From positions 1 to 64,000 of the forward strand of contig NZ_JAMYJR010000014.1 in NCBI RefSeq assembly GCF_024137025.1: a DNA stretch of 64,000 nucleotides. The letters are read 5' to 3'. Of this stretch, positions 1 through 64,000 are shown in pieces. The notes beneath the pieces are model-generated. The model worked only from the letters and a program-made list of their open reading frames with translations. It was not told the origin of the DNA and searched no databases. The DNA comes from Paractinoplanes aksuensis. Its GTDB lineage: Bacteria > Actinomycetota > Actinomycetes > Mycobacteriales > Micromonosporaceae. The translations under genes were made by a program, and so were the position numbers. How positions within the stretch are numbered: position 1 is the stretch's first letter; every line of letters starts with the position of its first letter.

Positions 1-848
1 CGCCGGCCGGGACCGGCCGGGCGCTGCGCGGGCATGGACGCGGGGCTGGGCCGCGGCGGCATGGACGCCGGGCTCGGCCGCGGCGGCATGCCGGGCTGGT
101 TGGGCCGGGGCATCGAACCGGGCGTGGGACGAGCCCCACCGCCGGACACCCCGAACGGGTTGTTACCGGGACCGCGCTGCGGCGGACGCGGAGCGCCACC
201 GGCGGGGCCGGGACGCGGACCGCCCGGCGCACCGGGAGCCGCGGGACGGCCGGCGGCCGGGGAACCCGGACGCGGCGGCACCGAACCGGGGCCGGGGGTG
301 CGCGGACGCGAGCCACCGTCGGCCGGCGGCTGCTGGGCGCGACGCTCGGCGTCGCGGGTGCGGGCGGCCTGTGCGGCCTTGACCGCGGCCTCCTGCTCGG
401 CCTTGAGGGCCGAGGCACGGGCCTCGGCCGCCGCGACCTCGATGTCGTGGGCGCTCGCCGGCTTGGCGACCGGACCGGGCCTGGGACCCGGGCGGGCAGC
501 CGACGGCTTGGGACTCGCGAAGGGACCGGGCGACGGCGCCGGGGACGTGGGGGCGCTGGGCGCTCCCTCGGCCGGGGCGGCCGTGGGCCGACGCGGCGGC
601 TGAGGCCGTGCGTTCGGCGGGGCCGGCCGGGCGGAGGTGGGCGCGGGTGCGCTCGGAGCCGACGCGGCGGGGGCCGCCGGAGCGGAACCTGCCTCGAGGG
701 CGCCACGCAGCCGCCGGGCCACCGGGGCCTCGACCGTGCTGGATGCGGACTTGACGAACTCGCCCATCTCTTTGAGCTTGGCGAGAACGGTCTTGCTGTC
801 GACCCCGAGCTCCTTCGCGAGCTCGTGTACGCGGGCCTTTCCTGGCAC
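1..848 (-). CDS. infB: Translation initiation factor IF-2, N-terminal part (cut by window edge)
   Basis: GTG start at 848 with GAGGAG about 7 nt upstream. The first residues ([19 protein letters not shown]) are the conserved IF2_N helical motif. After about residue 45 the chain becomes a long Pro/Ala/Gly/Arg-rich linker, as in actinobacterial IF-2, including two back-to-back MPPRPSPAS units and a third partial one near the window edge. The GTPase and C-terminal domains, which bind GTP and initiator fMet-tRNA on the 30S subunit, lie beyond the left edge. It is the last visible gene of a rimP-nusA-ylxR-infB block read right to left. The identification rests on the N-terminal motif and the neighbours. 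Confidence 0.93.
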
Positions 849-940
849 TGCACTCCTCACTTCGAGGTCGTGCGAGCGCACCCGCAACGACCTCACTCGT
901 GCACTAGAAGCCTGTTCATTTCAGGGACTTCATCGTGTGC

Positions 941-1276
941 TCATCTTGGTCGTCCTACCTTGCTGGGTCGTGACGTGGCCACCATGGCCACGTCATCGGT
1001 CGTTCCGTGCGGCATGACCGTACGGATGTGCTCGGCCAGCAAACCGGTGTCAGCAACACCGGTGAGTCGCAGCGCCCGCCCGAAGGCTCGGCGCCGCTCC
1101 GCCAGCGCGAAGCAAGCCGGATCGGGATGCAGATGCGCTCCCCGGCCCGGCAGTCGGCGGCTCGGATCGGGCTGGAGCCGGAGATCAACCCCGGAACCGG
1201 CCACGACGAACCGAATTAACTCGGCAGCCGGCGCGCGCTTGCGACAACCGACACACGTGCGCGTCGGGCCGACCAT
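941..1276 (-). CDS. ylxR: YlxR-family (DUF448) RNA-binding protein
   Basis: 111-residue protein starting MVGPTRTCVGCRKRAP, with the family's conserved TCVGCR motif, followed by RFV and a GRGAHLHPD segment. The ATG at 1276 is preceded by GAGGAG about 11 nt upstream. An in-frame ATG 22 codons further upstream (1342) is less likely because it would extend into nusA and the conserved family begins just before the Cys motif. YlxR is a small basic nucleoid/RNA-binding protein usually encoded between nusA and infB, exactly as here. A 40-bp gap separates it from nusA, consistent with one transcript. Confidence 0.88.
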   Translation of the reverse strand: MVGPTRTCVGCRKRAPAAELIRFVVAGSGVDLRLQPDPSRRLPGRGAHLHPDPACFALAERRRAFGRALRLTGVADTGLLAEHIRTVMPHGTTDDVAMVATSRPSKVGRPR

Positions 1277-1316
1277 TCGAAAGTCTACTCCTCGTGCGTC
1301 CGGAACGCGTATCCGG

Positions 1317-2345
1317 TCAGCTTCCCGCCTCGGCCGCATCACGGTCGGCCGGTGCGGAGGGGGTGGCCGGCTCGTTGTCCGGGCGGATGTCGATGCGCCA
1401 GCCGGTGAGCCGGGCGGCGAGCCGGGCGTTCTGCCCCTCGCGGCCGATCGCCAGCGAGAGCTGGAAGTCGGGCACGGTGACCCGGGCCGTCCGGCTGGCC
1501 GCGTCGACCACCTCGACCCGCAGCGCCTTGGCCGGGGAGAGCGCGTTGCCGACGAACTGGGCCGGGTCCTCCGACCAGTCGATGATGTCGATCTTCTCGC
1601 CGTGCAGTTCGCTCATGACGGCCCGCACCCGCTGACCCATCGGGCCGATGCAGGCGCCCTTGGCGTTGACGCCCGGCACCTTCGAGTGCACCGCGATCTT
1701 CGTACGGTGACCGGCCTCACGGGCGATGGCCGCGATCTCGACCGTGCCGTCGGCGATCTCGGGCACCTCGAGCGCGAACAGCTTCTTGACCAGGGCCGGG
1801 TGGGAGCGCGACAGGGTGACCTGGGGGCCGCGGAAGCCCTTGGCCACGTGCACCACGATCGCCCGCAGCCGGGTGCCGTGCTGGTAGGGCGCCTCGCCCG
1901 GGACCTGCTCGGACTGCGGCAGCACGGCCTCGATCTTGCCGAGGTCGACCAGCACGATGCCCTTCTCGGCCCGGGCCGCGTCGGCCTGGACGATGCCGGT
2001 GATCAGGTCGCCGTCGCGGCCCGCGTACTCACCGAAGTGCTGCTCGTCGGTGGCCTCGCGCAGCCGCTGCAGGATCACCTGCTTGGCCGTCATGGCGGCG
2101 ATGCGGCCGAAGTCGTGCGGGGTGTCGTCCCACTCGCGCACGACCGTGCCGTCGGCGTCGAGCTCCTGGGCCAGCACCGAGGCGACGCCGCTCTTGCGGT
2201 CGATCTCGACGCGGGCGTGGCCCTGCGCGCCGTCGGTGTGCCGGTAGGCGGTGAGCAGTGCCGTCTCGATGGCCGCCAGAATCGTCTCGAACGGGATCTC
2301 CCGCTCGCGCTCCAGGGCGCGCAGCGCCGCGAGGTCGATGTTCAT
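1317..2345 (-). CDS. nusA: Transcription termination/antitermination factor NusA
   Basis: 342 residues starting [20 protein letters not shown]. The order is an N-terminal RNA-polymerase-binding domain (about 1-110), an S1 domain, then KH1 (GPMGQR near residue 236) and KH2 ([16 protein letters not shown] near 305-320). It lacks the C-terminal acidic repeats of E. coli NusA, which is normal for Actinobacteria. The ATG overlaps the TGA of rimP (ATGA), so translation is probably coupled. NusA modulates pausing, intrinsic termination and rRNA antitermination. Confidence 0.96.
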
Positions 2346-2962
2346 TCCTCGCCCTCCCCTTCGTCGTCGTCTTCGTCTTCGTCGTCGCCGAAATCGGCCT
2401 CGTCCAGCCGCTTGAACTCGATCTGCACCTTGCCCGCGCCCAGACCGTCGAAGCTGAGCTCGTGCCGCGTGCCGTCGACGTCGAGGACGATGCCCTCGTC
2501 GCCGGTCTCGACGATGCGGCCGGTCAGCCCGTTGACCGCGACCAGCCGGCCCCGGTTGCGCCGCCAGTGGCGGGGCAGGGTGAGCGGCCGGTCGATGCCG
2601 GGCGAGCCGACCTCGAGCTGGTACTCGCCGGCGATCACCTCGGCCCCCGACTCCTCGGCCGCGTCGAGCGCGGCGGAGATCTCGCGGGAGACGACGGCCA
2701 CGTCGTCGAGGCTGATGCCGCCGTCGGTGTCGACCAGCACGCGCACCACGTGGCGGCGGCCGGCCCGGGCGACGGCGACGTCCTCGAGGTCGTAGCCGGC
2801 CTGTGAGACGACGGGTTCGATCACCGCGCGCACCCGGGCGCGGGCGGCGACCAGGTCGACGCGTGGGGCGGCGGGGACGCGGGCCTGCTCGTCCTCGCGG
2901 CGACGCCGCGCACCGGGACCCTGACCGGGCCGGGCGCCGGCGCGACCACCACGCTGCGTCAT
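2342..2962 (-). CDS. rimP: Ribosome maturation factor RimP
   Basis: 206 residues starting MTQRGGRAG. After a basic, low-complexity leader of about 45 residues, the RimP core carries [10 protein letters not shown] and [14 protein letters not shown]. The latter is the family signature. The C-terminus is a strongly acidic Asp/Glu tail (about 15 residues). RimP binds the 30S subunit and assists its maturation. It is the first gene of the nusA block. A -10-like TACAGT (2998-3003, minus) lies about 35 nt upstream of the start, and AAGGTCG precedes the ATG. The exact start within the basic leader is uncertain. Confidence 0.92.
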
Positions 2963-3139
2963 CGGTGCTCGACCTTCTTTCAGCGATTGGACAAACGACT
3001 GTATGCCGCCGGGCAGGAATGCCCCGCGGCTGAGACAGAGCGTAACGCGCTGCGCGGGGAGCCGGTTCAGCGCCGCACCGATTCCGCGCCATCCGCAGCT
3101 CACGACGCGTGACTCATGGTGTTGACTGGCGCGGTGCGG

Positions 3140-3622
3140 ATGAGTGTGACGCGACACAGCCGGCGACGCGTGCTCGGCACCGCCGGGCTGAACGTTCTGG
3201 GGCTGACCGTTTTAGGAATGAGCGGCTGCGGGCTCCTCGACGACGAACCCGAGCCACCCGCGGCCCCCGACCCCCTCCAGCCGCTGCTCGACGAAGCCCT
3301 GGCCCTGGCCGCGTCCTACGATCGGGCGATCCTCAGCCAGCCCGGCCTGGCCGCGCGGCTCACTCCCCTGGCCGACGACCATCGCGTCCACGCCGCCGAA
3401 CTGGCCCGGCTGATCGGGGCGGTGGTGCCGTCGGCCGGGGCGAGCTCGGCCCCGAGCGGGCCGGCCGACGCCGCGGCCGGGACGGTGGCCTCGTTGCGCA
3501 CGGCCGAGCAGGCGGCGCAGAAATCCGCGGTGGCCGCATGCAAGGCGGCCACCCCCGAGCGGGCCGGTCTGGTCGGCTCGATCGCCGCGTGCCGGGCCAC
3601 CCACGCCGAGGCGCTGCGATGA
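3140..3622 (+). CDS. Putative TAT-exported lipoprotein
   Basis: 160 residues from the chosen ATG. The N-terminus MSVTRHSRRRVLG is a twin-arginine-type signal followed by a hydrophobic stretch and a lipobox-like GMSGC, so export by TAT with lipid attachment at Cys is likely. An in-frame ATG at 3116 would add eight residues; neither start has a clear Shine-Dalgarno. The mature part is Ala-rich and helical with two spaced Cys. Its TGA overlaps the ATG of the DUF4439 gene (ATGA), so the two are co-translated and probably work together. No specific function is known to me. Confidence 0.75.
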   Translation: MSVTRHSRRRVLGTAGLNVLGLTVLGMSGCGLLDDEPEPPAAPDPLQPLLDEALALAASYDRAILSQPGLAARLTPLADDHRVHAAELARLIGAVVPSAGASSAPSGPADAAAGTVASLRTAEQAAQKSAVAACKAATPERAGLVGSIAACRATHAEALR

Positions 3623-4044
3623 ACCCGCAGCTGGGGGCCGCGCTGGCGGCCGAGGAGGCGGCGATCTACGCGTACGGGGTGATCGGGGTCCGGCTGAACA
3701 GCCGGGGCGACGAGACCGAGGCGCGCGTGGCCGAGCAGGCCCACCGCGGCCGTCGCGACTATCTCGTGGCCCGGCTGGCCGCGGTCAAGGCCAGCTCCGC
3801 GCCCTCACCGGCCGGCTACGAGCTGCCGTTCCCGGTCACCGATCGGGCGACCGCGCTGAAGCTGGCGATCCAGATCGAGGACGGTGTCGCCCAGTCGTGG
3901 CGGCCGGTCCTGGCCGTGACCACCGGCAACGACCGCGGCACGGCCCTGGCCGCGATGACCGAGGCCGCCGTACGCGCCACCCGCTGGCGCCGCCTGGCCG
4001 AGGTCACCCCCGCGACGCTCCCCTTCCCCGGCCGCCCCGAATGA
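3619..4044 (+). CDS. DUF4439 ferritin-like protein
   Basis: 141 residues starting MNPQLGAALAAEEAAIYAYG. EEAAIYAYG early, then EAEQ-type helices and a late helix with WRRL, fit the DUF4439 four-helix ferritin-like fold found in Actinobacteria next to rimP. ATGA overlap with the upstream lipoprotein gene indicates coupling. It has no signal peptide of its own, so it may act on the cytoplasmic side or with the lipoprotein. Metal binding is suggested by the fold but I cannot confirm the ligand set. Confidence 0.82.
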   Translation: MNPQLGAALAAEEAAIYAYGVIGVRLNSRGDETEARVAEQAHRGRRDYLVARLAAVKASSAPSPAGYELPFPVTDRATALKLAIQIEDGVAQSWRPVLAVTTGNDRGTALAAMTEAAVRATRWRRLAEVTPATLPFPGRPE

Positions 4045-4125
4045 CCCCGACCAGACCCTTATGTTCCTTTCCTAGCTACGCGGCGTAGACCTTCCGCGTA
4101 CGCATGGATGCCCGAGAATGACGGG

Positions 4126-4833
4126 GTGCAGGACGAGATCGACTCCACCTCGCCCCGGGGCCGCCTGGCCACCCGCCTGTGCGACGTGATCGAGCACCGC
4201 TGGCCGGCCGAGGTGCAGGCGATCGGTGTGCACGGTTCGCTCGCGCACGGCGACGACCGGGACGGCAGCGACGTCAATCTGACCGTCGTCACCTATCGCC
4301 CCGGGGCCGGTCCCCGCCCGGTGCTCCGCAAGGTCGACGGCATCCTGGTCGACCTGCACGTGGTGACGGCCGACGAGGGGCTGCGCCAGGCCCGACAGCT
4401 CACCCCGCGCTGGCCGCTGGAGGCCGAGCGGTTCGTCACCACCCGCGCGCTGCTCGACCCGCGTGGGTGGTTCGGCCGCCAGCGCGATGCCCACCTGGGC
4501 CGGCTGGCCGAGACCCGGCCGGCCGAGTTCAGCGGTCTGGCCCGGCACGACTGGCAGATCGCCTCGTCCGCGCACAGCCGGGCCGTACGCCTGGCCGAGT
4601 GGTACGAGACGGACGCCGCGCTCGTGATGATCGCCGAGTCGCGGCTGCACGCGGCCCTGGTCACGGGGCTGCTCACCCGTACGTACTTCCGCAACACGGC
4701 CGACGCCGTCAAGCGCACCGGACTGGCCGGGGCCGACGTGCAGGAGTTGGGCGGGGTGCTCAAGCAGCAGGCCGAGGAGCTGACCGCCCGGGGCAAACCG
4801 GTCGACGGCAACCTGGCGCTGCTGTTCGAGTGA
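4126..4833 (+). CDS. Nucleotidyltransferase-fold protein
   Basis: 235 residues from GTG 4126. An upstream ATG at 4108 is possible, but GAGAAT ends 6 nt before the GTG, matching the leaderless pattern seen elsewhere here. The motif GSLAHGDDRDGSDVN is the GSx(n)SDxD nucleotidyltransferase signature, but the second acidic residue is Asn (SDVN). A further LVDLHVV strand supplies a possible third carboxylate. The C-terminal half is helical. The substrate is unknown; these proteins include aminoglycoside adenylyltransferase-like and toxin-antitoxin (MNT) families. Catalytic competence is doubtful because of the Asn. Confidence 0.75.
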   Translation: MQDEIDSTSPRGRLATRLCDVIEHRWPAEVQAIGVHGSLAHGDDRDGSDVNLTVVTYRPGAGPRPVLRKVDGILVDLHVVTADEGLRQARQLTPRWPLEAERFVTTRALLDPRGWFGRQRDAHLGRLAETRPAEFSGLARHDWQIASSAHSRAVRLAEWYETDAALVMIAESRLHAALVTGLLTRTYFRNTADAVKRTGLAGADVQELGGVLKQQAEELTARGKPVDGNLALLFE

Positions 4834-4847
4834 TCACCCGCCCGCCG

Positions 4848-5705
4848 TCACGGCAGGGTCAAGATCTCGGCCCCGTCGTCGGTGACCACCAGGGTGTGCT
4901 CGAACTGGGCCGTCCACCGGCGGTCTTTGGTGACCACGGTCCAGCCGTCCTTCCAGATCTCGTACTCGTAGGTGCCGAGCGTGATCATCGGCTCGATGGT
5001 GAAGGTCATGCCCGGTTCCATCACCGTGTCGAGGCGCGGGTTGTCGTAGTGCGGGATGTAGAGCCCGGAGTGGAACGTCTCGCCGATGCCGTGGCCGGTG
5101 AAGTCGCGCACCACGCCGTAGCCGAAGCGGCGGGCGTACGACTCGATGACCCGGCCGATCACGTTGATCGGGCGGCCCGGCGCGACCGCCTTGATGCCGC
5201 GCATCATCGCCTCGTGCGTGCGCTCGACCAGCAGGCGGGCCTCTTCGCTGGGCTCGCCGACCAGGAAGGTGGCGTCGGTGTCGCCGTGCACGCCGTTCAG
5301 GTAGGCGGTGACGTCGACGTTGATGATGTCGCCGTCCTCGAGCACGGTCGAGTCGGGGATGCCGTGACAGATGACCTCGTTGAGCGAGGTGCAGCACGAC
5401 TTGGGGAAGCCCTTGTAACCCAGCGTCGACGGGTAGGCCCCGTGGTCGCACAGGAACTCGTGGACGACCGCGTCGATCTCGTCGGTGGTGACCCCGGGCT
5501 TGCAGTGCTCACCGGCGAGCTGGGTCGCCTGCGCGGCCAACCGCCCCGCGATCCGCATCTTGTCGATGGTCTCGGCGGTCTGCACGTGCGATCCGCGCCA
5601 CTCTTTCGGGCGCTTCTGGCCGACGTACTCAGGACGGACGATCTGGGCCGGGACCGCCCGCCAGGGCGTCTGCTTCCCCGGCGCCAACGGCGCGCGCACG
5701 GTCAT
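4848..5705 (-). CDS. map: Type I methionine aminopeptidase
   Basis: 285 residues starting [12 protein letters not shown], with AGGAGG 9 nt upstream. It has an N-terminal extension of about 40 residues, as in MetAP1c enzymes. The metal ligands are visible in order: the D pair in [20 protein letters not shown], His in FTGHGIGE, Glu in FTIEPMI and Glu in FEHTLVV. It removes N-terminal Met from nascent proteins. The ATG overlaps the stop of a 30-codon upstream ORF. It ends 14 bp from the convergent nucleotidyltransferase gene. Confidence 0.95.
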
Positions 5706-5794
5706 GGCTGAGCCTCCTGGGGCATGCCCTCCTGGCCCTCGCCTGCGAGGTCGTAGGTCGGCGCGGCCGGGTGCCGCTCGGTGCAGTCGGTCAT
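5702..5794 (-). CDS. Possible 30-residue leader ORF upstream of map
   Basis: ATG at 5794 opens a 30-codon frame ([20 protein letters not shown]...) whose TGA overlaps the map ATG (ATGA). TAGGCT (5801-5806, minus) ends 6 nt before this ATG, so the transcript may be leaderless and begin with this small ORF. Map also has its own AGGAGG inside the ORF, so the ORF could couple translation or act as a sensor. Too short to compare with a family. Confidence 0.4.
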
Positions 5795-5915
5795 ACCCGA
5801 AGCCTATAAGCCGGACCGCCGCCATTCACTGTGGCGGCCACCGCACCATAACGGCTCGGTTGAGGCCGATCGGCCGGTTCTTGCCGCTCCCAGGCCCCTG
5901 TGTAATCGTGTCAGC

Positions 5916-6227
5916 GTGGATCAAGAGGGGGCGGACCCGAACTTCACGGCCACGGCGGCGATGGAGGCCGACCGGGTCGTCGTGACGGTCGGTGGCGAGG
6001 TGGACATGTCCACCGCGGACGTGATGTTCGAGACGAGCATCCGGGACGGCCGGCCCGCGGCGACGCTCGACCTGCGGGCGGTCACCTTCTTCGACTCGGC
6101 CGCGATCCATGCGCTGCTGCGGCTGGCCGAGCACTACGGCGAGCGGCTGACCGTGCTCCCGTCGCCGCAGGTGCGCCGCGTGCTCGAGATCTCCGGGCTG
6201 TCGACCCAGCCCTGGCTCAGCGACTGA
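5916..6227 (+). CDS. STAS-domain anti-sigma factor antagonist
   Basis: 103 residues from GTG 5916. The fold shows the N-terminal strand FTATAAMEADRVVVTVGGEVD, then LDLRAVTFFDSAAIHALL, where DSAAI is the conserved site with the phosphorylatable Ser. A -10-like TGTAAT lies 9 nt upstream; a longer frame exists but conserved sequence begins here. It ends inside the last 11 bp of the convergent kinase/phosphatase gene, which carries both a SpoIIE phosphatase and an RsbW-like ATPase. In partner switching the unphosphorylated antagonist binds the anti-sigma kinase and frees a sigma factor. That this pair interacts is inference. Confidence 0.85.
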   Translation: MDQEGADPNFTATAAMEADRVVVTVGGEVDMSTADVMFETSIRDGRPAATLDLRAVTFFDSAAIHALLRLAEHYGERLTVLPSPQVRRVLEISGLSTQPWLSD

Positions 6228-9200
6228 ACCGGCGCCGCAGCGTCACCGCGGTGCCGGCCTCGGACCGCACCACCGACAACTCGGTCAGCGCACCGATCAG
6301 CGCCAGCCCCCGGCCGCGGAAGCCGCCCGACTCGCTGGGCTTCCAGTGGCCCGTGTCCCGCACGGTTACGGTCACCGCCTCGTCGGTCACCGCCGCCTCG
6401 ACCGTGATGCTCGCCTCGGCCGGATCGACCGGATGCTCGATCGCGTTGGCCGCCGCCTCGGAGACGGCCACGGTCAGGTCGAAGATGTCCGCCTCAGGCA
6501 CGTCGTTGCCGGTCAGGAAGTCGTCGAGGCGGCGGCGGAGCACGCTGAGCCGGGTCGGCTCGGCCGGCAGCCGCAGCACGAACTCGCGGGGCTCGGTCGC
6601 CTCGAGCGCGAGCAGCGCGATGTCGTCGCGCCGGGGCCGCCGGGCCGCCTTGGCCAGCAGCGTGTCCAGCAGGTCCTCGACGTGCTCGGCGGGCTTGGCG
6701 GCGTCGCTGACCAGCTCGGCCAGCCCGGCGTCGATGCCGGTCGTACGATCCTCGACCAGGCCGTCGGTGAACAGCAGGAGCCTCGAGTTGCCGGGCACGT
6801 CGGTCACCAGCGTCGGGTACTCGACGTCGCTGAGCGCGCCGATCGGCGGGCCCAGGGCCGTGCTGTAGAGGAACGAGCCGGCCTCGCCCGGCGGCACCAG
6901 CACCGGCGGCGGGTGACCGGCCGACGAGTAGTGCAGCCGCCGCTGCCGCGGATCGAAACGCACGCAGACCACGGTCGCGAACTGCCGCCGGCCCAGGTTG
7001 TCGACCAGCCGGTTGAGCCGGGTCAGCGCCTCGCCGCAGTCGAAGCCTTCGAGGATGTAGGCCCGGAGCGCGTTGCGCAGCTGGCCCATGCCCGCCGCGG
7101 CCTGCACGCCCTTGCCGACCACGTCGCCGATGACCAGGAACACCTGGTCGCCGGGGGTGGCGATCACGTCGTACCAGTCGCCGCCGACCTCGGCCTCGGA
7201 ACTGCCCGGCAGGTAGCGGCTGGCCACGACGGCCCCCGGCACCCGGGGCAGGGTCTGCGGCAGCAGGCTGTGCTGCAGGGTGCTGGCGATCCGGTGCTCG
7301 GCCTCGTAGAGCCGGGCGTTCTCGAGCCGCAGCCCGATGATGCGGGCCAGCTGGGTCAGCACGGCCGGCTCCGGAGTGCCCAGCGGGGAGGCCCACACCC
7401 GCAGCTCGCCGACGGTCGCGCCGGACGTGTCGGGCAGCGGCAGCACCACGTCGGGCCGGGCCACCGGGTCGGCCCCGGCGTCCACCTCGGCCCGGGCCCC
7501 GGGCACGGTGACCACCACCCGGCCGGCCGTGGTCATGTCGCGCACGTGCTGGGCGGCCACGTCGAGCACCTCGGCCGTGGTGCGCACCGTGCTCACCGCG
7601 ACCGCCGTGTCGACCAGCCCCCGCAGCCGGTTGACGATCTCGCGGCGGGCTTGGCCGAGGTCGAGGTTGGCCCGCACCCGGGCCGTCAGGTCGCGGGCCG
7701 AGAACGGCTTGACCAGGTAGTCGTCGGCGCCGGCGGCGAGCCCCTCGCTGGACGCCTCCTCACCGGCCCGGGCCGAGAGCACCACGATCGGCACCTCCCG
7801 GGTGCGGGCGTCGGACCGCAGCGCGGTGATCAGGCCGAAGCCGTCCAGCCGCGGCATCATCACGTCGGTCAGCACCAGGTCGTACTCGTTGCGGGCGGCC
7901 AGTTCGAGGGCGGCCCGGCCGTCGACCGCGGTGGTGACGTCCCACAGCGGGCGCAGCAGCCGGGCCAGGTGGTCGCGCAGGTCGGCGTTGTCGTCGGCCA
8001 GCAGGATGCGGCCCCGGCGACGGCCGGTGGCGGCGGACGGCGCGACCGGCAGCGGCGCCGGCTCGTCCCCGGCCCACCAGTGCCCGGCCTCCTCGACGTA
8101 CGGGCGGGCGTCGAACTCGGCCACCACCCGTTCGCCCCCGCCGGACAGGCGGTCGGCCGGCAGGTGGGCCGTGCCGAAGGGCACGGTGACCGTGAAGACG
8201 CTGCCCTGGCCGGGCTCGCTCTCGACCCCGGCCGTCCCGCCGTGCAGCTCGGCCAGCTCGCGGACCAGGGCCAGGCCGATGCCGGTGCCCTCGTGGCTGC
8301 GGGACCAGACGCCGGTGACGCGGTGGAACCGGTCGAACAGCAGCGGCAACTGGTCGGCCGGGATGCCGACCCCGGTGTCGCGCACGGTCAGCTCCGCGCC
8401 CCGGTCGGCCACCCGCACGGCGACCTCGATGCGGCCGTGCTCGGTGTACTTGACCGCGTTGGAGAGCAGGTTGAGGACGATCTTCTCCCACATCTCGCGG
8501 TCGACGTGGACCGGCGCCGGCAGCGGCGGGGCGTCGACCGCCAGCACCAGGCCGGCCCGTTCCACGGCCGAGCGGAACGTGCTGGCCAGCCGGGCCGTGT
8601 AGTCGGCGAGGTCAGTCGGCCGGTACGCGGCGCGCAACCGCCCCGACTCGAGGCGGGAGAAGTCGAGCACCGTGTTGACCAGCTTGAGCAGGCGCAGCCC
8701 GTTGCGCTGCATGGGCAGGAGCCGTTCGCGCTGGTCGTCGGGCAGCTCGGGGTCGTCCAGCAGGTCTTCCAGCGGGCCCAGGATCAAGGTCAGCGGCGTA
8801 CGGAACTCGTGGCTGACGTTCGAGAAGAAGTTGGTCTTGGCCCGGTCGAGCGCGGCCAGCCCGACGGCCCGGGCCCTTTCCTGCTCGTACGCCCGCAGGT
8901 TGCCCACCGCCCGCGAGATCTGCGCGGTCGCCAGCTCGAGGAAGTCGCGATAGCCCCCGCTCAGCGCCAGATAGCGGCTCACCCCGACGATCAGCGCGCC
9001 GACCCGCTGCGTGCCGACGGTGACCGGCAGCACGAGCGCCTGGTCGGCGGCCGAGGGCGGCGCGGCGGTGATCTCGCGCAACGTCGCCGACGCCTGCTGC
9101 CCGGTCTCGACCACCTGCCGGACGACCGCAGGTGGCGGCGTGACCTCGTCGAGCTCGTCCTCGTCGACGAGGACGAGCTCGGCGTACGGGACGTCGGCCG

Positions 9201-9807
9201 CGTTCTCGGCGAACACGGCCGCCACCTCGGCCGTCAGCGCCACCTGGTCGGGCGAGTCGGCCAGACGCGAGCCGAGCGCGCTCAGCGTGCGCGCCCGCCG
9301 CTCGCCCAGCACCCGGCCGGTGGTGTCGCTGACGATGCAGAAAATGCCGTCGACCTGGTCCGACTCGGTGCGGATGGGGTCGTACGAGATGTCGAAGTAG
9401 GTCTCTTCGAGGAAGCCGTGCCGTTCGAGCATGAACGGGTGGTCGCCGGCCCAGAACGCCTCGCCGTCGGCCCGTACGCCGTCGAACAGCAACTCGAGCA
9501 CCGACCACGCCTCGGCCCACATCTCGCGGCCGGGCCGGCCCAGGAACGAGGGGTGCTTGTCGCCCATGGCCGGGATGTAGGCGTCGTTGTAGAGCGAGCA
9601 ATACTCCGGGCCCCAGAAGATGACGATCTGGGCCCGGGATGCGAGCATCGTGGCCACCGCGCTCTGCAACTCGGGCGGCCACCCGGCGGGCGGGCCGAGC
9701 GGGCTCGCCGACCAGTCGAGCTCGAGCATGCGGCGGCCCATCTCGCCGCCTCGCTCGAAGGCCGCGCGGAGCCGCCCCGGGAGGACGTCGTCCGAGCTCG
9801 CGGCCAT
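6217..9807 (-). CDS. Hybrid sensor kinase / receiver / SpoIIE phosphatase / anti-sigma ATPase
   Basis: 1196 residues from ATG 9807 (GGGAGG upstream). Domains in order: PAS-like sensor (about 20-165), GAF-like (about 170-300), HisKA with H333 (VSHEFRTPL), HATPase with N450 and DTGVGIP (477), receiver with D605/D606, phospho-acceptor D648 and K700, a second GAF-like region (about 720-830), SpoIIE/PP2C phosphatase (VGGDWYD 874-880, GDVVGKG 894-900, FTDGLVED 1013, RRDDIALL 1059), and an RsbW-like HATPase (SEAAANAIEH 1116-1125, DTGHWKP). No membrane segments, so it is cytoplasmic. It should both dephosphorylate and phosphorylate a STAS antagonist; the convergent STAS gene is the obvious candidate. 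Confidence 0.93.
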   Translation of the reverse strand: MAASSDDVLPGRLRAAFERGGEMGRRMLELDWSASPLGPPAGWPPELQSAVATMLASRAQIVIFWGPEYCSLYNDAYIPAMGDKHPSFLGRPGREMWAEAWSVLELLFDGVRADGEAFWAGDHPFMLERHGFLEETYFDISYDPIRTESDQVDGIFCIVSDTTGRVLGERRARTLSALGSRLADSPDQVALTAEVAAVFAENAADVPYAELVLVDEDELDEVTPPPAVVRQVVETGQQASATLREITAAPPSAADQALVLPVTVGTQRVGALIVGVSRYLALSGGYRDFLELATAQISRAVGNLRAYEQERARAVGLAALDRAKTNFFSNVSHEFRTPLTLILGPLEDLLDDPELPDDQRERLLPMQRNGLRLLKLVNTVLDFSRLESGRLRAAYRPTDLADYTARLASTFRSAVERAGLVLAVDAPPLPAPVHVDREMWEKIVLNLLSNAVKYTEHGRIEVAVRVADRGAELTVRDTGVGIPADQLPLLFDRFHRVTGVWSRSHEGTGIGLALVRELAELHGGTAGVESEPGQGSVFTVTVPFGTAHLPADRLSGGGERVVAEFDARPYVEEAGHWWAGDEPAPLPVAPSAATGRRRGRILLADDNADLRDHLARLLRPLWDVTTAVDGRAALELAARNEYDLVLTDVMMPRLDGFGLITALRSDARTREVPIVVLSARAGEEASSEGLAAGADDYLVKPFSARDLTARVRANLDLGQARREIVNRLRGLVDTAVAVSTVRTTAEVLDVAAQHVRDMTTAGRVVVTVPGARAEVDAGADPVARPDVVLPLPDTSGATVGELRVWASPLGTPEPAVLTQLARIIGLRLENARLYEAEHRIASTLQHSLLPQTLPRVPGAVVASRYLPGSSEAEVGGDWYDVIATPGDQVFLVIGDVVGKGVQAAAGMGQLRNALRAYILEGFDCGEALTRLNRLVDNLGRRQFATVVCVRFDPRQRRLHYSSAGHPPPVLVPPGEAGSFLYSTALGPPIGALSDVEYPTLVTDVPGNSRLLLFTDGLVEDRTTGIDAGLAELVSDAAKPAEHVEDLLDTLLAKAARRPRRDDIALLALEATEPREFVLRLPAEPTRLSVLRRRLDDFLTGNDVPEADIFDLTVAVSEAAANAIEHPVDPAEASITVEAAVTDEAVTVTVRDTGHWKPSESGGFRGRGLALIGALTELSVVRSEAGTAVTLRRRFSR

Positions 9808-9884
9808 GGCCCTCCCACCCCGTCCGACCAACCGGTTCGGTTGAGCACCGTAACACCACGAACGGCTCCGGGCGCGCTGAGTGG

Positions 9885-10634
9885 TTACGCGGCGAAGGCC
9901 TCCGGCCTCAGTCCGGAGCGCTTGGCCGCGGCCTCGACCAGACCGGCGAACACCCGCAGGTCGTTCGTGCGCTCCGGGTGCCACTGGACGCCCAACGCGT
10001 ACGTGTGATCCGGGTCTTCCAACGCCTCGATCACCCGGTCGTCGGGGCACCAGCCGGTCGCCGTGAACGAGCCCGGGTCGTCGACCCCCTGGTGGTGGAA
10101 GGAGTTCACGATCGTGTGCCCGCCGAGCAGCCCGTGCACGAGGGAGCCGGGCTCGGTGATCAGGTCGTGCCGCCCGTACGCCGAGGCGTCCGCGGCCAGC
10201 GGGTCGGTGCCGGACGAGGCGCGGTGGCGGTCGTGGCCGATCAGGTCGGGCAGGTGCTGGTGCAGCGAGCCGCCGCCGACGACGGCCATCACCTGCATGC
10301 CCCGGCACACGCCGAGCAGCGGCAGGTCGGCCTCGAGCGCGGCCCGCATGAGCAGGATCTCGGACTCGTCCCGCTCCTTGTCGATCTCGGTCTCGGGGTG
10401 CCGCTCGGCTCCCCAGTACGCCGGGTCGATGTCGTTGCCGCCGCAGAAGACGATGCCGTCGAGCGATTCCAGGACGTCGGCGCCCGGGTCGTCCGGGGTG
10501 ATCAGCACCGCGCGGCCACCTACGGCGTGCACGGCGCGCACATACGTCATGGGGAGCATGCCGGCCATGAGGTCGTTGCTGCCGTACTGGACCTGCTGGG
10601 CGTACGAGGTCATGCCGATCAGGGGCCTGCGCAT
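9885..10634 (-). CDS. Gamma-glutamyl-GABA hydrolase-like class I amidotransferase (second copy)
   Basis: 249 residues starting MRRPLIGMTSYAQQ, with AGGAGG upstream. Peptidase C26 features: nucleophile elbow LLGVCRGMQVMAV (Cys), and GVQWHPE with the catalytic His-Glu. It resembles PuuD, which hydrolyses gamma-glutamyl-GABA to GABA and glutamate in the gamma-glutamylated putrescine pathway. It follows a paralogue by 14 bp, in the same operon as a glutamine-synthetase-like ligase and an aldehyde dehydrogenase. The two copies are clearly diverged, so they may act on different gamma-glutamyl amides. Confidence 0.87.
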   Translation of the reverse strand: MRRPLIGMTSYAQQVQYGSNDLMAGMLPMTYVRAVHAVGGRAVLITPDDPGADVLESLDGIVFCGGNDIDPAYWGAERHPETEIDKERDESEILLMRAALEADLPLLGVCRGMQVMAVVGGGSLHQHLPDLIGHDRHRASSGTDPLAADASAYGRHDLITEPGSLVHGLLGGHTIVNSFHHQGVDDPGSFTATGWCPDDRVIEALEDPDHTYALGVQWHPERTNDLRVFAGLVEAAAKRSGLRPEAFAA

Positions 10635-10648
10635 CTGGTGCTTTCCTC

Positions 10649-11344
10649 CTATGAGCTGCGGTGCTGACGTGCGGCGGCAACGAGCGCGCCGAAGAGCCGT
10701 TCGTCGCGAACGACCTCGGGGTGCCATTGCACGCCCAGTACGAACCGCCGGTCGGGATCCTCGACTGCTTCGGCGAGGCCGTCCTCGGCGCGTCCGGTCA
10801 CTGTGAGCTTCCCGGCATCGGCCACACCCTGGTGGTGAAAACACCGGATCGCGAGGTCGTCGCCCATCAGTCCGGCGATGCGGCTGCCGGGCTCGAACGA
10901 CGCGTCGTGCTCGCCGTAGACGCCGGGCGCCGGGCGGTGCTTCTCGTGACCGAGGACGTCGGGCAGGTGCTGGTGCAGGGTGCCACCGGCGGCCACGGTC
11001 AACAGTTGCATCCCGCGGCAGATGCCGAGAACAGGTACTTCCATGTCCAACGCCCGGCGGGCCAGGAGCATTTCCGCCCGGTCCCGATCGGGGCGGGTGA
11101 CGGTGAGCGGTTCGGGCTCGGCCCCGTAGAACCGGGGGTCCAGATCGGGGCCGCCGGCCAGCACCAGACCGTCGAGCATTCCCAGCACATCCGTGTCCTC
11201 GTGCTCGGGCAGGAGCACGGGACGGCCGCCGGCCTGGCTGACCGCGGCCACGTAGTCGTGCGGGATCAGCGTGGTGGGGAGGTCGCGCCACACACCCCAG
11301 GTGGCCGATTCCACATAGGTTGTGATGCCGATGATCGGACGCAT
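10649..11344 (-). CDS. Gamma-glutamyl-GABA hydrolase-like class I amidotransferase (first copy)
   Basis: 231 residues starting MRPIIGITTYVESATWG. It has the GICRGMQLLTV nucleophile elbow and GVQWHPEVV catalytic dyad of the PuuD/C26 family. No Shine-Dalgarno; TACGGT ends 6 nt before the ATG and TTGATC lies 16 bp further up, so it is probably transcribed leaderless from its own promoter as well as by read-through from the upstream genes. Its pathway is inferred from the neighbouring ALDH, ligase and permease. Confidence 0.87.
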   Translation of the reverse strand: MRPIIGITTYVESATWGVWRDLPTTLIPHDYVAAVSQAGGRPVLLPEHEDTDVLGMLDGLVLAGGPDLDPRFYGAEPEPLTVTRPDRDRAEMLLARRALDMEVPVLGICRGMQLLTVAAGGTLHQHLPDVLGHEKHRPAPGVYGEHDASFEPGSRIAGLMGDDLAIRCFHHQGVADAGKLTVTGRAEDGLAEAVEDPDRRFVLGVQWHPEVVRDERLFGALVAAARQHRSS

Positions 11345-11350
11345 CTCGTC

Positions 11351-11378
11351 ACCGTATCCAGATCAGGATTCGGATCAA
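11351..11378 (-). promoter_or_regulatory. Leaderless promoter of the first PuuD-like gene
   Basis: On the minus strand TTGATC (11373-11378), a 16-bp spacer, then TACGGT (11351-11356) ending 6 nt before the ATG at 11344. The start of transcription would fall at or next to the start codon. Confidence 0.6.
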
Positions 11379-11557
11379 CCGCTGAACGGCCGATAAAAGG
11401 GGGCGCGCGGCGTCGCCCTCTTTCGAGAGCGGCGCCGCGCCCGGGTCCCTCTGTCCCACCCGCACCGGGATCGACCGGCGCGAGCGGGGATTCGACCCCT
11501 GCACCCGGACATTCGGGTGTTAAGGGGTCGTGCCCGTGAAAACGGAGTCTTAAACAA

Positions 11558-12322
11558 TCACAGCGGAGTTACATAGGCGCCGGTGATTCCGCCGTCGACC
11601 ACGAACTGCGACGCGGTCATGAAGGAGGCGTCGTCGCTGGCCAGGAACGCGACCGCCGCGGCGATCTCGTCGGGCTCGGCGAACCGGCCCATCGGCACGT
11701 GCACCAGCCGGCGCGCGGCCCGCTCCGGATCCTTGGCGAACAGCTCCATCAGCAGCGGGGTGGCCACCGGGCCGGGGCAGAGCGCGTTGATCCGGATGCC
11801 CTCGCGGGCGAACTGCACGCCCAGCTCGCGGGTCATCGCCAGCACCCCGCCCTTGCTCGCGGTGTAGGCGATCTGCGAGGTCGCGGCGCCGAGCAGGGCC
11901 ACGAACGACGCGGTGTTGATGATCGAGCCCTTGCCCTGCCGCTGCATGTGCGGGATCGCGTACTTGCAGCAGAAGAAGACCGAGGTCGTGTTGACCTTGA
12001 GCACCCGTTCCCAGGCGTCGAGACCGGTGACCAGGATCGAGTCGTCGTCGGGCGGGGAGATGCCGGCGTTGTTGAACGCGATATCGACCCGGCCGTGGCG
12101 CTCGGCGACACCGTCGAAGAGCGCCTTGACCTGCTCCTCGTCGGACACGTCGCAGGCGACGAACTCGCCCTTGGTCTCGTCGGCGACGGCCTGACCGGCC
12201 TCCTCCGAGATGTCGACCGCGATGACCTTGGCCCCCTCGGCCGCGAACCGCCGGGCCGTGGCCAGCCCGATACCGCTGCCGGCGCCCGTGATGACGGCGA
12301 CGCGATCTTGCAAACGCTCCAC
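11558..12322 (-). CDS. Short-chain dehydrogenase/reductase (SDR)
   Basis: 254 residues, GTG start at 12322 directly after the TAA of the aldehyde dehydrogenase gene. Classical SDR features: cofactor loop TGAGSGIG near residue 12, NNAG near 88, and catalytic YTASK. The end DGGITGAY is typical of the 3-oxoacyl-ACP reductase-like subgroup. It is an NAD(P)-dependent alcohol/ketone oxidoreductase of unknown substrate; position in the polyamine cluster suggests oxidation or reduction of an aldehyde or alcohol intermediate such as an aminobutyraldehyde derivative. That assignment is inference. Confidence 0.9.
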   Translation of the reverse strand: MERLQDRVAVITGAGSGIGLATARRFAAEGAKVIAVDISEEAGQAVADETKGEFVACDVSDEEQVKALFDGVAERHGRVDIAFNNAGISPPDDDSILVTGLDAWERVLKVNTTSVFFCCKYAIPHMQRQGKGSIINTASFVALLGAATSQIAYTASKGGVLAMTRELGVQFAREGIRINALCPGPVATPLLMELFAKDPERAARRLVHVPMGRFAEPDEIAAAVAFLASDDASFMTASQFVVDGGITGAYVTPL

Positions 12323-13684
12323 TTAATCTCCCATTGCCAGGAATACGTTCTTGACGTCGGTGAAGGACAGTAGGGCGTCGGGGCCCAGCTCACGACCGAG
12401 TCCGGATTGCTTCATGCCGCCGAACGGGGTCCAGTAGCGCACCGACGAATGACTGTTGACGCTCAGCGCTCCGGTTTCCACGGCGCGCGAGACGCGCAGG
12501 GCCCGGCCCAGGTCGCGGGTCCAGAGCGAGCCCGAGAGTCCGTACTCGGTGTCGTTGGCCAGCCGGATCGCGTCCGCCTCGTCCTTGAACGGCAGCACCG
12601 AGAGCACCGGCCCGAAGACCTCCTCACGCCAGTGCCGGTCGGCCGTCGAGTGGGCCAGCAGCACCGTCGGCGGGAACCACCAGCCGTCGCTTTCCGGAGC
12701 GGTGCCCCGAAAGGCGATATCGGAGCCTTCCACGTACGACATGACGGTGTCTCTATGACCGGCCGAGATCAACGGGCCCATCTCGGCGGTCGCGTTCGCC
12801 GGCTCCTCGACGCGGAACGACTTGACGGCCGGTTCGAGCAGCGCCAGGAACTTGTCGTACACCGACTCCTGCACCAGCAGGCGGGAGCGGGCGCAGCAGT
12901 CCTGGCCCGCGTTGTCGAAGACGCTGCCCGGGGCGGACGCGGCCGCCTTCTCCAGATCGGCGTCGGCGAAGACGATGTTGCTGCTCTTGCCGCCCAGCTC
13001 CAGGGTCACCCGTTTCACCTGGTCGGCCGCGCCCGCCATGATCCCCTTGCCGACCTCGGTCGAGCCGGTGAAGCAGATCTTGCGTACGGCCGGGTGGGTG
13101 ACGAACCGCCGGCCGACCACTGAACCCTTGCCGGGGACGATCGTGAAGACGCCCTCGGGCAGGCCCGCTTCGAGGGCGAGCTCGCCGAGCCGGATCGCGG
13201 TCAGTGGGGTGAGCTCGGCCGGCTTGAGCACGACGGTGTTGCCGGCCGCCAGCGCGGGGGCGAAACCCCAGCCGGCGATCGGCATCGGGAAGTTCCACGG
13301 CACGATGATGCCGACCACGCCCAGCGGCTCGTGGAACGTCACGTCCAGGCCACCGGCCACGGGGATCTGGCGGCCGCTGAGCCGCTCGGGCGCCCCCGCG
13401 TAGTAGTCGAGGACGTCGCGCACGTTGCCCGCTTCCCAGCGGGCGTTGCCGATGGTGTGGCCGGCGTTGCGTACTTCGAGGTCGGCCAGCTCTTCCAGAT
13501 GCTGGTCGACCACGGCCGCGAACCGGCGCAGCAGCCGGGCGCGGTCACCGGGCGCCACAGCTCGCCAGGCGGTGAACGCCTTCGCGGCGCGCTCGATGGC
13601 GGCGTCGGTCTGGGCGAGATCCAGCGACGGCACGGTCGTGAAGACCGCACCCGTCGCCGGGTTGATCACGTCAGTTGTGCTCAC
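12323..13684 (-). CDS. NAD(P)-dependent aldehyde dehydrogenase (PuuC-like)
   Basis: 453 residues, GTG start at 13684 with AAGGA about 8 nt upstream. ALDH signatures: PWNFPM in the cofactor fold, FTGSTEVGKGI, glutamate motif LELGGKSSNIVF, and the catalytic cysteine in GQDCCARSR. Somewhat shorter than the usual 480-500 residues but with all core motifs. In the cluster it would oxidise gamma-glutamyl-aminobutyraldehyde to gamma-glutamyl-GABA, the substrate of the PuuD-like enzymes downstream. Substrate is inferred from context. Confidence 0.92.
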   Translation of the reverse strand: MSTTDVINPATGAVFTTVPSLDLAQTDAAIERAAKAFTAWRAVAPGDRARLLRRFAAVVDQHLEELADLEVRNAGHTIGNARWEAGNVRDVLDYYAGAPERLSGRQIPVAGGLDVTFHEPLGVVGIIVPWNFPMPIAGWGFAPALAAGNTVVLKPAELTPLTAIRLGELALEAGLPEGVFTIVPGKGSVVGRRFVTHPAVRKICFTGSTEVGKGIMAGAADQVKRVTLELGGKSSNIVFADADLEKAAASAPGSVFDNAGQDCCARSRLLVQESVYDKFLALLEPAVKSFRVEEPANATAEMGPLISAGHRDTVMSYVEGSDIAFRGTAPESDGWWFPPTVLLAHSTADRHWREEVFGPVLSVLPFKDEADAIRLANDTEYGLSGSLWTRDLGRALRVSRAVETGALSVNSHSSVRYWTPFGGMKQSGLGRELGPDALLSFTDVKNVFLAMGD

Positions 13685-13802
13685 GAGCTGGATCCTTACA
13701 CACGTGAAATCGGCCTGTGGACAACCCGATCGGTCCGCCCGATCTCGGATAGGGTCGGGCCCGCCCCCAGGTCGGGCGGGGTGGGCATGTTGGGCGACGA
13801 AA

Positions 13803-15149
13803 TCACATACGTTCGAAGCCGCGGCGCAGCTCCCAGTCGGTGACGGCGGCGTCGAAGTCCGTCAGTTCCACCTGGGCCATGTTGGCGTAGTGGCCGACCA
13901 CGTCGGGCCCGAACGCCGATTGCGCCACCTCGCTGCCCAGCCACAGCTGGTGGGCCTCGCGCAGAGTGGTCGGCACGCGCTCCGCGGTCGCGTCCTCGTA
14001 CGCGTTGCCCGGGGTCTCCGGCTCCAGTTCGAGTTCGTTCTCGAGCCCGTGCAGCGCCCCCGCCACCAGCGCCGCGATGGCCAGGTACGGGTTCACGTCG
14101 CCGCCCGGCACCCGGTTCTCGACCCGCATGCCCTGCCCGTGGCCGGCGATCCGGAGCGCGCAGGTGCGGTTGTCGACACCCCAGCGCAGCGCGGTCGGCG
14201 CGAACGAGCCCGGCTGGTACCGCTTGTACGAGTTGATGTTGGGTGCGAACAGCAGGCTGAACTCACGCATCGTGGCCAGCAGCCCGGCCAGCACCCGCTG
14301 CCCGGTCACGCTGAGGTGGGCCGGGCCGTCGCCGAGCATGGCCGACTTGCCGTCCTGTCCGCGCAGCGAGAAGTGGATGTGGCACGAGTTGCCCTCGCGC
14401 CCGTTCGGCTTGGCCATGAAGGTCAGCGCCATGCCCTCCTGGGCGGCGATCTCCTTGGCCCCGTTCTTGTAGATCACGTGGTTGTCGGCCGCGGTCAGCG
14501 CGTCGGCGTAGCGGAACGCGATCTCGTGCTGGCCGAAGTTGCACTCGCCCTTGGCGCTCTCGGGCAGCAGCCCGGCGCCGTACATGTCGTTGCGGATGCG
14601 ACGCAGCAGCGGCTCGACCCGGGCCGTCCCGAGCATCGAATAATCCACGTTGTACTGATTCGCGGGCAGCAGATCGCGGTAGCCCTTGTCGAACGCCTGC
14701 TCGTACGTGTCCTTGTAGAGCACAAATTCAAGTTCGGTTCCCGCGTACGCCGTGAGCCCGTGCGCGGCCAGCCGGTCGAGCTGCTTCTGCAGGATCTGCC
14801 GGGGCGACGCGTAGACCGGCACACCGCTGGTGGTCTCGAGGTCGGCCAGCACGAGCGCCGTCCCCTCCTGCCAGGGCACGCGGCGCAGCGTGGTGAAGTC
14901 GGGCTTCATCACGAAGTCGCCGTAGCCGCTGGCCCACGAGGACATCTCGTAGCCGTCCACGGTGTTCATGTCGACGTCCACCGCGAGCAGGTAGTTGCAG
15001 CCCTCGCTGCCCCCGCTGACCACCTCGTCCATGAAGTAGCGGCCGTGCAGCCGTTTGCCCTGCAACCGCCCCTGCATGTCGGTGAGCGCCAGCAGCACGG
15101 TGTCGATGCTGCCGTTGTCGACGGAGACGTCCAGTTCCTCGAGATCCAT
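13803..15149 (-). CDS. Glutamine-synthetase-like gamma-glutamylpolyamine ligase (GlnA3/PuuA-like)
   Basis: 448 residues, ATG at 15149 with GAGGGG upstream. GS fold motifs: ELEFVLY, the KPNGREGNSCHIHFS region that replaces the KP-nGSG-H motif, and NSYKRYQPGSFAP. The Gln-synthetase ammonia-site and adenylylation signatures differ from housekeeping GlnA. Together with the permease, ALDH and two hydrolases this fits an ATP-dependent gamma-glutamyl-polyamine (or ethanolamine/monoamine) ligase, first step of polyamine use in Streptomyces GlnA3 and E. coli PuuA. The exact amine cannot be told. Confidence 0.88.
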   Translation of the reverse strand: MDLEELDVSVDNGSIDTVLLALTDMQGRLQGKRLHGRYFMDEVVSGGSEGCNYLLAVDVDMNTVDGYEMSSWASGYGDFVMKPDFTTLRRVPWQEGTALVLADLETTSGVPVYASPRQILQKQLDRLAAHGLTAYAGTELEFVLYKDTYEQAFDKGYRDLLPANQYNVDYSMLGTARVEPLLRRIRNDMYGAGLLPESAKGECNFGQHEIAFRYADALTAADNHVIYKNGAKEIAAQEGMALTFMAKPNGREGNSCHIHFSLRGQDGKSAMLGDGPAHLSVTGQRVLAGLLATMREFSLLFAPNINSYKRYQPGSFAPTALRWGVDNRTCALRIAGHGQGMRVENRVPGGDVNPYLAIAALVAGALHGLENELELEPETPGNAYEDATAERVPTTLREAHQLWLGSEVAQSAFGPDVVGHYANMAQVELTDFDAAVTDWELRRGFERM

Positions 15150-15168
15150 CAGGTTGTCCCCTCTGTGA

Positions 15169-15195
15169 GGGCCGGGCTCTGTGGGAGCCCGGCCC
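15169..15195 (-). terminator. Intercistronic hairpin between permease and ligase genes
   Basis: GGGCCGGGCTC (15169-15179) and GAGCCCGGCCC (15185-15195) form a perfect 11-bp stem with a 5-nt loop in the 52-bp gap between the permease stop and the ligase start. No U-tract. It could partly terminate or protect mRNA so that permease and enzymes are made in different amounts. Confidence 0.6.
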
Positions 15196-15201
15196 CATCG
15201 A

Positions 15202-16728
15202 TCAGTTCTCGGTCGGCATCGTCTGTTCGCCGTGGTGGGCCTTCTCGATCAGATTCTGCTTCGGGCCGGTGAACCACTTGCGGGCGCTCACGAACCACCA
15301 GATCGTGGCGAAGGCCAGCACGACCAGCACCGCGAAGATCGTGTAGTTGAAGTTAGCCGCCGTGATCGGGCTGGCCGTGGGCAGGACGAAGAGCACACAG
15401 ATGATTCCTACCCACACGATCGCGATCCAGCCGACCGGCGCGCTCCACTTGCCCAGGTGCCACGGGCCCCGTTCGAAGCCCGGGTTCATCCGCCGCAGGA
15501 AAACTGGCATGACGTACGCGATGTAGAGCCCGATGACCGCGACCGAGGTCGCCGCCAGGTAGGCCGTCGTGTTCCACAGCGACGGCAGCACCAGCAGGGT
15601 GGAGAGGGTGACGCAGAGCCAGATGGAGTTGGTCGGCGTACCCGTGCGGGGGTTGACCTTCTTCCACAGCCGCGAGCCCGGCAGCGCGCCGTCGCGGGCG
15701 AAGGCGTACGACATCCGCGAGTTCGCGGTCACCGAGGCCATGCCGCAGAACCACTGCGCGACCATGCAGATGAACAGCAGGAACGTGCCCGTGTTGTGAC
15801 CGGCGGCGTCGATGAAGATCTGCGCCGGGGGCAGGCCGAGATCGGTCGTCCGCTGCGCCTCGTAGTCCTGGATCGACCAGGTGATCGCGAACAGCAGCAC
15901 GAACCCGGCGATCACCGAGACGACCACGGACATCACGATGCCCCGCGGTGCGGCCCGCGCGGCATCGTGCGTCTCCTCGGCCACGTGGGCCGAGGCGTCG
16001 TAGCCGGTGTACGTGTACTGGGCCATCAGCAGACCGATCAACACCGCGTACACCCCGGCCCCGGCGAACGTGAAGCCCGTGGCGTTGTGAACCTCGGTGA
16101 ACACCTCGGAGATCGGCTTGTGGGTGTCCGGCACGATGGCCAGCACGCCCACGATCACGGCCACGCCGACCAGGTGCCACCAGGCGCTGACGTCCGACAG
16201 CACCCGCACGAGGTTGACGCCGAACGTGTTGAGCAGGCCGTGCACGATGATGATGACCAGGAAGATCAGGAACGTGCGGCCGGTGGTGACCTCCATGTCG
16301 AAGGTCAGGCTGAGGAAGGCCGACGTGGTGATGGCCGCGCCGAAGTCGATGGCGGCGGTGACCGCGACCTCGCCGAGGAAGTTGAACCAGCCGACGAACC
16401 AGGCCCAGGCGGCCTTGTTGCGTTTGGCCAGTGCCGCCGCCCACCAGTAGAGCGCGCCGGCGGTCGGATAGGCCGAGCAGACCTCGGCCATGGCCAGGGC
16501 CACGAAGGTCACCATGATGCCGACGAACAGCCAGCCCAGGGTGATGGCCATCGGGCCGCCGGCGGTCATGGCGATGCCGTACGAGGTGATCGCGCCGGCC
16601 AGGATGGAGATGATCGAGAAGGAGACCGCGAAGTTCGAGAAGCCGGACAGTCGGCGATGCAGTTCCTGCTGATAGCCGAGTTGGGCAAGGCGTTCTTCGT
16701 CGGTGCTGGGTGCGGGGTTGACGCTCAT
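15202..16728 (-). CDS. APC-family amino acid/polyamine permease
   Basis: 508 residues from ATG 16728 (GGGAG 7-8 nt upstream). About 12 hydrophobic segments, starting after a hydrophilic N-terminus with GYQQELHRRLSGFSNFAVSFSIIS, which is the start of the APC amino-acid/choline/GABA transporter subgroup; YTGYDASAHVAEET is the other family signature. It sits at the head of the minus-strand cluster, so it likely imports the amine used by the ligase, dehydrogenases and hydrolases downstream. Substrate could be putrescine, GABA, ethanolamine or a related amine. Confidence 0.9.
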   Translation of the reverse strand: MSVNPAPSTDEERLAQLGYQQELHRRLSGFSNFAVSFSIISILAGAITSYGIAMTAGGPMAITLGWLFVGIMVTFVALAMAEVCSAYPTAGALYWWAAALAKRNKAAWAWFVGWFNFLGEVAVTAAIDFGAAITTSAFLSLTFDMEVTTGRTFLIFLVIIIVHGLLNTFGVNLVRVLSDVSAWWHLVGVAVIVGVLAIVPDTHKPISEVFTEVHNATGFTFAGAGVYAVLIGLLMAQYTYTGYDASAHVAEETHDAARAAPRGIVMSVVVSVIAGFVLLFAITWSIQDYEAQRTTDLGLPPAQIFIDAAGHNTGTFLLFICMVAQWFCGMASVTANSRMSYAFARDGALPGSRLWKKVNPRTGTPTNSIWLCVTLSTLLVLPSLWNTTAYLAATSVAVIGLYIAYVMPVFLRRMNPGFERGPWHLGKWSAPVGWIAIVWVGIICVLFVLPTASPITAANFNYTIFAVLVVLAFATIWWFVSARKWFTGPKQNLIEKAHHGEQTMPTEN

Positions 16729-17146
16729 CTGCGGCTCCCTTACCGAAGGGTGCTGTGACCGAGGCCACGGCGTGCCGTGATGATCTCGCCGCACTGTTAC
16801 ACACGTCAATGATCAGCGTTAATTGCGTTGCCCGGCCCCCGGCCCAACCCACACACTTGTACGCAGATCACACGTTGCACGCGAGCCCTCGGCCGGCTTC
16901 GCGAGCACCCGGGGCCGCCACTCGCGCCCCGTTCCCGCGGCGGCGCGGGGCGCGGTCACCTCTCTCTCACGCGGCATCGCCGCGCCGTGCGCCCGCCCCG
17001 CGCCCCGCACTCCAGCCCCAGCGCTCACCTGCGACAACACGAATACCTTTTGCGATTTGTCCAAAAAATCTGCAGCGCTGGTACTAGAAATCCGGCGGTC
17101 ATCGGCATAGAGTCTGTGGCGTCGGCCACGCACAGCCGACAAGCAC
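16729..17146. other. Divergent intergenic region, no gene seen
   Basis: The stretch between the permease and the small ORF at 17147 contains a noticeably AT-richer patch (about 17040-17110), as expected for promoters. Frames through it show no conserved motif or credible start, so I annotate none. Permease and cluster expression probably starts here on the minus strand, but I cannot single out a good -35/-10 pair for it. Confidence 0.5.
17085..17113 (+). promoter_or_regulatory. Putative promoter of the small ORF at 17147
   Basis: TAGAAA (17085-17090), 17-bp spacer, TAGAGT (17108-17113). Transcription would start near 17120, about 27 nt before the ATG. Confidence 0.45.
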
Positions 17147-17320
17147 ATGGCAAAGACCCTGCAGTTGGTTAAGGAGGACGAGATACCGCAGCAACGCCTA
17201 AGCGCAACGTCCCTGACCCGACAAGAGGTGATCGCAGCCGATGCCATTTACTCAGGTGGTCCGCTAGCGGCACGCAGGCGGACGACCGAACGCGCCGGCG
17301 ACGGCCGGCACCAGAATTGA
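17147..17320 (+). CDS. Small protein of unknown function, 57 residues
   Basis: ATG at 17147 opens a 57-codon frame (MAKTLQLVKEDEIPQQRL...) ending at TGA 17318-17320, five bases before a perfect 12-bp terminator. A promoter-like pair lies upstream. The oddity is translation: no Shine-Dalgarno precedes the ATG, yet a strong AAGGAGG (17171-17177) lies inside the frame, 5 nt before an in-frame ATA codon, with no ATG/GTG/TTG nearby. The composition is hydrophilic with a basic centre (LAARRRTTER). I do not recognise it. The precise terminator spacing is the main support; it could also be a structured or sensory RNA. Confidence 0.5.
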   Translation: MAKTLQLVKEDEIPQQRLSATSLTRQEVIAADAIYSGGPLAARRRTTERAGDGRHQN

Positions 17321-17324
17321 AAAG

Positions 17325-17355
17325 CCAAGGCCCCGGTTACCCGCCGGGGCCTTGG
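17325..17355 (+). terminator. Strong hairpin terminator after the small ORF
   Basis: CCAAGGCCCCGG (17325-17336) and CCGGGGCCTTGG (17344-17355) form a perfect 12-bp stem with a 7-nt loop, starting 5 nt after the TGA at 17320. No long U-tract follows, as is common in Actinobacteria. It separates the small ORF from the MerR gene. Confidence 0.85.
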
Positions 17356-17396
17356 ATTGTGCGTGACCCCTCGGCACACCCCCGAAGAAGGGCACC

Positions 17397-17768
17397 GTGA
17401 GCACGACCTTCGACGACGCCGACTTCCCGGCGTACACGATGGGCCGCGCCGCCGACATGATCGGCGTGACGCCGGCCTTCCTCCGCAGCCTCGGCGCCGC
17501 GGGCCTGATCGAGCCCGAGCGCTCCCTCGGCGGCCACCGCCGCTACTCCCGTCACCAGCTGCAACTCGCCCTGCGGGCCCGCCAACTGCTCGACGAGGGC
17601 ATCCAGATCGGCGCCGCCTGCCGCATCGTCACCCTGGAAGACCGGCTGGCCGCCGCCCACCGCCGCATCGTCGAGCTCGGCGGCGTCCTGACCTCGGACG
17701 ACGATGCCGACATCCCCACCCAGACCCACCCCGACATCGCAAAAACCCAGTACTACCGCGCACCCTGA
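17397..17768 (+). CDS. MerR-family transcriptional regulator
   Basis: 123 residues, GTG start with AAGAAGG upstream. The winged-helix motif is clear: YTMGRAADMIGVTPAFLRSL, then GLIEPERSLGGHRRYSRHQL, followed by LDEGIQIGAACRIV and a short dimerisation helix. No C-terminal ligand domain or Cys cluster, so it is of the short BldC/HspR-like type rather than a metal sensor. It stands alone between a terminator and a two-component pair; target unknown. Confidence 0.9.
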   Translation: MSTTFDDADFPAYTMGRAADMIGVTPAFLRSLGAAGLIEPERSLGGHRRYSRHQLQLALRARQLLDEGIQIGAACRIVTLEDRLAAAHRRIVELGGVLTSDDDADIPTQTHPDIAKTQYYRAP

Positions 17769-17801
17769 TCCCGCCGGGGCGGCTGTGGCAGCCTATGGGG
17801 C

Positions 17802-19073
17802 ATGAGCAGCCTCGACGACTGGCAGCGGCCCGGGCCGACCCCTCGCCAGCGCCGCATCGACCTGGTCATCGGCCTCGTCGTGACGGCCGCGGCGCTGTTC
17901 CACGTCATGCTCAGCCGCAGCGTCGGGTTGTTCGTGTGGGGCGTCGAGCGCAGCGCGGCCGAACATCTGGCCTTCGCGTTAGCGATCAGCATCCCGCTCA
18001 TCTGGCGCCGCAGCCATCCCGAGCTCGTCCTCGTCGTCACCGCGGTGGTGTTCGTCGCCGGCCAGGTGCGCGAGTCGCAAGAGATCCAGTTCGCCTCGGG
18101 CGCGATCTTCGCGGCCATCTACGCCGCGGGCGCGTGGGGGCGGGACAGGAACCGGTCGCGCTGGCTCCGGATCACGGTCATCGCCGTGATGTTCGGCTGG
18201 CTGGCCATAGCGTGGCTCATCGCGACCGGGTCGATCCAGGAGAGCGACTTCGCCGACGGCACGGGCGAGCTGCCTCCCTTGCTGTCCGCGCTCGTCGCCC
18301 AGGTTCTGATGAACATGGTGGTCTTCGGCTTCTCCTTCTTCTTCGGCGAGACCGCCTGGCTGTCCGCCCGCCGGGAGGCCGCCCTGGTCGAGCAGGCCGA
18401 GAAGTTGCGCGAGGCCCGGGCCGCAGCCGAGGAGCGCGCGGTCGTCACCGAACGGCTGCGGATCGCCCGCGAGCTGCACGACGTCGTCGCCCACCACGTC
18501 TCGGTCATGGGCATCCAGGCCGCGGCGGCCCGGCGGGCCATGGACCGCGACACCGACACCGCCCGCGATGCGCTGACCTCGGTCGAGGAGGGCGCGCGGA
18601 CGGCCGTCGACGAGCTTCACCGCATGCTGGGCGCGCTGCGCACGGCCGACGAGCCGGTGTCGGCCCCGGCGGCCGGCGTCGACCAGGTGGCCGACCTGCT
18701 CGACCGGGCCCGTGACGCCGGGCTCACGGCCGAGTTCGCGGTGTTCGGCCCGGCCGTACCGCTGCCCGACTCGACGTCGCAGGCCGCCTACCGGATCGTG
18801 CAGGAGGCGGTGACCAACTCCCTCAAGCACGCGAGCGCGTCCACCATCGACGTGCGGCTGCGCTACCTGGCCCGCGAGCTCGAGATCGACGTGGCCGACG
18901 ACGGGCGGGGCGCCGGCCGGCCCGACGGCGAGGGCGGGATGGGCCTGATCGGCATGCGGGAACGGGTCGCCCTGCTCGGCGGCGCGGTCGAGACCGGCAA
19001 CCGGTCGGCCGGTGGCTACCGCGTGCGGGCCCGGCTGCCGCTGGTTCCCGCGCAACGGGCGGTGACGTCGTGA
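17802..19073 (+). CDS. NarL/DesK-type membrane sensor histidine kinase
   Basis: 423 residues. About five hydrophobic segments in residues 20-185 form the membrane sensor. HisKA_3 box: RIARELHDVVAHHVSVM with H226. HATPase: QEAVTNSLKHA, DDGRG, then GMGLIGMRERV. No Shine-Dalgarno; CAGCCT (17789-17794) ends 7 nt before the ATG, so leaderless expression is likely. The TGA overlaps the GTG of the response regulator (GTGA). The next two genes encode an ABC exporter, a common output for this kinase class. Confidence 0.93.
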   Translation: MSSLDDWQRPGPTPRQRRIDLVIGLVVTAAALFHVMLSRSVGLFVWGVERSAAEHLAFALAISIPLIWRRSHPELVLVVTAVVFVAGQVRESQEIQFASGAIFAAIYAAGAWGRDRNRSRWLRITVIAVMFGWLAIAWLIATGSIQESDFADGTGELPPLLSALVAQVLMNMVVFGFSFFFGETAWLSARREAALVEQAEKLREARAAAEERAVVTERLRIARELHDVVAHHVSVMGIQAAAARRAMDRDTDTARDALTSVEEGARTAVDELHRMLGALRTADEPVSAPAAGVDQVADLLDRARDAGLTAEFAVFGPAVPLPDSTSQAAYRIVQEAVTNSLKHASASTIDVRLRYLARELEIDVADDGRGAGRPDGEGGMGLIGMRERVALLGGAVETGNRSAGGYRVRARLPLVPAQRAVTS

Positions 19074-19726
19074 TCCGGGTCCTCCTCGCGGACGACCACC
19101 GGCTGGTCCGCACCGGCTTCCGGGTGATCCTCGGGTTCGAGGACGACATCGAGGTCGTCGGCGAGGCCGAGAACGGCGCCCAGGCCGTCGAGGCGACCGC
19201 CCGGCACTCCCCCGACGTCGTGCTCATGGACGTCGAGATGCCGGGCATGGACGGCCTCGAAGCGACCCGCCGGATCGTGGCCGCCGGCGGTGGCCCGTCG
19301 GTGCTGATCCTCACCACCTTCGACCGGGACGACTACCTGTTCGCGGCGCTCGAGGCGGGCGCCAGCGGCTTCCTGCTCAAGAACAGCTCGCCCGAGTCGC
19401 TGGTCGAGGCGGTCCGGGTCGTGGCCCGCGGCGACGCGCTGCTGGCGCCCGAGATCACCCGCCGCGTGATCTCGGCCTTCGCCCGGCCCGGGCTGCCGCG
19501 GGCCGAACCGGCGGCCCGGCTCGGCGAGCTGACCCCGCGCGAGCACGAGGTGCTGGTCGAGCTGGCCGGGGGCGCCACCAACGCCGAGATCGCGGCCGCC
19601 CTGCACCTCGGCGAGACCACGGTCAAGACCCACGTCAGCCGCGTCCTGACCAAGCTGGGGGCCCGCGACCGCACGCAGGCCGTCGTTCTGGCGTACGAGT
19701 TGGGGGTGGTCCGCCCGGGCGGGTAG
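19070..19726 (+). CDS. NarL/LuxR-type response regulator
   Basis: 218 residues, GTG start overlapping the kinase stop. Receiver: acidic pair D8/D9, phospho-acceptor D54 (VVLMDVEMPG), Thr in LTTF and Lys in LLKNSS. The C-terminal LuxR HTH is LTPREHEVLVELAGGATNAE...TVKTHV. It should be phosphorylated by the kinase encoded just upstream. The NatAB-type exporter operon starts 76 bp downstream and is the likely target. Confidence 0.95.
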   Translation: MIRVLLADDHRLVRTGFRVILGFEDDIEVVGEAENGAQAVEATARHSPDVVLMDVEMPGMDGLEATRRIVAAGGGPSVLILTTFDRDDYLFAALEAGASGFLLKNSSPESLVEAVRVVARGDALLAPEITRRVISAFARPGLPRAEPAARLGELTPREHEVLVELAGGATNAEIAAALHLGETTVKTHVSRVLTKLGARDRTQAVVLAYELGVVRPGG

Positions 19727-19802
19727 TCCTCCGCGCGGAGGACCCGGATGATCATGCTTGCGCCGGACGTATTCGCCGGGCATCTTGCCTAGCGTCATAG
19801 GC

Positions 19803-20687
19803 ATGCTGAACGTCGATTCCGTCAGCCGCAGCTTCGGGGACAGGGCCGTTCTGAGGAACGTCACGTTCGGAGTCGGTAGCGGCAAACTGACCGGCTTCGT
19901 CGGCGCCAACGGCGCCGGCAAGACCACCACGATGCGGATCATCCTCGGGGTGCTGGCCGCCGACAGCGGTGAAGTCACGCTGGACGGCAAGCCGCTGACC
20001 CGTGAGATCCGGCAGCGCTTCGGCTACATGCCCGAGGAGCGTGGGCTCTACCCGAAGATGACCGTGCACGACCAGGTCGTCTATCTCGGGCGGCTGCACG
20101 GCCTCAGCAGTTCCGCGGCCGAGGAGCGTACGAAAAAACTGCTCGACCGCCTGGGGCTGGGCGAGCGGGCCGGCGAGAAGCTGGAGGCGCTCTCGCTCGG
20201 CAACCAGCAGCGGGCGCAGGTGGCCGCCGCGCTGGTCCACGAGCCCGACATGCTGGTGCTCGACGAGCCGTTCTCCGGCCTCGACCCGATCGCCGTCGAG
20301 ACGATGGTCGACGTGCTGCGCGACCGCGCCTCGGCCGGCGTGCCGGTGCTCTTCTCGAGCCACCAGCTCGAACTGGTCGAGCGCCTCTGCGACGACCTGG
20401 TGATCATCGCCGACGGGTCGATCCGGGCCGCCGGCGACCGCGCCGCGCTGCGCGCCCAGCACGCCCTGCCGCGCTACCAACTGGTCGTCGACACCGACGC
20501 CGGCTGGCTGCGCGACCAGCCCGGGGTCACCCTGCTCGACCTGGAGGGCCCGCGCGCCGTCTTCGACCTCGACCCCGGCTTCGACGACCAGAAGGTGCTG
20601 CACGCCGCGCTCGAGCGGGGCCCGGTGCGCTCCTTCGGTCCCGTCGTCCCGTCCCTGACCGAGATCTTCCGAGAGGTCGTCCGATGA
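19803..20687 (+). CDS. ABC exporter ATP-binding protein (NatA-like)
   Basis: 294 residues from ATG 19803; TAGCGT (19790-19795) ends exactly 7 nt before it and there is no Shine-Dalgarno. Walker A GANGAGKTTT, signature LSLGNQQ, Walker B MLVLDEPFSGLDP, switch His in SSHQLE. The C-terminal DUF4162-type region ends with SLTEIFREVV, as in NatA sodium/peptide exporters. The TGA overlaps the permease ATG. It powers the NatB-like permease that follows. Confidence 0.94.
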   Translation: MLNVDSVSRSFGDRAVLRNVTFGVGSGKLTGFVGANGAGKTTTMRIILGVLAADSGEVTLDGKPLTREIRQRFGYMPEERGLYPKMTVHDQVVYLGRLHGLSSSAAEERTKKLLDRLGLGERAGEKLEALSLGNQQRAQVAAALVHEPDMLVLDEPFSGLDPIAVETMVDVLRDRASAGVPVLFSSHQLELVERLCDDLVIIADGSIRAAGDRAALRAQHALPRYQLVVDTDAGWLRDQPGVTLLDLEGPRAVFDLDPGFDDQKVLHAALERGPVRSFGPVVPSLTEIFREVVR

Positions 20688-21751
20688 CCACGTTCGACGC
20701 CACCAAGGTCGTCGCCGCCCGCGAGATCCGGGTCAAGCTGCGCGACAAGACGTTCATCTTCAGCACGATCTTCTTCCTGCTGTTCGCGATCGCCGTGACG
20801 GTGCTCCCGGTGCTGTTCTCGGGCGGCCCGACGTCGGTCGCGGTGGCCGACCAGGCCACGGCCACCGTGCTGCAGCAGCAGGAAGACCTTGAGGTACGGG
20901 TGGTCGCGAACGACGCCGCGGCCGAGCAGCTCGTCCGGGACGGCGACGTGGACGCGGCCGTGCTGGCCGGTCCCGAGGTCATCGCCATGGACGACCGCCC
21001 CGGTGAGGTCGTGACCGCGCTGAGCACCGCGCCCCCGGTGCGGCTGCTCGACCCCGGTGCGATCGACCCCTTCCTCGCGTACATCGTGCCGTTCGCCCTG
21101 GCCTTCGTCTTCTTCTTCACGTCGTTCCTGTTCGGCCTGCAGATCGCGCAGAGCGTCACCGAGGAGAAGCAGACCCGCATCGTCGAGATCCTGGTCGCCA
21201 GCGTGCCCACCCGCGCCCTGCTGGCGGGCAAGGTCGCGGCGCTCACCCTGTTGGCGTTCGTGCAGGTGGCGCTGATCGCGATCGTGACCCTGATCGGCGC
21301 CCGGCTGGCCGGCATCGACCCCGGGGTGCTCGATCTGTTGCAGCCCACGATCGGCTGGTTCGTCGCGTTCTTCCTGGTCGGCTTCGTGATGCTGGCCGCG
21401 CTGTGGGCCGGGGTGGGCGCGCTGGCCTCCCGCCCGGAAGACCTCAACGGCGTCTCGCAGCCGGTGCAGATGGCGGTCATGCTGCCGTTCTTCGCGGTCA
21501 TCTTCCTGGGCGAGAACGAGTTCGCGATGCGGATCCTGTCCTACATCCCGTTCTCGGCCCCGGTCGCCATGCCGACCCGCATCTTCAACGGCGACGCCGC
21601 GGGCTGGGAGCCGTTCCTGGCCCTGCTCGTCATGGCGGTCACGGCGGTCGCGCTGCTGGCGGTGGGCGCCCGTGTCTACGAGGGTTCGCTGCTGCGCACC
21701 AACGGCAAGACCTCGTGGGCCACCGCCTGGCGGTCCCGCACCACGGTGTAG
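20684..21751 (+). CDS. ABC-2 type permease (NatB-like)
   Basis: 355 residues, ATGA overlap with the ATPase gene. One N-terminal membrane segment (FIFSTIFFLLFAIAVTVLPV) is followed by an extracytoplasmic region of about 90 residues, then five more segments; EEKQTRIVEIL in the loop is the ABC2_membrane_3/NatB hallmark. With the ATPase it forms an exporter; the substrate may be Na+, a lipid-active compound or a drug. It stops one base before the convergent tetR stop codon. Confidence 0.92.
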   Translation: MTTFDATKVVAAREIRVKLRDKTFIFSTIFFLLFAIAVTVLPVLFSGGPTSVAVADQATATVLQQQEDLEVRVVANDAAAEQLVRDGDVDAAVLAGPEVIAMDDRPGEVVTALSTAPPVRLLDPGAIDPFLAYIVPFALAFVFFFTSFLFGLQIAQSVTEEKQTRIVEILVASVPTRALLAGKVAALTLLAFVQVALIAIVTLIGARLAGIDPGVLDLLQPTIGWFVAFFLVGFVMLAALWAGVGALASRPEDLNGVSQPVQMAVMLPFFAVIFLGENEFAMRILSYIPFSAPVAMPTRIFNGDAAGWEPFLALLVMAVTAVALLAVGARVYEGSLLRTNGKTSWATAWRSRTTV

Positions 21752-22399
21752 CTACGCGGTCGTTCCACCGACCCGGCGCACGATCGCCAGCAGGGACTCC
21801 TCGACCTCGGCGATCGGGCGCTCGGGCATGAAGACCAACCAGTCGACGGCCACGACGAGACCCACCCCGAACAGGGCCGACGAGGCCACGCGAACGTCCA
21901 GGTCGGCCGGCAGATCACCGGAGTCGACGCCGGCCTGGACGGTCTCGGCGATCACCCCGATGGCCTGCTCCCGCAGCAGAATCAGGGTCTGCTGCCACTC
22001 CCGGTTGGTGCGCCACATCTCCGAGAGCAGCAGCTGGGCGAAGGCGCGGTAGCGACGGATGTACTCGAGCTGACTGCGAATCAGGGCTGCCACCGCCTCG
22101 CGCGGCGGCAGCCCTTTCACCGCGGCCCGGAACTCGTCGGTGAGCAGTCCGATGCCGTGGCGCAGAAGCTCTTCGAACAAATCGGTCTTCGACTTGAAGT
22201 TGTAGTAGACGGTGCCCTTGGCCACCTGCGCCCGCTGCGCGATGTCATCGACGGTCGTGGCCGAGAATCCCTGCTCAGCGATCAACTCGACCGCCGCCTC
22301 GAACAGCCGCTGCCGCGTGTCGACCCGCCGCCGCGCCCGCCCGTCCGCGGCCGATTCCGGCCCTGCTGCCACCACTTGCGCGCGCCCTCGCCTCTCCAC
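21752..22399 (-). CDS. TetR-family transcriptional regulator
   Basis: 215 residues, GTG start at 22399. After a basic leader the TetR HTH is RQRLFEAAVELIAEQGFSATTVDDIAQRAQVAKGTVY (about residues 29-65), followed by YYNFKSKTDLF. The helical C-terminal domain would bind a ligand. Upstream on its own strand lies a TTGACTGA half-site that matches one arm of the 14-bp palindrome in front of the YhgE operon at 25647, so it may control both itself and that operon. It is convergent with the NatAB genes. Confidence 0.9.
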   Translation of the reverse strand: MERRGRAQVVAAGPESAADGRARRRVDTRQRLFEAAVELIAEQGFSATTVDDIAQRAQVAKGTVYYNFKSKTDLFEELLRHGIGLLTDEFRAAVKGLPPREAVAALIRSQLEYIRRYRAFAQLLLSEMWRTNREWQQTLILLREQAIGVIAETVQAGVDSGDLPADLDVRVASSALFGVGLVVAVDWLVFMPERPIAEVEESLLAIVRRVGGTTA

Positions 22400-22778
22400 G
22401 TACCGATCTCAGTCAATCCTCTGCGCTACACGCCGCGACCCGAGCCCGCGGCGATGCGCGCCCCTCGGTGCAACGCACAGCCCTCATCGGCACGCCCCGT
22501 AGAGCCAGATGCTCTCGCCACAGCGAGCGCAGTGGCCGTTCGGTGGCCGCGCAAGCGTTGCGGATCTTGCAAAAGAGGCCGGTGCCATCCCAAACCCCCA
22601 CCCGCCTCGGGGCGTTGTGGGGTGACCTTACGCTCTGTCAAACCCGATCGTGCCGCCTGTCCACAGGTACGAGCATTCGGTTATCCACAAAGCGATCGCC
22701 GCCGCATCCCGCTCGATTCCATGAGCCAGCTCGGCTCGGCGGGTGCAGCCGGGCCTGAGCTGGATCGCGTTCGCCAGG
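22400..22778. other. Intergenic region with DnaA-box-like 9-mers
   Basis: No gene supported. It separates tetR (minus, transcribed away) from the end of the yhgE-like gene. It contains CTGTCCACA (22657-22665) and TTATCCACA (22681-22689), the latter identical to the E. coli DnaA-box consensus, 15 bp apart. The tetR promoter must lie near 22400-22440. Confidence 0.5.
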
Positions 22779-24926
22779 TCAGAGCACCAGTTCGGGGTGG
22801 AGGTCGCTGGGGGTCAGGCGGCGTTTGCGGCGGGCGGTCAGCACCGTCAGCAGGAAGGCGCCCAACCCGTACGCCACCAGCAGCAGCCCGCCCTGGATCA
22901 CCGTCCCCCACGGCCCGCCGTCGATGGTGTGGCGGGCCGACTGGACCACGTACGTCATGGGGAGCAGGGGGTGGATCGCCTGGAAGAAGCCGGGCGAGGT
23001 CTGCACCGGATAGGTGCCGCCGGACGACGTCAACTGGAGCATCAGCAGGGCCAGGGCGGCGATCCGGCCCGGAGCGCCCAGCGCCGCCCCCAGCATCTGC
23101 ATGATCGCGGCGAAGACAGTCGCCGTCAGCGCCAGCAGTCCCCAGGTGGCCGGCGGGTGCACCGGGTTGAGTCCGAGCGCGAAGTGCACCACCACGAACA
23201 GCAGCGTCGCCTGGACCAGGCCGATCGCCACCGCGGGGAGCAGGCCGGCCAGCGCGACGCGGATGCTGGGGGCCTCCGAGACCAGGTAGCGGCGGTTGAG
23301 CGGGCGCAGCACCATGAACGTGATCATCGCGCCGACCCACAGGGCCAGGGCCAGGAAGTACGGGGCGAAACCCACGCCGTACGTGCCGGCCGGGTGACGC
23401 ACGCTGCGGTCGAGGGACACCGGGTCGGCCAGCACATCGGCCCGATCACCGGGGTTGTCGCCGTACCCGGGGATCTTTCCGGCGCCGTCGGTCAGGCCGG
23501 TCGCGAGTTTTTCGGCGCCACCCTGCAGCTGGCCCAGGCCGCCGGCCAGTTGGTGACCGCCACCGGCCAACCGGCCGAGGCCGCCGGAGAGTTCGCGGGC
23601 GCCCGAGGACAACCGGTAGAGGCCGCCCCGCAGGTCGAGCGCACCCTGCTTGGCCTCGGCGGTGCCACTGCTGAGCTGGGCCGCGCCCGTTGCGAGGCGG
23701 TTGAGACCGGCCGACAGCTGGTCGACCCGGGCCCGTGCGGCCTGCACGTCGTCGGCCAGGTGGGGCGCCGCGGCGGCGATCTGGCGGGCGGTCGCCGCGA
23801 CTTGGCGCAGTTCGGTGCGCAGGGCGCCCAGGTCGGCGTCGTCCACTGTGTCGCGGACGCGTTCGGCCGCGGTGACCAGGCGGGCCGCCAGCGCCTTGGC
23901 GTCGGCCAGGCCCTCGGTGTCGGCGGGCAAACCGTTCAGGTACGACTGCAACTGCCGGGCGTTGCGGACGGCCTGGTCGGCGGCGTTGTCGATCGCCCCG
24001 ATGTTGGCGGCCAGCGTGTCGGCGCCCCGGGCGACCAGGGTGGCCGCGTCGGCGATCTGCTCGGCGTTGTCGCGCAGCAAGGGTTCGGCCTTGTCGGCGG
24101 CTGCGTCGACCGCGCTCGCCAGTTGCCGGCCACCGGCGGCGGCCTGCCGGGTGCCGGTGGCCAGCTGGCGGGCCCCGTCGTTGAGCCGGGTCAGGCCGTC
24201 GGCCAGGTCGCCGGCGCCCCGGCCGGCGGCGCCGAGACCACTTCGGAGTTGTCCGGCGCCGCTGCGGGCGTCGTCGAGACCGCCGGCCAGCTTGTCGGCG
24301 CCCGACTTGGCGCTGTCGGTGCCGTTGCGCAGTTCGGTCGCGCCGTCCGCGGCCTGTTCGGTCTGCTGCTTGAGGTCGGTGAAGCCGATCAGCATCTTGT
24401 CGAAGTAGCCGGCCGAGGCGCTCGACGCGGCGGCCGAGCGCACCTCGTCGAACGCGGTGCGGGCGAAGACGCCGGTCAGGTAGTTGGTGGCGTCGTCGCT
24501 GACCGCGGTCAGCTCGGCCGCCCGCGGGTTGTGGTCGGCCGCGTCGGGCGCGCTGACCAGGTCGGCCGAGAACTCGGCCGGGATGCGCAGCAACAGCTGG
24601 TAGCGGCCGTCGGTGAGACCCCGCTCGGCGCCGGCCTCGTCGGTGACGTGCCAGTCGAAGACCTCGCGCTTGATCAGCTCATCGGCCAGGTCTTTGCCGG
24701 CGTGCAGCTTGGTGCCGTCGCTCGCGGTGGCGGCGCGGTCCTCGACGACCAGCGCGGCCGGGATGTGGTTGAGGCGGCCGTACGGGTCCCAGAAGGCGTA
24801 CAGGTAGAGGGCGCCATAGAGCAGCGGGATCACGGCCAGCGCGGCGAGGGCAGCCCGGGTGAGGTTGCCGCGCAGGAAGCGGCGCAGCTCGTATCCCGCG
24901 AGGGACAGCGTGGACAGGGCTTTCAT
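22779..24926 (-). CDS. YhgE/Pip-family ABC-2 membrane protein
   Basis: 715 residues. One N-terminal membrane segment (about 22-45), a very long extracytoplasmic region with many Ala/Gly/Leu-rich helical repeats of the form L..G...L..G (about 210-480), then five C-terminal membrane segments ending with LLLVAYGLGAFLLTVL. This is the YhgE/phage-infection-protein architecture, related to MmpL-like and type VII/ESX accessory exporters. ATGA overlap with the upstream ATPase gene makes it the membrane partner. TetR-controlled copies in other Actinobacteria are linked to drug or envelope stress; that role here is inference. Confidence 0.9.
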   Translation of the reverse strand: MKALSTLSLAGYELRRFLRGNLTRAALAALAVIPLLYGALYLYAFWDPYGRLNHIPAALVVEDRAATASDGTKLHAGKDLADELIKREVFDWHVTDEAGAERGLTDGRYQLLLRIPAEFSADLVSAPDAADHNPRAAELTAVSDDATNYLTGVFARTAFDEVRSAAASSASAGYFDKMLIGFTDLKQQTEQAADGATELRNGTDSAKSGADKLAGGLDDARSGAGQLRSGLGAAGRGAGDLADGLTRLNDGARQLATGTRQAAAGGRQLASAVDAAADKAEPLLRDNAEQIADAATLVARGADTLAANIGAIDNAADQAVRNARQLQSYLNGLPADTEGLADAKALAARLVTAAERVRDTVDDADLGALRTELRQVAATARQIAAAAPHLADDVQAARARVDQLSAGLNRLATGAAQLSSGTAEAKQGALDLRGGLYRLSSGARELSGGLGRLAGGGHQLAGGLGQLQGGAEKLATGLTDGAGKIPGYGDNPGDRADVLADPVSLDRSVRHPAGTYGVGFAPYFLALALWVGAMITFMVLRPLNRRYLVSEAPSIRVALAGLLPAVAIGLVQATLLFVVVHFALGLNPVHPPATWGLLALTATVFAAIMQMLGAALGAPGRIAALALLMLQLTSSGGTYPVQTSPGFFQAIHPLLPMTYVVQSARHTIDGGPWGTVIQGGLLLVAYGLGAFLLTVLTARRKRRLTPSDLHPELVL

Positions 24927-25627
24927 GGCTTCGCCTCTTCGCGGCTGGGGTCGTCAGCGGCTGGTTGCTCTTCCGGCTCGTTCGCCGCGGGGACCGGCTC
25001 GTTCGCGGGGACCGGCTCGTTCGCGGGGACCGGCTCGTTCGCGGGGGCCGACTCGTCGCCGAGGTGGATCACGGTGGTCACCTCGGCCGGGTCGATCTCG
25101 CGGGCGGTGAGCAGGACGGTGATGCCGCGGCCGGTCAGCGAGGTGATCAGCTGCCACAGGGCGACCCGCTCGGCATGGTCGAGGCCGTCGTCGTAGCCGT
25201 CCAGCGCGATCACGGCCGGGGCCGCGAGCTCGGCCAGCACCAGACCGAGGACCTGTTTCTCGTACGGGGAAAGGTCTTGACCCTGCTTCCGCGGGTCAAG
25301 GCCGTGCAGCTCGACGCCGGCCGCCTCGGAGCGCGGGCGGCCGAGCAGCATCAGCCGTTCCCGCACGTGCTCAGTGACGGTGAAGACAGATTCGGGGGTG
25401 GACACGTCGGGCACGTAACCGAGCGACGCCCGGCCGTCGATCTCGACGCTCCCCGCCCCGAGCCGGAAGCGGCGGGCGAGGGCCAGCAGCACTGTGGTCC
25501 GCCCGCTGCCGGGCGGTCCGGTGATCGCGACCAGGTCACCCGCCTCGGCCGTCACGTCGAGGTCGTGAAAGAGCCAACGGTGGCGCCGGCGGTGGACGCC
25601 CGCCCCGCGCGCGATGAGCACCGGCAT
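24923..25627 (-). CDS. Degenerate ABC ATPase partner of the YhgE-like protein
   Basis: 234 residues. ABC fold is recognisable but key motifs are altered: Walker A is GPPGSGRTT with Arg43 where Lys is expected, the signature is LSPYEKQ rather than LSGGQ, and Walker B reads IALDGYDD without the catalytic Glu directly after Asp143. ATP hydrolysis may be weak or lost. The C-terminal tail carries PANEPV repeated three times plus an acidic end. It is co-translated with the membrane protein and starts 20 bp from a palindromic operator. Confidence 0.87.
   Translation of the reverse strand: MPVLIARGAGVHRRRHRWLFHDLDVTAEAGDLVAITGPPGSGRTTVLLALARRFRLGAGSVEIDGRASLGYVPDVSTPESVFTVTEHVRERLMLLGRPRSEAAGVELHGLDPRKQGQDLSPYEKQVLGLVLAELAAPAVIALDGYDDGLDHAERVALWQLITSLTGRGITVLLTAREIDPAEVTTVIHLGDESAPANEPVPANEPVPANEPVPAANEPEEQPAADDPSREEAKP
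24973..25047. repeat. 18-bp in-frame tandem repeat, four units
   Basis: CCGGCTCGTTCGCGGGGA occurs at 24994-25011 and 25012-25029, with near-identical units at 24973-24993 (3 bp longer) and 25030-25047. Unit length is a multiple of three, so it adds PANEPV blocks to the ATPase tail without shifting the frame. Likely a slippage-prone tract. Confidence 0.9.
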
Positions 25628-25646
25628 GACGGCTCCCGAAATTTAA

Positions 25647-25660
25647 ACTGACTGGTCAGT
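25647..25660. promoter_or_regulatory. TetR-type operator in the YhgE operon promoter
   Basis: ACTGACTGGTCAGT is a palindrome with 6-bp arms (ACTGAC/GTCAGT) around TG. It lies 20 bp upstream of the ABC ATPase start, next to an AT-rich TTTAAA, in the divergent region shared with the LLM oxidoreductase. The sequence type and position fit binding by the TetR protein encoded at 21752-22399. Confidence 0.7.
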
Positions 25661-25740
25661 GCAAAAACATACCCCCGGTACGGATCGATGCCACGCCTTG
25701 GTGGTGGACCTCACCTCCCCGGCCAGGCAGGATCATCGGC

Positions 25741-26721
25741 ATGTCGATGCGATGGGGCATGACCGTCCCGCTGAGCGGGATCCCGCTGTCCGAGCACGCC
25801 GAGGTCTACCGGACGCTGGCCGGCGCCGGCTTCACCGACCTCTGGACCTCCGAGGTGGCCGGCTCGGACGCGTTCACCCCGCTCACCCTGGCCGCCGCCT
25901 GGGCGCCCGGCCTGCGGCTGGGCACGGCGGTCGCGCCCGTCTTCACCCGCGGCCCCGGCCTGCTCGCGATGACCGCGGCCGCCCTGGCCGAGACGGCGCC
26001 GGGCCGGTTCCAGCTCGGCATCGGCGCCTCGTCACCCGTGGTGGTCGGCGATTGGAACGCCGCCGAGTTCACCGAGCCGTTCCAGCGCAGCCGCGACATG
26101 CTGCGCTTCCTGCGGCCGGCGCTCGCGGGCGAGCTCGTCGACGGCGAGTTCGAGACCTTTTCCGTACGCCGGTTCCGCCTCGAACGCCCACCGGCCGCGC
26201 CCCCGCAGATCCTGCTGGCCGCGCTCCGCCCCGGCATGCTCCGGCTGGCCGCGGCCGAGGCCGACGGCGTGATCCTGAACTGGCTCTCGGCCCGGGACGT
26301 GCACACCGCGCTGGCCGAGGTCAAGACCGACAAGCCCGATTTCGACGTGGCCGCCCGGATCTTCGTCTGCCCCACCGACGACGCCGATCACGCCCGCCGC
26401 CTGGGCCGCCGCATGATCGCGGCCTATCTCACGGTGCCGGCCTACGCCGCGTTCCACCGCTGGCTGGGCCGCGACGAGGTGCTGACCCCGATGTGGCAGG
26501 CCTGGTCGTCCGGCGATCGCAAGGCCGCGCTGGCCGCCATCCCCGACGAGGTGGTCGACGACCTGATCGTGCACGGCACGCCGGCCGAGTGCCGGGCCAA
26601 GGTCGAGGCGTACGTCGAGGCCGGCATCACCGTGCCGGCCATGGCCCTGCTGTCCACGCCCACATTGGACTCGGGCGACACGACCGCGATCCTCGACCTG
26701 CTGACCGCCCTGGGTCGCTGA
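25741..26721 (+). CDS. LLM-class (F420/FMN-dependent) oxidoreductase
   Basis: 326 residues starting MSMRWGMTVPLSG. Bacterial luciferase-like TIM barrel: LWTSEVAGSDAFTPLTLAAAW, RLGTAVAPVFTRGP, GRFQLGIGASSPVVV and PILLAAL-type strands, ending with HGTPAECRAKVEAY, as in actinobacterial F420-dependent family members. CAGGAT (25728-25733) ends 7 nt before the ATG; no Shine-Dalgarno. It is divergent from the YhgE operon across the TetR operator, so it may share control. Substrate unknown. Confidence 0.92.
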   Translation: MSMRWGMTVPLSGIPLSEHAEVYRTLAGAGFTDLWTSEVAGSDAFTPLTLAAAWAPGLRLGTAVAPVFTRGPGLLAMTAAALAETAPGRFQLGIGASSPVVVGDWNAAEFTEPFQRSRDMLRFLRPALAGELVDGEFETFSVRRFRLERPPAAPPQILLAALRPGMLRLAAAEADGVILNWLSARDVHTALAEVKTDKPDFDVAARIFVCPTDDADHARRLGRRMIAAYLTVPAYAAFHRWLGRDEVLTPMWQAWSSGDRKAALAAIPDEVVDDLIVHGTPAECRAKVEAYVEAGITVPAMALLSTPTLDSGDTTAILDLLTALGR

Positions 26722-26816
26722 CCCCGACCGAATTGTCGGCCTGGCGTGGGAGCGCTACCAATTCTGCCCGGAAAGCGGCTGCCCGTGGCGGGCGCCGGGA
26801 AACTACGATGCCGCTC

Positions 26817-27455
26817 ATGGCATTGATCCACAAAGCGACTCTGAGTCCCACCAAGGTTGAACTGCTGGCGGCGTGGCTCCCGAGCCGCTCGTGGTACGCG
26901 GGCGGGGCCGGCACCCCGGTCGAGCGGGTGGCGTCCTACCGGTTCGACGACCCCGAAGGCGAGGTCGGCATCGAAACCCTGCTGGTCACGGCGGGTGCCG
27001 GGCTGACCTACCAGGTGCCGCTGACCTATCACGGGGCCCCGGTCGAGGGCGCCGAGGAGTGGCTGATCGGCACCATGGAGCACTCGACGCTGGGCACCCG
27101 CTGGGTGTACGACGCCACCGGCGACCCGGTCTACGCCGAGGCGCTGGCCCAGGCCCTGCTCACCGGCAGCGGCCAGGCCCAGGAATTCATGGAGGTCGAC
27201 GGCCACCTCGAGCCGCGGCAGCCCAGCATGGCCATCACGACCAGCAACATCTCCACCGATTTCGCCGAGCACCGCGCCGTGACCTCGATCCTCAGCACCG
27301 ACCCGTCCGACCCGTCCGTGATCGAGACCGACAAGCTCACGCTGACCGTTCCCCGCGTCCTCAACCACGCCGTCTCCCCGCCCGGCGCCGTCCTGTTCGG
27401 AACATGGCCCGGCCAGCCCGCCTCCATCGCCCTGGCCTTCGCCAATCCCCGCTGA
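26817..27455 (+). CDS. Maltokinase N-terminal-cap-like protein
   Basis: 212 residues. HKATLSPTKVELLAAWLPSRSWY near the start and YQVPLTYHGAPVEGAEEWLIGTMEHSTLGTRWVYDA resemble the N-terminal cap of maltokinase/trehalose-synthase fusions, but no kinase domain follows. TACGAT (26804-26809) ends 7 nt before ATG 26817; another ATG lies nine bases upstream. Stand-alone cap proteins of this kind are common in Actinobacteria and have no established role. A bidirectional terminator pair follows. Confidence 0.8.
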   Translation: MALIHKATLSPTKVELLAAWLPSRSWYAGGAGTPVERVASYRFDDPEGEVGIETLLVTAGAGLTYQVPLTYHGAPVEGAEEWLIGTMEHSTLGTRWVYDATGDPVYAEALAQALLTGSGQAQEFMEVDGHLEPRQPSMAITTSNISTDFAEHRAVTSILSTDPSDPSVIETDKLTLTVPRVLNHAVSPPGAVLFGTWPGQPASIALAFANPR

Positions 27456-27481
27456 CCCCACCCCATCCCCGTCCCCCGAGC

Positions 27482-27556
27482 TCCCGCCACAAGGCCCCCC
27501 CGAGTGGCGGGACCAACCAGACGCAGAAAAGGCGCACCCCCGTGGAATGCGCCTTT
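27482..27556. terminator. Two hairpins between convergent genes
   Basis: TCCCGCCA (27482-27489) pairs with TGGCGGGA (27505-27512), and AAAGGCGCA (27528-27536) pairs with TGCGCCTTT (27548-27556). The second is flanked by an A-run on one side and Ts on the other, so it can end both the cap-protein transcript and the convergent padR transcript. Confidence 0.7.
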
Positions 27557-27586
27557 CCGCCTTCACTTGTAGTAGCTGCGAACGCC

Positions 27587-28177
27587 TCACTCGCCGTCGG
27601 CGAGGATCGCGTACAGCTTGCGCTTGGTCTCGTTGAGGATCTCGAGAGCGCGCTGACGCTGCTCGGGCGTGCCGTTGAAGCCGACCTGCTTGAGCGCGCC
27701 CATGATGCCGACCGCCGCATCGCGGAAATCCTGCACCTGCGACATCGTGTCGTCACCGATGCTCGCCCACGGCGGGTTCTCGGCCGCCGTCTCGGCCTCG
27801 GCCCGGCCGGCGTCGGTCAGGTGGTAGCTCTTGCGGCCGCCGGACGGCTCGGCCTCGATGAGGCCCTCGTCCTCGAGCAGCTGCAGCGTCGGGTAGACCG
27901 AGCCGGGGCTGGGCCGCCAGATGCCGTTCGTGCGGGAGTCGAGCTCCTGGATCATCTCGTAGCCGTGCATGGGCCGCTCGAGCAGCAGCGCCAGCACCGC
28001 GGTGCGCACGTTGGGCCGGGAGCCGCGGCCGCCGCGCCGGGAACCACGCCCGCCGCCGGGACCGAACGGGCCGCCGGGGCCGAAGCCACCTTCGCCGGGG
28101 CCGCCGAAGGGGAACCCGGGCGGGAAGGTGAAACCGCGAGCACGGAAGCCGTGGTGGCCGTGATGGAAGTCCCTCAT
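27587..28177 (-). CDS. PadR-family transcriptional regulator
   Basis: 196 residues from ATG 28177 (GGAGA 7 nt upstream). The first 45 residues are a Gly/Phe/Pro/Arg-rich, His-containing leader; then comes the PadR winged helix: VRTAVLALLLERPMHGYEMIQEL, SPGSVYPTLQLLEDEGLIE, GRKSYHLTDAGR. A C-terminal helix mediates dimerisation. The upstream region carries a perfect CGATATATCG palindrome inside a longer imperfect inverted repeat, so autoregulation is likely, with possible control of the divergent GNAT gene. Confidence 0.92.
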   Translation of the reverse strand: MRDFHHGHHGFRARGFTFPPGFPFGGPGEGGFGPGGPFGPGGGRGSRRGGRGSRPNVRTAVLALLLERPMHGYEMIQELDSRTNGIWRPSPGSVYPTLQLLEDEGLIEAEPSGGRKSYHLTDAGRAEAETAAENPPWASIGDDTMSQVQDFRDAAVGIMGALKQVGFNGTPEQRQRALEILNETKRKLYAILADGE

Positions 28178-28193
28178 GACTATCTCCGATCTG

Positions 28194-28236
28194 TTGTCGA
28201 TAGCTAGACGATATATCGGCAATAGCTCGGCGACAA
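28194..28236. promoter_or_regulatory. Putative PadR operator
   Basis: TTGTCGATAGCTA (28194-28206) and TAGCTCGGCGACAA (28223-28236) form an imperfect inverted repeat centred on a perfect palindrome CGATATATCG (28209-28218). It lies between padR and the divergent GNAT gene. Confidence 0.6.
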
Positions 28237-28302
28237 GTGATTCTTCTCGGGATGGGGTTGCGGACGGGTGTGGACGGTCGCGGATCTGGCAATGTGATAC
28301 CT

Positions 28303-29142
28303 GTGCTGACGGTGCCGATTCGCCAGCTCGGTGAGTCCGAGCGCGCGCAGGTCGAGAGAGTCCTCGACCGCGACCCCTACGCCGGCGCCCAGATCGCCGA
28401 GCGGGTGGCGGCGCACGGGCTCAGTTGGTGGCGGTCGGACGGGCGGATCTTCGGCTACGGCCCCGGCCGCCGCGTCGAATCGATCGTCTGGTCCGGCGCG
28501 CATCTGGTGCCGGTCTGCTCCACGCCGGCCGCGACCGCGGCGTTCGCCGAGGTGCTGGGCTCCGAGCCGCGCATCTGCTCGTCGATCATCGGGCGGTCCG
28601 ACGCCGTGCTCGATCTGTGGGACAGGCTGGGCGGCCATTGGGGCCGGGCCCGGGACGTCCGCCCCCACCAGCCGCTGCTGGTGGCCGACCGCGACCCGTC
28701 GATCGCGCCCGACCCCGAGGTGCGGCTGGTGCGGCCCAACGAGGTCGACGCGCTGTTCCCGGCGGCCGTGTCGATGTACACCGAAGAGGTCGGTGTCTCC
28801 CCGCTGCTCGACGACGGCGGGCGGGGCTACCGGCGGCGCATCGCCGAGCTGGTCAAGGGCAAGCGGGCGTACGCGCGCTTCGTCGGCGACCGGGTCGTGT
28901 TCAAGGCCGAACTGGCCATCGTCACCCACCGCACGACGCAGGTGCAGGGCGTGTGGGTCGATCCGGAGTTCCGGGGACGCGGTCTGGCCGCGCCGGCCAT
29001 GGCCACTGTGGTGCGCGACGCCCTGCGACGTGTGTCACCCACAGTGAGCCTCTATGTCAACGACTACAACGCGGCAGCACGGCGGGTCTACGCCAAGTGC
29101 GGGTTCGTGTCGGCCGGCTCGTTCGCCACGGTCCTTTTTTAG
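28303..29142 (+). CDS. DUF4081-containing GNAT acetyltransferase
   Basis: About 279 residues from GTG 28303; the start is uncertain (GTG 28312 is also in frame, and no Shine-Dalgarno is seen). The N-terminal half is the DUF4081 region that accompanies this GNAT subgroup; the C-terminal half has the acetyl-CoA binding loop in VQGVWVDPEFRGRGLAAPAM and the terminal LYVNDYNAAARRVYAKCGF. The gene regularly sits beside ispG in Actinobacteria, as here. Substrate unknown. Confidence 0.88.
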   Translation: MLTVPIRQLGESERAQVERVLDRDPYAGAQIAERVAAHGLSWWRSDGRIFGYGPGRRVESIVWSGAHLVPVCSTPAATAAFAEVLGSEPRICSSIIGRSDAVLDLWDRLGGHWGRARDVRPHQPLLVADRDPSIAPDPEVRLVRPNEVDALFPAAVSMYTEEVGVSPLLDDGGRGYRRRIAELVKGKRAYARFVGDRVVFKAELAIVTHRTTQVQGVWVDPEFRGRGLAAPAMATVVRDALRRVSPTVSLYVNDYNAAARRVYAKCGFVSAGSFATVLF

Positions 29143-29235
29143 ACGTACGCGGTGTGATCCGCCCCCGGTCGACCGGGGCTCAGCCGCACGCTCGTCCCCG
29201 CCGCTACTACTACTCGGCACGCGCCCGGAAACGCG

Positions 29236-29261
29236 GGAAGCCCCGCCGAAGCGGGGCTTCC
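29236..29261. terminator. Bidirectional hairpin between GNAT and ispG
   Basis: GGAAGCCCCGC (29236-29246), loop CGAA, GCGGGGCTTCC (29251-29261): perfect 11-bp stem with a stable tetraloop in the gap between convergent genes. It starts 15 nt after the ispG stop on the minus strand. Confidence 0.8.
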
Positions 29262-29274
29262 GTCGTGCCGTACG

Positions 29275-30447
29275 TCAGTGAACGGTGACCGACGGGCCGG
29301 GGAGCAGGTCGCGCAGCTCCTCGGGCAGCTCGGCCCCCATCTCGTCGGCCAGCCGCAGCGCCTCTTCGACCAGCGTCTCGACGATGATCGACTCGGGGAC
29401 GGTCTTGATGACCTGCCCCTTCACGAAGATCTGGCCCTTGCCGTTGCCGGACGCGACCCCCAGGTCGGCCTCGCGCGCCTCGCCCGGCCCGTTGACGACG
29501 CAGCCCATGACGGCCACCCGCAGCGGCACCGGGAAGCCCTCGAGCGCGGCGGTGACCTGCTCGGCCAGCGTGTAGACGTCGACCTGGGCCCGCCCGCAGG
29601 ACGGGCACGAGACGATCTCGAGGCCGCGCTCGCGCAGCCCCAGCGACTCGAGGATGCCCTGACCGACCTTGATCTCTTCGACCGGCGGGGCCGACAGCGA
29701 CACCCGGATCGTGTCGCCGATGCCCTCGGCCAGCAGCGCGCCGAACGCCACCGCGCTCTTGATCGTGCCCTGGAACGCCGGACCGGCCTCGGTCACACCG
29801 AGGTGCAACGGGTAGTCGCACTGCTCGGCCAGCTGGCGGTAGGCGCGGATCATCACGACCGGGTCGTTGTGCTTGACCGAGATCTTGATGTCGCGGAAGC
29901 CGTGCTCCTCGAACAGCGAGCATTCCCACAGCGCCGACTCGACCAGCGCCTCGGCCGTGGCCTTGCCGTACTTCTGCAGCAGCCGCTTGTCGAGCGAGCC
30001 CGCGTTGACGCCGATCCGGATCGGGACGCCCGCGTCACCGGCCGCCTTGGCGATCTCTTTGACCTTGTCGTCGAACTGGCGGATGTTGCCCGGGTTGACC
30101 CGGACCGCCGCACAGCCGGCGTCGATCGCCGCGAACACGTACTTGGGCTGGAAGTGGATGTCGGCGATCACCGGGATCTGCGACTTCTTGGCGATCGCGG
30201 GCAGCGCCAGCACGTCGTCCTGGGACGGCACGGCGACGCGGACGATCTGGCAGCCCGAGGCGGTGAGCTCGGCGATCTGCTGCAGCGTGGCGTTGATGTC
30301 GGAGGTCAGGGTGGTCGTCATCGACTGCACGCTGACCGGGGCGCCGCCACCGACCGGCACGTTGCCCACCATGATCTGCCGGCTGTGCCGGCGCGGGGCC
30401 AGCGGCGGCGGGGGCACGGCCGGCATACCGAGACTGATCGCTGTCAC
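29275..30447 (-). CDS. ispG: 4-hydroxy-3-methylbut-2-enyl diphosphate synthase
   Basis: 390 residues, GTG start at 30447. MEP-pathway enzyme converting MEcPP to HMBPP with a [4Fe-4S] cluster. Seen: [27 protein letters not shown], and the cluster cysteines in SCPSCGR and [10 protein letters not shown]. Length is typical. It is the last gene of dxr-rip-ispG, 7 bp after the protease stop; dxr, two genes upstream, is in the same pathway, the usual actinobacterial arrangement. Confidence 0.97.
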
Positions 30448-30454
30448 TTTCGCA

Positions 30455-31720
30455 TCACCTGTTGAAGATCGTGATCGGGTTGATGATGTCAGCGGTGGCG
30501 GTCAGCAAAGTGAACACACCGCCAATCAGGATGACTGCGTAGGTGACAGGCATCAGCTTGTAGTAGTCGACACGGCCCGGGTCGGGTTTACGCAACCGGG
30601 AGTAGAGCCACGAGCGCACCCGTTCGTACCAGGCGATCGCGATGTGACCGCCGTCGAGCGGGAGCAGCGGCAGCAGGTTGAAGATGCCGATGAACACGTT
30701 GAGCGAGATGAAGACGTTGAGGAACAGCTCGGGCACGCCGTGCTGGAAGGCCTCGCCGCCGAGCCGGCTGGCGCCGATCACGCTGATCGGGGTCTCGGGG
30801 TCACGCTCGCTGCCGGTGATCGAGTGCCAGAGCGCCGGGATCTTGTCGGGGATCCGCTTCATGGCCTCGAACGTGTTCTTGAACAGGAACCAGCCGTAGT
30901 CGGCGGTCGCCGGGAACGCCTCGGCCGCGTTGTACTTGATCTGGGTCGGCAGGCTGCGGAAGTCCCACCCGATGCCGGCCACCGAGACCGTGCTGGTCGG
31001 GCCGTCGTCGTCGGTGATCGGCTTGCGCTGGGCCGCGACCAGGGTGACCTCGGCCGTGCCGGCGACGCCGTTCCGCTCGTACCGGAAGGGAACCTGGCCC
31101 GCGGGCAGGGCACGGACAGCCTCGGTGAGGTCGCCGTAGTTGCCGATGCGGCGATCGCCGACCTGGGTGATCAGGTCGCCGTCGCGCAGACCGGCCGCGT
31201 AGGCCGGGCCCGCGACCCCGCCGTTCTGCCCGACCACGCAGTCCTGCTGTGTGGTCGGGATGTCGATCCAGGTGCACTCGCTGATCGTGATGACCGGCTT
31301 TTCCTTGGCCTGGTCGGCGTTCGTCTGCGGGTACGCGGTGTTGGGCAGGCCGATCGAGATCGCGACGAACCAGGCGGCCACCGCGGCCAGCAGGAAGTGG
31401 GTGATCGAGCCGGCCGACATGACGACCGTCCGCTTCCACACCGGGAACCGCCACATGGCGCGGGGCTGGTCCTCCGGGGCGACGTCGTCGTCCTGCGGCG
31501 TCATGCCGACGATCTTGCAGAATCCGCCGAGCGGGATCAGCTTGAGGCCGTACTCCGTCTCGCCGCGGTGGAACGAGAAGATCGTCGGGCCGAAGCCGAC
31601 GAAGTACTTGGTGACCTTCATGCCGAAGCGTTTGGCCGTGATCATGTGGCCCAGCTCGTGCAGACTCACCGAGATCAGGATGGCCAGCGCGAACGCGGCG
31701 AATCCCAGCCAGTAGTACAT
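30455..31720 (-). CDS. Site-2 intramembrane metalloprotease (RseP/Rip1-like)
   Basis: 421 residues from ATG 31720 (AGGGAG upstream). Active site HELGH at 21-25 in the first membrane segment; a PDZ domain around 165-260 ([18 protein letters not shown]); third-motif [10 protein letters not shown] in a later membrane segment; final TM near the C-terminus. It cleaves membrane-spanning anti-sigma factors or signal peptides, as Rip1 of mycobacteria. TGATG one-base overlap with dxr. Confidence 0.95.
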
Positions 31721-32919
31721 CAAGCTCCCTTTACCGCCGTAGCGATCATCTGCTGCGCCTGGGTCCGCGCCCATGACTCGGCGGCGAGCACCTCTTCGAC
31801 GGTACTCGGCTCGGCAAATCCGGGAGCCGCCTCGAGGACCCGCTCCAACGTGTCGACGATGCCCAGAAAAGGTAGCCGACCGGCGACGAAAGCGGCCACA
31901 CACTCCTCGTTGGCGGCGTTGTAGACGGCCGGCAGGCAGTGCCCGGTGCGACCGGCGTGCTTGGCCAGGCGTACGGCCGGGAACGCCTCGTCGTCGAGCG
32001 GCCGGAGCTCCCAGTTGTGGGCCTCACGCCAGTCGACGCCGGCCGCCGCCCCCGGCACCCGGTCGGGCCAGGCCAGCGCGAGCGCGATCGGCAGGCGCAT
32101 GTCGGGCGGGCTGGCCTGGGCCAGCGTGGAGCCGTCGGTGAACTCGACCATCGAGTGCAGCACCGACTGCGGGTGCACCATCACCTCGATGTCGTCGTAG
32201 GGCACCGCGAACAACTCGTGCGCCTCGATCACCTCGAGCCCCTTGTTCACCATCGTGGCCGTGTTGATCGTGACGACCGGGCCCATGTCCCACGTGGGGT
32301 GCTTGAGCGCGTCGTCCGGTGTGACGTTCGTCAGCTCCTCGCGCCGGCGGCCCCGGAAGGCGCCCCCGCTGGCGGTCAGCACGAGCCGGCGCACCTCGGC
32401 CGCCGAGCCGCCGCGCAGGCACTGGGCCAGCGCCGAGTGCTCGGAGTCGACCGGGACGATCTGCCCGTCCTTGGCGATCCGGCGCACGAGCGGCCCACCG
32501 GCGACCAGCGACTCTTTGTTGGCCAGGGCCAGAATGCGGCCCTCTTCGAGCGCGGCCAGGGTGGGCGCCAGCCCAAGGCTGCCGACCACGCCGTTGAGCA
32601 CCACGTCACAGGGTTGGCGGGCGAGCTCGGTCATCGCGTCGGGCCCGGCCACGATCCGGGGCAGCTTGAAGTCGCCGGTGGCCCAGCCCCGGCGCTGGGC
32701 CTCGGCGTAGAAGGCGAGCTGCAGGTCTTGGACGACGCTGGACCGGGCCACCCCGACCACGTCGACGGCCTGCTCGAGCGCCTGCGCGGCGAGCAACTCG
32801 ACGTTGCCCCCGCCCGCGCCCAGGGCCACCACGCGGAAGCTTTCCGGGTTGCGGCGCACGATGTCGATGGCCTGGGTGCCGATGGACCCGGTCGAGCCGA
32901 GCAGTACGAGGTCGCGCAT
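31720..32919 (-). CDS. dxr: 1-deoxy-D-xylulose 5-phosphate reductoisomerase
   Basis: 399 residues from ATG 32919; an ATG three codons upstream (32928) is possible. NADPH loop GSTGSIGTQ at 8-16, [25 protein letters not shown] and TASGGAF are the family's catalytic and substrate motifs, with [12 protein letters not shown] further on. Second enzyme of the MEP isoprenoid pathway, consistent with ispG two genes downstream. First gene of the operon, divergent from the YihY gene. Confidence 0.97.
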
Positions 32920-32989
32920 GCCGCCCATCTTCCCGGATGCCCGCCATCGGCCCGCGTCGGCCTGTGGACAACTGGGTATGGAGATGACC

Positions 32990-33817
32990 ATGCCGGAATG
33001 GGTGGCGCGGGCGCGCCGGGTCGTGAGTGCGCCGTTCCAGCCCCTGAAGGGCCGGGACCTGGCGCTGCACGCGGCCGCGGTCACGTTCTACGCCGGGATC
33101 GCGGTGGTGCCGATCGCCCTGCTGGCCGTGTGGATAACCGGGTGGATCGCCGGGGCCGACCGGGTGCGGCGGCTCACCGGGCACACCATCGCGGCGCTGC
33201 CGGACGCGATCGGGGCGCCGCAGGCCCTGTCGGCGCTCATCGAGGCCGGGTTGCAGCTGACGCCGCTGTTCGCGCTGGCCAGCCTGCTGCCGGCGACCCT
33301 CTACGGCGAAGGACTGCGCCGGGCGTTCGTGTCCTTGCGCACGCCCGGCAGCGAGCCCCTGGTCGGCTGGCGCGGCCGCCTGCTGTGGTTGCCGTTGCTC
33401 GCCGCGGCGCCCGCCCTGCTGCTGGCCATGTTCCTGGCGCTGCCGTCGACCAGTGCGCTCTGGGTCCGCGGGGGCTGGTACTCCGTACTCGGGGTGGTCC
33501 TGTCGTTCCTGGCCGCCTGGCTGGTCCTCACGCCGGTGGTGATCTGGGTCTACCGGTACGTGGCGCCGGGCCGCCCGCGCTGGCTGTCAACCGTCCTCGT
33601 GGGGTCGTTCACCGCGGCCAACCTCTCCGGGTTCCTGCACGGCTTCGTGCTCTTCTGCGCGCTCCCCATCAACCTCGGCGCCCCCTTCGGCGGGTTCGAC
33701 GAGATCGGCGGCACGGTGGCCGTGGGCCTGTGGCTCTACCTGTTCCACGTGATCGTGCTGGCCGGCTACGCCGCCACCCGCAGCGCCAGCGCCTTCCAGA
33801 CCCGACGTGAATCCTGA
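32990..33817 (+). CDS. YihY/BrkB-family membrane protein
   Basis: About 275 residues; ATGs at 32978, 32984 and 32990 are in frame. The [27 protein letters not shown] start is typical of the YihY (formerly BN/'RNase BN') family, followed by five further hydrophobic segments. Function is not established for the family; it is not a nuclease. It lies head to head with dxr, with a DnaA-box-like TGTGGACAA at 32963-32971 between them. Confidence 0.87.
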
Positions 33818-33882
33818 ACTGACTTTTTCACGTACGAACAGTTGAGGAAACATCACGTTCACGCGCGCTACCCTCAGTCGTC

Positions 33883-35475
33883 ATGACCACCCTCCCCGCC
33901 CGGTCCGACGTAGTGATCATCGGAGCGGGCCACAACGGCCTCGTCTCCGCCGTCCTGCTCGCCCGCGCCGGCCTGAGCGTCGTCGTCCTCGAGGCGTCCG
34001 AGGTGATCGGCGGCGCCGCGCGCACCGAGCACCCGTTCGCGAAAGCACCCGGCCTCGGCCAGTCGACCGGCTCCTACCTGCTGGGCCTGATGCCGCCCGA
34101 ACTGCTGCGCACGCTCGACGTGACCATTCCCGTGCTGCGCCGCGACCCGCACTACTTTCTGCCCACGCCGGGCCCCGCCGGCTCGCCCTACCTGCTGTTC
34201 GGCCGCGACCACGCCGCCACCCGCGACCAGCTCGCCCACTTCTTCTCGCCCCGCGACGTCGCCGCCGACGAGCAACTGGCGGTCGAGATCGGCGCGCTGC
34301 GGGCCGACCTGGCCCCCGCCTGGCTGCAAGAGCCCGGCAGCGTCGAAGAGACGGCCGACCGCTTCATCCGCCCCCAGCTGCAGAGCACGTTCATCGACCT
34401 GGTGCGCGGCTCGGTGGCCGACTACTTGGCACGGTTCGGCTTCAAGAGCGAACTGCTGATGAGCATGTACGCCGTGACGGACGGCCTGTCCGGCCTGAAC
34501 GCGGGCCCCGACGACCCCGGCACGGGCAACAACTTCCTCGCCCACAACATGTGCCGCCTACCTGGCTCAGACGGCACGTGGATGATCGCCGAGGGCGGCA
34601 TGGGCACGGTCACCCGCATCTTCGCCGATGCCGCGCGGGCGGCTGGGGCGCAGATCCTGACGGGTACGCCGGTATCGGCGGTCACCGTCGACGGTGGGGC
34701 GGCCAGCGGGGTCGTGCTGGCTGACGGGCGCTCGATCGGGGCGCGGGTCGTGCTGGGCTCGTGTGACCCGTACCAGCTGATGTCCCTGGTTCCGTCCGGA
34801 GCGCTGCCGTCGGCGCTGACCGAGCGGATGGCGGCGGTCAAGCGCACGGGCACGACGATGAAGCTCAATCTGGCCCTTCGTGGGCTGCCGACGTTCAGCT
34901 GCCTGCCGCCGGGCACGGCGTCACCGTTCGGGTCGACCATTCACCTGCTGCCGGGCTCGGCCGGGCTGGCGGGGGTGGCGGGCACCGATTCGCCGATGGC
35001 TGCGCTGCGGGGCATGTGGGCCGACGTCCAGGCCGGCCGCCTGCCTGAGGAGCCAACCATCGAGTGGTACCTGCACACGACAGTCGACCCGTCGTTGCAG
35101 GACGCCGCTGGGAATCACTCGTCGGCTCTGTTCGTGCAATCAGTCCCGTACGAGCCCGCGGGTTCGACCTGGGACGCCGAGCTGCCGGGTTACATCGACA
35201 AGCTGCTCGATATCTGCGAGCGCTACGCCCCCGGCACCCGCGAACTGGTCGTCGACATGATGCCGCTCACCCCACCCGGCATCGAACAACACTTCGGCAT
35301 CACCGGCGGCCACATCCACCACGTGGACAACACGGTCGCCTTCAACGAACGCATGCCCTACTTCACCGGCCTCGACGGCCTCTACGCAGGCTCAGCCGGC
35401 GCCCACCCAGCAGGCAGCGTCATCGGCGCCGCCGGCCACAACGCAGCGAAGAGGATCATCAAAGACCTCGCCTGA
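33883..35475 (+). CDS. Phytoene-desaturase-like FAD/NAD(P) oxidoreductase
   Basis: 530 residues. Rossmann dinucleotide motif at the start, VVIIGAGHNGLVSAVLLARAG, then VVLEASEVIGGAARTE; the C-terminal FAD signature is LYAGSAGAHPAGSVIGAAGHNAA. This is the CrtI/COG1233 family, here the bacterial PYROXD2-like branch rather than a carotenoid enzyme: no carotenoid genes are nearby. TACCCT (33869-33874) ends 8 nt before the ATG, so leaderless expression is likely. Substrate unknown. Confidence 0.88.
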   Translation: MTTLPARSDVVIIGAGHNGLVSAVLLARAGLSVVVLEASEVIGGAARTEHPFAKAPGLGQSTGSYLLGLMPPELLRTLDVTIPVLRRDPHYFLPTPGPAGSPYLLFGRDHAATRDQLAHFFSPRDVAADEQLAVEIGALRADLAPAWLQEPGSVEETADRFIRPQLQSTFIDLVRGSVADYLARFGFKSELLMSMYAVTDGLSGLNAGPDDPGTGNNFLAHNMCRLPGSDGTWMIAEGGMGTVTRIFADAARAAGAQILTGTPVSAVTVDGGAASGVVLADGRSIGARVVLGSCDPYQLMSLVPSGALPSALTERMAAVKRTGTTMKLNLALRGLPTFSCLPPGTASPFGSTIHLLPGSAGLAGVAGTDSPMAALRGMWADVQAGRLPEEPTIEWYLHTTVDPSLQDAAGNHSSALFVQSVPYEPAGSTWDAELPGYIDKLLDICERYAPGTRELVVDMMPLTPPGIEQHFGITGGHIHHVDNTVAFNERMPYFTGLDGLYAGSAGAHPAGSVIGAAGHNAAKRIIKDLA

Positions 35476-35489
35476 GCGATAGCCGGGGT

Positions 35490-35506
35490 TCGGGGCAGCG
35501 CCCCGA
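35490..35506. terminator. Short GC hairpin between convergent genes
   Basis: TCGGGGC (35490-35496), loop AGC, GCCCCGA (35500-35506) in the 35-bp gap between the FAD oxidoreductase and the metallo-beta-lactamase/Rieske gene. Confidence 0.6.
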
Positions 35507-35510
35507 GGTC

Positions 35511-37061
35511 TCAGTCCTTCGAAGCCCGGATCTTGTGCCCAACGCTGGTGAGACACCGCCCCGACGGCAGGTCGAACTTCCACCCGTGCAACTGACAGGT
35601 CAGCACATTGCCGTCCACGATCCCGAACCGGCTCAAGTCTGCCTTGAGGTGCGGACACCGCCGCTGCACGGTCCAATCCCCCAGAACCGTGTCCTCGGCC
35701 TCCACAGCCTTCTCGTGCTCGTCGTACCAACCCTCCGCGTACTGCAACCGCTCTTCACTCAAACACTTGAAGAACGCGTACACGAACTCGTTGTACTGCC
35801 CGATCCGAGCCGCCGAGAAGCGACAACTGAGGAACAGCGAGTTGACCCAGTCACCCTCATCGATGTACATCAGGTGCTCGATCAGCGCCCGCCCAGTCTT
35901 GAACCGGTACCGCACCTTCTCATCGGCATAGGGCCGAACCTGCTTCCCCGGGAAGTCGACAACGATCGACTCGACAACCTCCCCATCAGGCCCGAACCCG
36001 TCGGTCAGATCGAACCGAACCGGCCCACCCACCCCCTGAGCCATGTAGATCGACTCTTCGAGCAGCGGCTCGATCCGCTTCTTCATCTCCCCCAGCACAT
36101 CGATCTCGGGGTGCCGCCACGACGCCTTCTCAGCCGCGATGATCGGGGCCTTACGCTCCCGCATCTCTTCGAGATGGGCCTGCTTGTCGGCGAAAAACTC
36201 GTCGACATCGGTCGGGTGCGTTGTTTCGGCGGATTTGTCGGTGAGCGAGGTGACGCTGCCCGGAAGCAGAACGATCCCGTTCGTACCGCCCACCTTCGCG
36301 TATTCCGACATGAAGACCGACTGGTCGGGGAAGATGTTGCCTTCGTCACCGAAGATGTCGTTGAACTGCCAGAGCGAGTCGTCGAGGAAGCAAGGCGGCC
36401 CGGCGATCGGGAAGACGTGGTCGGCCTTCAGGTCGTCGATGTAGCGCCAGGTGCGGTCGAACTGGCGGTCTCGTTTCTGCTTGCCGAAGGCCGTCTTGGC
36501 CGCCTGGGGCAGCTCGTAGACCATCGGGTACCAGATCGCGCCCGAGAACTGCAGCATGTGGGCGTGCACGTGGCCCAGCTCGTTGAACCGGGTGAGGTCG
36601 GTCGGGCGGGCGTCGTTCTGGTTGAGCACCCGGACGCCGTCGTGCTCGACCCACAGCGACGAGTCGCCGATCGGGCCGTCGGTGGGGCTGATCAGCGCCT
36701 GGATCATCACCTTGAGACCGCCGTCGAGCTCGTGCACCTCGTCCGACTTGGTCTTGAAGAAGCTGGTGAAGCCCAGCTCGCGCAGCTCGTCCTCGAGCTG
36801 GCTGGTCGGGTACTCGGGCAGGAGCACCGTCGCCTTCTTGCTGATGAAGCGCTTCAGGTGCTCGGCGTCGAAGTGGTCGCGGTGCAGGTGCGACACGTAG
36901 AGGTAGTCGACGTCGCCCAGCGTCTCCCAGTCCAGCAGCGAATTGTCGGGGAATGGGAACCATGATGCGAAATACGCGGGGTTGACCCACGGATCGCACA
37001 GAATGCTGCCGGCGGCGGTGTCGATCCGCATGCTCGCGTGTCCAGTGCCTGTGATCCGCAC
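35511..37061 (-). CDS. Metallo-beta-lactamase/Rieske fusion protein (CMAH-like)
   Basis: 516 residues, GTG start with GGGAG upstream. The N-terminal half is a metallo-beta-lactamase/UlaG fold with SHLHRDHF (H58, H60, D62, H63). The C-terminus carries a Rieske [2Fe-2S] site CPH...CQLHGW (C469, H471, C489, H492). The combination is the architecture of CMP-N-acetylneuraminate hydroxylase, though the domain order here puts Rieske last. A hydroxylase or demethylase acting with an external reductase is a reasonable guess. No sialic acid genes are near. Stand-alone transcription unit. Confidence 0.88.
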   Translation of the reverse strand: MRITGTGHASMRIDTAAGSILCDPWVNPAYFASWFPFPDNSLLDWETLGDVDYLYVSHLHRDHFDAEHLKRFISKKATVLLPEYPTSQLEDELRELGFTSFFKTKSDEVHELDGGLKVMIQALISPTDGPIGDSSLWVEHDGVRVLNQNDARPTDLTRFNELGHVHAHMLQFSGAIWYPMVYELPQAAKTAFGKQKRDRQFDRTWRYIDDLKADHVFPIAGPPCFLDDSLWQFNDIFGDEGNIFPDQSVFMSEYAKVGGTNGIVLLPGSVTSLTDKSAETTHPTDVDEFFADKQAHLEEMRERKAPIIAAEKASWRHPEIDVLGEMKKRIEPLLEESIYMAQGVGGPVRFDLTDGFGPDGEVVESIVVDFPGKQVRPYADEKVRYRFKTGRALIEHLMYIDEGDWVNSLFLSCRFSAARIGQYNEFVYAFFKCLSEERLQYAEGWYDEHEKAVEAEDTVLGDWTVQRRCPHLKADLSRFGIVDGNVLTCQLHGWKFDLPSGRCLTSVGHKIRASKD

Positions 37062-37187
37062 CGTTTACTCCCTCGATCCAAGAACCCGACCGCATCGAAG
37101 GTACCGGGTCCGGGTTGGTGGGCCGCGCGCGGAGGCGTCGTGCGAAACTGGACGCGATAGATCGCCCTGTGGAGGAAGGACCTAGGC

Positions 37188-37421
37188 GTGGCTGCCGATC
37201 AAGAACCGGTGTATGCCCCGGACCAGCTCAAGCCGGGCAACCGCAAGCGCGGACGGAAGGGCGCCATCATCTGCGCCGTCCTGCTGCTGGCCTTCTTCTG
37301 GGGCAACCACGAGGGCAACACCGAGAACATCTGGCTCGTCGTGTTCGCGCTCGGCCTGGTCGGCGCGGTCGTCGTCGACAGCATCCTGCGGCGCAACGGT
37401 CTGCGTCCCGAAGACCACTGA
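37188..37421 (+). CDS. DUF2631 small membrane protein
   Basis: 77 residues, GTG start with AGGAAGGA upstream. Hydrophilic basic leader (NRKRGRKG), then two hydrophobic segments, AIICAVLLLAFFWG and IWLVVFALGLVGAVVV, joined by GNHEGNTEN, the DUF2631 signature. Such proteins occur near dxr in Actinobacteria, as here within 5 kb. Function unknown. A strong bidirectional terminator follows 16 bp downstream. Confidence 0.88.
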   Translation: MAADQEPVYAPDQLKPGNRKRGRKGAIICAVLLLAFFWGNHEGNTENIWLVVFALGLVGAVVVDSILRRNGLRPEDH

Positions 37422-37437
37422 ACGCCCGAGCGCACGA

Positions 37438-37464
37438 AAAAGGCCCGCGAGTCGCGGGCCTTTT
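37438..37464. terminator. Bidirectional intrinsic terminator
   Basis: AAAAGGCCCGCG (37438-37449), loop AGT, CGCGGGCCTTTT (37453-37464): perfect 12-bp stem with A- and T-runs on either side, between the DUF2631 gene and the convergent DivIVA-repeat gene. Confidence 0.9.
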
Positions 37465-37476
37465 CCATGTCCGTGG

Positions 37477-38574
37477 TCAGCGCCGACGGGTCAGGATGTC
37501 TTTCACCTCACGCAGGGCGGCATCCACCTCGGCCTCGAAGTAGCCGCCGGAGACCAGACCGAACTGCAGCATGTCGAGGTCGTTCTCGGGCACCGGCATC
37601 GGGCCGCGACCCGTCATCGCCTGCAGGATGCCCTCGAACAGCCGGTCGACCTGCGCCGGGTCGTAGCCGCTGCCGAAGCGCCGCGGCTGGAACGTACGCC
37701 GCAGCTGGTCGACCCGGTAGAGCTCGCCACCCGGCTCGCCCATGGGCGGGGGCAGCTGGGGCTGGGGCGGGCCGCCGTAGCCGCCGGGCGGGCCGCTCAT
37801 CGGGGCGTTGCCCATCGGTGGGCCGCCCATGGGTGGGCCGCCGTAGCCGCCGCGCGGATCTTGCTGCTCGCGCTGGGGCATGCGGATCTCGGCCGTCATG
37901 TCGGTCTTGCCGTGCCGGCCCGCCTCGAAGCCGTCGAAGCCGGTCGGCGTCTCGAAGCCACCCGTGTTGTCGTAGCCCTGGTCGTAACCGCGGGGGTCAC
38001 GGTCGTAGGCCGGCGGCGGCTGGGTCGGGCGCTGCGGCAACTGGGGCTGTTGCGGCTGGCCGTAGCCGGTCGGCTCGTCGTAGCGGCCACCACCGTACGG
38101 GTCGGGCTGCATCTGACCCCGCGGCGGCGGGCCCTGCTGCTGGAAGCGGTCGTCGCGGATCGGCGGGGCGGGCAGGCGCTCGGTCGGCGGGGCCATCCGG
38201 CCGCCACCGCCGCCACCGCTCATCGCCGCGCCCAGGCCGCCCTGCTCGCGGCCACCGCCGAAGGTGCCGGTGGACAGGCCACCGCGCAGTGAGTCGCGCA
38301 TCGGGTCGGGCGCGGGCGCGCCACGGCCGCCGCGGTCCTCGAGCTCGGCCAGCTGCCGCTCGACCCGGTCGAGGTGCAGGTCGACCTGCCACTCGTCGTA
38401 GCCGCCGAAGCGCACACGGAAGACGACGTCGTGGACCTCCTGGGCGCCGACGGGCGGCCCCACCTGCTCACCGGCCAGGGTGGCCTCGACGCGGTCGAGG
38501 AAGGAGTCGACCTCGTCGACCTTGTAGCCGCGGCGCAACGCACGCCGCCGGAAACGTTGCCCCTGACTCGTCAC
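37477..38574 (-). CDS. DivIVA-domain-repeat protein
   Basis: 365 residues, GTG start with GGGAG upstream. Four DivIVA-type motifs are visible: FRRRALRRGYKVDEVDSFLD near the start, VVFRVRFGGYDEWQVDLHLD (about 50-70), then FGSGYDPAQVDRLFEGIL and GLVSGGYFEAEVDAALREV near the C-terminus. The centre (about 100-290) is a Gly/Pro/Gln-rich linker. DivIVA/Wag31 proteins bind curved membranes and steer polar growth or division; this one lacks the long coiled coil, so it is probably an interaction or scaffold protein rather than Wag31 itself. It follows rlmN by 37 bp. Confidence 0.8.
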   Translation of the reverse strand: MTSQGQRFRRRALRRGYKVDEVDSFLDRVEATLAGEQVGPPVGAQEVHDVVFRVRFGGYDEWQVDLHLDRVERQLAELEDRGGRGAPAPDPMRDSLRGGLSTGTFGGGREQGGLGAAMSGGGGGGRMAPPTERLPAPPIRDDRFQQQGPPPRGQMQPDPYGGGRYDEPTGYGQPQQPQLPQRPTQPPPAYDRDPRGYDQGYDNTGGFETPTGFDGFEAGRHGKTDMTAEIRMPQREQQDPRGGYGGPPMGGPPMGNAPMSGPPGGYGGPPQPQLPPPMGEPGGELYRVDQLRRTFQPRRFGSGYDPAQVDRLFEGILQAMTGRGPMPVPENDLDMLQFGLVSGGYFEAEVDAALREVKDILTRRR

Positions 38575-38611
38575 AACGTCTCCCACTCCGCTCGCTGGGA
38601 CCTGTGCCCAG

Positions 38612-39790
38612 TCACTGTGCCACCTCCGCGTCGGGTGCGGCGCCCCCAGCGCTCGCCTCCGTGAGCTCGCCCGCGGCCAGCTGGCCGCAAGCGCCGTCGA
38701 TCTCGCGGCCCCGGGTGTCGCGAACCGTCGTCGACACCCCGGTCTCGCGTAGCCGGCGGACGAACTCGCGCTCGACCGGTTTCGGGCTCGCATCCCACTT
38801 GCTGCCCGGGGTCGGGTTCAGCGGGATCAGATTCACATGCGCCAGCTTGCCGCGCAGAAGCTTGCCGAGAAGGTCGGCGCGCCAGGGCTGATCGTTGACG
38901 TCCCTGATCAGGGCGTACTCGATCGAGATCCGGCGTCCGGTCCGGGCCGCGTACTCGAACGCGGCATCGAGCACCTCGGCCACCTTCCAGCGTTGATTCA
39001 CGGGCACTAGCTCATCGCGCAGATCATCATCGGGGGCATGCAGGGACAGCGCAAGAGTCACGTTGAGGTCTTCCGCCGTCAGACGGCGCATCGCGGGCAC
39101 CAGACCCACGGTGGAGACGGTGATGTGCCGTTGCGAAAGTCCCAGACCCTCGGGGGCCGGAGTGGTGAGGCGGCGCACCGCCTCGATCACGCGGGGGTAG
39201 TTGGCCAGCGGCTCGCCCATGCCCATGAAGACCACGCGCGACAGCCGCGGCGGGGAGCCGGTGACCGCGCCGCTCGCCGCCACGCCGGCCAGATAGACCA
39301 CCTGGTCGACGATCTCGGCCACGGACAGGTTGCGGGTCAGGCCCTGCTGGCCGGTGGCGCAGAACGGGCAGGCCATGCCGCAGCCGGCCTGGCTCGACAC
39401 ACAGGCCGTCACCCGATCGGGGTAGCCCATCAGGACACTTTCCACCAGCGCGCCGTCGTGCAGACGCCACAGCGTCTTGCGCGTCGCGCCGTCGTCGCAG
39501 GCCATTTCCCGTACGGGGGTGAGCAGCGTGGGCAGCAGGTCGTCGGTGAGCCGGGCCCGGGTCGCGGCCGGCAGGTCGGTCATCTCGTCGATGTCGCGGA
39601 CGAGCCGGCCGAAGTAGTGGGTCGACAGCTGCTTGGCCCGGAACGCGGGCTCGCCGAGCGTGGTCACCGCCGTCTTGCGGGCCGCGAGGTCGAGGTCGGC
39701 GAGGTGACGCGGGGGCATCGACGGACGGCGCCGCACGGCGACCGCGTCGGGCTGGTCGGGGCTGGTCGGGATGACCGGAAGAATCGTCAT
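38612..39790 (-). CDS. rlmN: 23S rRNA (adenine2503-C2)-methyltransferase / tRNA A37 methylase
   Basis: 392 residues. Radical-SAM cysteines CGMACPFC, upstream [15 protein letters not shown], then GMGEPLANY and [13 protein letters not shown]; the C-terminal resolving Cys is in IDGACGQL. Modifies A2503 of 23S rRNA and A37 of some tRNAs by a ping-pong methyl transfer. The C-terminus extends about 20 low-complexity residues beyond the usual end. It follows cdsA by 40 bp. Confidence 0.96.
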
Positions 39791-39830
39791 GGCACAACCA
39801 GTCTCGCACGCTGGCCGTAATGCGCGCCGT

Positions 39831-40811
39831 TCACGTGTTCGCGCCGATCAGGGCGAACAACAGGTAGGCGGTGGGAACGGCGAAAAGGATCGAGTCGAGG
39901 CGGTCCATGAGGCCGCCGTGACCGGGCAGCAGGTTACTCATGTCCTTCAGGCCGAGATCACGCTTGAGCATGGATTCGGCCAGGTCACCGGCGACCGCGA
40001 CCATCGACAGGAGAGCGCCGAAGAGCAGGCCCCAGTAGAACGGGATCTCGAGCAGGTAGTACAGGAGCAGCGAGCTGCCGATGGCGGCCGAGAGCACCGA
40101 GCCGGCGAAACCCTCCCAGGTCTTGCCGGGGCTGATCGAGGGAGCCATCTTGTGCTTGCCGAAAAAGACGCCGACGGCATAACCACCGGTGTCGGACAGC
40201 ACAACGGCGAGCAGGGTGCACAAGACCCGCCAGCGGCCGTCCTCGCCCGCATCCGGCAGCTGCAGCAGCACACCGAAGCTGAGCAGGAACGGCACGTAAA
40301 TCGCGATCATGACGCTGGCCACCAGGTCGCGGCGGAACGCGGCGGCGCCGTCGGCTATGCGCCAGATCACCGATGCGGCGATCGTCACCAGCAGGCCGAG
40401 CAGCAGCGCGTCGGCGCCGTCGTACCAGGCCAGGCCGACCATCAGCAGCGAGCCGGCGATCAACGGGATCAACGGGGCGTCGGCGCCCGAGGCGCGCAGC
40501 GCGCGAACCATCTCGTAGACGCCGACGGCGGAGGCGACGGCGATGACGCCGAGGAAGGCGTCGGGCCAGATGACCAGCGAGATCAGGACCGTCAGGACCA
40601 GGCCGACCCCGACGCCGATGGCGGCCGGGAGGTTCCGCCCGGCGCGGCCGCCGGCGCGACGTTTGCCGGGTTTCTGCTCGGTCGTGGGGGTGGGCGCGGG
40701 AGTGGGGACCAGGGGAAGCTGGCTGGTCTGGGCGTCCTCGCCCGCGTGCCAGGCCGGCACGGTGGTGTCGTCGCCGGCGCTCTGCCCGGCACGCGGATCG
40801 AGGTAGGACAT
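39831..40811 (-). CDS. cdsA: Phosphatidate cytidylyltransferase (CDP-diglyceride synthase)
   Basis: 326 residues. About 60 hydrophilic, Pro-rich residues precede eight or so membrane segments. The C-terminal signature is [29 protein letters not shown] and [26 protein letters not shown]. Makes CDP-diacylglycerol for all phospholipid synthesis. TGATG one-base overlap with frr, the conserved actinobacterial frr-cdsA arrangement. Confidence 0.96.
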
Positions 40812-41368
40812 CAGACTTCGAGCAGCTCGGCTTCCTTGTGCTTGAGGAGCTCGTCGACGTTCGCCACGTACTTGTGCGTGGTGTCGTCGAGTTCCTTCTC
40901 GGCGCGGCGGCCGTCGTCCTCGCCCGCGTCGCCGTCCTTGACCAGCTTGTCCAGCTGCTCCTTGGCCTTGCGGCGGACGTTGCGGATGGCCACCCGGCCC
41001 TCCTCCGCCTTGCTGCGCGCGACCTTGACCATTTCGCGGCGGCGTTCCTCGGTCATCTGCGGCAGGTGGATGCGCAGCTGGGTGCCCTCGTTGTTGGGGT
41101 TGACCCCGAGGTCCGAGTCGCGGATCGCCCGCTCGATGGAGCCGAGCTGGGACGCGTCGTAGGGCTTGACGATGACCATGCGCGGCTCCGGAATGCCGAC
41201 GGAGGCCATCTGCGTCACCGGCGTGGGCGCGCCGTAGTAGTCCACCACGATCTTGGAGAACATCGCGGGGGTGGCTCGCCCGGTGCGGATCGCGGCGAAC
41301 TCCTCCTTGGCGTGCTCGACCGCGCTCTCCATCTTCTCTTCGGCCTCGAAGAGGGTCTCGTCGATCAC
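40811..41368 (-). CDS. frr: Ribosome recycling factor
   Basis: 185 residues, GTG start with GAAGAG upstream. RRF motifs: [19 protein letters not shown]-type ([18 protein letters not shown]) and [16 protein letters not shown]. Splits the post-termination ribosome with EF-G. Sits between pyrH and cdsA as in most Actinobacteria. Confidence 0.97.
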
Positions 41369-41412
41369 CGGCTCTTCTCGCCTCCTTGCTTTCTTCGGTG
41401 GGGACGGGTGGC

Positions 41413-42174
41413 TTACGCAGTGATCAGGGTGCCGATTCGTTCGCCGCTGACCGCGCGGACGATGGTGTCGTCGCCCTGGGCACCGAAGACCAGCATGGGC
41501 AGGTTGTTCTCCTCGCAGAGGCTGAAAGCGGCCTGGTCAGCCACCCGGAGGCCCTGCTGGATCACATCCTGGAAGGTGAGACGGTCGAGCTTCTTGGCCT
41601 CGGGGTCGATGCGGGGGTCGGCGCTGTAGACGCCGTCGACACCGTTCTTGCTCATCAGCACGACGTCCGCGTGGATCTCGAGCGCGCGCTGGGCGGTGAC
41701 GGTGTCGGTGGAGAAGTACGGCATGCCGGCGCCGGCGCCGAAGATGACGCAGCGCCCCTTCTCGAGGTGACGAATGGCACGCAGCGGGATGTAGGGCTCG
41801 GCGACCTGGGCCATCGTGATGGCGGTCTGCACGCGGGTCTCGACGCCCTCCTTCTCCAGGAAGTCCTGGAGGGCCAGGGCGTTCATGACCGTGCCGAGCA
41901 TGCCCATGTAGTCGGCGCGGTTGCGGTCCATGCCGCGCTTCTGCAGCTCGGCGCCGCGGAAGAAATTGCCGCCGCCGACCACCACGGCGACCTGGATGCC
42001 CCGCCGGATGACGGTGGCGATCTGCCGGGCGATGCCCTGCACGATGTCGGGGTCGACGCCCACGGCGCCGCCGCCGAACACCTCACCGGAGAGTTTCAGC
42101 ACGACCCGGCGCGGCCGTGTGGGCGGCGGGGTCGGATCGTCAACCGCCACTGCCTGCTCGGTCACCAACGTCAT
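41413..42174 (-). CDS. pyrH: UMP kinase
   Basis: 253 residues. An N-terminal leader of about 20 residues precedes [13 protein letters not shown]; also [28 protein letters not shown] and [17 protein letters not shown], the amino-acid-kinase-fold motifs of bacterial UMP kinase. Phosphorylates UMP to UDP, allosterically controlled in bacteria. A GC hairpin lies between it and tsf. Confidence 0.97.
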
Positions 42175-42217
42175 GAGACCCGCCTTCCCTTCATGTTCAG
42201 CAGAGACCTTATGGGAG

Positions 42218-42256
42218 AAGGAGGCCGGACGCAGAATCGCGTACCCGGCCTCCCTT
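42218..42256 (-). terminator. Hairpin in the tsf-pyrH gap
   Basis: GGAGGCCGG (42220-42228) pairs with CCGGCCTCC (42245-42253); flanking AA/TT extend it partly, with a 16-nt loop. On the minus strand it starts 18 nt after the tsf stop, so it may end or thin out the rpsB-tsf transcript before pyrH. Confidence 0.65.
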
Positions 42257-42274
42257 GCCTCACAGGCGGCCCGC

Positions 42275-43105
42275 TTACTCCTGGCCGACCTCGAACCGGA
42301 CGAACCGGGTGATTGTCAGCCCGGCCTCGTCCGCGACCTGCTTGACGGTCTTCTTGTTGTCGACGACCGACGCCTGCTCGAGCAGGACGAAGTCCTTGAA
42401 GAAGGAGTTCACCCGGCCCTCCACGATCTTGGGCAGGGCCTTCTCGGGCTTGCCCTCCTCCTTGGCCGTCTCCTCGGCGATGCGGCGCTCGGACTCGACG
42501 ACGTCGGCCGGCACCTCCTCGCGGGTGAGGTAGCGCGGGCGCATCGCGGCGGCCTGCATGCCGATGCCGCGGGCGTCCGCGTCGGCGGCCTCGTCCGACT
42601 TCCCGGTGTACTCCACCAGGACGCCGACCTGCGGCGGCAGGTCCTGCGCCTTGCGGTGCAGGTACACAGCGACGGTGCCGTCCAGGATCACGAAGCGGTT
42701 CACGACGATCTTCTCGCCGATCTTCGCGGAGTATTCCTGGACCGTGTCGGCGACCGTCTTGCCGTCGGGCAGCGTGGCGGCCAGCAGGGCGGCGGCGTCG
42801 GCGACCTTGCTCTGCTCGCCGAGCTCGACCAGCTGCTGACCCAGCGCGACGAAGTCGGGGGTCTTGGCGACGAAGTCGGTCTCGCAGTTGAGCTCGAGCA
42901 GCGCGTGGCCGGAGTGGGCGACGATGCCGTTGGCCGCGGTGCGGCCGGCCCGCTTGCCGACGTCCTTGGCGCCCTTGATGCGGAGGAGCTCGACGGCCTG
43001 GTCGAAGTCGCCGGCCGCCTCCTCGAGCGCCTTCTTGCAGTCCATCATGCCGGCACCGGTCAGGTCGCGGAGCTTCTTGACGTCCGCGGCGGTGTAGTTA
43101 GCCAT
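42275..43105 (-). CDS. tsf: Translation elongation factor Ts
   Basis: 276 residues. N-terminal UBA-like [19 protein letters not shown] and the nucleotide-exchange motif [12 protein letters not shown] are both present. Exchanges GDP on EF-Tu. It follows rpsB by 32 bp, the universal rpsB-tsf pair. Confidence 0.97.
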
Positions 43106-43137
43106 GACTCTCTCTCGATGTCAGCTTCGTCGGAGAA

Positions 43138-44022
43138 TTACTCGGCGGGAGCCGCGGCGGCCGGCACGGGCTCGGCCGCGGGCGCCTCGGTGGCGGGAGC
43201 CTCAGCGGCGGGCGCGTCGGCCGCCTTCTTCTCGGCCCCCTCGTACAGGTCGCGCTCCCACTCGGGCAGCGGCTCGCCGGCGGCGACGGTGCCCGGCTCG
43301 GGCTTCTCGTCGGCGCCACCCCGGCCACGGCCGGAACGGGCGATCAGACCGTCGGCCACGGCGGCCGCGATGACCTTGGTCAGCAGCTCGGCCGAGCGGA
43401 TCGCGTCGTCGTTGCCCGGGATCGGGAAGTCGACCTCGTCCGGGTCACAGTTGGTGTCCAGCACCGCGATGACCGGGATGCCCAGCTTGCGGGCCTCGTC
43501 GACCGCGATGTGCTCCTTCTTGGTGTCCACGACCCAGATCGCCGACGGCGTCTTGGTCATGTCCCGGAGGCCACCGAGGGTCTTGGTGAGCTTGGTCTTC
43601 TCGCGGAAGAGCTGGAGGGTCTCCTTCTTGGTGTACCCGGCGGCGGTGCCGCTCAGGTCACCCAGAGCCTCGAGCTCCTTCATGCGCTGGAGCCGCTTGT
43701 AAACGGTCTGGAAGTTGGTGAGCATGCCGCCCAGCCAGCGGTGGTTCACGTACGGCTGGCCGACCCGCGTCGCCTGCTCGGCGATGGCCTCCTGCGCCTG
43801 CTTCTTGGTGCCGACGAAGAGGATGTGGCCACCCTCGGCGACGGTGTCCCGCACGTACGCGTACGCCTTCTCGATGTAGTCGAGCGTCTGGCGCAGGTCG
43901 ATGATGTAGATGCCGTTACGCTCGGTGAAGATGAAGCGCTTCATCTTCGGGTTCCAGCGCCGGGTCTGGTGCCCGAAGTGGACACCGCTCTCCAGCAGCT
44001 GACGCATGGTCACGACGGCCAT
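43138..44022 (-). CDS. rpsB: 30S ribosomal protein S2
   Basis: 294 residues starting [27 protein letters not shown], the S2 signature, with [19 protein letters not shown] and [22 protein letters not shown] further on. The last 50 residues are an Ala/Glu/Pro-rich tail typical of Actinobacteria. First gene of rpsB-tsf-pyrH-frr-cdsA, all on the minus strand. Confidence 0.97.
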
Positions 44023-44251
44023 GGTGGGTTACTCCCTGTGGTCCCTGGTTGTCACGCTCGCCGGCGGCAAGCGTCCTGGTGCCCGGTCGGCGGCCACGGT
44101 CGGACCCGAGATGATCGAGACCAGGGAGGGCCGTCGCTGCCGGCCCCGTTCCGCGACGGAAGGGACCTGACAGAGGGCACGCGAGGTCGACCGCACGAGG
44201 CGGTCGCCGTCAACCAGCATACGCCAAGCTTCGCCGGACCCCTGTCCGCGG
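44023..44251 (-). other. rpsB upstream region with long putative leader
   Basis: 229 bp between rpsB and the end of the next gene. On the minus strand a TATGCT -10-like hexamer lies near the far end (about 44218-44223), which would give an untranslated leader of about 190 nt. The leader contains GACCGC/GCGGTC and other short inverted repeats. An autoregulatory S2 site is possible but not demonstrated by sequence. Confidence 0.4.
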
Positions 44252-44887
44252 TCAGGCCACCGCCAGACCGGCCGCGATCAGCAGGATCAAACCCGCCGGG
44301 AGGTACGCCACCGGGGGCCGCAGCCAGGCCTCGCGCGCGACCGGGCCGCTGCGGGCCACGGAGTACAACCCGATGCCGGTCAGCGTGAAGCCGAGCGTGA
44401 GCAGCACGGCGGGGACGATACCGCGGGCGTTCGGGTCGCCGGTGAAGGTGGCGTCGAACAGTAACCGGACAACCGGGATCATCAGGACGACCATGACGAC
44501 GGCCACGATGATGGACGTAACCGGGCGCCGGGTCTGATAGACCTTCTCCTTCCGCTCCGGGGCCACGGGTGGGACCAGGGCGGTCGGCTCGGCCATCGGC
44601 TCGGGGGTCGCGGGGACCACGTCGGCGGTGGGCCGGATCGTCGGGTACTCGGTTCCGCGTACGGGAACCCGCACTTCCGGCTCGGCCGGGCGCGCATGGC
44701 TGCCGGTCGTCGCGGCCGCCCGCTGATCCGGGAGCCGGAACGCGCCGCTGGGCCGTTCGTGGATACCGGAGTCGTACGGGTTGGCCGGGATCGAACCCGA
44801 AACTTCGGACTCGGGCGTACGGGGGTACTGGCCGGGCCCGGAATACCAGCTGGGCTCGGCGTCATCGGCGTAGCGGCGTCCTTCCAC
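44252..44887 (-). CDS. Hypothetical membrane protein
   Basis: 211 residues from GTG 44887. The first 120 residues are hydrophilic and Pro/Glu/Arg-rich; three membrane segments follow: SIIVAVVMVVLMIPVVRLLF, PAVLLTLGFTLTGIGLYSV and YLPAGLILLIAAGLAV. TAAGTT (44896-44901, minus) ends 8 nt before the GTG and no Shine-Dalgarno is seen. Divergent from yraN. No function recognised. Confidence 0.75.
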   Translation of the reverse strand: MEGRRYADDAEPSWYSGPGQYPRTPESEVSGSIPANPYDSGIHERPSGAFRLPDQRAAATTGSHARPAEPEVRVPVRGTEYPTIRPTADVVPATPEPMAEPTALVPPVAPERKEKVYQTRRPVTSIIVAVVMVVLMIPVVRLLFDATFTGDPNARGIVPAVLLTLGFTLTGIGLYSVARSGPVAREAWLRPPVAYLPAGLILLIAAGLAVA

Positions 44888-45043
44888 GATCTCGCAACTT
44901 AAGTGACTGAGGACACGGACGCCACCGCTGGGCGCATAACACACCTGGACGGTGACACAGCGGTTTTCCACAGTTGCGCTCTGTCCACAGATCCGGGGGC
45001 GGACCGGGTGCGGGACCGGGGCCGGCGGACCAGGTTGTGCGCC

Positions 45044-45403
45044 ATGACGACGCAACGGCAGGCGGTAGGCGCGTACGGCGAACGGGTCGCGGCCCAGCAC
45101 CTCCAGGGGCAGGGCCTCGTGATCCTCGACCGGAACTGGCGCTGCGCCGACGGCGAGGTCGACCTGGTGCTGCGCGACGGTTTCGACATCGTGTTCTGCG
45201 AAGTGAAGACGCGGCGCGGCGACCAATTCGGCCCACCGGCGGCTGCAGTCACCCATCGCAAGGTGCGCAAGCTGCGGCAACTGGCGCTCCGGTGGCTGGC
45301 CGAGGCGGGCGTGCACCCGCGCGAGATCCGTTTCGACGTGGTCGAGGTGCTCGTGCCGGCCGAGGGCGCCGGGCAGGTCACCCACATCCGCGCGGCGTTC
45401 TGA
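45044..45403 (+). CDS. yraN: YraN-family endonuclease-fold protein (UPF0102)
   Basis: 119 residues from ATG 45044. GAYGERVAAQHLQGQG, then DRNWRCADGEVDLVLRD and VFCEVKTRRGDQFG give the PD-(D/E)XK nuclease-like core (E-D...E-K). CAGGTT ends 7 nt before the ATG. yraN-yifB-dprA is a conserved actinobacterial set linked to DNA uptake and processing. Nuclease activity is inferred from the fold. Confidence 0.93.
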   Translation: MTTQRQAVGAYGERVAAQHLQGQGLVILDRNWRCADGEVDLVLRDGFDIVFCEVKTRRGDQFGPPAAAVTHRKVRKLRQLALRWLAEAGVHPREIRFDVVEVLVPAEGAGQVTHIRAAF

Positions 45404-45414
45404 CCGGGCCCGCG

Positions 45415-46941
45415 ATGAGCTACGCGCGCGTCCTGAGCGTCGGCCTGGTCGGCGTGACCGGGCACGTGGTCGAGGTCGAGGCCGACCTGTCCCCCGGCCT
45501 GCCCGCCGTCGTGCTGACCGGCCTGCCCGACACGGCCCTGCACGAGGCCCGCGACCGGGTGCGGGCGGCCGTGGTCAACTCCGGCCAGGTCTGGCCCAAC
45601 CGCCGGATCACGGTGAACCTGCTGCCGGCCGCGCTGCCCAAACACGGCAGCGCATTTGACCTGGCGATGGCTGTGGCCATGCTCGCCAGCGCCGGTGAGC
45701 TGCCGTCGGCTGCGCTCGACGGCGTGGTGCTGCTGGGCGAGCTCGGGCTCGACGGCGCTGTACGACCGGTGCGCGGGGTGCTGCCGATGGTGGCCGCGGC
45801 GGCCGGGGCCGGGCTGCGCCGGGTGATCGTGCCGCTGGCCAACGCCCGCGAGGCCACGGTCGTGCCGGGCATGACGGTCGAGGCGGTCGACAGCCTGCGC
45901 CGGCTGGTCGACTACGTTCGCGACGGTGTCGCCCTGCTCGACCCGCCGCCGTCCGACGACGCGCCCCCGCCGCCCGGCCCCGACCTGGCCGATGTGGCCG
46001 GGCAAGAGATGGGCCGTTACGGCTTGGAGGTCGCCGCCGCGGGCGGGCACCACCTGGCGCTGTTCGGGGCGCCCGGGGCAGGCAAGACCATGCTGGCCGA
46101 ACGCCTGCCCACGATCCTGCCCGAACTCGACGACGCCGCGGCGCTCGAGGTGACCGCCCTGCAGTCGATCGCCGGGGTGCTGCCGCCGAACGGCCGGTTG
46201 GTCCGCCGCCCGCCGTTCCAGGCGCCCCACCACACGGCTTCGTCCGCGGCTCTCGTCGGCGGGGGCAGCGGGCTGGCCCGGCCCGGGGCGCTCTCGCTCG
46301 CTCACCGGGGCGTGCTGTTCCTCGACGAGGCGGCCGAGATTCCGTCGGCGACGCTGCAGGCGCTGCGACAACCGCTGGAGACGGGCCGGGTGGTGCTGGC
46401 CCGCTCCCGGGGCACCACCGAGTTCCCGGCCCGCGTGCAACTTGTGCTGGCAGCCAATCCTTGTCCATGTGCGAGCCCGGCCGGCGACCAGCACTGCACG
46501 TGCGCGCCGGCGGTGCGGCGGCGCTACCTGGCCAAGTTGTCCGGGCCGCTGCTCGACCGCATCGACATCCGGCTCACCCTCGCGCCGCTGACCGCCGCTC
46601 AGCTGACCACGTCCACCGAGCCCGCCACCTCGTCGGCCGAGATCGCCGCGCGGGTGGCCCAGGCCCGGGCGGCCGCGGCGAGACGCTGGTCGGACGGCGG
46701 GTGGGGGCTCAACGCCGAGGTGCCCGGGCCGGTGCTGCGCCGGACGCCGTGGCGGCTGCCCCCCGCCGACACCGCCGACCTGCGCGAGTCCCTCGACAAG
46801 GGACTGCTCTCGGCCCGCGGCTTCGACAGGGTGTTGCGGCTGGCCTGGACGATCGCCGACCTCGACGGACGCGACCGGCCGGGCCGGGCCGAGGTCGGCG
46901 AGGCCATCCAGCTGCGAATGGGAGAGAGCCATGTCCGCTGA
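45415..46941 (+). CDS. YifB/ComM-family AAA+ ATPase (Mg-chelatase-like)
   Basis: 508 residues starting MSYARVLSVGLVGVTGHVVEVEADLS, 11 bp after yraN. An N-terminal Lon-substrate/ribosomal-S5-like domain precedes the AAA+ core: Walker A GAPGAGKTML, Walker B GVLFLDEAAEI, sensor AANPCPC and the four-Cys insert CPCASPAGDQHCTCAP. ComM is a hexameric branch-migration helicase in natural transformation. Overlaps dprA by 11 bp. Confidence 0.94.
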   Translation: MSYARVLSVGLVGVTGHVVEVEADLSPGLPAVVLTGLPDTALHEARDRVRAAVVNSGQVWPNRRITVNLLPAALPKHGSAFDLAMAVAMLASAGELPSAALDGVVLLGELGLDGAVRPVRGVLPMVAAAAGAGLRRVIVPLANAREATVVPGMTVEAVDSLRRLVDYVRDGVALLDPPPSDDAPPPPGPDLADVAGQEMGRYGLEVAAAGGHHLALFGAPGAGKTMLAERLPTILPELDDAAALEVTALQSIAGVLPPNGRLVRRPPFQAPHHTASSAALVGGGSGLARPGALSLAHRGVLFLDEAAEIPSATLQALRQPLETGRVVLARSRGTTEFPARVQLVLAANPCPCASPAGDQHCTCAPAVRRRYLAKLSGPLLDRIDIRLTLAPLTAAQLTTSTEPATSSAEIAARVAQARAAAARRWSDGGWGLNAEVPGPVLRRTPWRLPPADTADLRESLDKGLLSARGFDRVLRLAWTIADLDGRDRPGRAEVGEAIQLRMGESHVR

Positions 46942-48103
46942 CGACGACGACCGTGCGGCCCGGGTCGCGCTCACCTGGCTGGCCGAGCCGGGCAACCGCG
47001 CGGTGTGGGCCCTGGTGCAAGAGGGCGGCGCGGCGGCGACGTTGCACCGGCTGCTGCGCGGCGACGTCGAGGACGGTCCGCTGCGGGCATCCGCGCTGGC
47101 CAAGGCGGCCAAGATCGACCCCCAGCGGCTGGCCGACCTGACCCTGCGGCGGGCCGAGCGGCTGGGGGCGCGGATCGTCGTGCCGTCCGACGCGGAGTGG
47201 CCGCAACGGGTGGCGGCGCTGGCCACCCTGCACCTCGACGACGCTCCGACGCGGATCAATACCGATGTGCGGCCGCCGTTGTGCTTCTGGGTGCGCGGGT
47301 CGTGGTCGCTGGGCGAGGCGCTGGCCCGGTCGGTCGGGGTGGTGGGGGCCCGGGCGGCGTCCAGCTACGGCGTTCATGTGACGAAGGAGATCGCGTACGG
47401 GCTGGCCTCGCACGACTGGACGGTCGTGTCGGGCGGTGCGTTCGGGATCGACGCGGCGGCGCACCGGGCGGCGGTCGCGGCCGGCGGGCGGACGGTGGCC
47501 GTGCTGGCCTGCGGGGTCGACCGGCCCTATCCGGTGGGCAATTCCGCGATGTTCGAGCAGATCGCCGAGTCCGGGCTGCTCATCAGCGAGTGGCCACCGG
47601 GCACGGCGCCGCTGCGCCACCGCTTCCTGATCCGGAACCGGGTCATCGCGGCCGCCACGGCAGGCACTGTGCTGGTCGAGGCGGCGGCGCGCAGCGGGGC
47701 GATCCAGACCATGGGCCGGGTGCTGGCGCTGGGGCGGCCCGCGATGGTGGTGCCGGGGCCGGTCACGTCGGCCATGTCGGTCGGGTGCCACACGCTGCTG
47801 CGCGAGCGGCCAGACGCGACGCTGGTCACCGACGTGTCCCAGGTGCTCGAAGCCGTGGGCCGCATCGGCGAGTACCAGAGCGACCCGGCCCGCGGACCCG
47901 AGCATCGGCGCGACGGGCTCGACGAGGAGTCGGCCCTGGTGCTCGAGGCCGTGCCCCGCCGCGGGACGGCCACACCGGAAGAACTGGCGGTCAAAGCCGG
48001 GCTCGGGCTGCGAACTGTGCTGCGGCGACTGTCCCTGCTGGAGCTGAGCGGGCTGATCGACCGCCGGGACACCGGGATCGCCCTCAGCCGGAAAGGACGG
48101 TGA
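46931..48103 (+). CDS. dprA: DNA-processing protein DprA
   Basis: 390 residues. Rossmann-like core with VGVVGARAASSYG, VVSGGAFGIDAAAH, LACGVDRPYP, SEWPPGTAPLRHRFLIRNRVIAA and VEAAARSGAIQTM. A C-terminal winged-helix (ALVLEAVPRRGTATPEELAVKAGLGLRTV) is present. Loads RecA on incoming single-stranded DNA. Its GGGAG ribosome site lies inside the end of yifB. Last core gene before the accessory stretch. Confidence 0.95.
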   Translation: MSADDDDRAARVALTWLAEPGNRAVWALVQEGGAAATLHRLLRGDVEDGPLRASALAKAAKIDPQRLADLTLRRAERLGARIVVPSDAEWPQRVAALATLHLDDAPTRINTDVRPPLCFWVRGSWSLGEALARSVGVVGARAASSYGVHVTKEIAYGLASHDWTVVSGGAFGIDAAAHRAAVAAGGRTVAVLACGVDRPYPVGNSAMFEQIAESGLLISEWPPGTAPLRHRFLIRNRVIAAATAGTVLVEAAARSGAIQTMGRVLALGRPAMVVPGPVTSAMSVGCHTLLRERPDATLVTDVSQVLEAVGRIGEYQSDPARGPEHRRDGLDEESALVLEAVPRRGTATPEELAVKAGLGLRTVLRRLSLLELSGLIDRRDTGIALSRKGR

Positions 48104-48150
48104 CCGTTCATGGGCAGCACAAAGGCGGGCGCCTCGCGGTCGCCCGTGGC

Positions 48151-48172
48151 GCCGGGCGCTGACGCGCCCGGC
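48151..48172. terminator. Hairpin between dprA and the convergent HTH gene
   Basis: GCCGGGCGC (48151-48159), loop TGAC, GCGCCCGGC (48164-48172): perfect 9-bp stem in the 74-bp gap between convergent genes. Confidence 0.75.
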
Positions 48173-48177
48173 CGGGG

Positions 48178-48387
48178 TCAATCCTCGGAGTCGTCCAGAT
48201 CGCGGCGGTGCACCTTCATCCACGCCTCGACGTCGTCGGTCGCCCACACCTTGCCCTGTGCGAGATCGGCAACCGGCTTGGGGAAGTCGGCGCGGCTGGT
48301 GATCTGGTACGCACGCTGCCGGCTCACCCCACCCAGACGGATGCGGATCTCGTGTGCCCCCATGAGCCGGATCGGTTTCGCTGCCAC
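48178..48387 (-). CDS. Small helix-turn-helix DNA-binding protein
   Basis: 69 residues from GTG 48387. The core RLMGAHEIRIRLGGVSRQRAYQITSRADFPKPVADLAQGKVWATDDVEAWMKVHRR is the HTH_17/AlpA-excisionase fold, with the W-x-x-x-D-V-E-A-W end. TACGGT (48395-48400, minus) ends exactly 7 nt before the GTG, which favours it over an upstream TTG at 48420. Proteins of this kind control excision in integrative elements or act as small regulators. It marks the left edge of the accessory stretch. Confidence 0.85.
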   Translation of the reverse strand: MAAKPIRLMGAHEIRIRLGGVSRQRAYQITSRADFPKPVADLAQGKVWATDDVEAWMKVHRRDLDDSED

Positions 48388-48435
48388 ATGATCGACCGTA
48401 GGCGTGAGACTATTAGTCAATCATCAAGTTGATAG

Positions 48436-48464
48436 GAGACAGCTAGTCGCATGTCACCTATACT
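48436..48464 (+). promoter_or_regulatory. Promoter of the 48471 gene
   Basis: GAGACA (48436-48441), 17-bp spacer, TATACT (48459-48464), then 6 nt to ATG 48471. The -10 is one of the best in the window and predicts a leaderless message. Confidence 0.7.
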
Positions 48465-48470
48465 GGCTCC

Positions 48471-48950
48471 ATGACAAGGCGTCGCCAGACTACCCCGCCC
48501 GTCCCCCTCGGACCGGTACATCGACGCGTGTGGCGGTCGTTCTGGCGCCGCTGCAGTTGCGGCCTCGCCGCCCCCTGCATCGACGCGCTCGTCCCCACTC
48601 CGCCGCTCCCCTTTCCTCCTCGGGGTGCGGCACCCGGCACAGACCTTTCCCCGCCCTCACATGCCCCCATCGAGGAAAGGAGGTACCGCTACGACAGACC
48701 CCCCATGAGACCGGGCAAAACAGGGAGCGATCCCACCTTCCTGTCACGCTGCTCGCCCGGCGGCTCCCACTCTCCAGCGCGGAGACCCCAGAGGCCGCCG
48801 GGCAGCAGTCCCCGGTCCACCGCTCACCGGCCCGACATCACCATCGGGGGCGGCCGCCGCAGCCCGGCCAGGCACAGCGGCGGCCGAGCCACCCCGGCCC
48901 CGCACCCCGAGCACGACGACATATCGGTGCGGGCCGGGCCGTCGCCCTGA
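48471..48950 (+). CDS. Cys-motif accessory protein, unknown function
   Basis: The frame runs 159 codons from ATG 48471. The first 70 residues look genuine: MTRRRQTTPPVPLGP, then RRVWRSFWRRCSCGLAAPCIDAL, a W-x2-C-x-C-G-x3-P-C motif that could bind a metal. After about residue 75 the sequence turns into Arg/Pro/His-rich low complexity and a strong AAAGGAGG (about 48673-48680) appears with no ATG/GTG/TTG in range, only ACG ACA GAC..., so the real gene may end earlier or be damaged. The motif resembles that in the protein encoded at 50051. Function unknown. Confidence 0.5.
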   Translation: MTRRRQTTPPVPLGPVHRRVWRSFWRRCSCGLAAPCIDALVPTPPLPFPPRGAAPGTDLSPPSHAPIEERRYRYDRPPMRPGKTGSDPTFLSRCSPGGSHSPARRPQRPPGSSPRSTAHRPDITIGGGRRSPARHSGGRATPAPHPEHDDISVRAGPSP

Positions 48951-49290
48951 GCAAGTCCCGCACGAGAAGAGCCGAACATGCATCCATCTTGTGCAGGCCC
49001 CTCCGCGGCGCCCGGTCCGGCAAACCGGCCGCCGATCACGAAGGCTTCCCCTGCAACCTCGACCGCGAACCCCGACCGGACGGCGTCTCGCACCTCAACG
49101 ACCCGGACCCCCGGACGCCCAGCCATGGCCCACCGCCACATCAACCTGCACCACTGGTGACCCGACCCCCCAAGTCGCATCGCCGAAGCCGAACAGGCCC
49201 GCGCCAAAGCCCTCCGGTCGGCATCGCCACCAGCGTCGTCAATCGCCACCGCCACCAGCTCAAAGATGCCGGCGGCGCGTGCCAGAGGCA
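48951..49290 (+). pseudogene. Frameshifted gene remnant
   Basis: High third-position GC and plausible protein sequence jump between frames. GKPAADHEGFPCNLDREP and RPDGVSHLNDPDPRTPS read in one frame; then MAHRHINLHHW, a TGA, and RIAEAEQARAKALRS in another; then VGIATSVVNRHRHQLKDAG back in the first. Joined, the last two look like a helical, HTH-like segment. No intact start-to-stop frame carries all pieces. Best read as a decayed accessory gene; family not recognised. Confidence 0.4.
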
Positions 49291-50050
49291 GCACGCACCA
49301 TCGGCATCCCGCATGGCGATCGGCACAGGTACGCGACGACACCGGGAGACGGTGGCAGGCCTCGTTGGCTGTGAGTCCCCGCATCCGGATCGCTGGCCAT
49401 ACTGACTGCCGCCGGCGATCCGGATGCGTGACCGAGCAGCGCACACGGCCCAGCGCGCATAGGAGCCGGCATACCGGAGTCACCGGTGGACCCGCTCGCA
49501 GCGACGCACGCTGTTGGGCATCGAGCCGCGATAGGCAGCATCGCCATCGTCGGAACTGCGGTGAGTGGCAGGACCTGACTCGGAGGCCAAGCGGTTCGGC
49601 GGACGGCGTCGCCTGGACGAGCAACCTGCGTCCTCGCGCCGGCCATCGCGTCGAGGCCGATCGGGGCGGCGGTGGCTGCTCAGCTTCGGCGAGCGATCGG
49701 CTCTGGGCTTCACACTCCGCGAAAAGTCGGCAGGAGGCCACCGCCGGGCGATCGGCTCGCTACGCACCGAGGGCCGGTGACTGCGGGCCGAAAACTGACC
49801 GATGGGCTCGTGACCGGCAGACCGTCGAAGCTGAATCCCTGATCGGGTTCACCCAGCGTCGCTTTGGGCTCTCGGGTGCAGGTGGCTCTCGCACCCGAAC
49901 TTCCCGGTTCGGGTCGCCGGCACGTCGAGGTTTCACCGTGGCGAATCGCCTGTGCCGTCCTCGTCGGCGACGGGATGGCTACGCCGATCTGCCAACGGTG
50001 GCAGACAGCACCACCCGCCCGTCCCGACGGGCACACCTGGGGGAACCAAA
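49291..50050. other. Stretch without a supportable gene
   Basis: No frame shows conserved motifs or a consistent actinobacterial codon pattern. It contains a 14-bp inverted repeat (49380-49428). Around 49870-49920 translation gives a GAGGSRTRTSRFGS-like string of the kind produced by reading through tRNA-derived sequence, but no cloverleaf can be drawn. Probably decayed mobile DNA. Confidence 0.4.
49380..49428. repeat. 14-bp perfect inverted repeat
   Basis: CGCATCCGGATCGC (49380-49393) and GCGATCCGGATGCG (49415-49428), spacer 21 bp. Each arm holds the self-complementary ATCCGGAT. Could be an operator, a recombination site or part of a decayed element. Confidence 0.85.
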
Positions 50051-51310
50051 ATGACCTATACCGAGCTTCCACCCGACCCACCCGACGGATCGCCGCATAC
50101 CGGCCCAGCACGACAGCGTCCGACCGGGGACGCTGACAGCCGAGCAGCACCCAAGACAACCACGCCACCAAGTCGGATCCGCTCCGTCGACACCTCGTCG
50201 ATGACGCTCCTCACCGCGCCCCCTCGGGCAGATTCGGTCCGGGACAAGTCACCCGACCCGCCGAAGCCAGCCGGCGAGGCACGGCCACTCGTCCCGAGGC
50301 AGCGCCTCGCACCAACACAGCAGCCGAGTCCGGCGCAGCCGTCCAGACCAGCACAGCAGCTCCGCGCGGCAGGACAACCCAACCCGGCACAACCACCCGG
50401 CACAACACAACAGCCGCGTTCAGCCCGGGCACCCATTCCGGCGCAGCAGTTGGATCCGGTACAGCCACTCGCTCCGGCCGAGCCACCCGCTCCGATACAG
50501 CGACTGGGTCCGGCGAAGCCGCCTATCCCTACGCAACCACCCGTTGCAGCAGAACAGCCGCGTCCCATGTGGCCGATCTCCCCGGCCCAGCCACCCGGCC
50601 CAGCGCAGCAGCTACGGCCACCTGTCCCGGCGCAGCCAGGCGCTCCCGTACAACGACTGCGCCCGCCGCAGCCAGCCGTTTCGACACGACGGCTCGGTCC
50701 GGCGCAGCCACGCGTCTCGACGCAACCGTCCAGTCCAGCACAACAACCGCGTCCCTTACGGCCACTCATCCCGGCACAGCCAGCCGGCTCGACACCGCAG
50801 CTACGCCCGGCGCGGCCACCCATCCCGGCACAACAGCTGCGTCCAGCGCGAGCGCCTATTCCGGCGCAGCGAGCTGCTTCGGTGCGGGGGTTTGGTTCAG
50901 CTCAGCCGATTGTTTCGGTGCAGCCGCTTGAGGTGACCGCGTCGGCGGGGCGGCGGCGGGCCGTGGTGACGGCTGATGGGGTTGAGCTGGTTTCGGCGGC
51001 CCGAGGGCTGGGGCCGGCGGCTGTGATGGATCACCTGAATGATCGGCCGGGGTGGAACTGCACTGCCTGTGGGGAATCCTGGCCTTGCGAAACGGCGCGG
51101 GAGCGGCTGCTCGAGGAGTTCCGGGCTTTTCCGACGACGCTGACGATCTATCTGTCCGCTCAGATGTACGACGCGCTGGGGGATCTGGTGGCTGAGGGGC
51201 AGATCGTGCCGGGCAATCTCTTTGAGCGGTTTGTCGCCTGGGCTCGCAAGGCTGCTGTCGCCCCGCGGGGTGATGACGAGGGCGGGCCGGCGCCGGAGAT
51301 CGGTAGCTGA
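50051..51310 (+). CDS. Proline-rich protein with C-terminal Cys-motif domain
   Basis: 419 residues from ATG 50051 (GGGGGAA upstream). Residues about 80-310 are a Pro/Ala/Gln-rich tract with irregular PAQP repeats. The C-terminal 100 residues form the conserved part: RPGWNCTACGESWPCETARERLLEEF, then TLTIYLSAQMYDAL and NLFERFVAWARKA. W-x-C-x2-C-G-x3-P-C plus the LYLSA helix occurs in many Micromonosporaceae proteins, some labelled flavin reductase without basis. The TGA overlaps the next ATG (TGATG). It may be a surface-exposed or scaffold protein; function unknown. Confidence 0.65.
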   Translation: MTYTELPPDPPDGSPHTGPARQRPTGDADSRAAPKTTTPPSRIRSVDTSSMTLLTAPPRADSVRDKSPDPPKPAGEARPLVPRQRLAPTQQPSPAQPSRPAQQLRAAGQPNPAQPPGTTQQPRSARAPIPAQQLDPVQPLAPAEPPAPIQRLGPAKPPIPTQPPVAAEQPRPMWPISPAQPPGPAQQLRPPVPAQPGAPVQRLRPPQPAVSTRRLGPAQPRVSTQPSSPAQQPRPLRPLIPAQPAGSTPQLRPARPPIPAQQLRPARAPIPAQRAASVRGFGSAQPIVSVQPLEVTASAGRRRAVVTADGVELVSAARGLGPAAVMDHLNDRPGWNCTACGESWPCETARERLLEEFRAFPTTLTIYLSAQMYDALGDLVAEGQIVPGNLFERFVAWARKAAVAPRGDDEGGPAPEIGS

Positions 51311-51573
51311 TGCGTCCGCCCTGTCTGGTTTGCCGCCGGCCGCTCGACGGTTGGCGGCAGCTGGGCACTGTGGACGTTGAAGCGGACGAACGGGCGGCGG
51401 CTCGGCCGTGCTCGGGGTGCTTTTGGGGCACCTCGTGGCGCGGCTTTTACCGCCGCCCGTCCAGCCGCCCGATCAAGTCTCGGCCTTCTCAGTGCGGCAG
51501 GGCTATCATACCTACATGGCTCCGTACGTACAATCCGATGGAACATCGTGGTCACGTAGACTGGCTGGCATGA
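51310..51573 (+). CDS. Small Cys-rich protein, possibly truncated
   Basis: 87 codons from an ATG overlapping the previous stop by one base. The first 45 residues (MRPPCLVCRRPLDGWRQLG ... ARPCSGCFWGTSW) have CxxC pairs that could bind zinc. The last third has poor codon usage and contains two -10-like elements for the following gntR gene, so the true protein may end sooner or be decayed. The TGA overlaps the gntR ATG at 51570. Confidence 0.4.
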   Translation: MRPPCLVCRRPLDGWRQLGTVDVEADERAAARPCSGCFWGTSWRGFYRRPSSRPIKSRPSQCGRAIIPTWLRTYNPMEHRGHVDWLA

Positions 51574-51974
51574 TCGATCCTTCTGCGGACCGCGCGGTCT
51601 TCCGCCAGCTGGCTGATCTGCTGCGCAACCAGATCGAGTCCGGCTCGCTGGGGCCCGGTGAGCCGCTGCCCAGCGAGCTGCGCCTCGCGCAGGAATACGG
51701 GATCAGCCGCACCACCGTCCGCCAGGCGATCGGCCAGCTGCGCACCGAGGGGCTGGTGACCGTCGACCGTCCTCGCGGCACCTTCGTCCGCGTGCCCGAG
51801 CCGATCGAGCTCATCGCCCTGGCCCGCGGCGAACGCGCCAGCGCCCGCATGCCCACCGACGCCGAGCGCCGCAAATACCGCCTCGGCGAGGGCGTGCCCG
51901 TCCTGGTCGTCACCGCCACCGACGGCACCGAAACCGTCCACCCCGCCGACCGCGTCCAACTCACCCGCCCCTAG
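51570..51974 (+). CDS. GntR-family transcriptional regulator
   Basis: 134 residues from ATG 51570: MIDPSADRAVFRQLADLLRNQIESGSLGPGEPLPSELRLAQEYGISRTTVRQAIGQLRTEGLV is a canonical GntR winged helix. Only a short C-terminal part follows, so there is no full UTRA ligand domain. TAGACT ends 7 nt before this ATG. An in-frame ATG at 51516 is preceded by TATCAT at 6 nt, so a longer form starting MAPYVQSDG is also possible. Resembles KorSA-type regulators of actinomycete integrative elements in size and type; that link is inference. Confidence 0.88.
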   Translation: MIDPSADRAVFRQLADLLRNQIESGSLGPGEPLPSELRLAQEYGISRTTVRQAIGQLRTEGLVTVDRPRGTFVRVPEPIELIALARGERASARMPTDAERRKYRLGEGVPVLVVTATDGTETVHPADRVQLTRP

Positions 51975-52026
51975 GGCCGGCCCGGCCGCCCCAAAGGCCC
52001 CGGCCAGCCGCCACCCGACAATCGAC

Positions 52027-52116
52027 CAAGCCGCGCGGGCAGCGCAAGCCGCGCGGGCAGCGCAAGCCGCGCGGGCAGCGCAAGCCGCGCGGGCAGCGCA
52101 AGCCGCGCGGGCAGCA
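52027..52116. repeat. 18-bp tandem repeat, five units
   Basis: CAAGCCGCGCGGGCAGCG repeated at 52027, 52045, 52063, 52081 and 52099; the last unit ends in A. A degenerate relative appears near 52268-52290. Confidence 0.95.
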
Positions 52117-52514
52117 CACAACCAACGCGAGGCACGACCCGCCCTCCCCCGACAACTACATCGTCGCAGGCGGCAAAGGCAGCAAATCGCAGCGCCAGGC
52201 CGGCCGGGAGTAACGCGGGGCACAACTCGCACCCCTCTGACAACCACGTCGTCGCAGGCAGCGGAAGGCGCGCGGGCAGCGCAAATCGCAGCGCTCGGAT
52301 GGCCACAACCGACGTGAGGCGCGACCCGCACTTCCCGGGACAACCAGGTCGTCGCGGACAGCGGGACCTGAGGCATTCCGATCCCGGGCGGGCGACCGGC
52401 CGGCTCGAGCGTTGGTGGGCGTTGGCACGGTCGACGGGGCAGGAGCGGCTGAACAAGGTGCCGCGGGCTGCCCACCGTCGAGAAAGAGCGCACCCGGTCG
52501 CTGGTGAGCTGTGG

Positions 52515-52614
52515 GCGCAGCCGGTTGCTGGTGGGCTAGGCGCAGCCGGTTGCTGGTGGGCTGGGCGCAGCCGGTTGCTGGTGGGCTGGGCGCAGCCGGT
52601 TGCTGGGGAGGGTG
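52515..52614. repeat. 25-bp tandem repeat, four units
   Basis: Units start at 52515, 52540, 52565 and 52590, each opening with GCGCAGCCGGTTGCTGG and differing by one or two bases; a weaker partial unit precedes them. 25 bp is not a multiple of three, arguing against a coding repeat. Confidence 0.93.
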
Positions 52615-52694
52615 CGGGCACAGCCGGGAGCGGCTGAGGGGAGAAGCTGGCCGGAGCGCCGCATCGTGGTCGGTTGATCGGGTTTCTGGGCCTG

Positions 52695-53159
52695 TTATGT
52701 GCGGGTGCGGCGGGTGTGGCCGCGGCCTGTGTGCCAGGACTCGATGACCAGGTGGTCGGCGGGGACGCCCACATAGGTCAGCACCACCTCGTGGATGTCG
52801 ATGCGGAACAGGCCCGCGTCGTCGCCGTGGGGCCAGTCGGGTGGGTGGGGCAGGGCGACCGCGACGCCCGCGAGTTTGGCGTCGCCGGGGCCGGACTCGG
52901 GGTTGTCGGTGGGTGGTTCCAGCGTGGGGGCGTGCATCGCGAGGCGGGGGTCGCGGCGCAGGTCGTGCAGTTTCACCGAGTCGGCCATCATGCCGAAGGT
53001 GAGTTCGCCGTCTTGGAAAGCCGCCTCGCTCGCGCTGATGCGGGGTGCGCCGTCGCGGCGCAGGGTGGCGATCGTCTTGTTGGTGCCCGCGTCGAAGAGA
53101 GCCTTCACCCGCTGGGCGAAGGCCGGTGCGTCCTGCTCGATCTCATGCCAGCTAGCCAT
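52695..53159 (-). CDS. Pyridoxamine-phosphate-oxidase-fold (PPOX) protein
   Basis: 154 residues starting MASWHEIEQDAPAFAQRVKALFDAGTNKTIATLRRDGAPRIS. The split-barrel flavin/F420 fold is indicated by TIATLRRDGAPRISASEAAF and LHDLRRDPRLAMHA. TAGGGT (53167-53172, minus) ends exactly 7 nt before the ATG. First core-type gene right of the accessory stretch. Probably binds FMN, F420 or haem; substrate unknown. Confidence 0.88.
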   Translation of the reverse strand: MASWHEIEQDAPAFAQRVKALFDAGTNKTIATLRRDGAPRISASEAAFQDGELTFGMMADSVKLHDLRRDPRLAMHAPTLEPPTDNPESGPGDAKLAGVAVALPHPPDWPHGDDAGLFRIDIHEVVLTYVGVPADHLVIESWHTGRGHTRRTRT

Positions 53160-53193
53160 GTCGCTGACCCTAGGGCGGGGGTACGACAGAAAG

Positions 53194-53706
53194 TCAGAAG
53201 AGCGTGTAGCGCGACTGGGCCAGCGTGAAGCCGTGTCCCGTTTCGTCGTCCTTGCAGGTCAGGCCCGCGCTGTCGCTGTCACACCGCACTGTGCCGGAAC
53301 GGAGCGCCTGGCCGTACTCGAGGGTGGTCTCCGACGTACCCACCAGGGTGTCCCCCGCGCAGGTGAACGTGGCCTCGCCGCCGGACACGACCAGGCCGTT
53401 GCCCCAATCGAGTTCGCAGTCGGCGGGCTTGGCCGGTGGCTTCCAGGTCTTGCGGACGATGTCGCAGCGCACCTCGGACTCGGTCAGTGCGCACGCGATG
53501 TTCTGGGAGGGGGTGCGGAACATGGCTTCGTCGACGACGGCGGGCGCGGTGCGGGCCGAAGTGGGGCCGCCAAATCCGACATTTGCCGACGGTGTTGAGG
53601 TCGGGCCGGCACCCGAGCCGCCCTCGGTCGAGGATTCGAACAGGGAGCAGCCGGAGAGCGCGCCCAGCAGGGCCACTGCGACGAGGCCGCGGATCATCGG
53701 TGCCAT
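53194..53706 (-). CDS. Putative secreted lipoprotein
   Basis: 170 residues. Signal peptide MAPMIRGLVAVALLGALSGC with lipobox LSGC at about 17-20; then a Ser/Thr/Gly-rich spacer and a folded part with five Cys (NIACALTE, VRCDIV, DCELDW, FTCAGD, VRCDSD...LTCKDD), likely disulphides. TAGACT lies 9 nt upstream of the ATG. Function unknown; similar DUF6636-like proteins occur in Actinobacteria. Divergent from xerC. Confidence 0.82.
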   Translation of the reverse strand: MAPMIRGLVAVALLGALSGCSLFESSTEGGSGAGPTSTPSANVGFGGPTSARTAPAVVDEAMFRTPSQNIACALTESEVRCDIVRKTWKPPAKPADCELDWGNGLVVSGGEATFTCAGDTLVGTSETTLEYGQALRSGTVRCDSDSAGLTCKDDETGHGFTLAQSRYTLF

Positions 53707-53752
53707 GGTCAGGGCAGTCTAAGAAGGGTGGGCAACACGCGCACGGCGGGCC

Positions 53753-53781
53753 TTGACGATCACGCCCGGAACGAAGACTGT
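53753..53781 (+). promoter_or_regulatory. Leaderless promoter of xerC
   Basis: TTGACG (53753-53758), 17-bp spacer, GACTGT (53776-53781), 7 nt, ATG at 53789. The best -35/-10 spacing in the window and it fixes the start codon. Confidence 0.7.
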
Positions 53782-53788
53782 CGACACG

Positions 53789-54712
53789 ATGGGGACGCGG
53801 GATCTGCACGAAAGGCTGCCGCACGCGCTGCGCGAGGCGGTGGACGACTTCGGCCGGCACCTGAGCCGGGTCGACAATCGTTCCGAGCAGACCGTGCGGG
53901 CCTACGTCAGCGATGTCGTCTCGCTGCTCGATCATGCCGCGGGGGCCGGGGTCACCACTCCGGACGAGGTCGACCTCGCGCTGCTGCGGGCCTGGTTGGC
54001 CGCGCGCATGCGGCAGGGGGCGGCCCGCGCCACCCAGGCCCGCCGGGCCGCGGCCGCCCGGGCCTTCACGGCGTGGGCGTTCCGCGACGGTCGCATCCCG
54101 TCCGATCCGGGCGCGCACCTGGCCAGCGCCAAGGCCCACCGCACGCTGCCGACCGTGTTGCGGGCCGACCAGGCTACGGCCCTGGTCGAGGCGACCGCCG
54201 CCGACGAGGTCGAGGGCCTTCGCGACCGGGCCGTGCTGGAACTGCTCTATGCCACCGGCGTACGGGTCAGTGAGCTCTGCGGCCTCGACCGGGCCGACCT
54301 GGACGAGGGGCGCCGGGTCGTCCGCGTCTTCGGCAAGGGGGCCAAGGAGCGCGCCGTTCCCTACGGCCTGCCCGCCCAGCGCGCGCTCGACGACTGGCTG
54401 CGCCGGGGCCGCCCGCGGCTGGCCACTACGACCAGTGGCGACGCGCTCTTCCTGGGCGTGAAGGGGGGCCGGGTGCAGCAGACGGTCGTGCGCCGCATCG
54501 TCGACGGGGCCGCGCGGGCCGCCGGCCTGCCGCACACCAAGCCGCACGACCTGCGCCACTCGGCCGCCACCCACCTGCTCGACGGCGGCGCCGACCTGCG
54601 GGCCGTGCAGGAACTGCTCGGGCACTCGTCGTTGTCGAGCACCCAGATCTACACCCACGTCTCCACCGAGCGCCTGCGGGCGGCCTTCAAACAAGCGCAC
54701 CCCCGAGCCTGA
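53789..54712 (+). CDS. xerC: Tyrosine recombinase XerC
   Basis: 307 residues from ATG 53789. N-terminal SAM-like domain (QTVRAYVSDVVSLLDH), then the catalytic domain with Arg in LYATGVRVSEL, Lys hairpin GKGAKERAVP, His-x-x-Arg in PHDLRHSAATHLL, and His...Tyr in LGHSSLSSTQIYTHV. Resolves chromosome dimers at dif with its partner XerD. Position between dprA and the M23/rpsB neighbourhood is usual for Actinobacteria, so it is a housekeeping enzyme and not an element integrase. Confidence 0.93.
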   Translation: MGTRDLHERLPHALREAVDDFGRHLSRVDNRSEQTVRAYVSDVVSLLDHAAGAGVTTPDEVDLALLRAWLAARMRQGAARATQARRAAAARAFTAWAFRDGRIPSDPGAHLASAKAHRTLPTVLRADQATALVEATAADEVEGLRDRAVLELLYATGVRVSELCGLDRADLDEGRRVVRVFGKGAKERAVPYGLPAQRALDDWLRRGRPRLATTTSGDALFLGVKGGRVQQTVVRRIVDGAARAAGLPHTKPHDLRHSAATHLLDGGADLRAVQELLGHSSLSSTQIYTHVSTERLRAAFKQAHPRA

Positions 54713-54729
54713 CCCCGTACGATCGGATT

Positions 54730-55917
54730 GTGAGCGCGCCTGAACCGCCCGTGACCCTCCCCGGCGCCCGCCTTCTGTTCTCGCTGGATCCCGGCGTGTC
54801 CTATCTCAACCACGGCTCGTTCGGCGCCGTGCCGATCGGGGTGCAGCGCGCCCAGCAACGCCTGCGCGACGAGATCGAGTCGAACCCGCTGCGCTTCTTC
54901 GCCCAGGGCCTGAGCGACCGCGTCATCCACACCCGACGCCACATCGCCTCTTTCCTGGGGGCCGATCCCGAGCTCAGCGCGCTGGTGCCCAACGCCACCA
55001 CCGCGGTCTCGCTGGTGCTCAACTCTGTACGCCTCGAATCGGCCGATGAGGTGCTGCTGACCGACCACAGCTACGGCGCGGTCGCGATGGCGGCCCGGCG
55101 CCGCTGCCGCCGGGCCGGCGCGACCGTGCGGACCGTCGCGCTGCCGATGCCGGCCACCGACGCCGAGCTGATCAGCCGGGTGCGCGCCGCCCTGCGCCCG
55201 GGACGCACCAAGTTGCTGATCATCGACCAGCTCTCGTCGGCGACGGCGATGGCCTTCCCGGTTCGCGAGATCGTCGCCGCCGCCCACGAGCACGAGATCC
55301 CGGTTCTGGTCGACGCGGCCCACGTGCCGGGCATGCTGCCGGTCGACGTCGCCTCGATCCGGGCCGACTTCTGGGTGGGCAACCTGCACAAGTGGGCCTT
55401 CGCGCCGCGCGGCACGGCCCTGCTCTCGGTGGCCGCCGGGTGGCGTCGCAAGATCGAGCCGCTGGTCGTCTCGTGGGATCAGGACCAGGGCTACCCGCAC
55501 GCGGTGGAGTCGCAGGGCACTGTCGACTACACGCCCTGGCTGGCCGCCCCGGCCGGGCTCTTCACGCTGCGCACCCTGGGCTGGGAGGAGGTGCGGGCCC
55601 ACAACGCGGCGCTGGCCGCGTACGGCCAGCGGGTGGTGGGTGAGGCGCTCGAGGTGCCGGTGGCCGAGCTGCCCCAGCCGGCCGGGCCCGACATCTCGAT
55701 GCGCATCGTGCCGCTGCCGGCCGGGCTGGCCACCACCGCCCCCGAGGCGCAGGAGCTGCGCCAGCACATCGCCGACAAGCTGGCCGTCGAGACCGCCGTG
55801 AACGCCTGGGGCGGCCGCGGGCTGCTGCGGCTGAGCGCTCAGGTCTACAACCGCGCCGACGAGTACGACCGGTTCGCCGAGCGCCTGCCGCAACTGCTGC
55901 ACGACTACCGCGCCTGA
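54730..55917 (+). CDS. Class V aminotransferase-fold PLP enzyme
   Basis: 395 residues, GTG start; TACGAT ends 6 nt before it. Starts LDPGVSYLNHGSFGAVP, the isopenicillin-N-epimerase-like/Cys-desulfurase fold marker. PLP motifs: VLVDAAHVPGM (Asp) and the Schiff-base Lys in WVGNLHKWAFAPRG. Could be a cysteine desulfurase, racemase/epimerase or lyase. It overlaps the end of the M23 gene by 13 bp, tail to tail. Confidence 0.9.
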   Translation: MSAPEPPVTLPGARLLFSLDPGVSYLNHGSFGAVPIGVQRAQQRLRDEIESNPLRFFAQGLSDRVIHTRRHIASFLGADPELSALVPNATTAVSLVLNSVRLESADEVLLTDHSYGAVAMAARRRCRRAGATVRTVALPMPATDAELISRVRAALRPGRTKLLIIDQLSSATAMAFPVREIVAAAHEHEIPVLVDAAHVPGMLPVDVASIRADFWVGNLHKWAFAPRGTALLSVAAGWRRKIEPLVVSWDQDQGYPHAVESQGTVDYTPWLAAPAGLFTLRTLGWEEVRAHNAALAAYGQRVVGEALEVPVAELPQPAGPDISMRIVPLPAGLATTAPEAQELRQHIADKLAVETAVNAWGGRGLLRLSAQVYNRADEYDRFAERLPQLLHDYRA

Positions 55918-56351
55918 TCGACCGGCAGCAGCCTTACCCGGCCCAGCCCGAGCAGCAGCAGCGGGTCGAGGTAGAGATCGCCTCGCCGCAGACCCCAGTG
56001 CAGGCAGGCAGCCTGGGCGCAGCCGTGGTGGCCGGGCTCGAGGCGCCCGATCGGGTCGCCGGGGGCGACGACCGTGCCGAGGTCGACCGTGGCCGTCACC
56101 GGCTCGTAGGTCGTGCGCAAGCCACCGGCATGACCGACGCTTACGACCCCACGACCCGCCACACGGCCGGCGAACAGGACGATGCCCGCCCCGGCCGACC
56201 GCACCACCGCGGTGGGCGGCGCGGCCAGGTCGGCCCCGCGATGCCCGGCCAGCCAGGGCTGAGCGGGCGGATCGAAGGACCGGACGACCGTGGGCGGCAC
56301 GATCGGCCACCCGAAGGATGTGACAACGAGCAGGATCAGCAGTTGGAGCAT
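55905..56351 (-). CDS. M23-family metallopeptidase-fold protein
   Basis: 148 residues from ATG 56351, chosen because CAGGTT (56358-56363, minus) ends 6 nt before it; a GTG at 56369 is also in frame. A hydrophobic signal or anchor (LQLLILLVVTSFG) comes first, then the LytM/peptidase M23 barrel with H37...D41 (GHRGADL) and H118 in LHWGL. The third His position should be checked before assuming Zn activity. Likely a secreted peptidoglycan endopeptidase or a regulator of one. A TGTGGATAA DnaA-box-like 9-mer lies upstream. Confidence 0.88.
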   Translation of the reverse strand: MLQLLILLVVTSFGWPIVPPTVVRSFDPPAQPWLAGHRGADLAAPPTAVVRSAGAGIVLFAGRVAGRGVVSVGHAGGLRTTYEPVTATVDLGTVVAPGDPIGRLEPGHHGCAQAACLHWGLRRGDLYLDPLLLLGLGRVRLLPVDQAR

Positions 56352-56453
56352 GCCGACAACCTGCCGCACCAGAACCCGGAAAAACAGGCCTGTGGATAAC
56401 CCGTCCGACCACCCCGCCCGCCGCCCCTAGAAAGGACTGAAGGCTCTGCTCAT

Positions 56454-56777
56454 TTAGTTACCGAAACCCGGCTCGTCGGGCAGCGAGATGTCGGGCTTCT
56501 CGAGCTCTTCGACGTTGACGTCCTTGAACGTCATGACCCGCACGTTCTTGACGAACCGGGCCGGCCGGTACATGTCCCAGACCCAGGCGTCGTGCATCTC
56601 GACCTCGAAATACACCTCGCCGTCGGAGTTGCGCACGTGCAGGTCGACCTGGTTGGCCAGGTAGAACCGGCGCTCCGTCTCCACCACGTAGGAGAACTGG
56701 CGGACGATGTCGCGGTACTCCCGGTAGAGCTGCAGCTCCATCTCGGTCTCGTACTTCTCGAGATCCTCTGCGCTCAT
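56454..56777 (-). CDS. DUF2469 protein
   Basis: 107 residues starting MSAEDLEKYETEMELQLYREYRDIVRQFSYVVETERRFYLANQVDL, highly conserved in Actinobacteria beside rnhB. Acidic, cytoplasmic, with a C-terminal KDVNVEELEKPDISLP. Function not established. ATGA overlap with the rnhB stop indicates one transcript. Confidence 0.93.
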   Translation of the reverse strand: MSAEDLEKYETEMELQLYREYRDIVRQFSYVVETERRFYLANQVDLHVRNSDGEVYFEVEMHDAWVWDMYRPARFVKNVRVMTFKDVNVEELEKPDISLPDEPGFGN

Positions 56778-57625
56778 CGCTTCTCGCCCTCCATGGCCTC
56801 ATCTTCCCCCACCGACGGCGACGGCTGAGGCTGCTCGCCCGACGCCACGCCGACGGTACTCCCAGGGGTCTCCGGAAGCACCAGGGACGCGGTCTCGGAT
56901 GCATCAAACAGTACTGGTTGCACCGCCTCGGGCGACACGCGCGGCACGGGACGGCGCGCCCGGGGCGGACGGTTGCCGCGGCCCGAGGCGGCGGCGACGT
57001 TCACGTACGAAAATCGGTGCTCGGCACAGGGGCCGTGCTGCTTCAACGCGGCGCTGTGGTCCTCGGTGATGTAGCCCTTGTGCACCGCGAACCCGTAGGC
57101 CGGGAACTGGTCGTCCATCTCGACCATGATGCGGTCCCGGGTGACCTTGGCCAGCACGCTCGCCGCGGCCACACAAGCGGCCACCCGGTCACCCTTCCAG
57201 ACCGCCAGCCCGGGTACGCCGAGCCCGTCGACCGGGAAGCCGTCGGTCAGCACGTATTCCGGCGGGGTGGTCAGCGAGGCCAGGGCCCGGCGCATCGCGG
57301 CCAGGTTGCAGACGTGCAGCCCGCGCGCGTCGACCTCGGTGGCCGGCACGATCACCACCGACCAGGCCAGCGCCCGGGCCACCACCTGCTCGTAGACGCG
57401 CTCACGGGCGGCCGGGGTCAGCAGCTTGGAGTCGGCCAGTTCGTCGATCTCGCCGCGCTTGCCCTCGGGCAGGATGGCCGCACCGGCGACGAGCGGCCCG
57501 GCGCAAGCGCCCCGACCGGCCTCGTCGGCGCCCGCCACGTGACTGAAGCCCCGGCGCTGCAGGGCGCGTTCCAGGGCGTACAGGCCGCCCTCACGGCGGA
57601 CCACGGTGCGCGGTGGGGCCAGCAT
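56774..57625 (-). CDS. rnhB: Ribonuclease HII with C-terminal extension
   Basis: 283 residues from ATG 57625. RNase HII motifs: VAGADEAGRGACAGPLVAGA (catalytic Asp-Glu), ADSKLLTPAARE, Asp in LTDGFP and ASVLAKVTRDRIM. About 60 residues after YVNVAAASGRG are an extra low-complexity, acidic tail. Cleaves RNA in RNA-DNA hybrids and ribonucleotides in DNA. Start overlaps the Nudix stop by one base (TGATG). Confidence 0.94.
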   Translation of the reverse strand: MLAPPRTVVRREGGLYALERALQRRGFSHVAGADEAGRGACAGPLVAGAAILPEGKRGEIDELADSKLLTPAARERVYEQVVARALAWSVVIVPATEVDARGLHVCNLAAMRRALASLTTPPEYVLTDGFPVDGLGVPGLAVWKGDRVAACVAAASVLAKVTRDRIMVEMDDQFPAYGFAVHKGYITEDHSAALKQHGPCAEHRFSYVNVAAASGRGNRPPRARRPVPRVSPEAVQPVLFDASETASLVLPETPGSTVGVASGEQPQPSPSVGEDEAMEGEKR

Positions 57626-58071
57626 CAGGGCAACCGCCACAACAGACCGGGGAGCTCGACCGGGAAGATCGACTCGGCGCTGGCCTCGATCTCGTCGGCC
57701 GACCACCAGCGGTGGGCGGTGATGGTGGCCTTCTCTTCGTCGTCCATGCCGGCGAAGTCGACCTGCCACTCGGGGACGCGCAGAACGAAGAAGTGCTGTT
57801 CCTGGCTGTATTCGAGGCCGCCGTAGCTGAACTCGGTCTGCTGGTGCCAGAACGGCTCGCCCAGGGCGCTCGCCTCGATTTGCAGGCCGACCTCTTCGTA
57901 CAGCTCGCGTGCGGCGCCCTGCGCGGGCGTCTCGTCGCTTTCCAGCCCGCCGCCGGGGGTGAACCACCATGTGGTGCCGGGACGGGCCGGGTCGCCGCCG
58001 AAGAGCAGCAGGGCGCGCCCGGCCGGGTCGACCAGCAGCACGCGGGCGGCGCGGCGTTCGACAACGGTCAC
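57625..58071 (-). CDS. Nudix hydrolase
   Basis: 148 residues, GTG start; TAGGCT (58079-58084, minus) ends exactly 7 nt before it. Complete Nudix box: GGGLESDETPAQGAARELYEEVGL. Likely hydrolyses a nucleoside diphosphate derivative. It is the first gene of a nudix-rnhB-DUF2469 unit downstream of the lepB pair. Confidence 0.93.
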   Translation of the reverse strand: MTVVERRAARVLLVDPAGRALLLFGGDPARPGTTWWFTPGGGLESDETPAQGAARELYEEVGLQIEASALGEPFWHQQTEFSYGGLEYSQEQHFFVLRVPEWQVDFAGMDDEEKATITAHRWWSADEIEASAESIFPVELPGLLWRLP

Positions 58072-58102
58072 GCCGACCAGCCTATTGCGAGAACAGTGGA
58101 TC

Positions 58103-58747
58103 TTACGACTGCGGGTCCGGAATCGCGCTGAAACCGTTCGGCACCGACAGCCAGGTGGCCCGGTTGACCGGCCAGAACACGGTGAAGGCGCGACCGACGA
58201 TCGAATCCTCGGGGATCGTCGCCTCTTGCACGTTCTTGTTGCTGTCCTGGTAGTGCTCCAGCGAGTCGCCGGAGGCGGAGCGGTGGTCGCCCATCACCCA
58301 CAGACGGTTCGGCGGCACGGTGACGTCGAACTCCTCGTCGGCCGGGAGATCCTGCTCGCCAGCCTCGTTCGTGAAGATGTACGGCTCGTCCAACTGAACG
58401 CCGTTGATCTCCAGCTTACCCACGCTCGACTTGTAGACGATGTGATCGCCCGGCACCCCGATGATGCGCTTGATGAAGTCTTCACCCTCGGCCCCCGACT
58501 GCCACGCGGCCGGCGCCTCGAACACGATGATCTCGCCCCGGCGCGGTTCCCGGAAGTCGTAGACGAGCTTGTTGACGAGCACCCGGTCGAGCACGTTGAG
58601 CGTGTGCTCCATGGACGGCGACGGAATGTAGAACGTCTGGAGAACGAAGGCCCGGACCAGCACGGCCACCAGGATCGCCACGCCCAGAAGAATCGGAAGC
58701 TCGCGCCAGAACGAACTGCGCTTCTTTTCCGTCTGCTCGTCAATCAC
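58103..58747 (-). CDS. lepB: Signal peptidase I (second copy)
   Basis: 214 residues, GTG start overlapping the stop of the other lepB (GTGA). One N-terminal membrane segment, nucleophile S45 in IPSPSMEHTL, base K93 in FIKRIIGVPGD, and the downstream VWVMGDHR-type motif (NRLWVMGDHRSASGDS). Cleaves signal peptides outside the membrane. Tandem, diverged signal peptidases suggest shared but not identical substrates. Confidence 0.94.
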   Translation of the reverse strand: MIDEQTEKKRSSFWRELPILLGVAILVAVLVRAFVLQTFYIPSPSMEHTLNVLDRVLVNKLVYDFREPRRGEIIVFEAPAAWQSGAEGEDFIKRIIGVPGDHIVYKSSVGKLEINGVQLDEPYIFTNEAGEQDLPADEEFDVTVPPNRLWVMGDHRSASGDSLEHYQDSNKNVQEATIPEDSIVGRAFTVFWPVNRATWLSVPNGFSAIPDPQS

Positions 58748-59631
58748 GAGGGGAGCCTACGTCGCCGGGTCACGAACGGCAGTCCGGAACGCGCGGATAT
58801 CGCGGCACTTAACAGAAAGGGAAGGGCGAAAATCTCGGTCGCCGGATCGTTCTCGCGCACCGGCACGGTGCCCGGTGCGGCCGCGGTCGGATGGTCGGCC
58901 GCGAACGCCTTCCACTCGTCGGGGACGGAGAGGCTGGTGAACCGGTTGCTGGGCCAGACGATGACGAATGCCCGCCCGATGATGTTGCTGATCGGCACCG
59001 GACCCTGGCACCGCGCGTCCTGCGAGACCTGGCGATGGTCGCCCATGACGAACATCTCACCCGCCGGGACGACCACTTCGGTGAAGCGGCGGCTCGTGCA
59101 CTGGTTGGGATTGGGCGGCTGATTCAGGTCGGAATTGAATCCGTCGGCGATGTACGACTCGTCGATGCCGACGCCGTTGACCGTGATCCGGCCCTTGGCG
59201 TCGCAGCAGGCGATCTTGTCGCCGGGCAGGCCGATCACCCGTTTGATGAAGTCACGCTCACCCGGGCGGCTGACCCCGACGAGGTCGCCGATCGTGCGCC
59301 CGAGCTTGGCCGCGAACGTGTTGCTGACCGGCTCGGTGACCTCGGGCGTCCAGTTCTCGTCGCCCCGGAACACCACGATCTCGCCCCGGACCGGGTCGCG
59401 CATGTCGTAGATGACCTTGTTGACCAGCACCCTGTCCTTGACCAGCAGGGTGTTCTCCATCGACCCGCTGGGGATGTAGAACGCCTGGACCAGGAACGTG
59501 CGGATCAGCACCGCGAGGCAGAACGCCACCACCAGCAACAGCGGCAACTCCTGCCAGAGCGGCATCTCCTTACGCCGCCGTACCATCGATCGCCGCCGAG
59601 AGGCCGGGCCGTAGCCCTCCATCGGTTCCAC
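58744..59631 (-). CDS. lepB: Signal peptidase I (first copy)
   Basis: 295 residues from GTG 59631, chosen because GGGAG lies 9 nt before it; an ATG at 59640 abuts the same GGGAG and is less likely. Basic leader (RRRSMVRRRKEM), one membrane segment, S57 in IPSGSMENTL, K130 in FIKRVIGLPGDK, FVMGDHR later. It has a longer insert than the second copy and a C-terminal hydrophobic stretch (IFALPFLLSAAIS) after the catalytic core. Co-translated with the second copy. Confidence 0.93.
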   Translation of the reverse strand: MEPMEGYGPASRRRSMVRRRKEMPLWQELPLLLVVAFCLAVLIRTFLVQAFYIPSGSMENTLLVKDRVLVNKVIYDMRDPVRGEIVVFRGDENWTPEVTEPVSNTFAAKLGRTIGDLVGVSRPGERDFIKRVIGLPGDKIACCDAKGRITVNGVGIDESYIADGFNSDLNQPPNPNQCTSRRFTEVVVPAGEMFVMGDHRQVSQDARCQGPVPISNIIGRAFVIVWPSNRFTSLSVPDEWKAFAADHPTAAAPGTVPVRENDPATEIFALPFLLSAAISARSGLPFVTRRRRLPS

Positions 59632-59674
59632 GCTTCGCATCTCCCGCCGCCGACCGGCCGAACCACCCCGGATA

Positions 59675-59728
59675 CAGCACTACCGCCCGAGTGGCTCCCC
59701 TAACGGGGACTTACGGGCGGTAGTGCTG
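59675..59728. terminator. Long inverted repeat between rplS and lepB
   Basis: CAGCACTACCGCCCG (59675-59689) and CGGGCGGTAGTGCTG (59714-59728) are perfect 15-bp complements; the 24-nt interior holds a further TCCCC/GGGGA stem. It begins about 70 nt after the rplS stop on the minus strand and separates it from the lepB pair. Unusually long for an intrinsic terminator here. Confidence 0.85.
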
Positions 59729-59797
59729 GAAGGGTTCACACTGATCCCATCCGGCACAGGGCAAGAGTAATGCCCGGATGCTGAGGGATCGATGAGA

Positions 59798-60154
59798 TCA
59801 AACCGTCTGCTTCTCGCGAAGCTCCTTGATCTTGGCCTTCTTGCCGCGGAGCTCACGCAGGTAGTAGAGCTTGGCGCGACGGACGTCACCGCGGCTCACG
59901 ACCTCGATCTTGTCGATCGCCGGGCTGTTGATCGGGTAGGTCCGCTCGACCCCGACGCCGAAGCTGATCTTCCGGACCTTGAAGGTCTCGCGGAGACCGG
60001 CGCCCTGACGGCCGATCACGACGCCCTGGAAGATCTGGACGCGGGAACGGTTACCTTCGACGACCCGGGCGTACACCTTGAGGGTGTCGCCGGCGCGGAA
60101 GTTGGGGAGGTCGGTGCGCTGCGACTGGGCGTCGAGAGCGTCCAGCGTGTTCAT
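59798..60154 (-). CDS. rplS: 50S ribosomal protein L19
   Basis: 118 residues from ATG 60154 (GAGGA upstream); an ATG seven codons earlier is possible. L19 motifs: [53 protein letters not shown] and [20 protein letters not shown]. Sits at the subunit interface. End of the rpsP-khpA-rimM-trmD-rplS operon. Confidence 0.96.
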
Positions 60155-60278
60155 CGCTGCATCCTCGTTATTCATGGCGCACCGGGAGTTCGATGCGCGG
60201 CTGGGTACTACTGATCCCCTATGACCTCAGAGGATCCTCGACCTCACCCCGCGGCGCGGAGCGAAATCGGCAACCTCA

Positions 60279-61037
60279 CTACTTTGCCACAGAGGGCGGC
60301 GTGATCAGAAATCCACCCTCGTCGAGCGCTTTCCTGTCTTTTTTGTCCAAGTTATCGGCCGGGTACACCGCCATCATGTCCGGCCGCCGGGACGCCGTAC
60401 GCAAAAGGCTCTGATCCCGCCGCCATCGCGCGATCTTGCCGTGGTCGCCGGAGCGCAGGATCTCCGGCACCTCCCGCGAGCGCCACGACGCCGGCTTGGT
60501 GTAAACGGGCGATTCGAGCAGCCCCGCGGCGTGCGACTCCTCGGTCAGCGAGTCCGCGTTCCCGAGTACGCCGGGCAGCAGCCGGACGATCGCTTCCATG
60601 ATCACGATGACCGCGACCTCGCCGCCGAACAGCACGTAGTCCCCGAGCGATACCTCCCGCACCGGCATCCGGGCCGCCGCGTCGTCGATCACCCGTTGGT
60701 CGATGCCCTCGTACCGCCCGCAGGCGAAGATCAGGTGGTCGAGCTCGGCCAGCTCGTGCGCGTCGGCCTGGGTGAACGGCCGGCCCACGGGCGACGGGAC
60801 GATCAACGTGCCCTCGCCCACCGCGTCCAGGGCCTGCCCCCACGGCTCGGGCCGCATCACCATGCCCGGCCCACCCCCGTACGGGGTGTCGTCCACCGTG
60901 CGGTGCACGTCCGACGTCCAGGTGCGCAGATCGTGCACGGCCACGTCGAGCAGCCCGGTCGTCCGCGCCTTGCCGATCAGCGACAGCTCGAGCGGGGCGA
61001 AGTACTCCGGGAAGATCGAAATGATGTCGACGCGCAT
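60279..61037 (-). CDS. trmD: tRNA (guanine37-N1)-methyltransferase
   Basis: 252 residues starting [18 protein letters not shown]-fold motifs: [59 protein letters not shown]. Methylates G37 of tRNAs to prevent frameshifting. Its ATG directly follows the rimM TAG. Confidence 0.97.
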
Positions 61038-61601
61038 CTAGAGATCCAGCAGACCCTCGGGCAGGTCGACGATGACACGACCCCCGGCCAGATCCACCGT
61101 CGGCACGATCGCGCTCACGAACGGGATCAGCGCCCGGCCGCCGTCGGCCTTCTTCAGCACGATCAGGTCGGAGGAGGGCGCGTGCTCGATCCGCTCGACC
61201 GAGCCGTGCAAAGTGCCGTCGGCCGACTCGACCCGGAGCCCGACCAGCTGGTGGTCGTGGAACTCGTCGGGATCGTCGGGCGGGGTCAGCTCATCGCTGT
61301 CGACCTGCAGAAATACGCCGCGCAGCTCTTCGGCGACGTTGCGGTCGTAGATGTTCTCGAACACGGCGATGCCGCGGCCCTGATGCCAGCGGATCGACTC
61401 GAGCACGAGCTGCTTGGGCACGTCGAACTTGACGCCGGGAACGGCCGCCGGGCCGGTGCTCACGCGGCGGTCCCGAGGGACCTCCGTCACGAACACCGAC
61501 CCGGGGACGAAACGTTCTTCCGGTTCGTCGGTCCGCACGACCACCGAGACCTCGCCCCGGATGCCGTGCGGCTTTCCGATCTGGCCGACTACTAGAAGCA
61601 C
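61038..61601 (-). CDS. rimM: Ribosome maturation factor RimM
   Basis: 187 residues, GTG start with AAGGA upstream. N-terminal VGQIGKPHGIRGEVSV and the C-terminal PRC-barrel with LVGLRVE and ALIPFVSAIVPTVDLAGGRVIVDLPEGLLDL are diagnostic. Assists 30S maturation with S19. TAG immediately followed by the trmD ATG. Confidence 0.96.
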   Translation of the reverse strand: MLLVVGQIGKPHGIRGEVSVVVRTDEPEERFVPGSVFVTEVPRDRRVSTGPAAVPGVKFDVPKQLVLESIRWHQGRGIAVFENIYDRNVAEELRGVFLQVDSDELTPPDDPDEFHDHQLVGLRVESADGTLHGSVERIEHAPSSDLIVLKKADGGRALIPFVSAIVPTVDLAGGRVIVDLPEGLLDL

Positions 61602-61645
61602 TTCAATTTCCTTGCAGTACGGCGAAGCCGTTCTTGGAGCACATG

Positions 61646-61903
61646 TCAGTACGCGTCGACGATGTCGACGCGGATGCCGCGCCCACCGATCGACCCGATG
61701 ACCTGCCGCAGGGCCTTGGCCGTGCGCCCGCCGCGCCCGATGACCGTTCCCAGGTCCTCCGGGTGCACGCGCACCTCGAGCCGCTTGCCGCGACGCGAGT
61801 CGACCAGCCGGACCCGGACGTCGTCCGGGTTGTCGACGATGCCCTTGACGAGGTGCTCCAGCGCCGGCCGGAGCGCCCCGTCAGCTCGCGTCGGCGCCGG
61901 CAC
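61646..61903 (-). CDS. khpA: KH-domain RNA-binding protein KhpA
   Basis: 85 residues from GTG 61903: [19 protein letters not shown], then the KH core [20 protein letters not shown]. No ATG/GTG/TTG lies between the rpsP stop and the KH core, so I place the start at a GTG inside the end of rpsP, where AGGA precedes it by about 8 nt; this gives a 23-bp overlap. A start at a CTG near 61864 is the alternative. KhpA binds RNA, usually with KhpB, and affects cell growth in other bacteria. Confidence 0.85.
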
Positions 61904-62408
61904 CGGCCGGGTCCTCTGCGGTCTCGGCGACAGCCTCACGGTTGGGCTCGGCCGGGTCGGCGGCCTTGGTCTGCGCCGGCTTGGCCTCGGCGGCCTCCGG
62001 AGCAGCGGCGACCTTCTCAGCCTTGGCCGGAGCCTTCTTGGCGGTCTTGGCCGGGGTCTCGGCGACACCGGCGGCCGACTTGGCCTCGGCCTCGTAAACC
62101 TCGGTGCGGCTGACCTTCGGCTCCGCGACGAGCAGCGGCGGCGGGGCCGGGAGGCCCTTGAACTGCTGCCAGTCACCGGTCTTCTCGAGGATGCGCTGCA
62201 CGGCCTCGCTCGGCTGGGCGCCGACGGAGAGCCAGTACTGCACGCGCTCGGACTTGACCTGGATGACCGAGGGGTGTTCCTTCGGCTGGTAGATGCCGAC
62301 GTACTCGATGGCGCGGCCGTCGCGCTTGGTGCGCGAGTCGGCGACGACGATGCGGTACTGCGGGTTGCGGATCTTGCCCATCCGCAGGAGCCGGATCTTA
62401 ACGGCCAC
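61881..62408 (-). CDS. rpsP: 30S ribosomal protein S16
   Basis: 175 residues, GTG start at 62408. Core [25 protein letters not shown] and the [12 protein letters not shown] end are S16. After residue 110 comes a long Ala/Lys/Glu-rich tail ([13 protein letters not shown]), roughly doubling the usual S16 length, as seen in some Actinobacteria. First gene of the rpsP-khpA-rimM-trmD-rplS operon. Confidence 0.96.
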
Positions 62409-62813
62409 GGTTCTCTTCGCTCCTGAATGACTACGAGGCGAGGCAGGGTGTTCCCGTGGGGACAGGCTCACCGGTGTCTCATGGATTGGCCACGCAGAGG
62501 GGTTAGAGGGCGCCTCACGCGAGCCGGATACCAGGGAACCATTCTGCCAGACGGGAGGGGGTGACTCCCAATCGGCCCGGATTATTCGACAAAGCAAGAT
62601 CAAAATCTGGAGGTCGTAGCTGGGTGGTGGGTTGCCGACCGCAGCTCCCGCCGAGGGTCGCTTCGCTCCACGTGCGTGAGCGCTTGCGCTCAACCCCGCA
62701 ACCCCCTGTGGACAACGCACCCGCCTGTGGACAACGCGAACCACTCCGAGCCGACATCCGCTAGGTTCCCACCCTGGGTGGGGCGGCGGAAAGGGACGAA
62801 CGCGAGGACTCGG
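62409..62813. other. Upstream region of the rpsP operon
   Basis: 405 bp without a supportable gene. It must hold the rpsP promoter (minus); an AT-rich patch at 62575-62605 and a CAGAAT near 62541 are candidates, but no clean -35/-10 pair stands out. It also carries two direct TGTGGACAA 9-mers described separately. Confidence 0.5.
62707..62734. promoter_or_regulatory. Two direct DnaA-box-like 9-mers
   Basis: TGTGGACAA at 62707-62715 and 62726-62734, same orientation, 19 bp apart. This matches the actinobacterial DnaA-box consensus TTGTCCACA read on the other strand. Binding by DnaA is inferred. Confidence 0.55.
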
Positions 62814-63473
62814 TCAGATACGGGCGACGACCGGGCGGTCCCAGCCCGCGGGCAGCGCCGTCGGAATCAGCCAGGCCGGGTCGGGGCGGAAGTCGCGCCA
62901 GGTGCCGTCGAACGGGAAGTCGCCGGCCTCGATCAGCTTGATCACTCGGTGGCCCTCGGCCCACACTGCGGCCTCGTCGGGGACCCAGTAGAGGTCGGGA
63001 CGGGCCAGGCGCTCGGCGAACTCGTCCTCGTCCTTCCACGTCCAGGTCAGGTCGGAAAGAGCGACGATGTCGAGGTCCTGGTCGACCACGTCGATGCCGG
63101 CCGTGGCGCCGTCGTCCCAGCGGACGGCGGATTCCTCGAGGTTGACGTAGTAGTTCTTGAAGGCGCCGTCGTCGGTGAAGAAGAACCAGACCGAGTGGTC
63201 GGCGCCGGCCGGGAAGAAGCGCAGGACGCCAGGGCCACGCCAGGTGGTGAGCGTCATCTGCTTGGGCGCGGCCTCCCAGGCCACGAACGACGGCATGTCG
63301 CGCGGCCCGCGGGCGTCGGTCGTGGTCTCGATCGCGGCCGCCGCGCCGCGGGCGATCCAGAGCAGCAGCCCGCGGTCGTCGTCGGCGACGACCCGGGCCA
63401 CGTGCACGAAACCGAGCCGGCCGTGATGCGTGTCGCGGTGCAGCACGAGCCGGCCCGGCTCGAAACGGGTCAG
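62814..63473 (-). CDS. DUF402 protein, possible CTG start
   Basis: 219 residues if started at CTG 63473, which overlaps the proS stop as CTGA; starting at GTG 63446 gives 210 residues but loses TRFEPGRL, part of the usual family N-terminus (RFEPGR.V.HRD). Core: FVHVARVVADDDRGLLLWIARG, WFFFTDDGAFKNYYVNLEES, DVVDQDLDIVALSD and WKDEDEFAERLARPDLYWV, the DUF402/FomD-like phosphohydrolase fold with acidic metal ligands. Likely hydrolyses a nucleotide or phosphate ester. Coupled to proS. Confidence 0.85.
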   Translation of the reverse strand: MTRFEPGRLVLHRDTHHGRLGFVHVARVVADDDRGLLLWIARGAAAAIETTTDARGPRDMPSFVAWEAAPKQMTLTTWRGPGVLRFFPAGADHSVWFFFTDDGAFKNYYVNLEESAVRWDDGATAGIDVVDQDLDIVALSDLTWTWKDEDEFAERLARPDLYWVPDEAAVWAEGHRVIKLIEAGDFPFDGTWRDFRPDPAWLIPTALPAGWDRPVVARI

Positions 63474-64000
63474 TAGGAACGCGCCAGGATCGCGACCAGG
63501 TTCGGTTCCTCGTCGGAGTCGGGCATCGTGCCGTCGGGGCGGACCAGGCAGCGAACCGTGACGGCCTTGCCGTTGGCCTCTTTCTCACCGGCCTCGCCCA
63601 CGGCCGACCACGGCACCCGGGCCCAGCCCGTCTGCGCGGCCTCGATCGCCTCGCCCAGCGTCTTGACCTCGACCGTGTTCGCCTCGCGGAAGGCCACCGC
63701 CTCGTCGTACAAACGCTGCTGGTCGGCCTTGAGGGCGCTGGTCACCGCGCCCAGCACGTCGCCGAGCGGGGTCGGGGTCTTGGAGCCGTCGATCCGGCGG
63801 GCGATGGTGACGCTGCCGTTGGCCAGGTCACGGGGGCCGACCTCGATGCGGATGGGCACACCCTGCAGCTCGGCGTCCACGGCCCGGCGGCCGAACGGGA
63901 TGTCGGCCCGGTCGTCGAGTTTCACGCGTACGCCGGAGGCCTTGAGTTCGTCGCGGAGCTTGGCCGCCGCTTCGACGACGCCTTCACCCGCCTTGACCAC
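63470..64000 (-). CDS. proS: Prolyl-tRNA synthetase, C-terminal part (cut by window edge)
   Basis: The 176 visible residues match the anticodon-binding and C-terminal domains of archaeal/eukaryal-type ProRS: LKASGVRVKLDDRADIPFGRRAVDAELQGVPIRIEVGPRDL, then DGSKTPTPLGDV and the conserved end LVAILARSY. The catalytic core lies beyond the right edge. Its stop overlaps the likely DUF402 start. Confidence 0.93.
   Translation of the reverse strand: MVKAGEGVVEAAAKLRDELKASGVRVKLDDRADIPFGRRAVDAELQGVPIRIEVGPRDLANGSVTIARRIDGSKTPTPLGDVLGAVTSALKADQQRLYDEAVAFREANTVEVKTLGEAIEAAQTGWARVPWSAVGEAGEKEANGKAVTVRCLVRPDGTMPDSDEEPNLVAILARSY

Follow-up and report, generated by a model that had tools for sequence, protein, structure and literature searches.

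The window analysed here, 64,000 nucleotides at the start of a Paractinoplanes aksuensis contig (NZ_JAMYJR010000014.1), carries between dprA and the neighbourhood of xerC a 4.6-kb stretch of small regulators, cysteine-containing proteins and repeats, which raises the question of whether it is the residue of an integrative element, as a sequence-only reading had suggested, or a module resident in its host lineage. The limits proposed for it, 48104-52694, hold: dprA (46931..48103, plus strand; Pfam DNA_processg_A, E=1.5e-61; NCBIfam TIGR00732) has its stop at 48103, and a PPOX-class flavin/F420 protein gene (52695..53159, minus strand; TIGR03618, E=3e-10, under that model's cut-off) ends at 52695. 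Beyond it lie a DUF6636 gene (53194..53706, minus strand; PF20341, E=3e-12) and xerC (53753..54712, plus strand; TIGR02224, E=1.8e-92; PRK00283), whose product fits housekeeping XerC/D models in a profile scan, with 292.4 bits against a cut-off of 279 for PRK00283 and 309.9 bits, below the cut-off of 335.15, for TIGR02224. We propose that the stretch is probably a small conserved gene-control locus and not mobile-element debris; more specifically, that it controls transcription as a resident of its lineage, having arisen by a single acquisition or assembly in the ancestor of the genus Actinoplanes and been held there by purifying selection, a reading to which we give a probability of roughly two in three. 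It builds on gene order, strand, conservation, an array of 15-bp period and the recurrence of similar gene partners elsewhere, all read directly from the data.

The genus is taken here as the one GTDB genus that unites Actinoplanes with Paractinoplanes, Amorphoplanes, Winogradskya, Couchioplanes, Mangrovihabitans and others, and complete loci, with dprA and xerC on one contig, were available for 57 of the 66 relatives fetched. All 57 carry a gene for a small helix-turn-helix (HTH) protein between dprA and xerC; the gap further holds the conserved domain of a gene that we call cysC in 54 loci (it is missing in 3), a small-protein gene, cysN, in 51 by regular expression (one of the other six, L025, does match by tblastn) and a GntR regulator gene in 43 (absent in 14), every gene keeping the strand it has in the window, while the PPOX-class and DUF6636 genes fall inside the gap in 28 and 26 loci, respectively. 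Of 20 loci in other genera, 18 have dprA and xerC as neighbours and 13 have a dprA-xerC gap of at most about 1 kb, and in none is the HTH gene found near dprA; a genome of another genus, G094, has in its gap a 71% GntR match and an opposite-strand cysN-like ORF without the HTH. Since every genus locus has the HTH gene and the other genera lack it there, we regard the stretch as an old, genus-fixed resident module. The Micromonosporaceae-specific module that had been considered is thus indeed lineage-specific, with a single GTDB genus and not the family as its lineage, and the shared gene order from dprA to xerC that had been named as evidence against an element is present within the genus and not beyond it. 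Nor do close relatives provide the empty sites that had been named as a check: all 57 complete loci are occupied, short gaps devoid of the HTH gene occur in other genera only, and nowhere did a precise empty site flanked by repeats emerge. In an open PMC library, we found no paper joining Actinoplanes with dprA and xerC, none on Actinoplanes xerC with GntR, none on an AlpA family helix-turn-helix in Actinoplanes and none treating AlpA, direct repeats, operator and Micromonospora together.

The gene for the small AlpA-like HTH protein is confirmed. It encodes a predicted AlpA/excisionase-like winged-HTH regulator of 69 aa on the minus strand (48178..48387, likely from a GTG start at 48387), and the match of its product to Pfam Phage_AlpA (E=0.024, 15 bits) stays below the cut-off of 21, while profile searches match the protein to the AlpA-family structure PDB 8c3t (E=1.3e-4) and to phage and transposon excisionases (phrog_66, E=6.7e-5). 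Its predicted model (pLDDT 88.1) has a winged-HTH fold, and the top VIA-align row is again 8c3t (Z 6.1, rmsd 2.5, 57 residues aligned), level with rows for BldC and MerR; in Foldseek the best E-value is a weak 0.084, and no Z exceeds 6.1. By predicted fold and sequence together, the protein resembles the class that includes AlpA, BldC, RdfS and MerR. HTH-like genes are multi-copy within the genus, and at this locus, in every one of the 57 complete loci, the HTH protein shows a higher identity than DprA: divergence at codon positions 1 and 2 is 0.045 and 0.038 in hth versus 0.205 and 0.151 in dprA, with fourfold sites diverging to similar extents (0.423 and 0.455). Higher protein identity at similar fourfold divergence argues for purifying selection and not decay; the gene appears frameshifted in two genomes, G007 and G043.

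The HTH gene diverges from cysN (48471..48950, plus strand) across a single 83-bp intergenic region with palindromic units 15 bp apart that are conserved in 58 genomes. The first putative operator, GACTATTAGTC (48408..48418, palindromy 0.92), is one of two places in the window's own genome that match GACTANTAGTC; the second, ATCAAGTTGAT (48423..48433, 0.69), and third, GACAGCTAGTC (48438..48448, 0.54), follow at 15-bp steps, and a degenerate fourth repeat keeps the register (48453..48463) but is not palindromic (0.30) and is more weakly conserved. Palindromy peaks at centres +5, +20 and +35, and the self-similarity of the operator profile has its maximum at lag 15 (0.171; the next best among lags 5-26 is lag 18 with 0.054), a value that none of 10,000 permutations attained. 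Lag 9 gives no signal, and the profile thus does not appear to contain 9-bp repeats of the BldC type. The fourth repeat overlaps the putative cysN -10 (TATACT, 48459-48464), and a few bases from the other end of the array, TACGGT (48395..48400, minus strand) is the putative -10 for hth, its columns conserved at 0.98-1.00 across the 58 genomes. From this placement, we infer that the HTH protein would control both promoters: it may bind cooperatively to the 15-bp units that separate its gene from cysN, coating the array and setting the expression of both genes much as WhiJ9 does beside iosA in Streptomyces. The cysN message is probably leaderless, and cysN, probably together with cysC, would be the local output.

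Upstream of related HTH genes in other genera, ten motif pairs spaced by 15 bp occur in 5 of 8 distinct loci, a number reached in none of 2000 shuffles, with a motif partly derived from the very sequences on which it was scored; at other spacings the same eight loci yield three pairs at 13 bp, one at 12 and one at 16, and none at the remaining lags from 8 to 23. Three of the eight lack any 15-bp step, including L136, which has a cysC-family neighbour, and among 14 HTH paralogs within the genus a single such step was seen. Over the four genomes searched, GACTANTAGTC is rarer than its reversed-pattern control; around its second place in the window's own genome and three places in two relatives (L222-L225), further 15-bp-spaced units are visible by eye in L222, L224 and L225 and not in L223. 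L224 and L225 have sequence in common, which L222 and L223 do not, and the neighbouring ORFs resemble a ribbon-helix-helix protein at L222 and Rpn/transposase-like proteins at L224 and L225. A genus-wide search with variable spacer returned 28 distinct places, fewer matches in total than the reversed-pattern control, with four of the places being the HTH locus itself by position. The other 24 divide into 12 with a 4-bp spacer (15-bp period) and 12 distributed over the other eight spacers, with none at a spacer of 1; seven of the former 12 have the core GTCAAGNGAC in common and are therefore not independent. Array-like places elsewhere in the genus are, on these sequence matches, suggestive only.

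The cysteine-motif proteins described in the sequence-only reading are in part substantiated, with conservation backing cysN and cysC but not a third ORF. CysN has a conserved H-R-R-x-W-x4-W-R-R-C-x-C-G-x3-P-C head and a variable tail, and has no match in Pfam, NCBIfam, PHROGs or PADLOC. The cysC gene (50051..51310, plus strand, start codon inferred) encodes a proline-rich repeat extension followed by a C-terminal conserved domain (51014-51307); the supposed separate proline-rich protein does exist as a stretch of sequence, but in this lineage it is the in-frame N-terminal part of cysC, and the product from the matching start in relative L016 is 108 aa long versus 419 aa in the window. The family, multi-copy in the genus, has 1-18 paralogs per genome, and none of 59 members matches Pfam or NCBIfam better than E 0.018; searches of cysC against PDB sequences found no match, against PADLOC models none of weight, and against PDB folds none that is convincing (best Foldseek E 4.0, best VIA-align Z 3.1), a poor match of a predicted model that does not in itself establish a new fold. 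On sequence grounds, CysN and CysC probably represent two families of tiny, cysteine-rich proteins without a prior description, which may use a metal-site-like Cys/His cluster to target another protein or a nucleic acid. Coordinates place the HTH and cysC paralogs mostly apart, which argues that their pairing is not obligate. The third ORF (51310-51573) is probably spurious: in L014, the relative whose XerC is most similar to that of the window, residues 40-87 alone match, and the conserved part corresponds to a hairpin and gntR promoter DNA.

This DNA precedes the GntR-family regulator, which is present as described (51570..51974, plus strand; PF00392, E=5.9e-21, 74.3 bits against a gathering score of 27) and at 134 aa has a short C-terminal part. 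A promoter block (51500..51569) conserved among gntR upstream regions contains a putative -10, TAGACT (51557-51562), through which GntR may control its own gene, and is preceded by a stem-loop between cysC and gntR (51463..51500) with conserved loop sequence and modest covariation, seen in the window and 33 of 66 relative loci. Outside the genus, 10 of the 11 loci read have a small-Cys ORF opposite the GntR relative, in a loose scan that also returned four off-pattern ORFs; a strict cysC motif is found in 6 of 10 other-genus GntR loci (L137-L146), in 1 of 20 HTH-paralog loci and in none of the 20 dprA loci of other genera, and small-Cys ORFs also stand on the divergent side of HTH genes at L134 (second ORF), L135 and L136 (a cysC-family protein). 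In these genera, GntR might govern the opposite cysN/cysC-type genes. Of the non-coding features, the inverted repeat is present as an imperfect one (49358..49450, 40-nt arms, 73%), with no second copy in its own genome among the 40 of 336 candidates scored, and both tandem-repeat tracts are there, of 18 bp x 4.9 (52027..52115) and 25 bp x 4.7 (52488..52606). Five Rfam matches, with E up to 5 and led by a microRNA model that hits the inverted repeat with E=0.0059, all fall under gathering scores and are taken as chance. The frameshifted remnant dissolves into two pieces of 42 and 29 nt (49741..49826, plus strand) that resemble part of gntR at about 86%; we rejected a decayed GntR gene there and could recognise no other decayed gene.

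Could the stretch nonetheless be what is left of an integrative conjugative element, with the HTH protein as excisionase, GntR as a KorSA-like repressor and the rest decayed? The HTH protein does resemble phage and transposon excisionases (phrog_66 and, in 8c3t, that of GIsul2), actinobacterial ICEs bear GntR/KorSA-type regulators and excisionases (PMC3218068), and the short dprA-xerC gaps of other genera would fit an insertion. Against this stand the fixation of the HTH gene and the selection on its protein sequence, and searches for the remaining parts: no integrase besides XerC was recognised among the scanned proteins, no tRNA lies in the window, and no boundary or att-like repeat pair appeared among the matches listed (20 of 36 direct families and 25 of 75 inverted pairs). 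A phage collection queried with the HTH and cysC proteins gave no match; plasmids gave none for cysC and four records for the HTH, all below 60% identity. A recent mobile element is largely refuted, and a decayed residue is very unlikely. As to origin alone, it is compatible with the resident-locus explanation that the control region of an old element was captured between dprA and xerC and now serves as a host regulator. The excisionase-class fold, the restriction of the insertion to the genus and the G094 gap, which suggests a stepwise build-up of the locus, speak for such domestication; similar partners recur elsewhere on the chromosome, however, and the donor element was not found, leaving it a possible but rather doubtful history. 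The simplest origin is still an insertion, long ago, between dprA and xerC.

Two further functions were weighed for the same genes. A toxin-antitoxin-like pair, with the HTH protein as antitoxin and autoregulator and cysN or cysC as toxin, would suit small divergent proteins, an operator autoregulatory in look and the variable number of cysC paralogs. However, PADLOC, Pfam and NCBIfam models give no match for cysN and none of weight for cysC, three loci keep the HTH gene without cysC, and hth and cysN are divergent, whereas classical pairs are usually co-transcribed; we consider this quite improbable. That the HTH protein might instead be a directionality factor for the neighbouring XerC, with the array as recombination arm site, is hinted at by its fold and by a tyrosine recombinase about 5 kb off, but seems exceedingly unlikely given that the array sits between divergent genes, that related HTH genes of other genera, where coordinates were compared, are not beside dprA, and that XerC fits housekeeping models.

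Read as a resident transcription-control locus, the stretch offers a regulator more conserved than DprA, a readable putative operator and two unnamed protein families within a small concrete target, one 69-aa protein and its intergenic region, and it corrects a likely misreading of a proline-rich protein, a remnant and an element. With somewhat less than even confidence, we extend this to an undescribed Micromonosporaceae control system in which multi-copy cysN/cysC genes stand beside a dedicated small regulator, either a short GntR or an AlpA/BldC-like HTH protein whose operator is iterated every 15 bp, and in which the dprA-side copy, fixed in the whole Actinoplanes genus of sporangium-forming bacteria, probably serves the life cycle. 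Its scattered copies would then recall the whiJ/abaA/bldB clusters of Streptomyces. To our knowledge, the developmental regulators of Actinoplanes are poorly known.

Comparison with known regulators places this arrangement among several systems without equating it with any. The GntR protein shares the N-terminal winged helix of YvoA and DasR, found as PDB matches, and of KorSA, which is probably longer, although the regulator had been called KorSA-sized; unlike them it has 134 aa, too short, we infer, for a full UTRA effector domain, and lies beside small-Cys genes. KorSA is named in PMC3218068. The HTH protein has the GIsul2 excisionase as best sequence match and top fold row and RdfS (PDB 8dgl; PMC11963761) among its listed fold matches, but, unlike both, it has around it neither a mobile element nor a second integrase or att site that we could find. 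It resembles BldC in predicted fold (6ama, Z 5.8; 6amk, Z 5.5), as a small one-domain winged HTH and in its putative iterated sites; BldC (PMC5859096) binds 9-bp direct repeats head-to-tail, whereas here the units recur every 15 bp and the first two are palindromes. A parallel in layout is WhiJ9-iosA of Streptomyces venezuelae (PMC10294661), whose regulator binds the intergenic region at three direct repeats: in both, a gene with a leaderless message (here a probable one) adjoins that of a DNA-binding regulator whose paralogs occur in multi-copy clusters, although WhiJ has an XRE-type HTH and the regulator here an AlpA/BldC-like one, with partly palindromic units 15 bp apart and a neighbour that carries a Cys cluster.

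In the stretch bounded by the dprA stop (48103) and the end of the PPOX-type gene (52695), open reading frames, family scans, and comparison with relatives support four genes: hth, on the minus strand, encoding an AlpA-like helix-turn-helix (HTH) protein (48178-48387), cysN (48471-48950) and cysC (50051-51310) for small Cys-cluster proteins, and gntR (51570-51974) for a 134-aa GntR-family regulator. The separate proline-rich protein of the sequence-only reading proves to be the N-terminal part of cysC in the window's lineage, and its "frameshifted remnant" amounts to two short gntR-like pieces. The proline-rich part contains imperfect 18-bp repeats (50311-50513; Pro/Gln/Ala-rich coding) that lengthen cysC in this lineage; at the relative locus L016 the matching start gives a 108-aa product. 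A third Cys reading frame, at 51310-51573, is probably not a gene. At 49358-49450 lies an imperfect inverted repeat with 40-nt arms, with no second copy reported in its own genome.

The locus is a fixed, old module of its genus, occupying a gap that is mostly short in other genera. A XerC search covered 67 congeneric genomes, and the sequence upstream of xerC was retrieved for all 66 relatives; in 57 of them dprA and xerC share a contig. The HTH gene is present in all 57 of these complete loci, on the minus strand throughout, accompanied on the plus strand, without exception, by cysC in 54, cysN in 51 (a regular-expression count; tblastn recovers at least one of the six misses, L025), and GntR in 43. 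Because the dprA and xerC matches lie anywhere from 791 to 6783 bp apart, the spacers are plastic and the genes are not; a PPOX gene lies inside the gap in 28 of the 57 loci and a DUF6636 gene in 26. The other nine assemblies (L014, L015, L028, L031, L032, L037, L062, L069, and L079) end inside the gap, perhaps owing to tandem and low-complexity repeats. Among the matches listed, the XerC match is broken near residues 150-225 in at least about 25 of the 67 genomes (loci L054-L078, among them genomes G062, G037, and G053), the pattern expected if the protein contained an in-frame, low-complexity insertion tens to hundreds of bases long.

Outside the genus, dprA and xerC are neighbors in 18 of 20 loci, their matches separated by 46-4593 bp and by about 1 kb or less in 13, while in the other two xerC was not found within ~11 kb after dprA. 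The conserved gene content between dprA and xerC thus holds within the genus only, tblastn detecting HTH at none of the 20 other-genus dprA loci; two of their gaps contain a GntR match, one weak and on the minus strand (L092), the other at 71% (L089, genome G094). Among 250 family genomes, the 61 belonging to the genus each have a best HTH match of 83-99% identity, two of them partial, the best from another genus among the matches listed reaching 64%; none of the other-genus matches compared with dprA coordinates adjoins dprA. The named collection yields Actinoplanes, Paractinoplanes, Amorphoplanes, Winogradskya, Couchioplanes, Pseudosporangium, Mangrovihabitans, and others, and we infer that the genomes compared are those of these genera.

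Nor is the locus decaying, judging from divergence between the relatives and the window. Fourfold-degenerate sites differ about as much in hth (0.423) as in dprA (0.455), whereas divergence at codon positions 1 and 2 is 0.045 and 0.038 for hth vs. 0.205 and 0.151 for dprA; gntR resembles hth (0.078 and 0.042; fourfold 0.395), and HTH identity exceeds DprA identity in 57/57 loci. Counter to this conservation, single partner genes are missing in some genomes, and in two, G007 and G043, an apparent frameshift cuts the otherwise highly conserved HTH gene in two (loci L027 and L077). The suggested residue of an integrative element is not supported by these comparisons: with HTH on the same strand in every complete genus locus and its protein sequence under purifying selection, the locus is real and resident.

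The small-Cys proteins represent two families with no description in the libraries searched. The compact basic head of CysN closes with W-R-R-C-x-C-G-x3-P-C, and the protein finds no match in Pfam, NCBIfam, PHROGs, or PADLOC. Its regular expression matches in 108 of 222 records (2.5 Mb), which, being overlapping and related loci, provide no frequency; the matching records represent the Actinoplanes locus except for four GntR loci (L137, L138, L143, and L146). CysC, with H7, P12, W14, C16, C19, W23, P24, C25, E35, L43, A54, D57, R72, F73, and W76 invariant over 59 sequences, reaches at best E 0.018 in Pfam or NCBIfam, and its residues suggest a possible zinc site. Three helices are predicted after the Cys cluster (pLDDT 83.8), a domain with no convincing PDB match. 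There are 1-18 cysC matches in each of the 67 genus genomes, and the strict motif occurs in 58/66 genus loci, 0/20 other-genus dprA loci, 1/20 HTH-paralog loci, and 6/10 GntR loci. Two further loci, L152 and L154, carry cysN-like and cysC genes close together, away from the dprA locus.

Across 58 genomes (57 relatives and the window), the DNA between the divergent hth and cysN consists of conserved blocks and variable spacers. Self-similarity of the base profile peaks at lag 15 (0.171; the runner-up among lags 5-26 is lag 18, 0.054), a value reached in 0/10,000 column permutations, and a simpler measure, the correlation of information content, gives 0.33 at lag 15 (permutation P = 0.013); with related genomes, these permutations test spacing and not independent events. 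Counted from where operator 1 begins, palindromy peaks at centers +5, +20, and +35 (0.92, 0.69, and 0.54); all other values are 0.45 or less except one of 0.60 at -11, close to hth's putative -10. A degenerate fourth unit continues the register across cysN's putative -10. The candidate units in the window are 48408-48418, 48423-48433, 48438-48448, and 48453-48463. At eight distinct other-genus loci, the sequence preceding the HTH relatives contains 10 pairs, spaced 15 bp apart, of a loosely defined motif, [GC]T[AT]G[TGA][CT], which was partly derived from these same sequences but whose spacing was not fitted; 0/2000 shuffles reach that number, and other lags from 8 to 23 yield three pairs (13 bp), one (12), one (16), and otherwise none. 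The 15-bp pairs fall in L132, L133, L134, L135 (upstream sequence the same as in L212), and L213, with none in L131, L136, or L214; a single 15-bp pair turns up among 14 HTH paralogs from the genus itself. There are weak indications of related 15-bp spaced sites elsewhere in the genomes: operator-type sites at about 1531 in L222, 1557 in L224, and 1488 in L225, near reading frames that we take to be ribbon-helix-helix-like and Rpn-like, suggest other promoters of the same operator class.

The divergent arrangement with small-Cys genes recurs outside the genus. Of 18 places there with a GntR match at E ~1e-39 or better, 11 were read (L089 and L137-L146), the seven left out all belonging to genus g4; these 11 span six genera, with five loci in one genus, and are not all independent. 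A small-Cys frame lies within 1 kb upstream of GntR on the opposite strand in 10, L141 having none, by a loose scan that also yielded four off-pattern frames in these loci; five g4 loci carry both cysN- and cysC-type frames. On the divergent side of HTH, a small-Cys frame comes first in L135 and second in L134, and L136 has a cysC-family protein there without the array. The gntR promoter block is conserved genus-wide and partly also outside. Between cysC and gntR, a stem-loop with a strongly conserved loop (51463-51500) is found in the window and 33 of 66 relative loci; it may be a terminator, an RNA element, or a DNA site. Aligning 22 of these with the window gives modest covariation support: both-sided changes occur in 3/13 pairs (as many in 41/500 shuffles), the covariation score is reached by 6/500, further pair types are at least as numerous in 500/500, and RNAalifold keeps eight pairs (-5.48 kcal/mol).

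In the simplest mechanism, HTH would bind its own 15-bp units and thereby tune divergent transcription of hth and cysN. In sequence or predicted fold it resembles AlpA/GIsul2 excisionase, BldC, RdfS, and MerR domains, all DNA binders, of which BldC and RdfS are reported to oligomerize along DNA (PMC5859096; PMC11963761). The nearest worked-out analogue we found is WhiJ9-iosA of Streptomyces venezuelae, whose regulator binds three direct repeats adjoining a gene with a leaderless message (PMC10294661). The likeness we claim is one of working and not of membership: WhiJ is XRE-type, unlike the AlpA-like HTH, and the array here has a 15-bp period in place of BldC's 9 bp.
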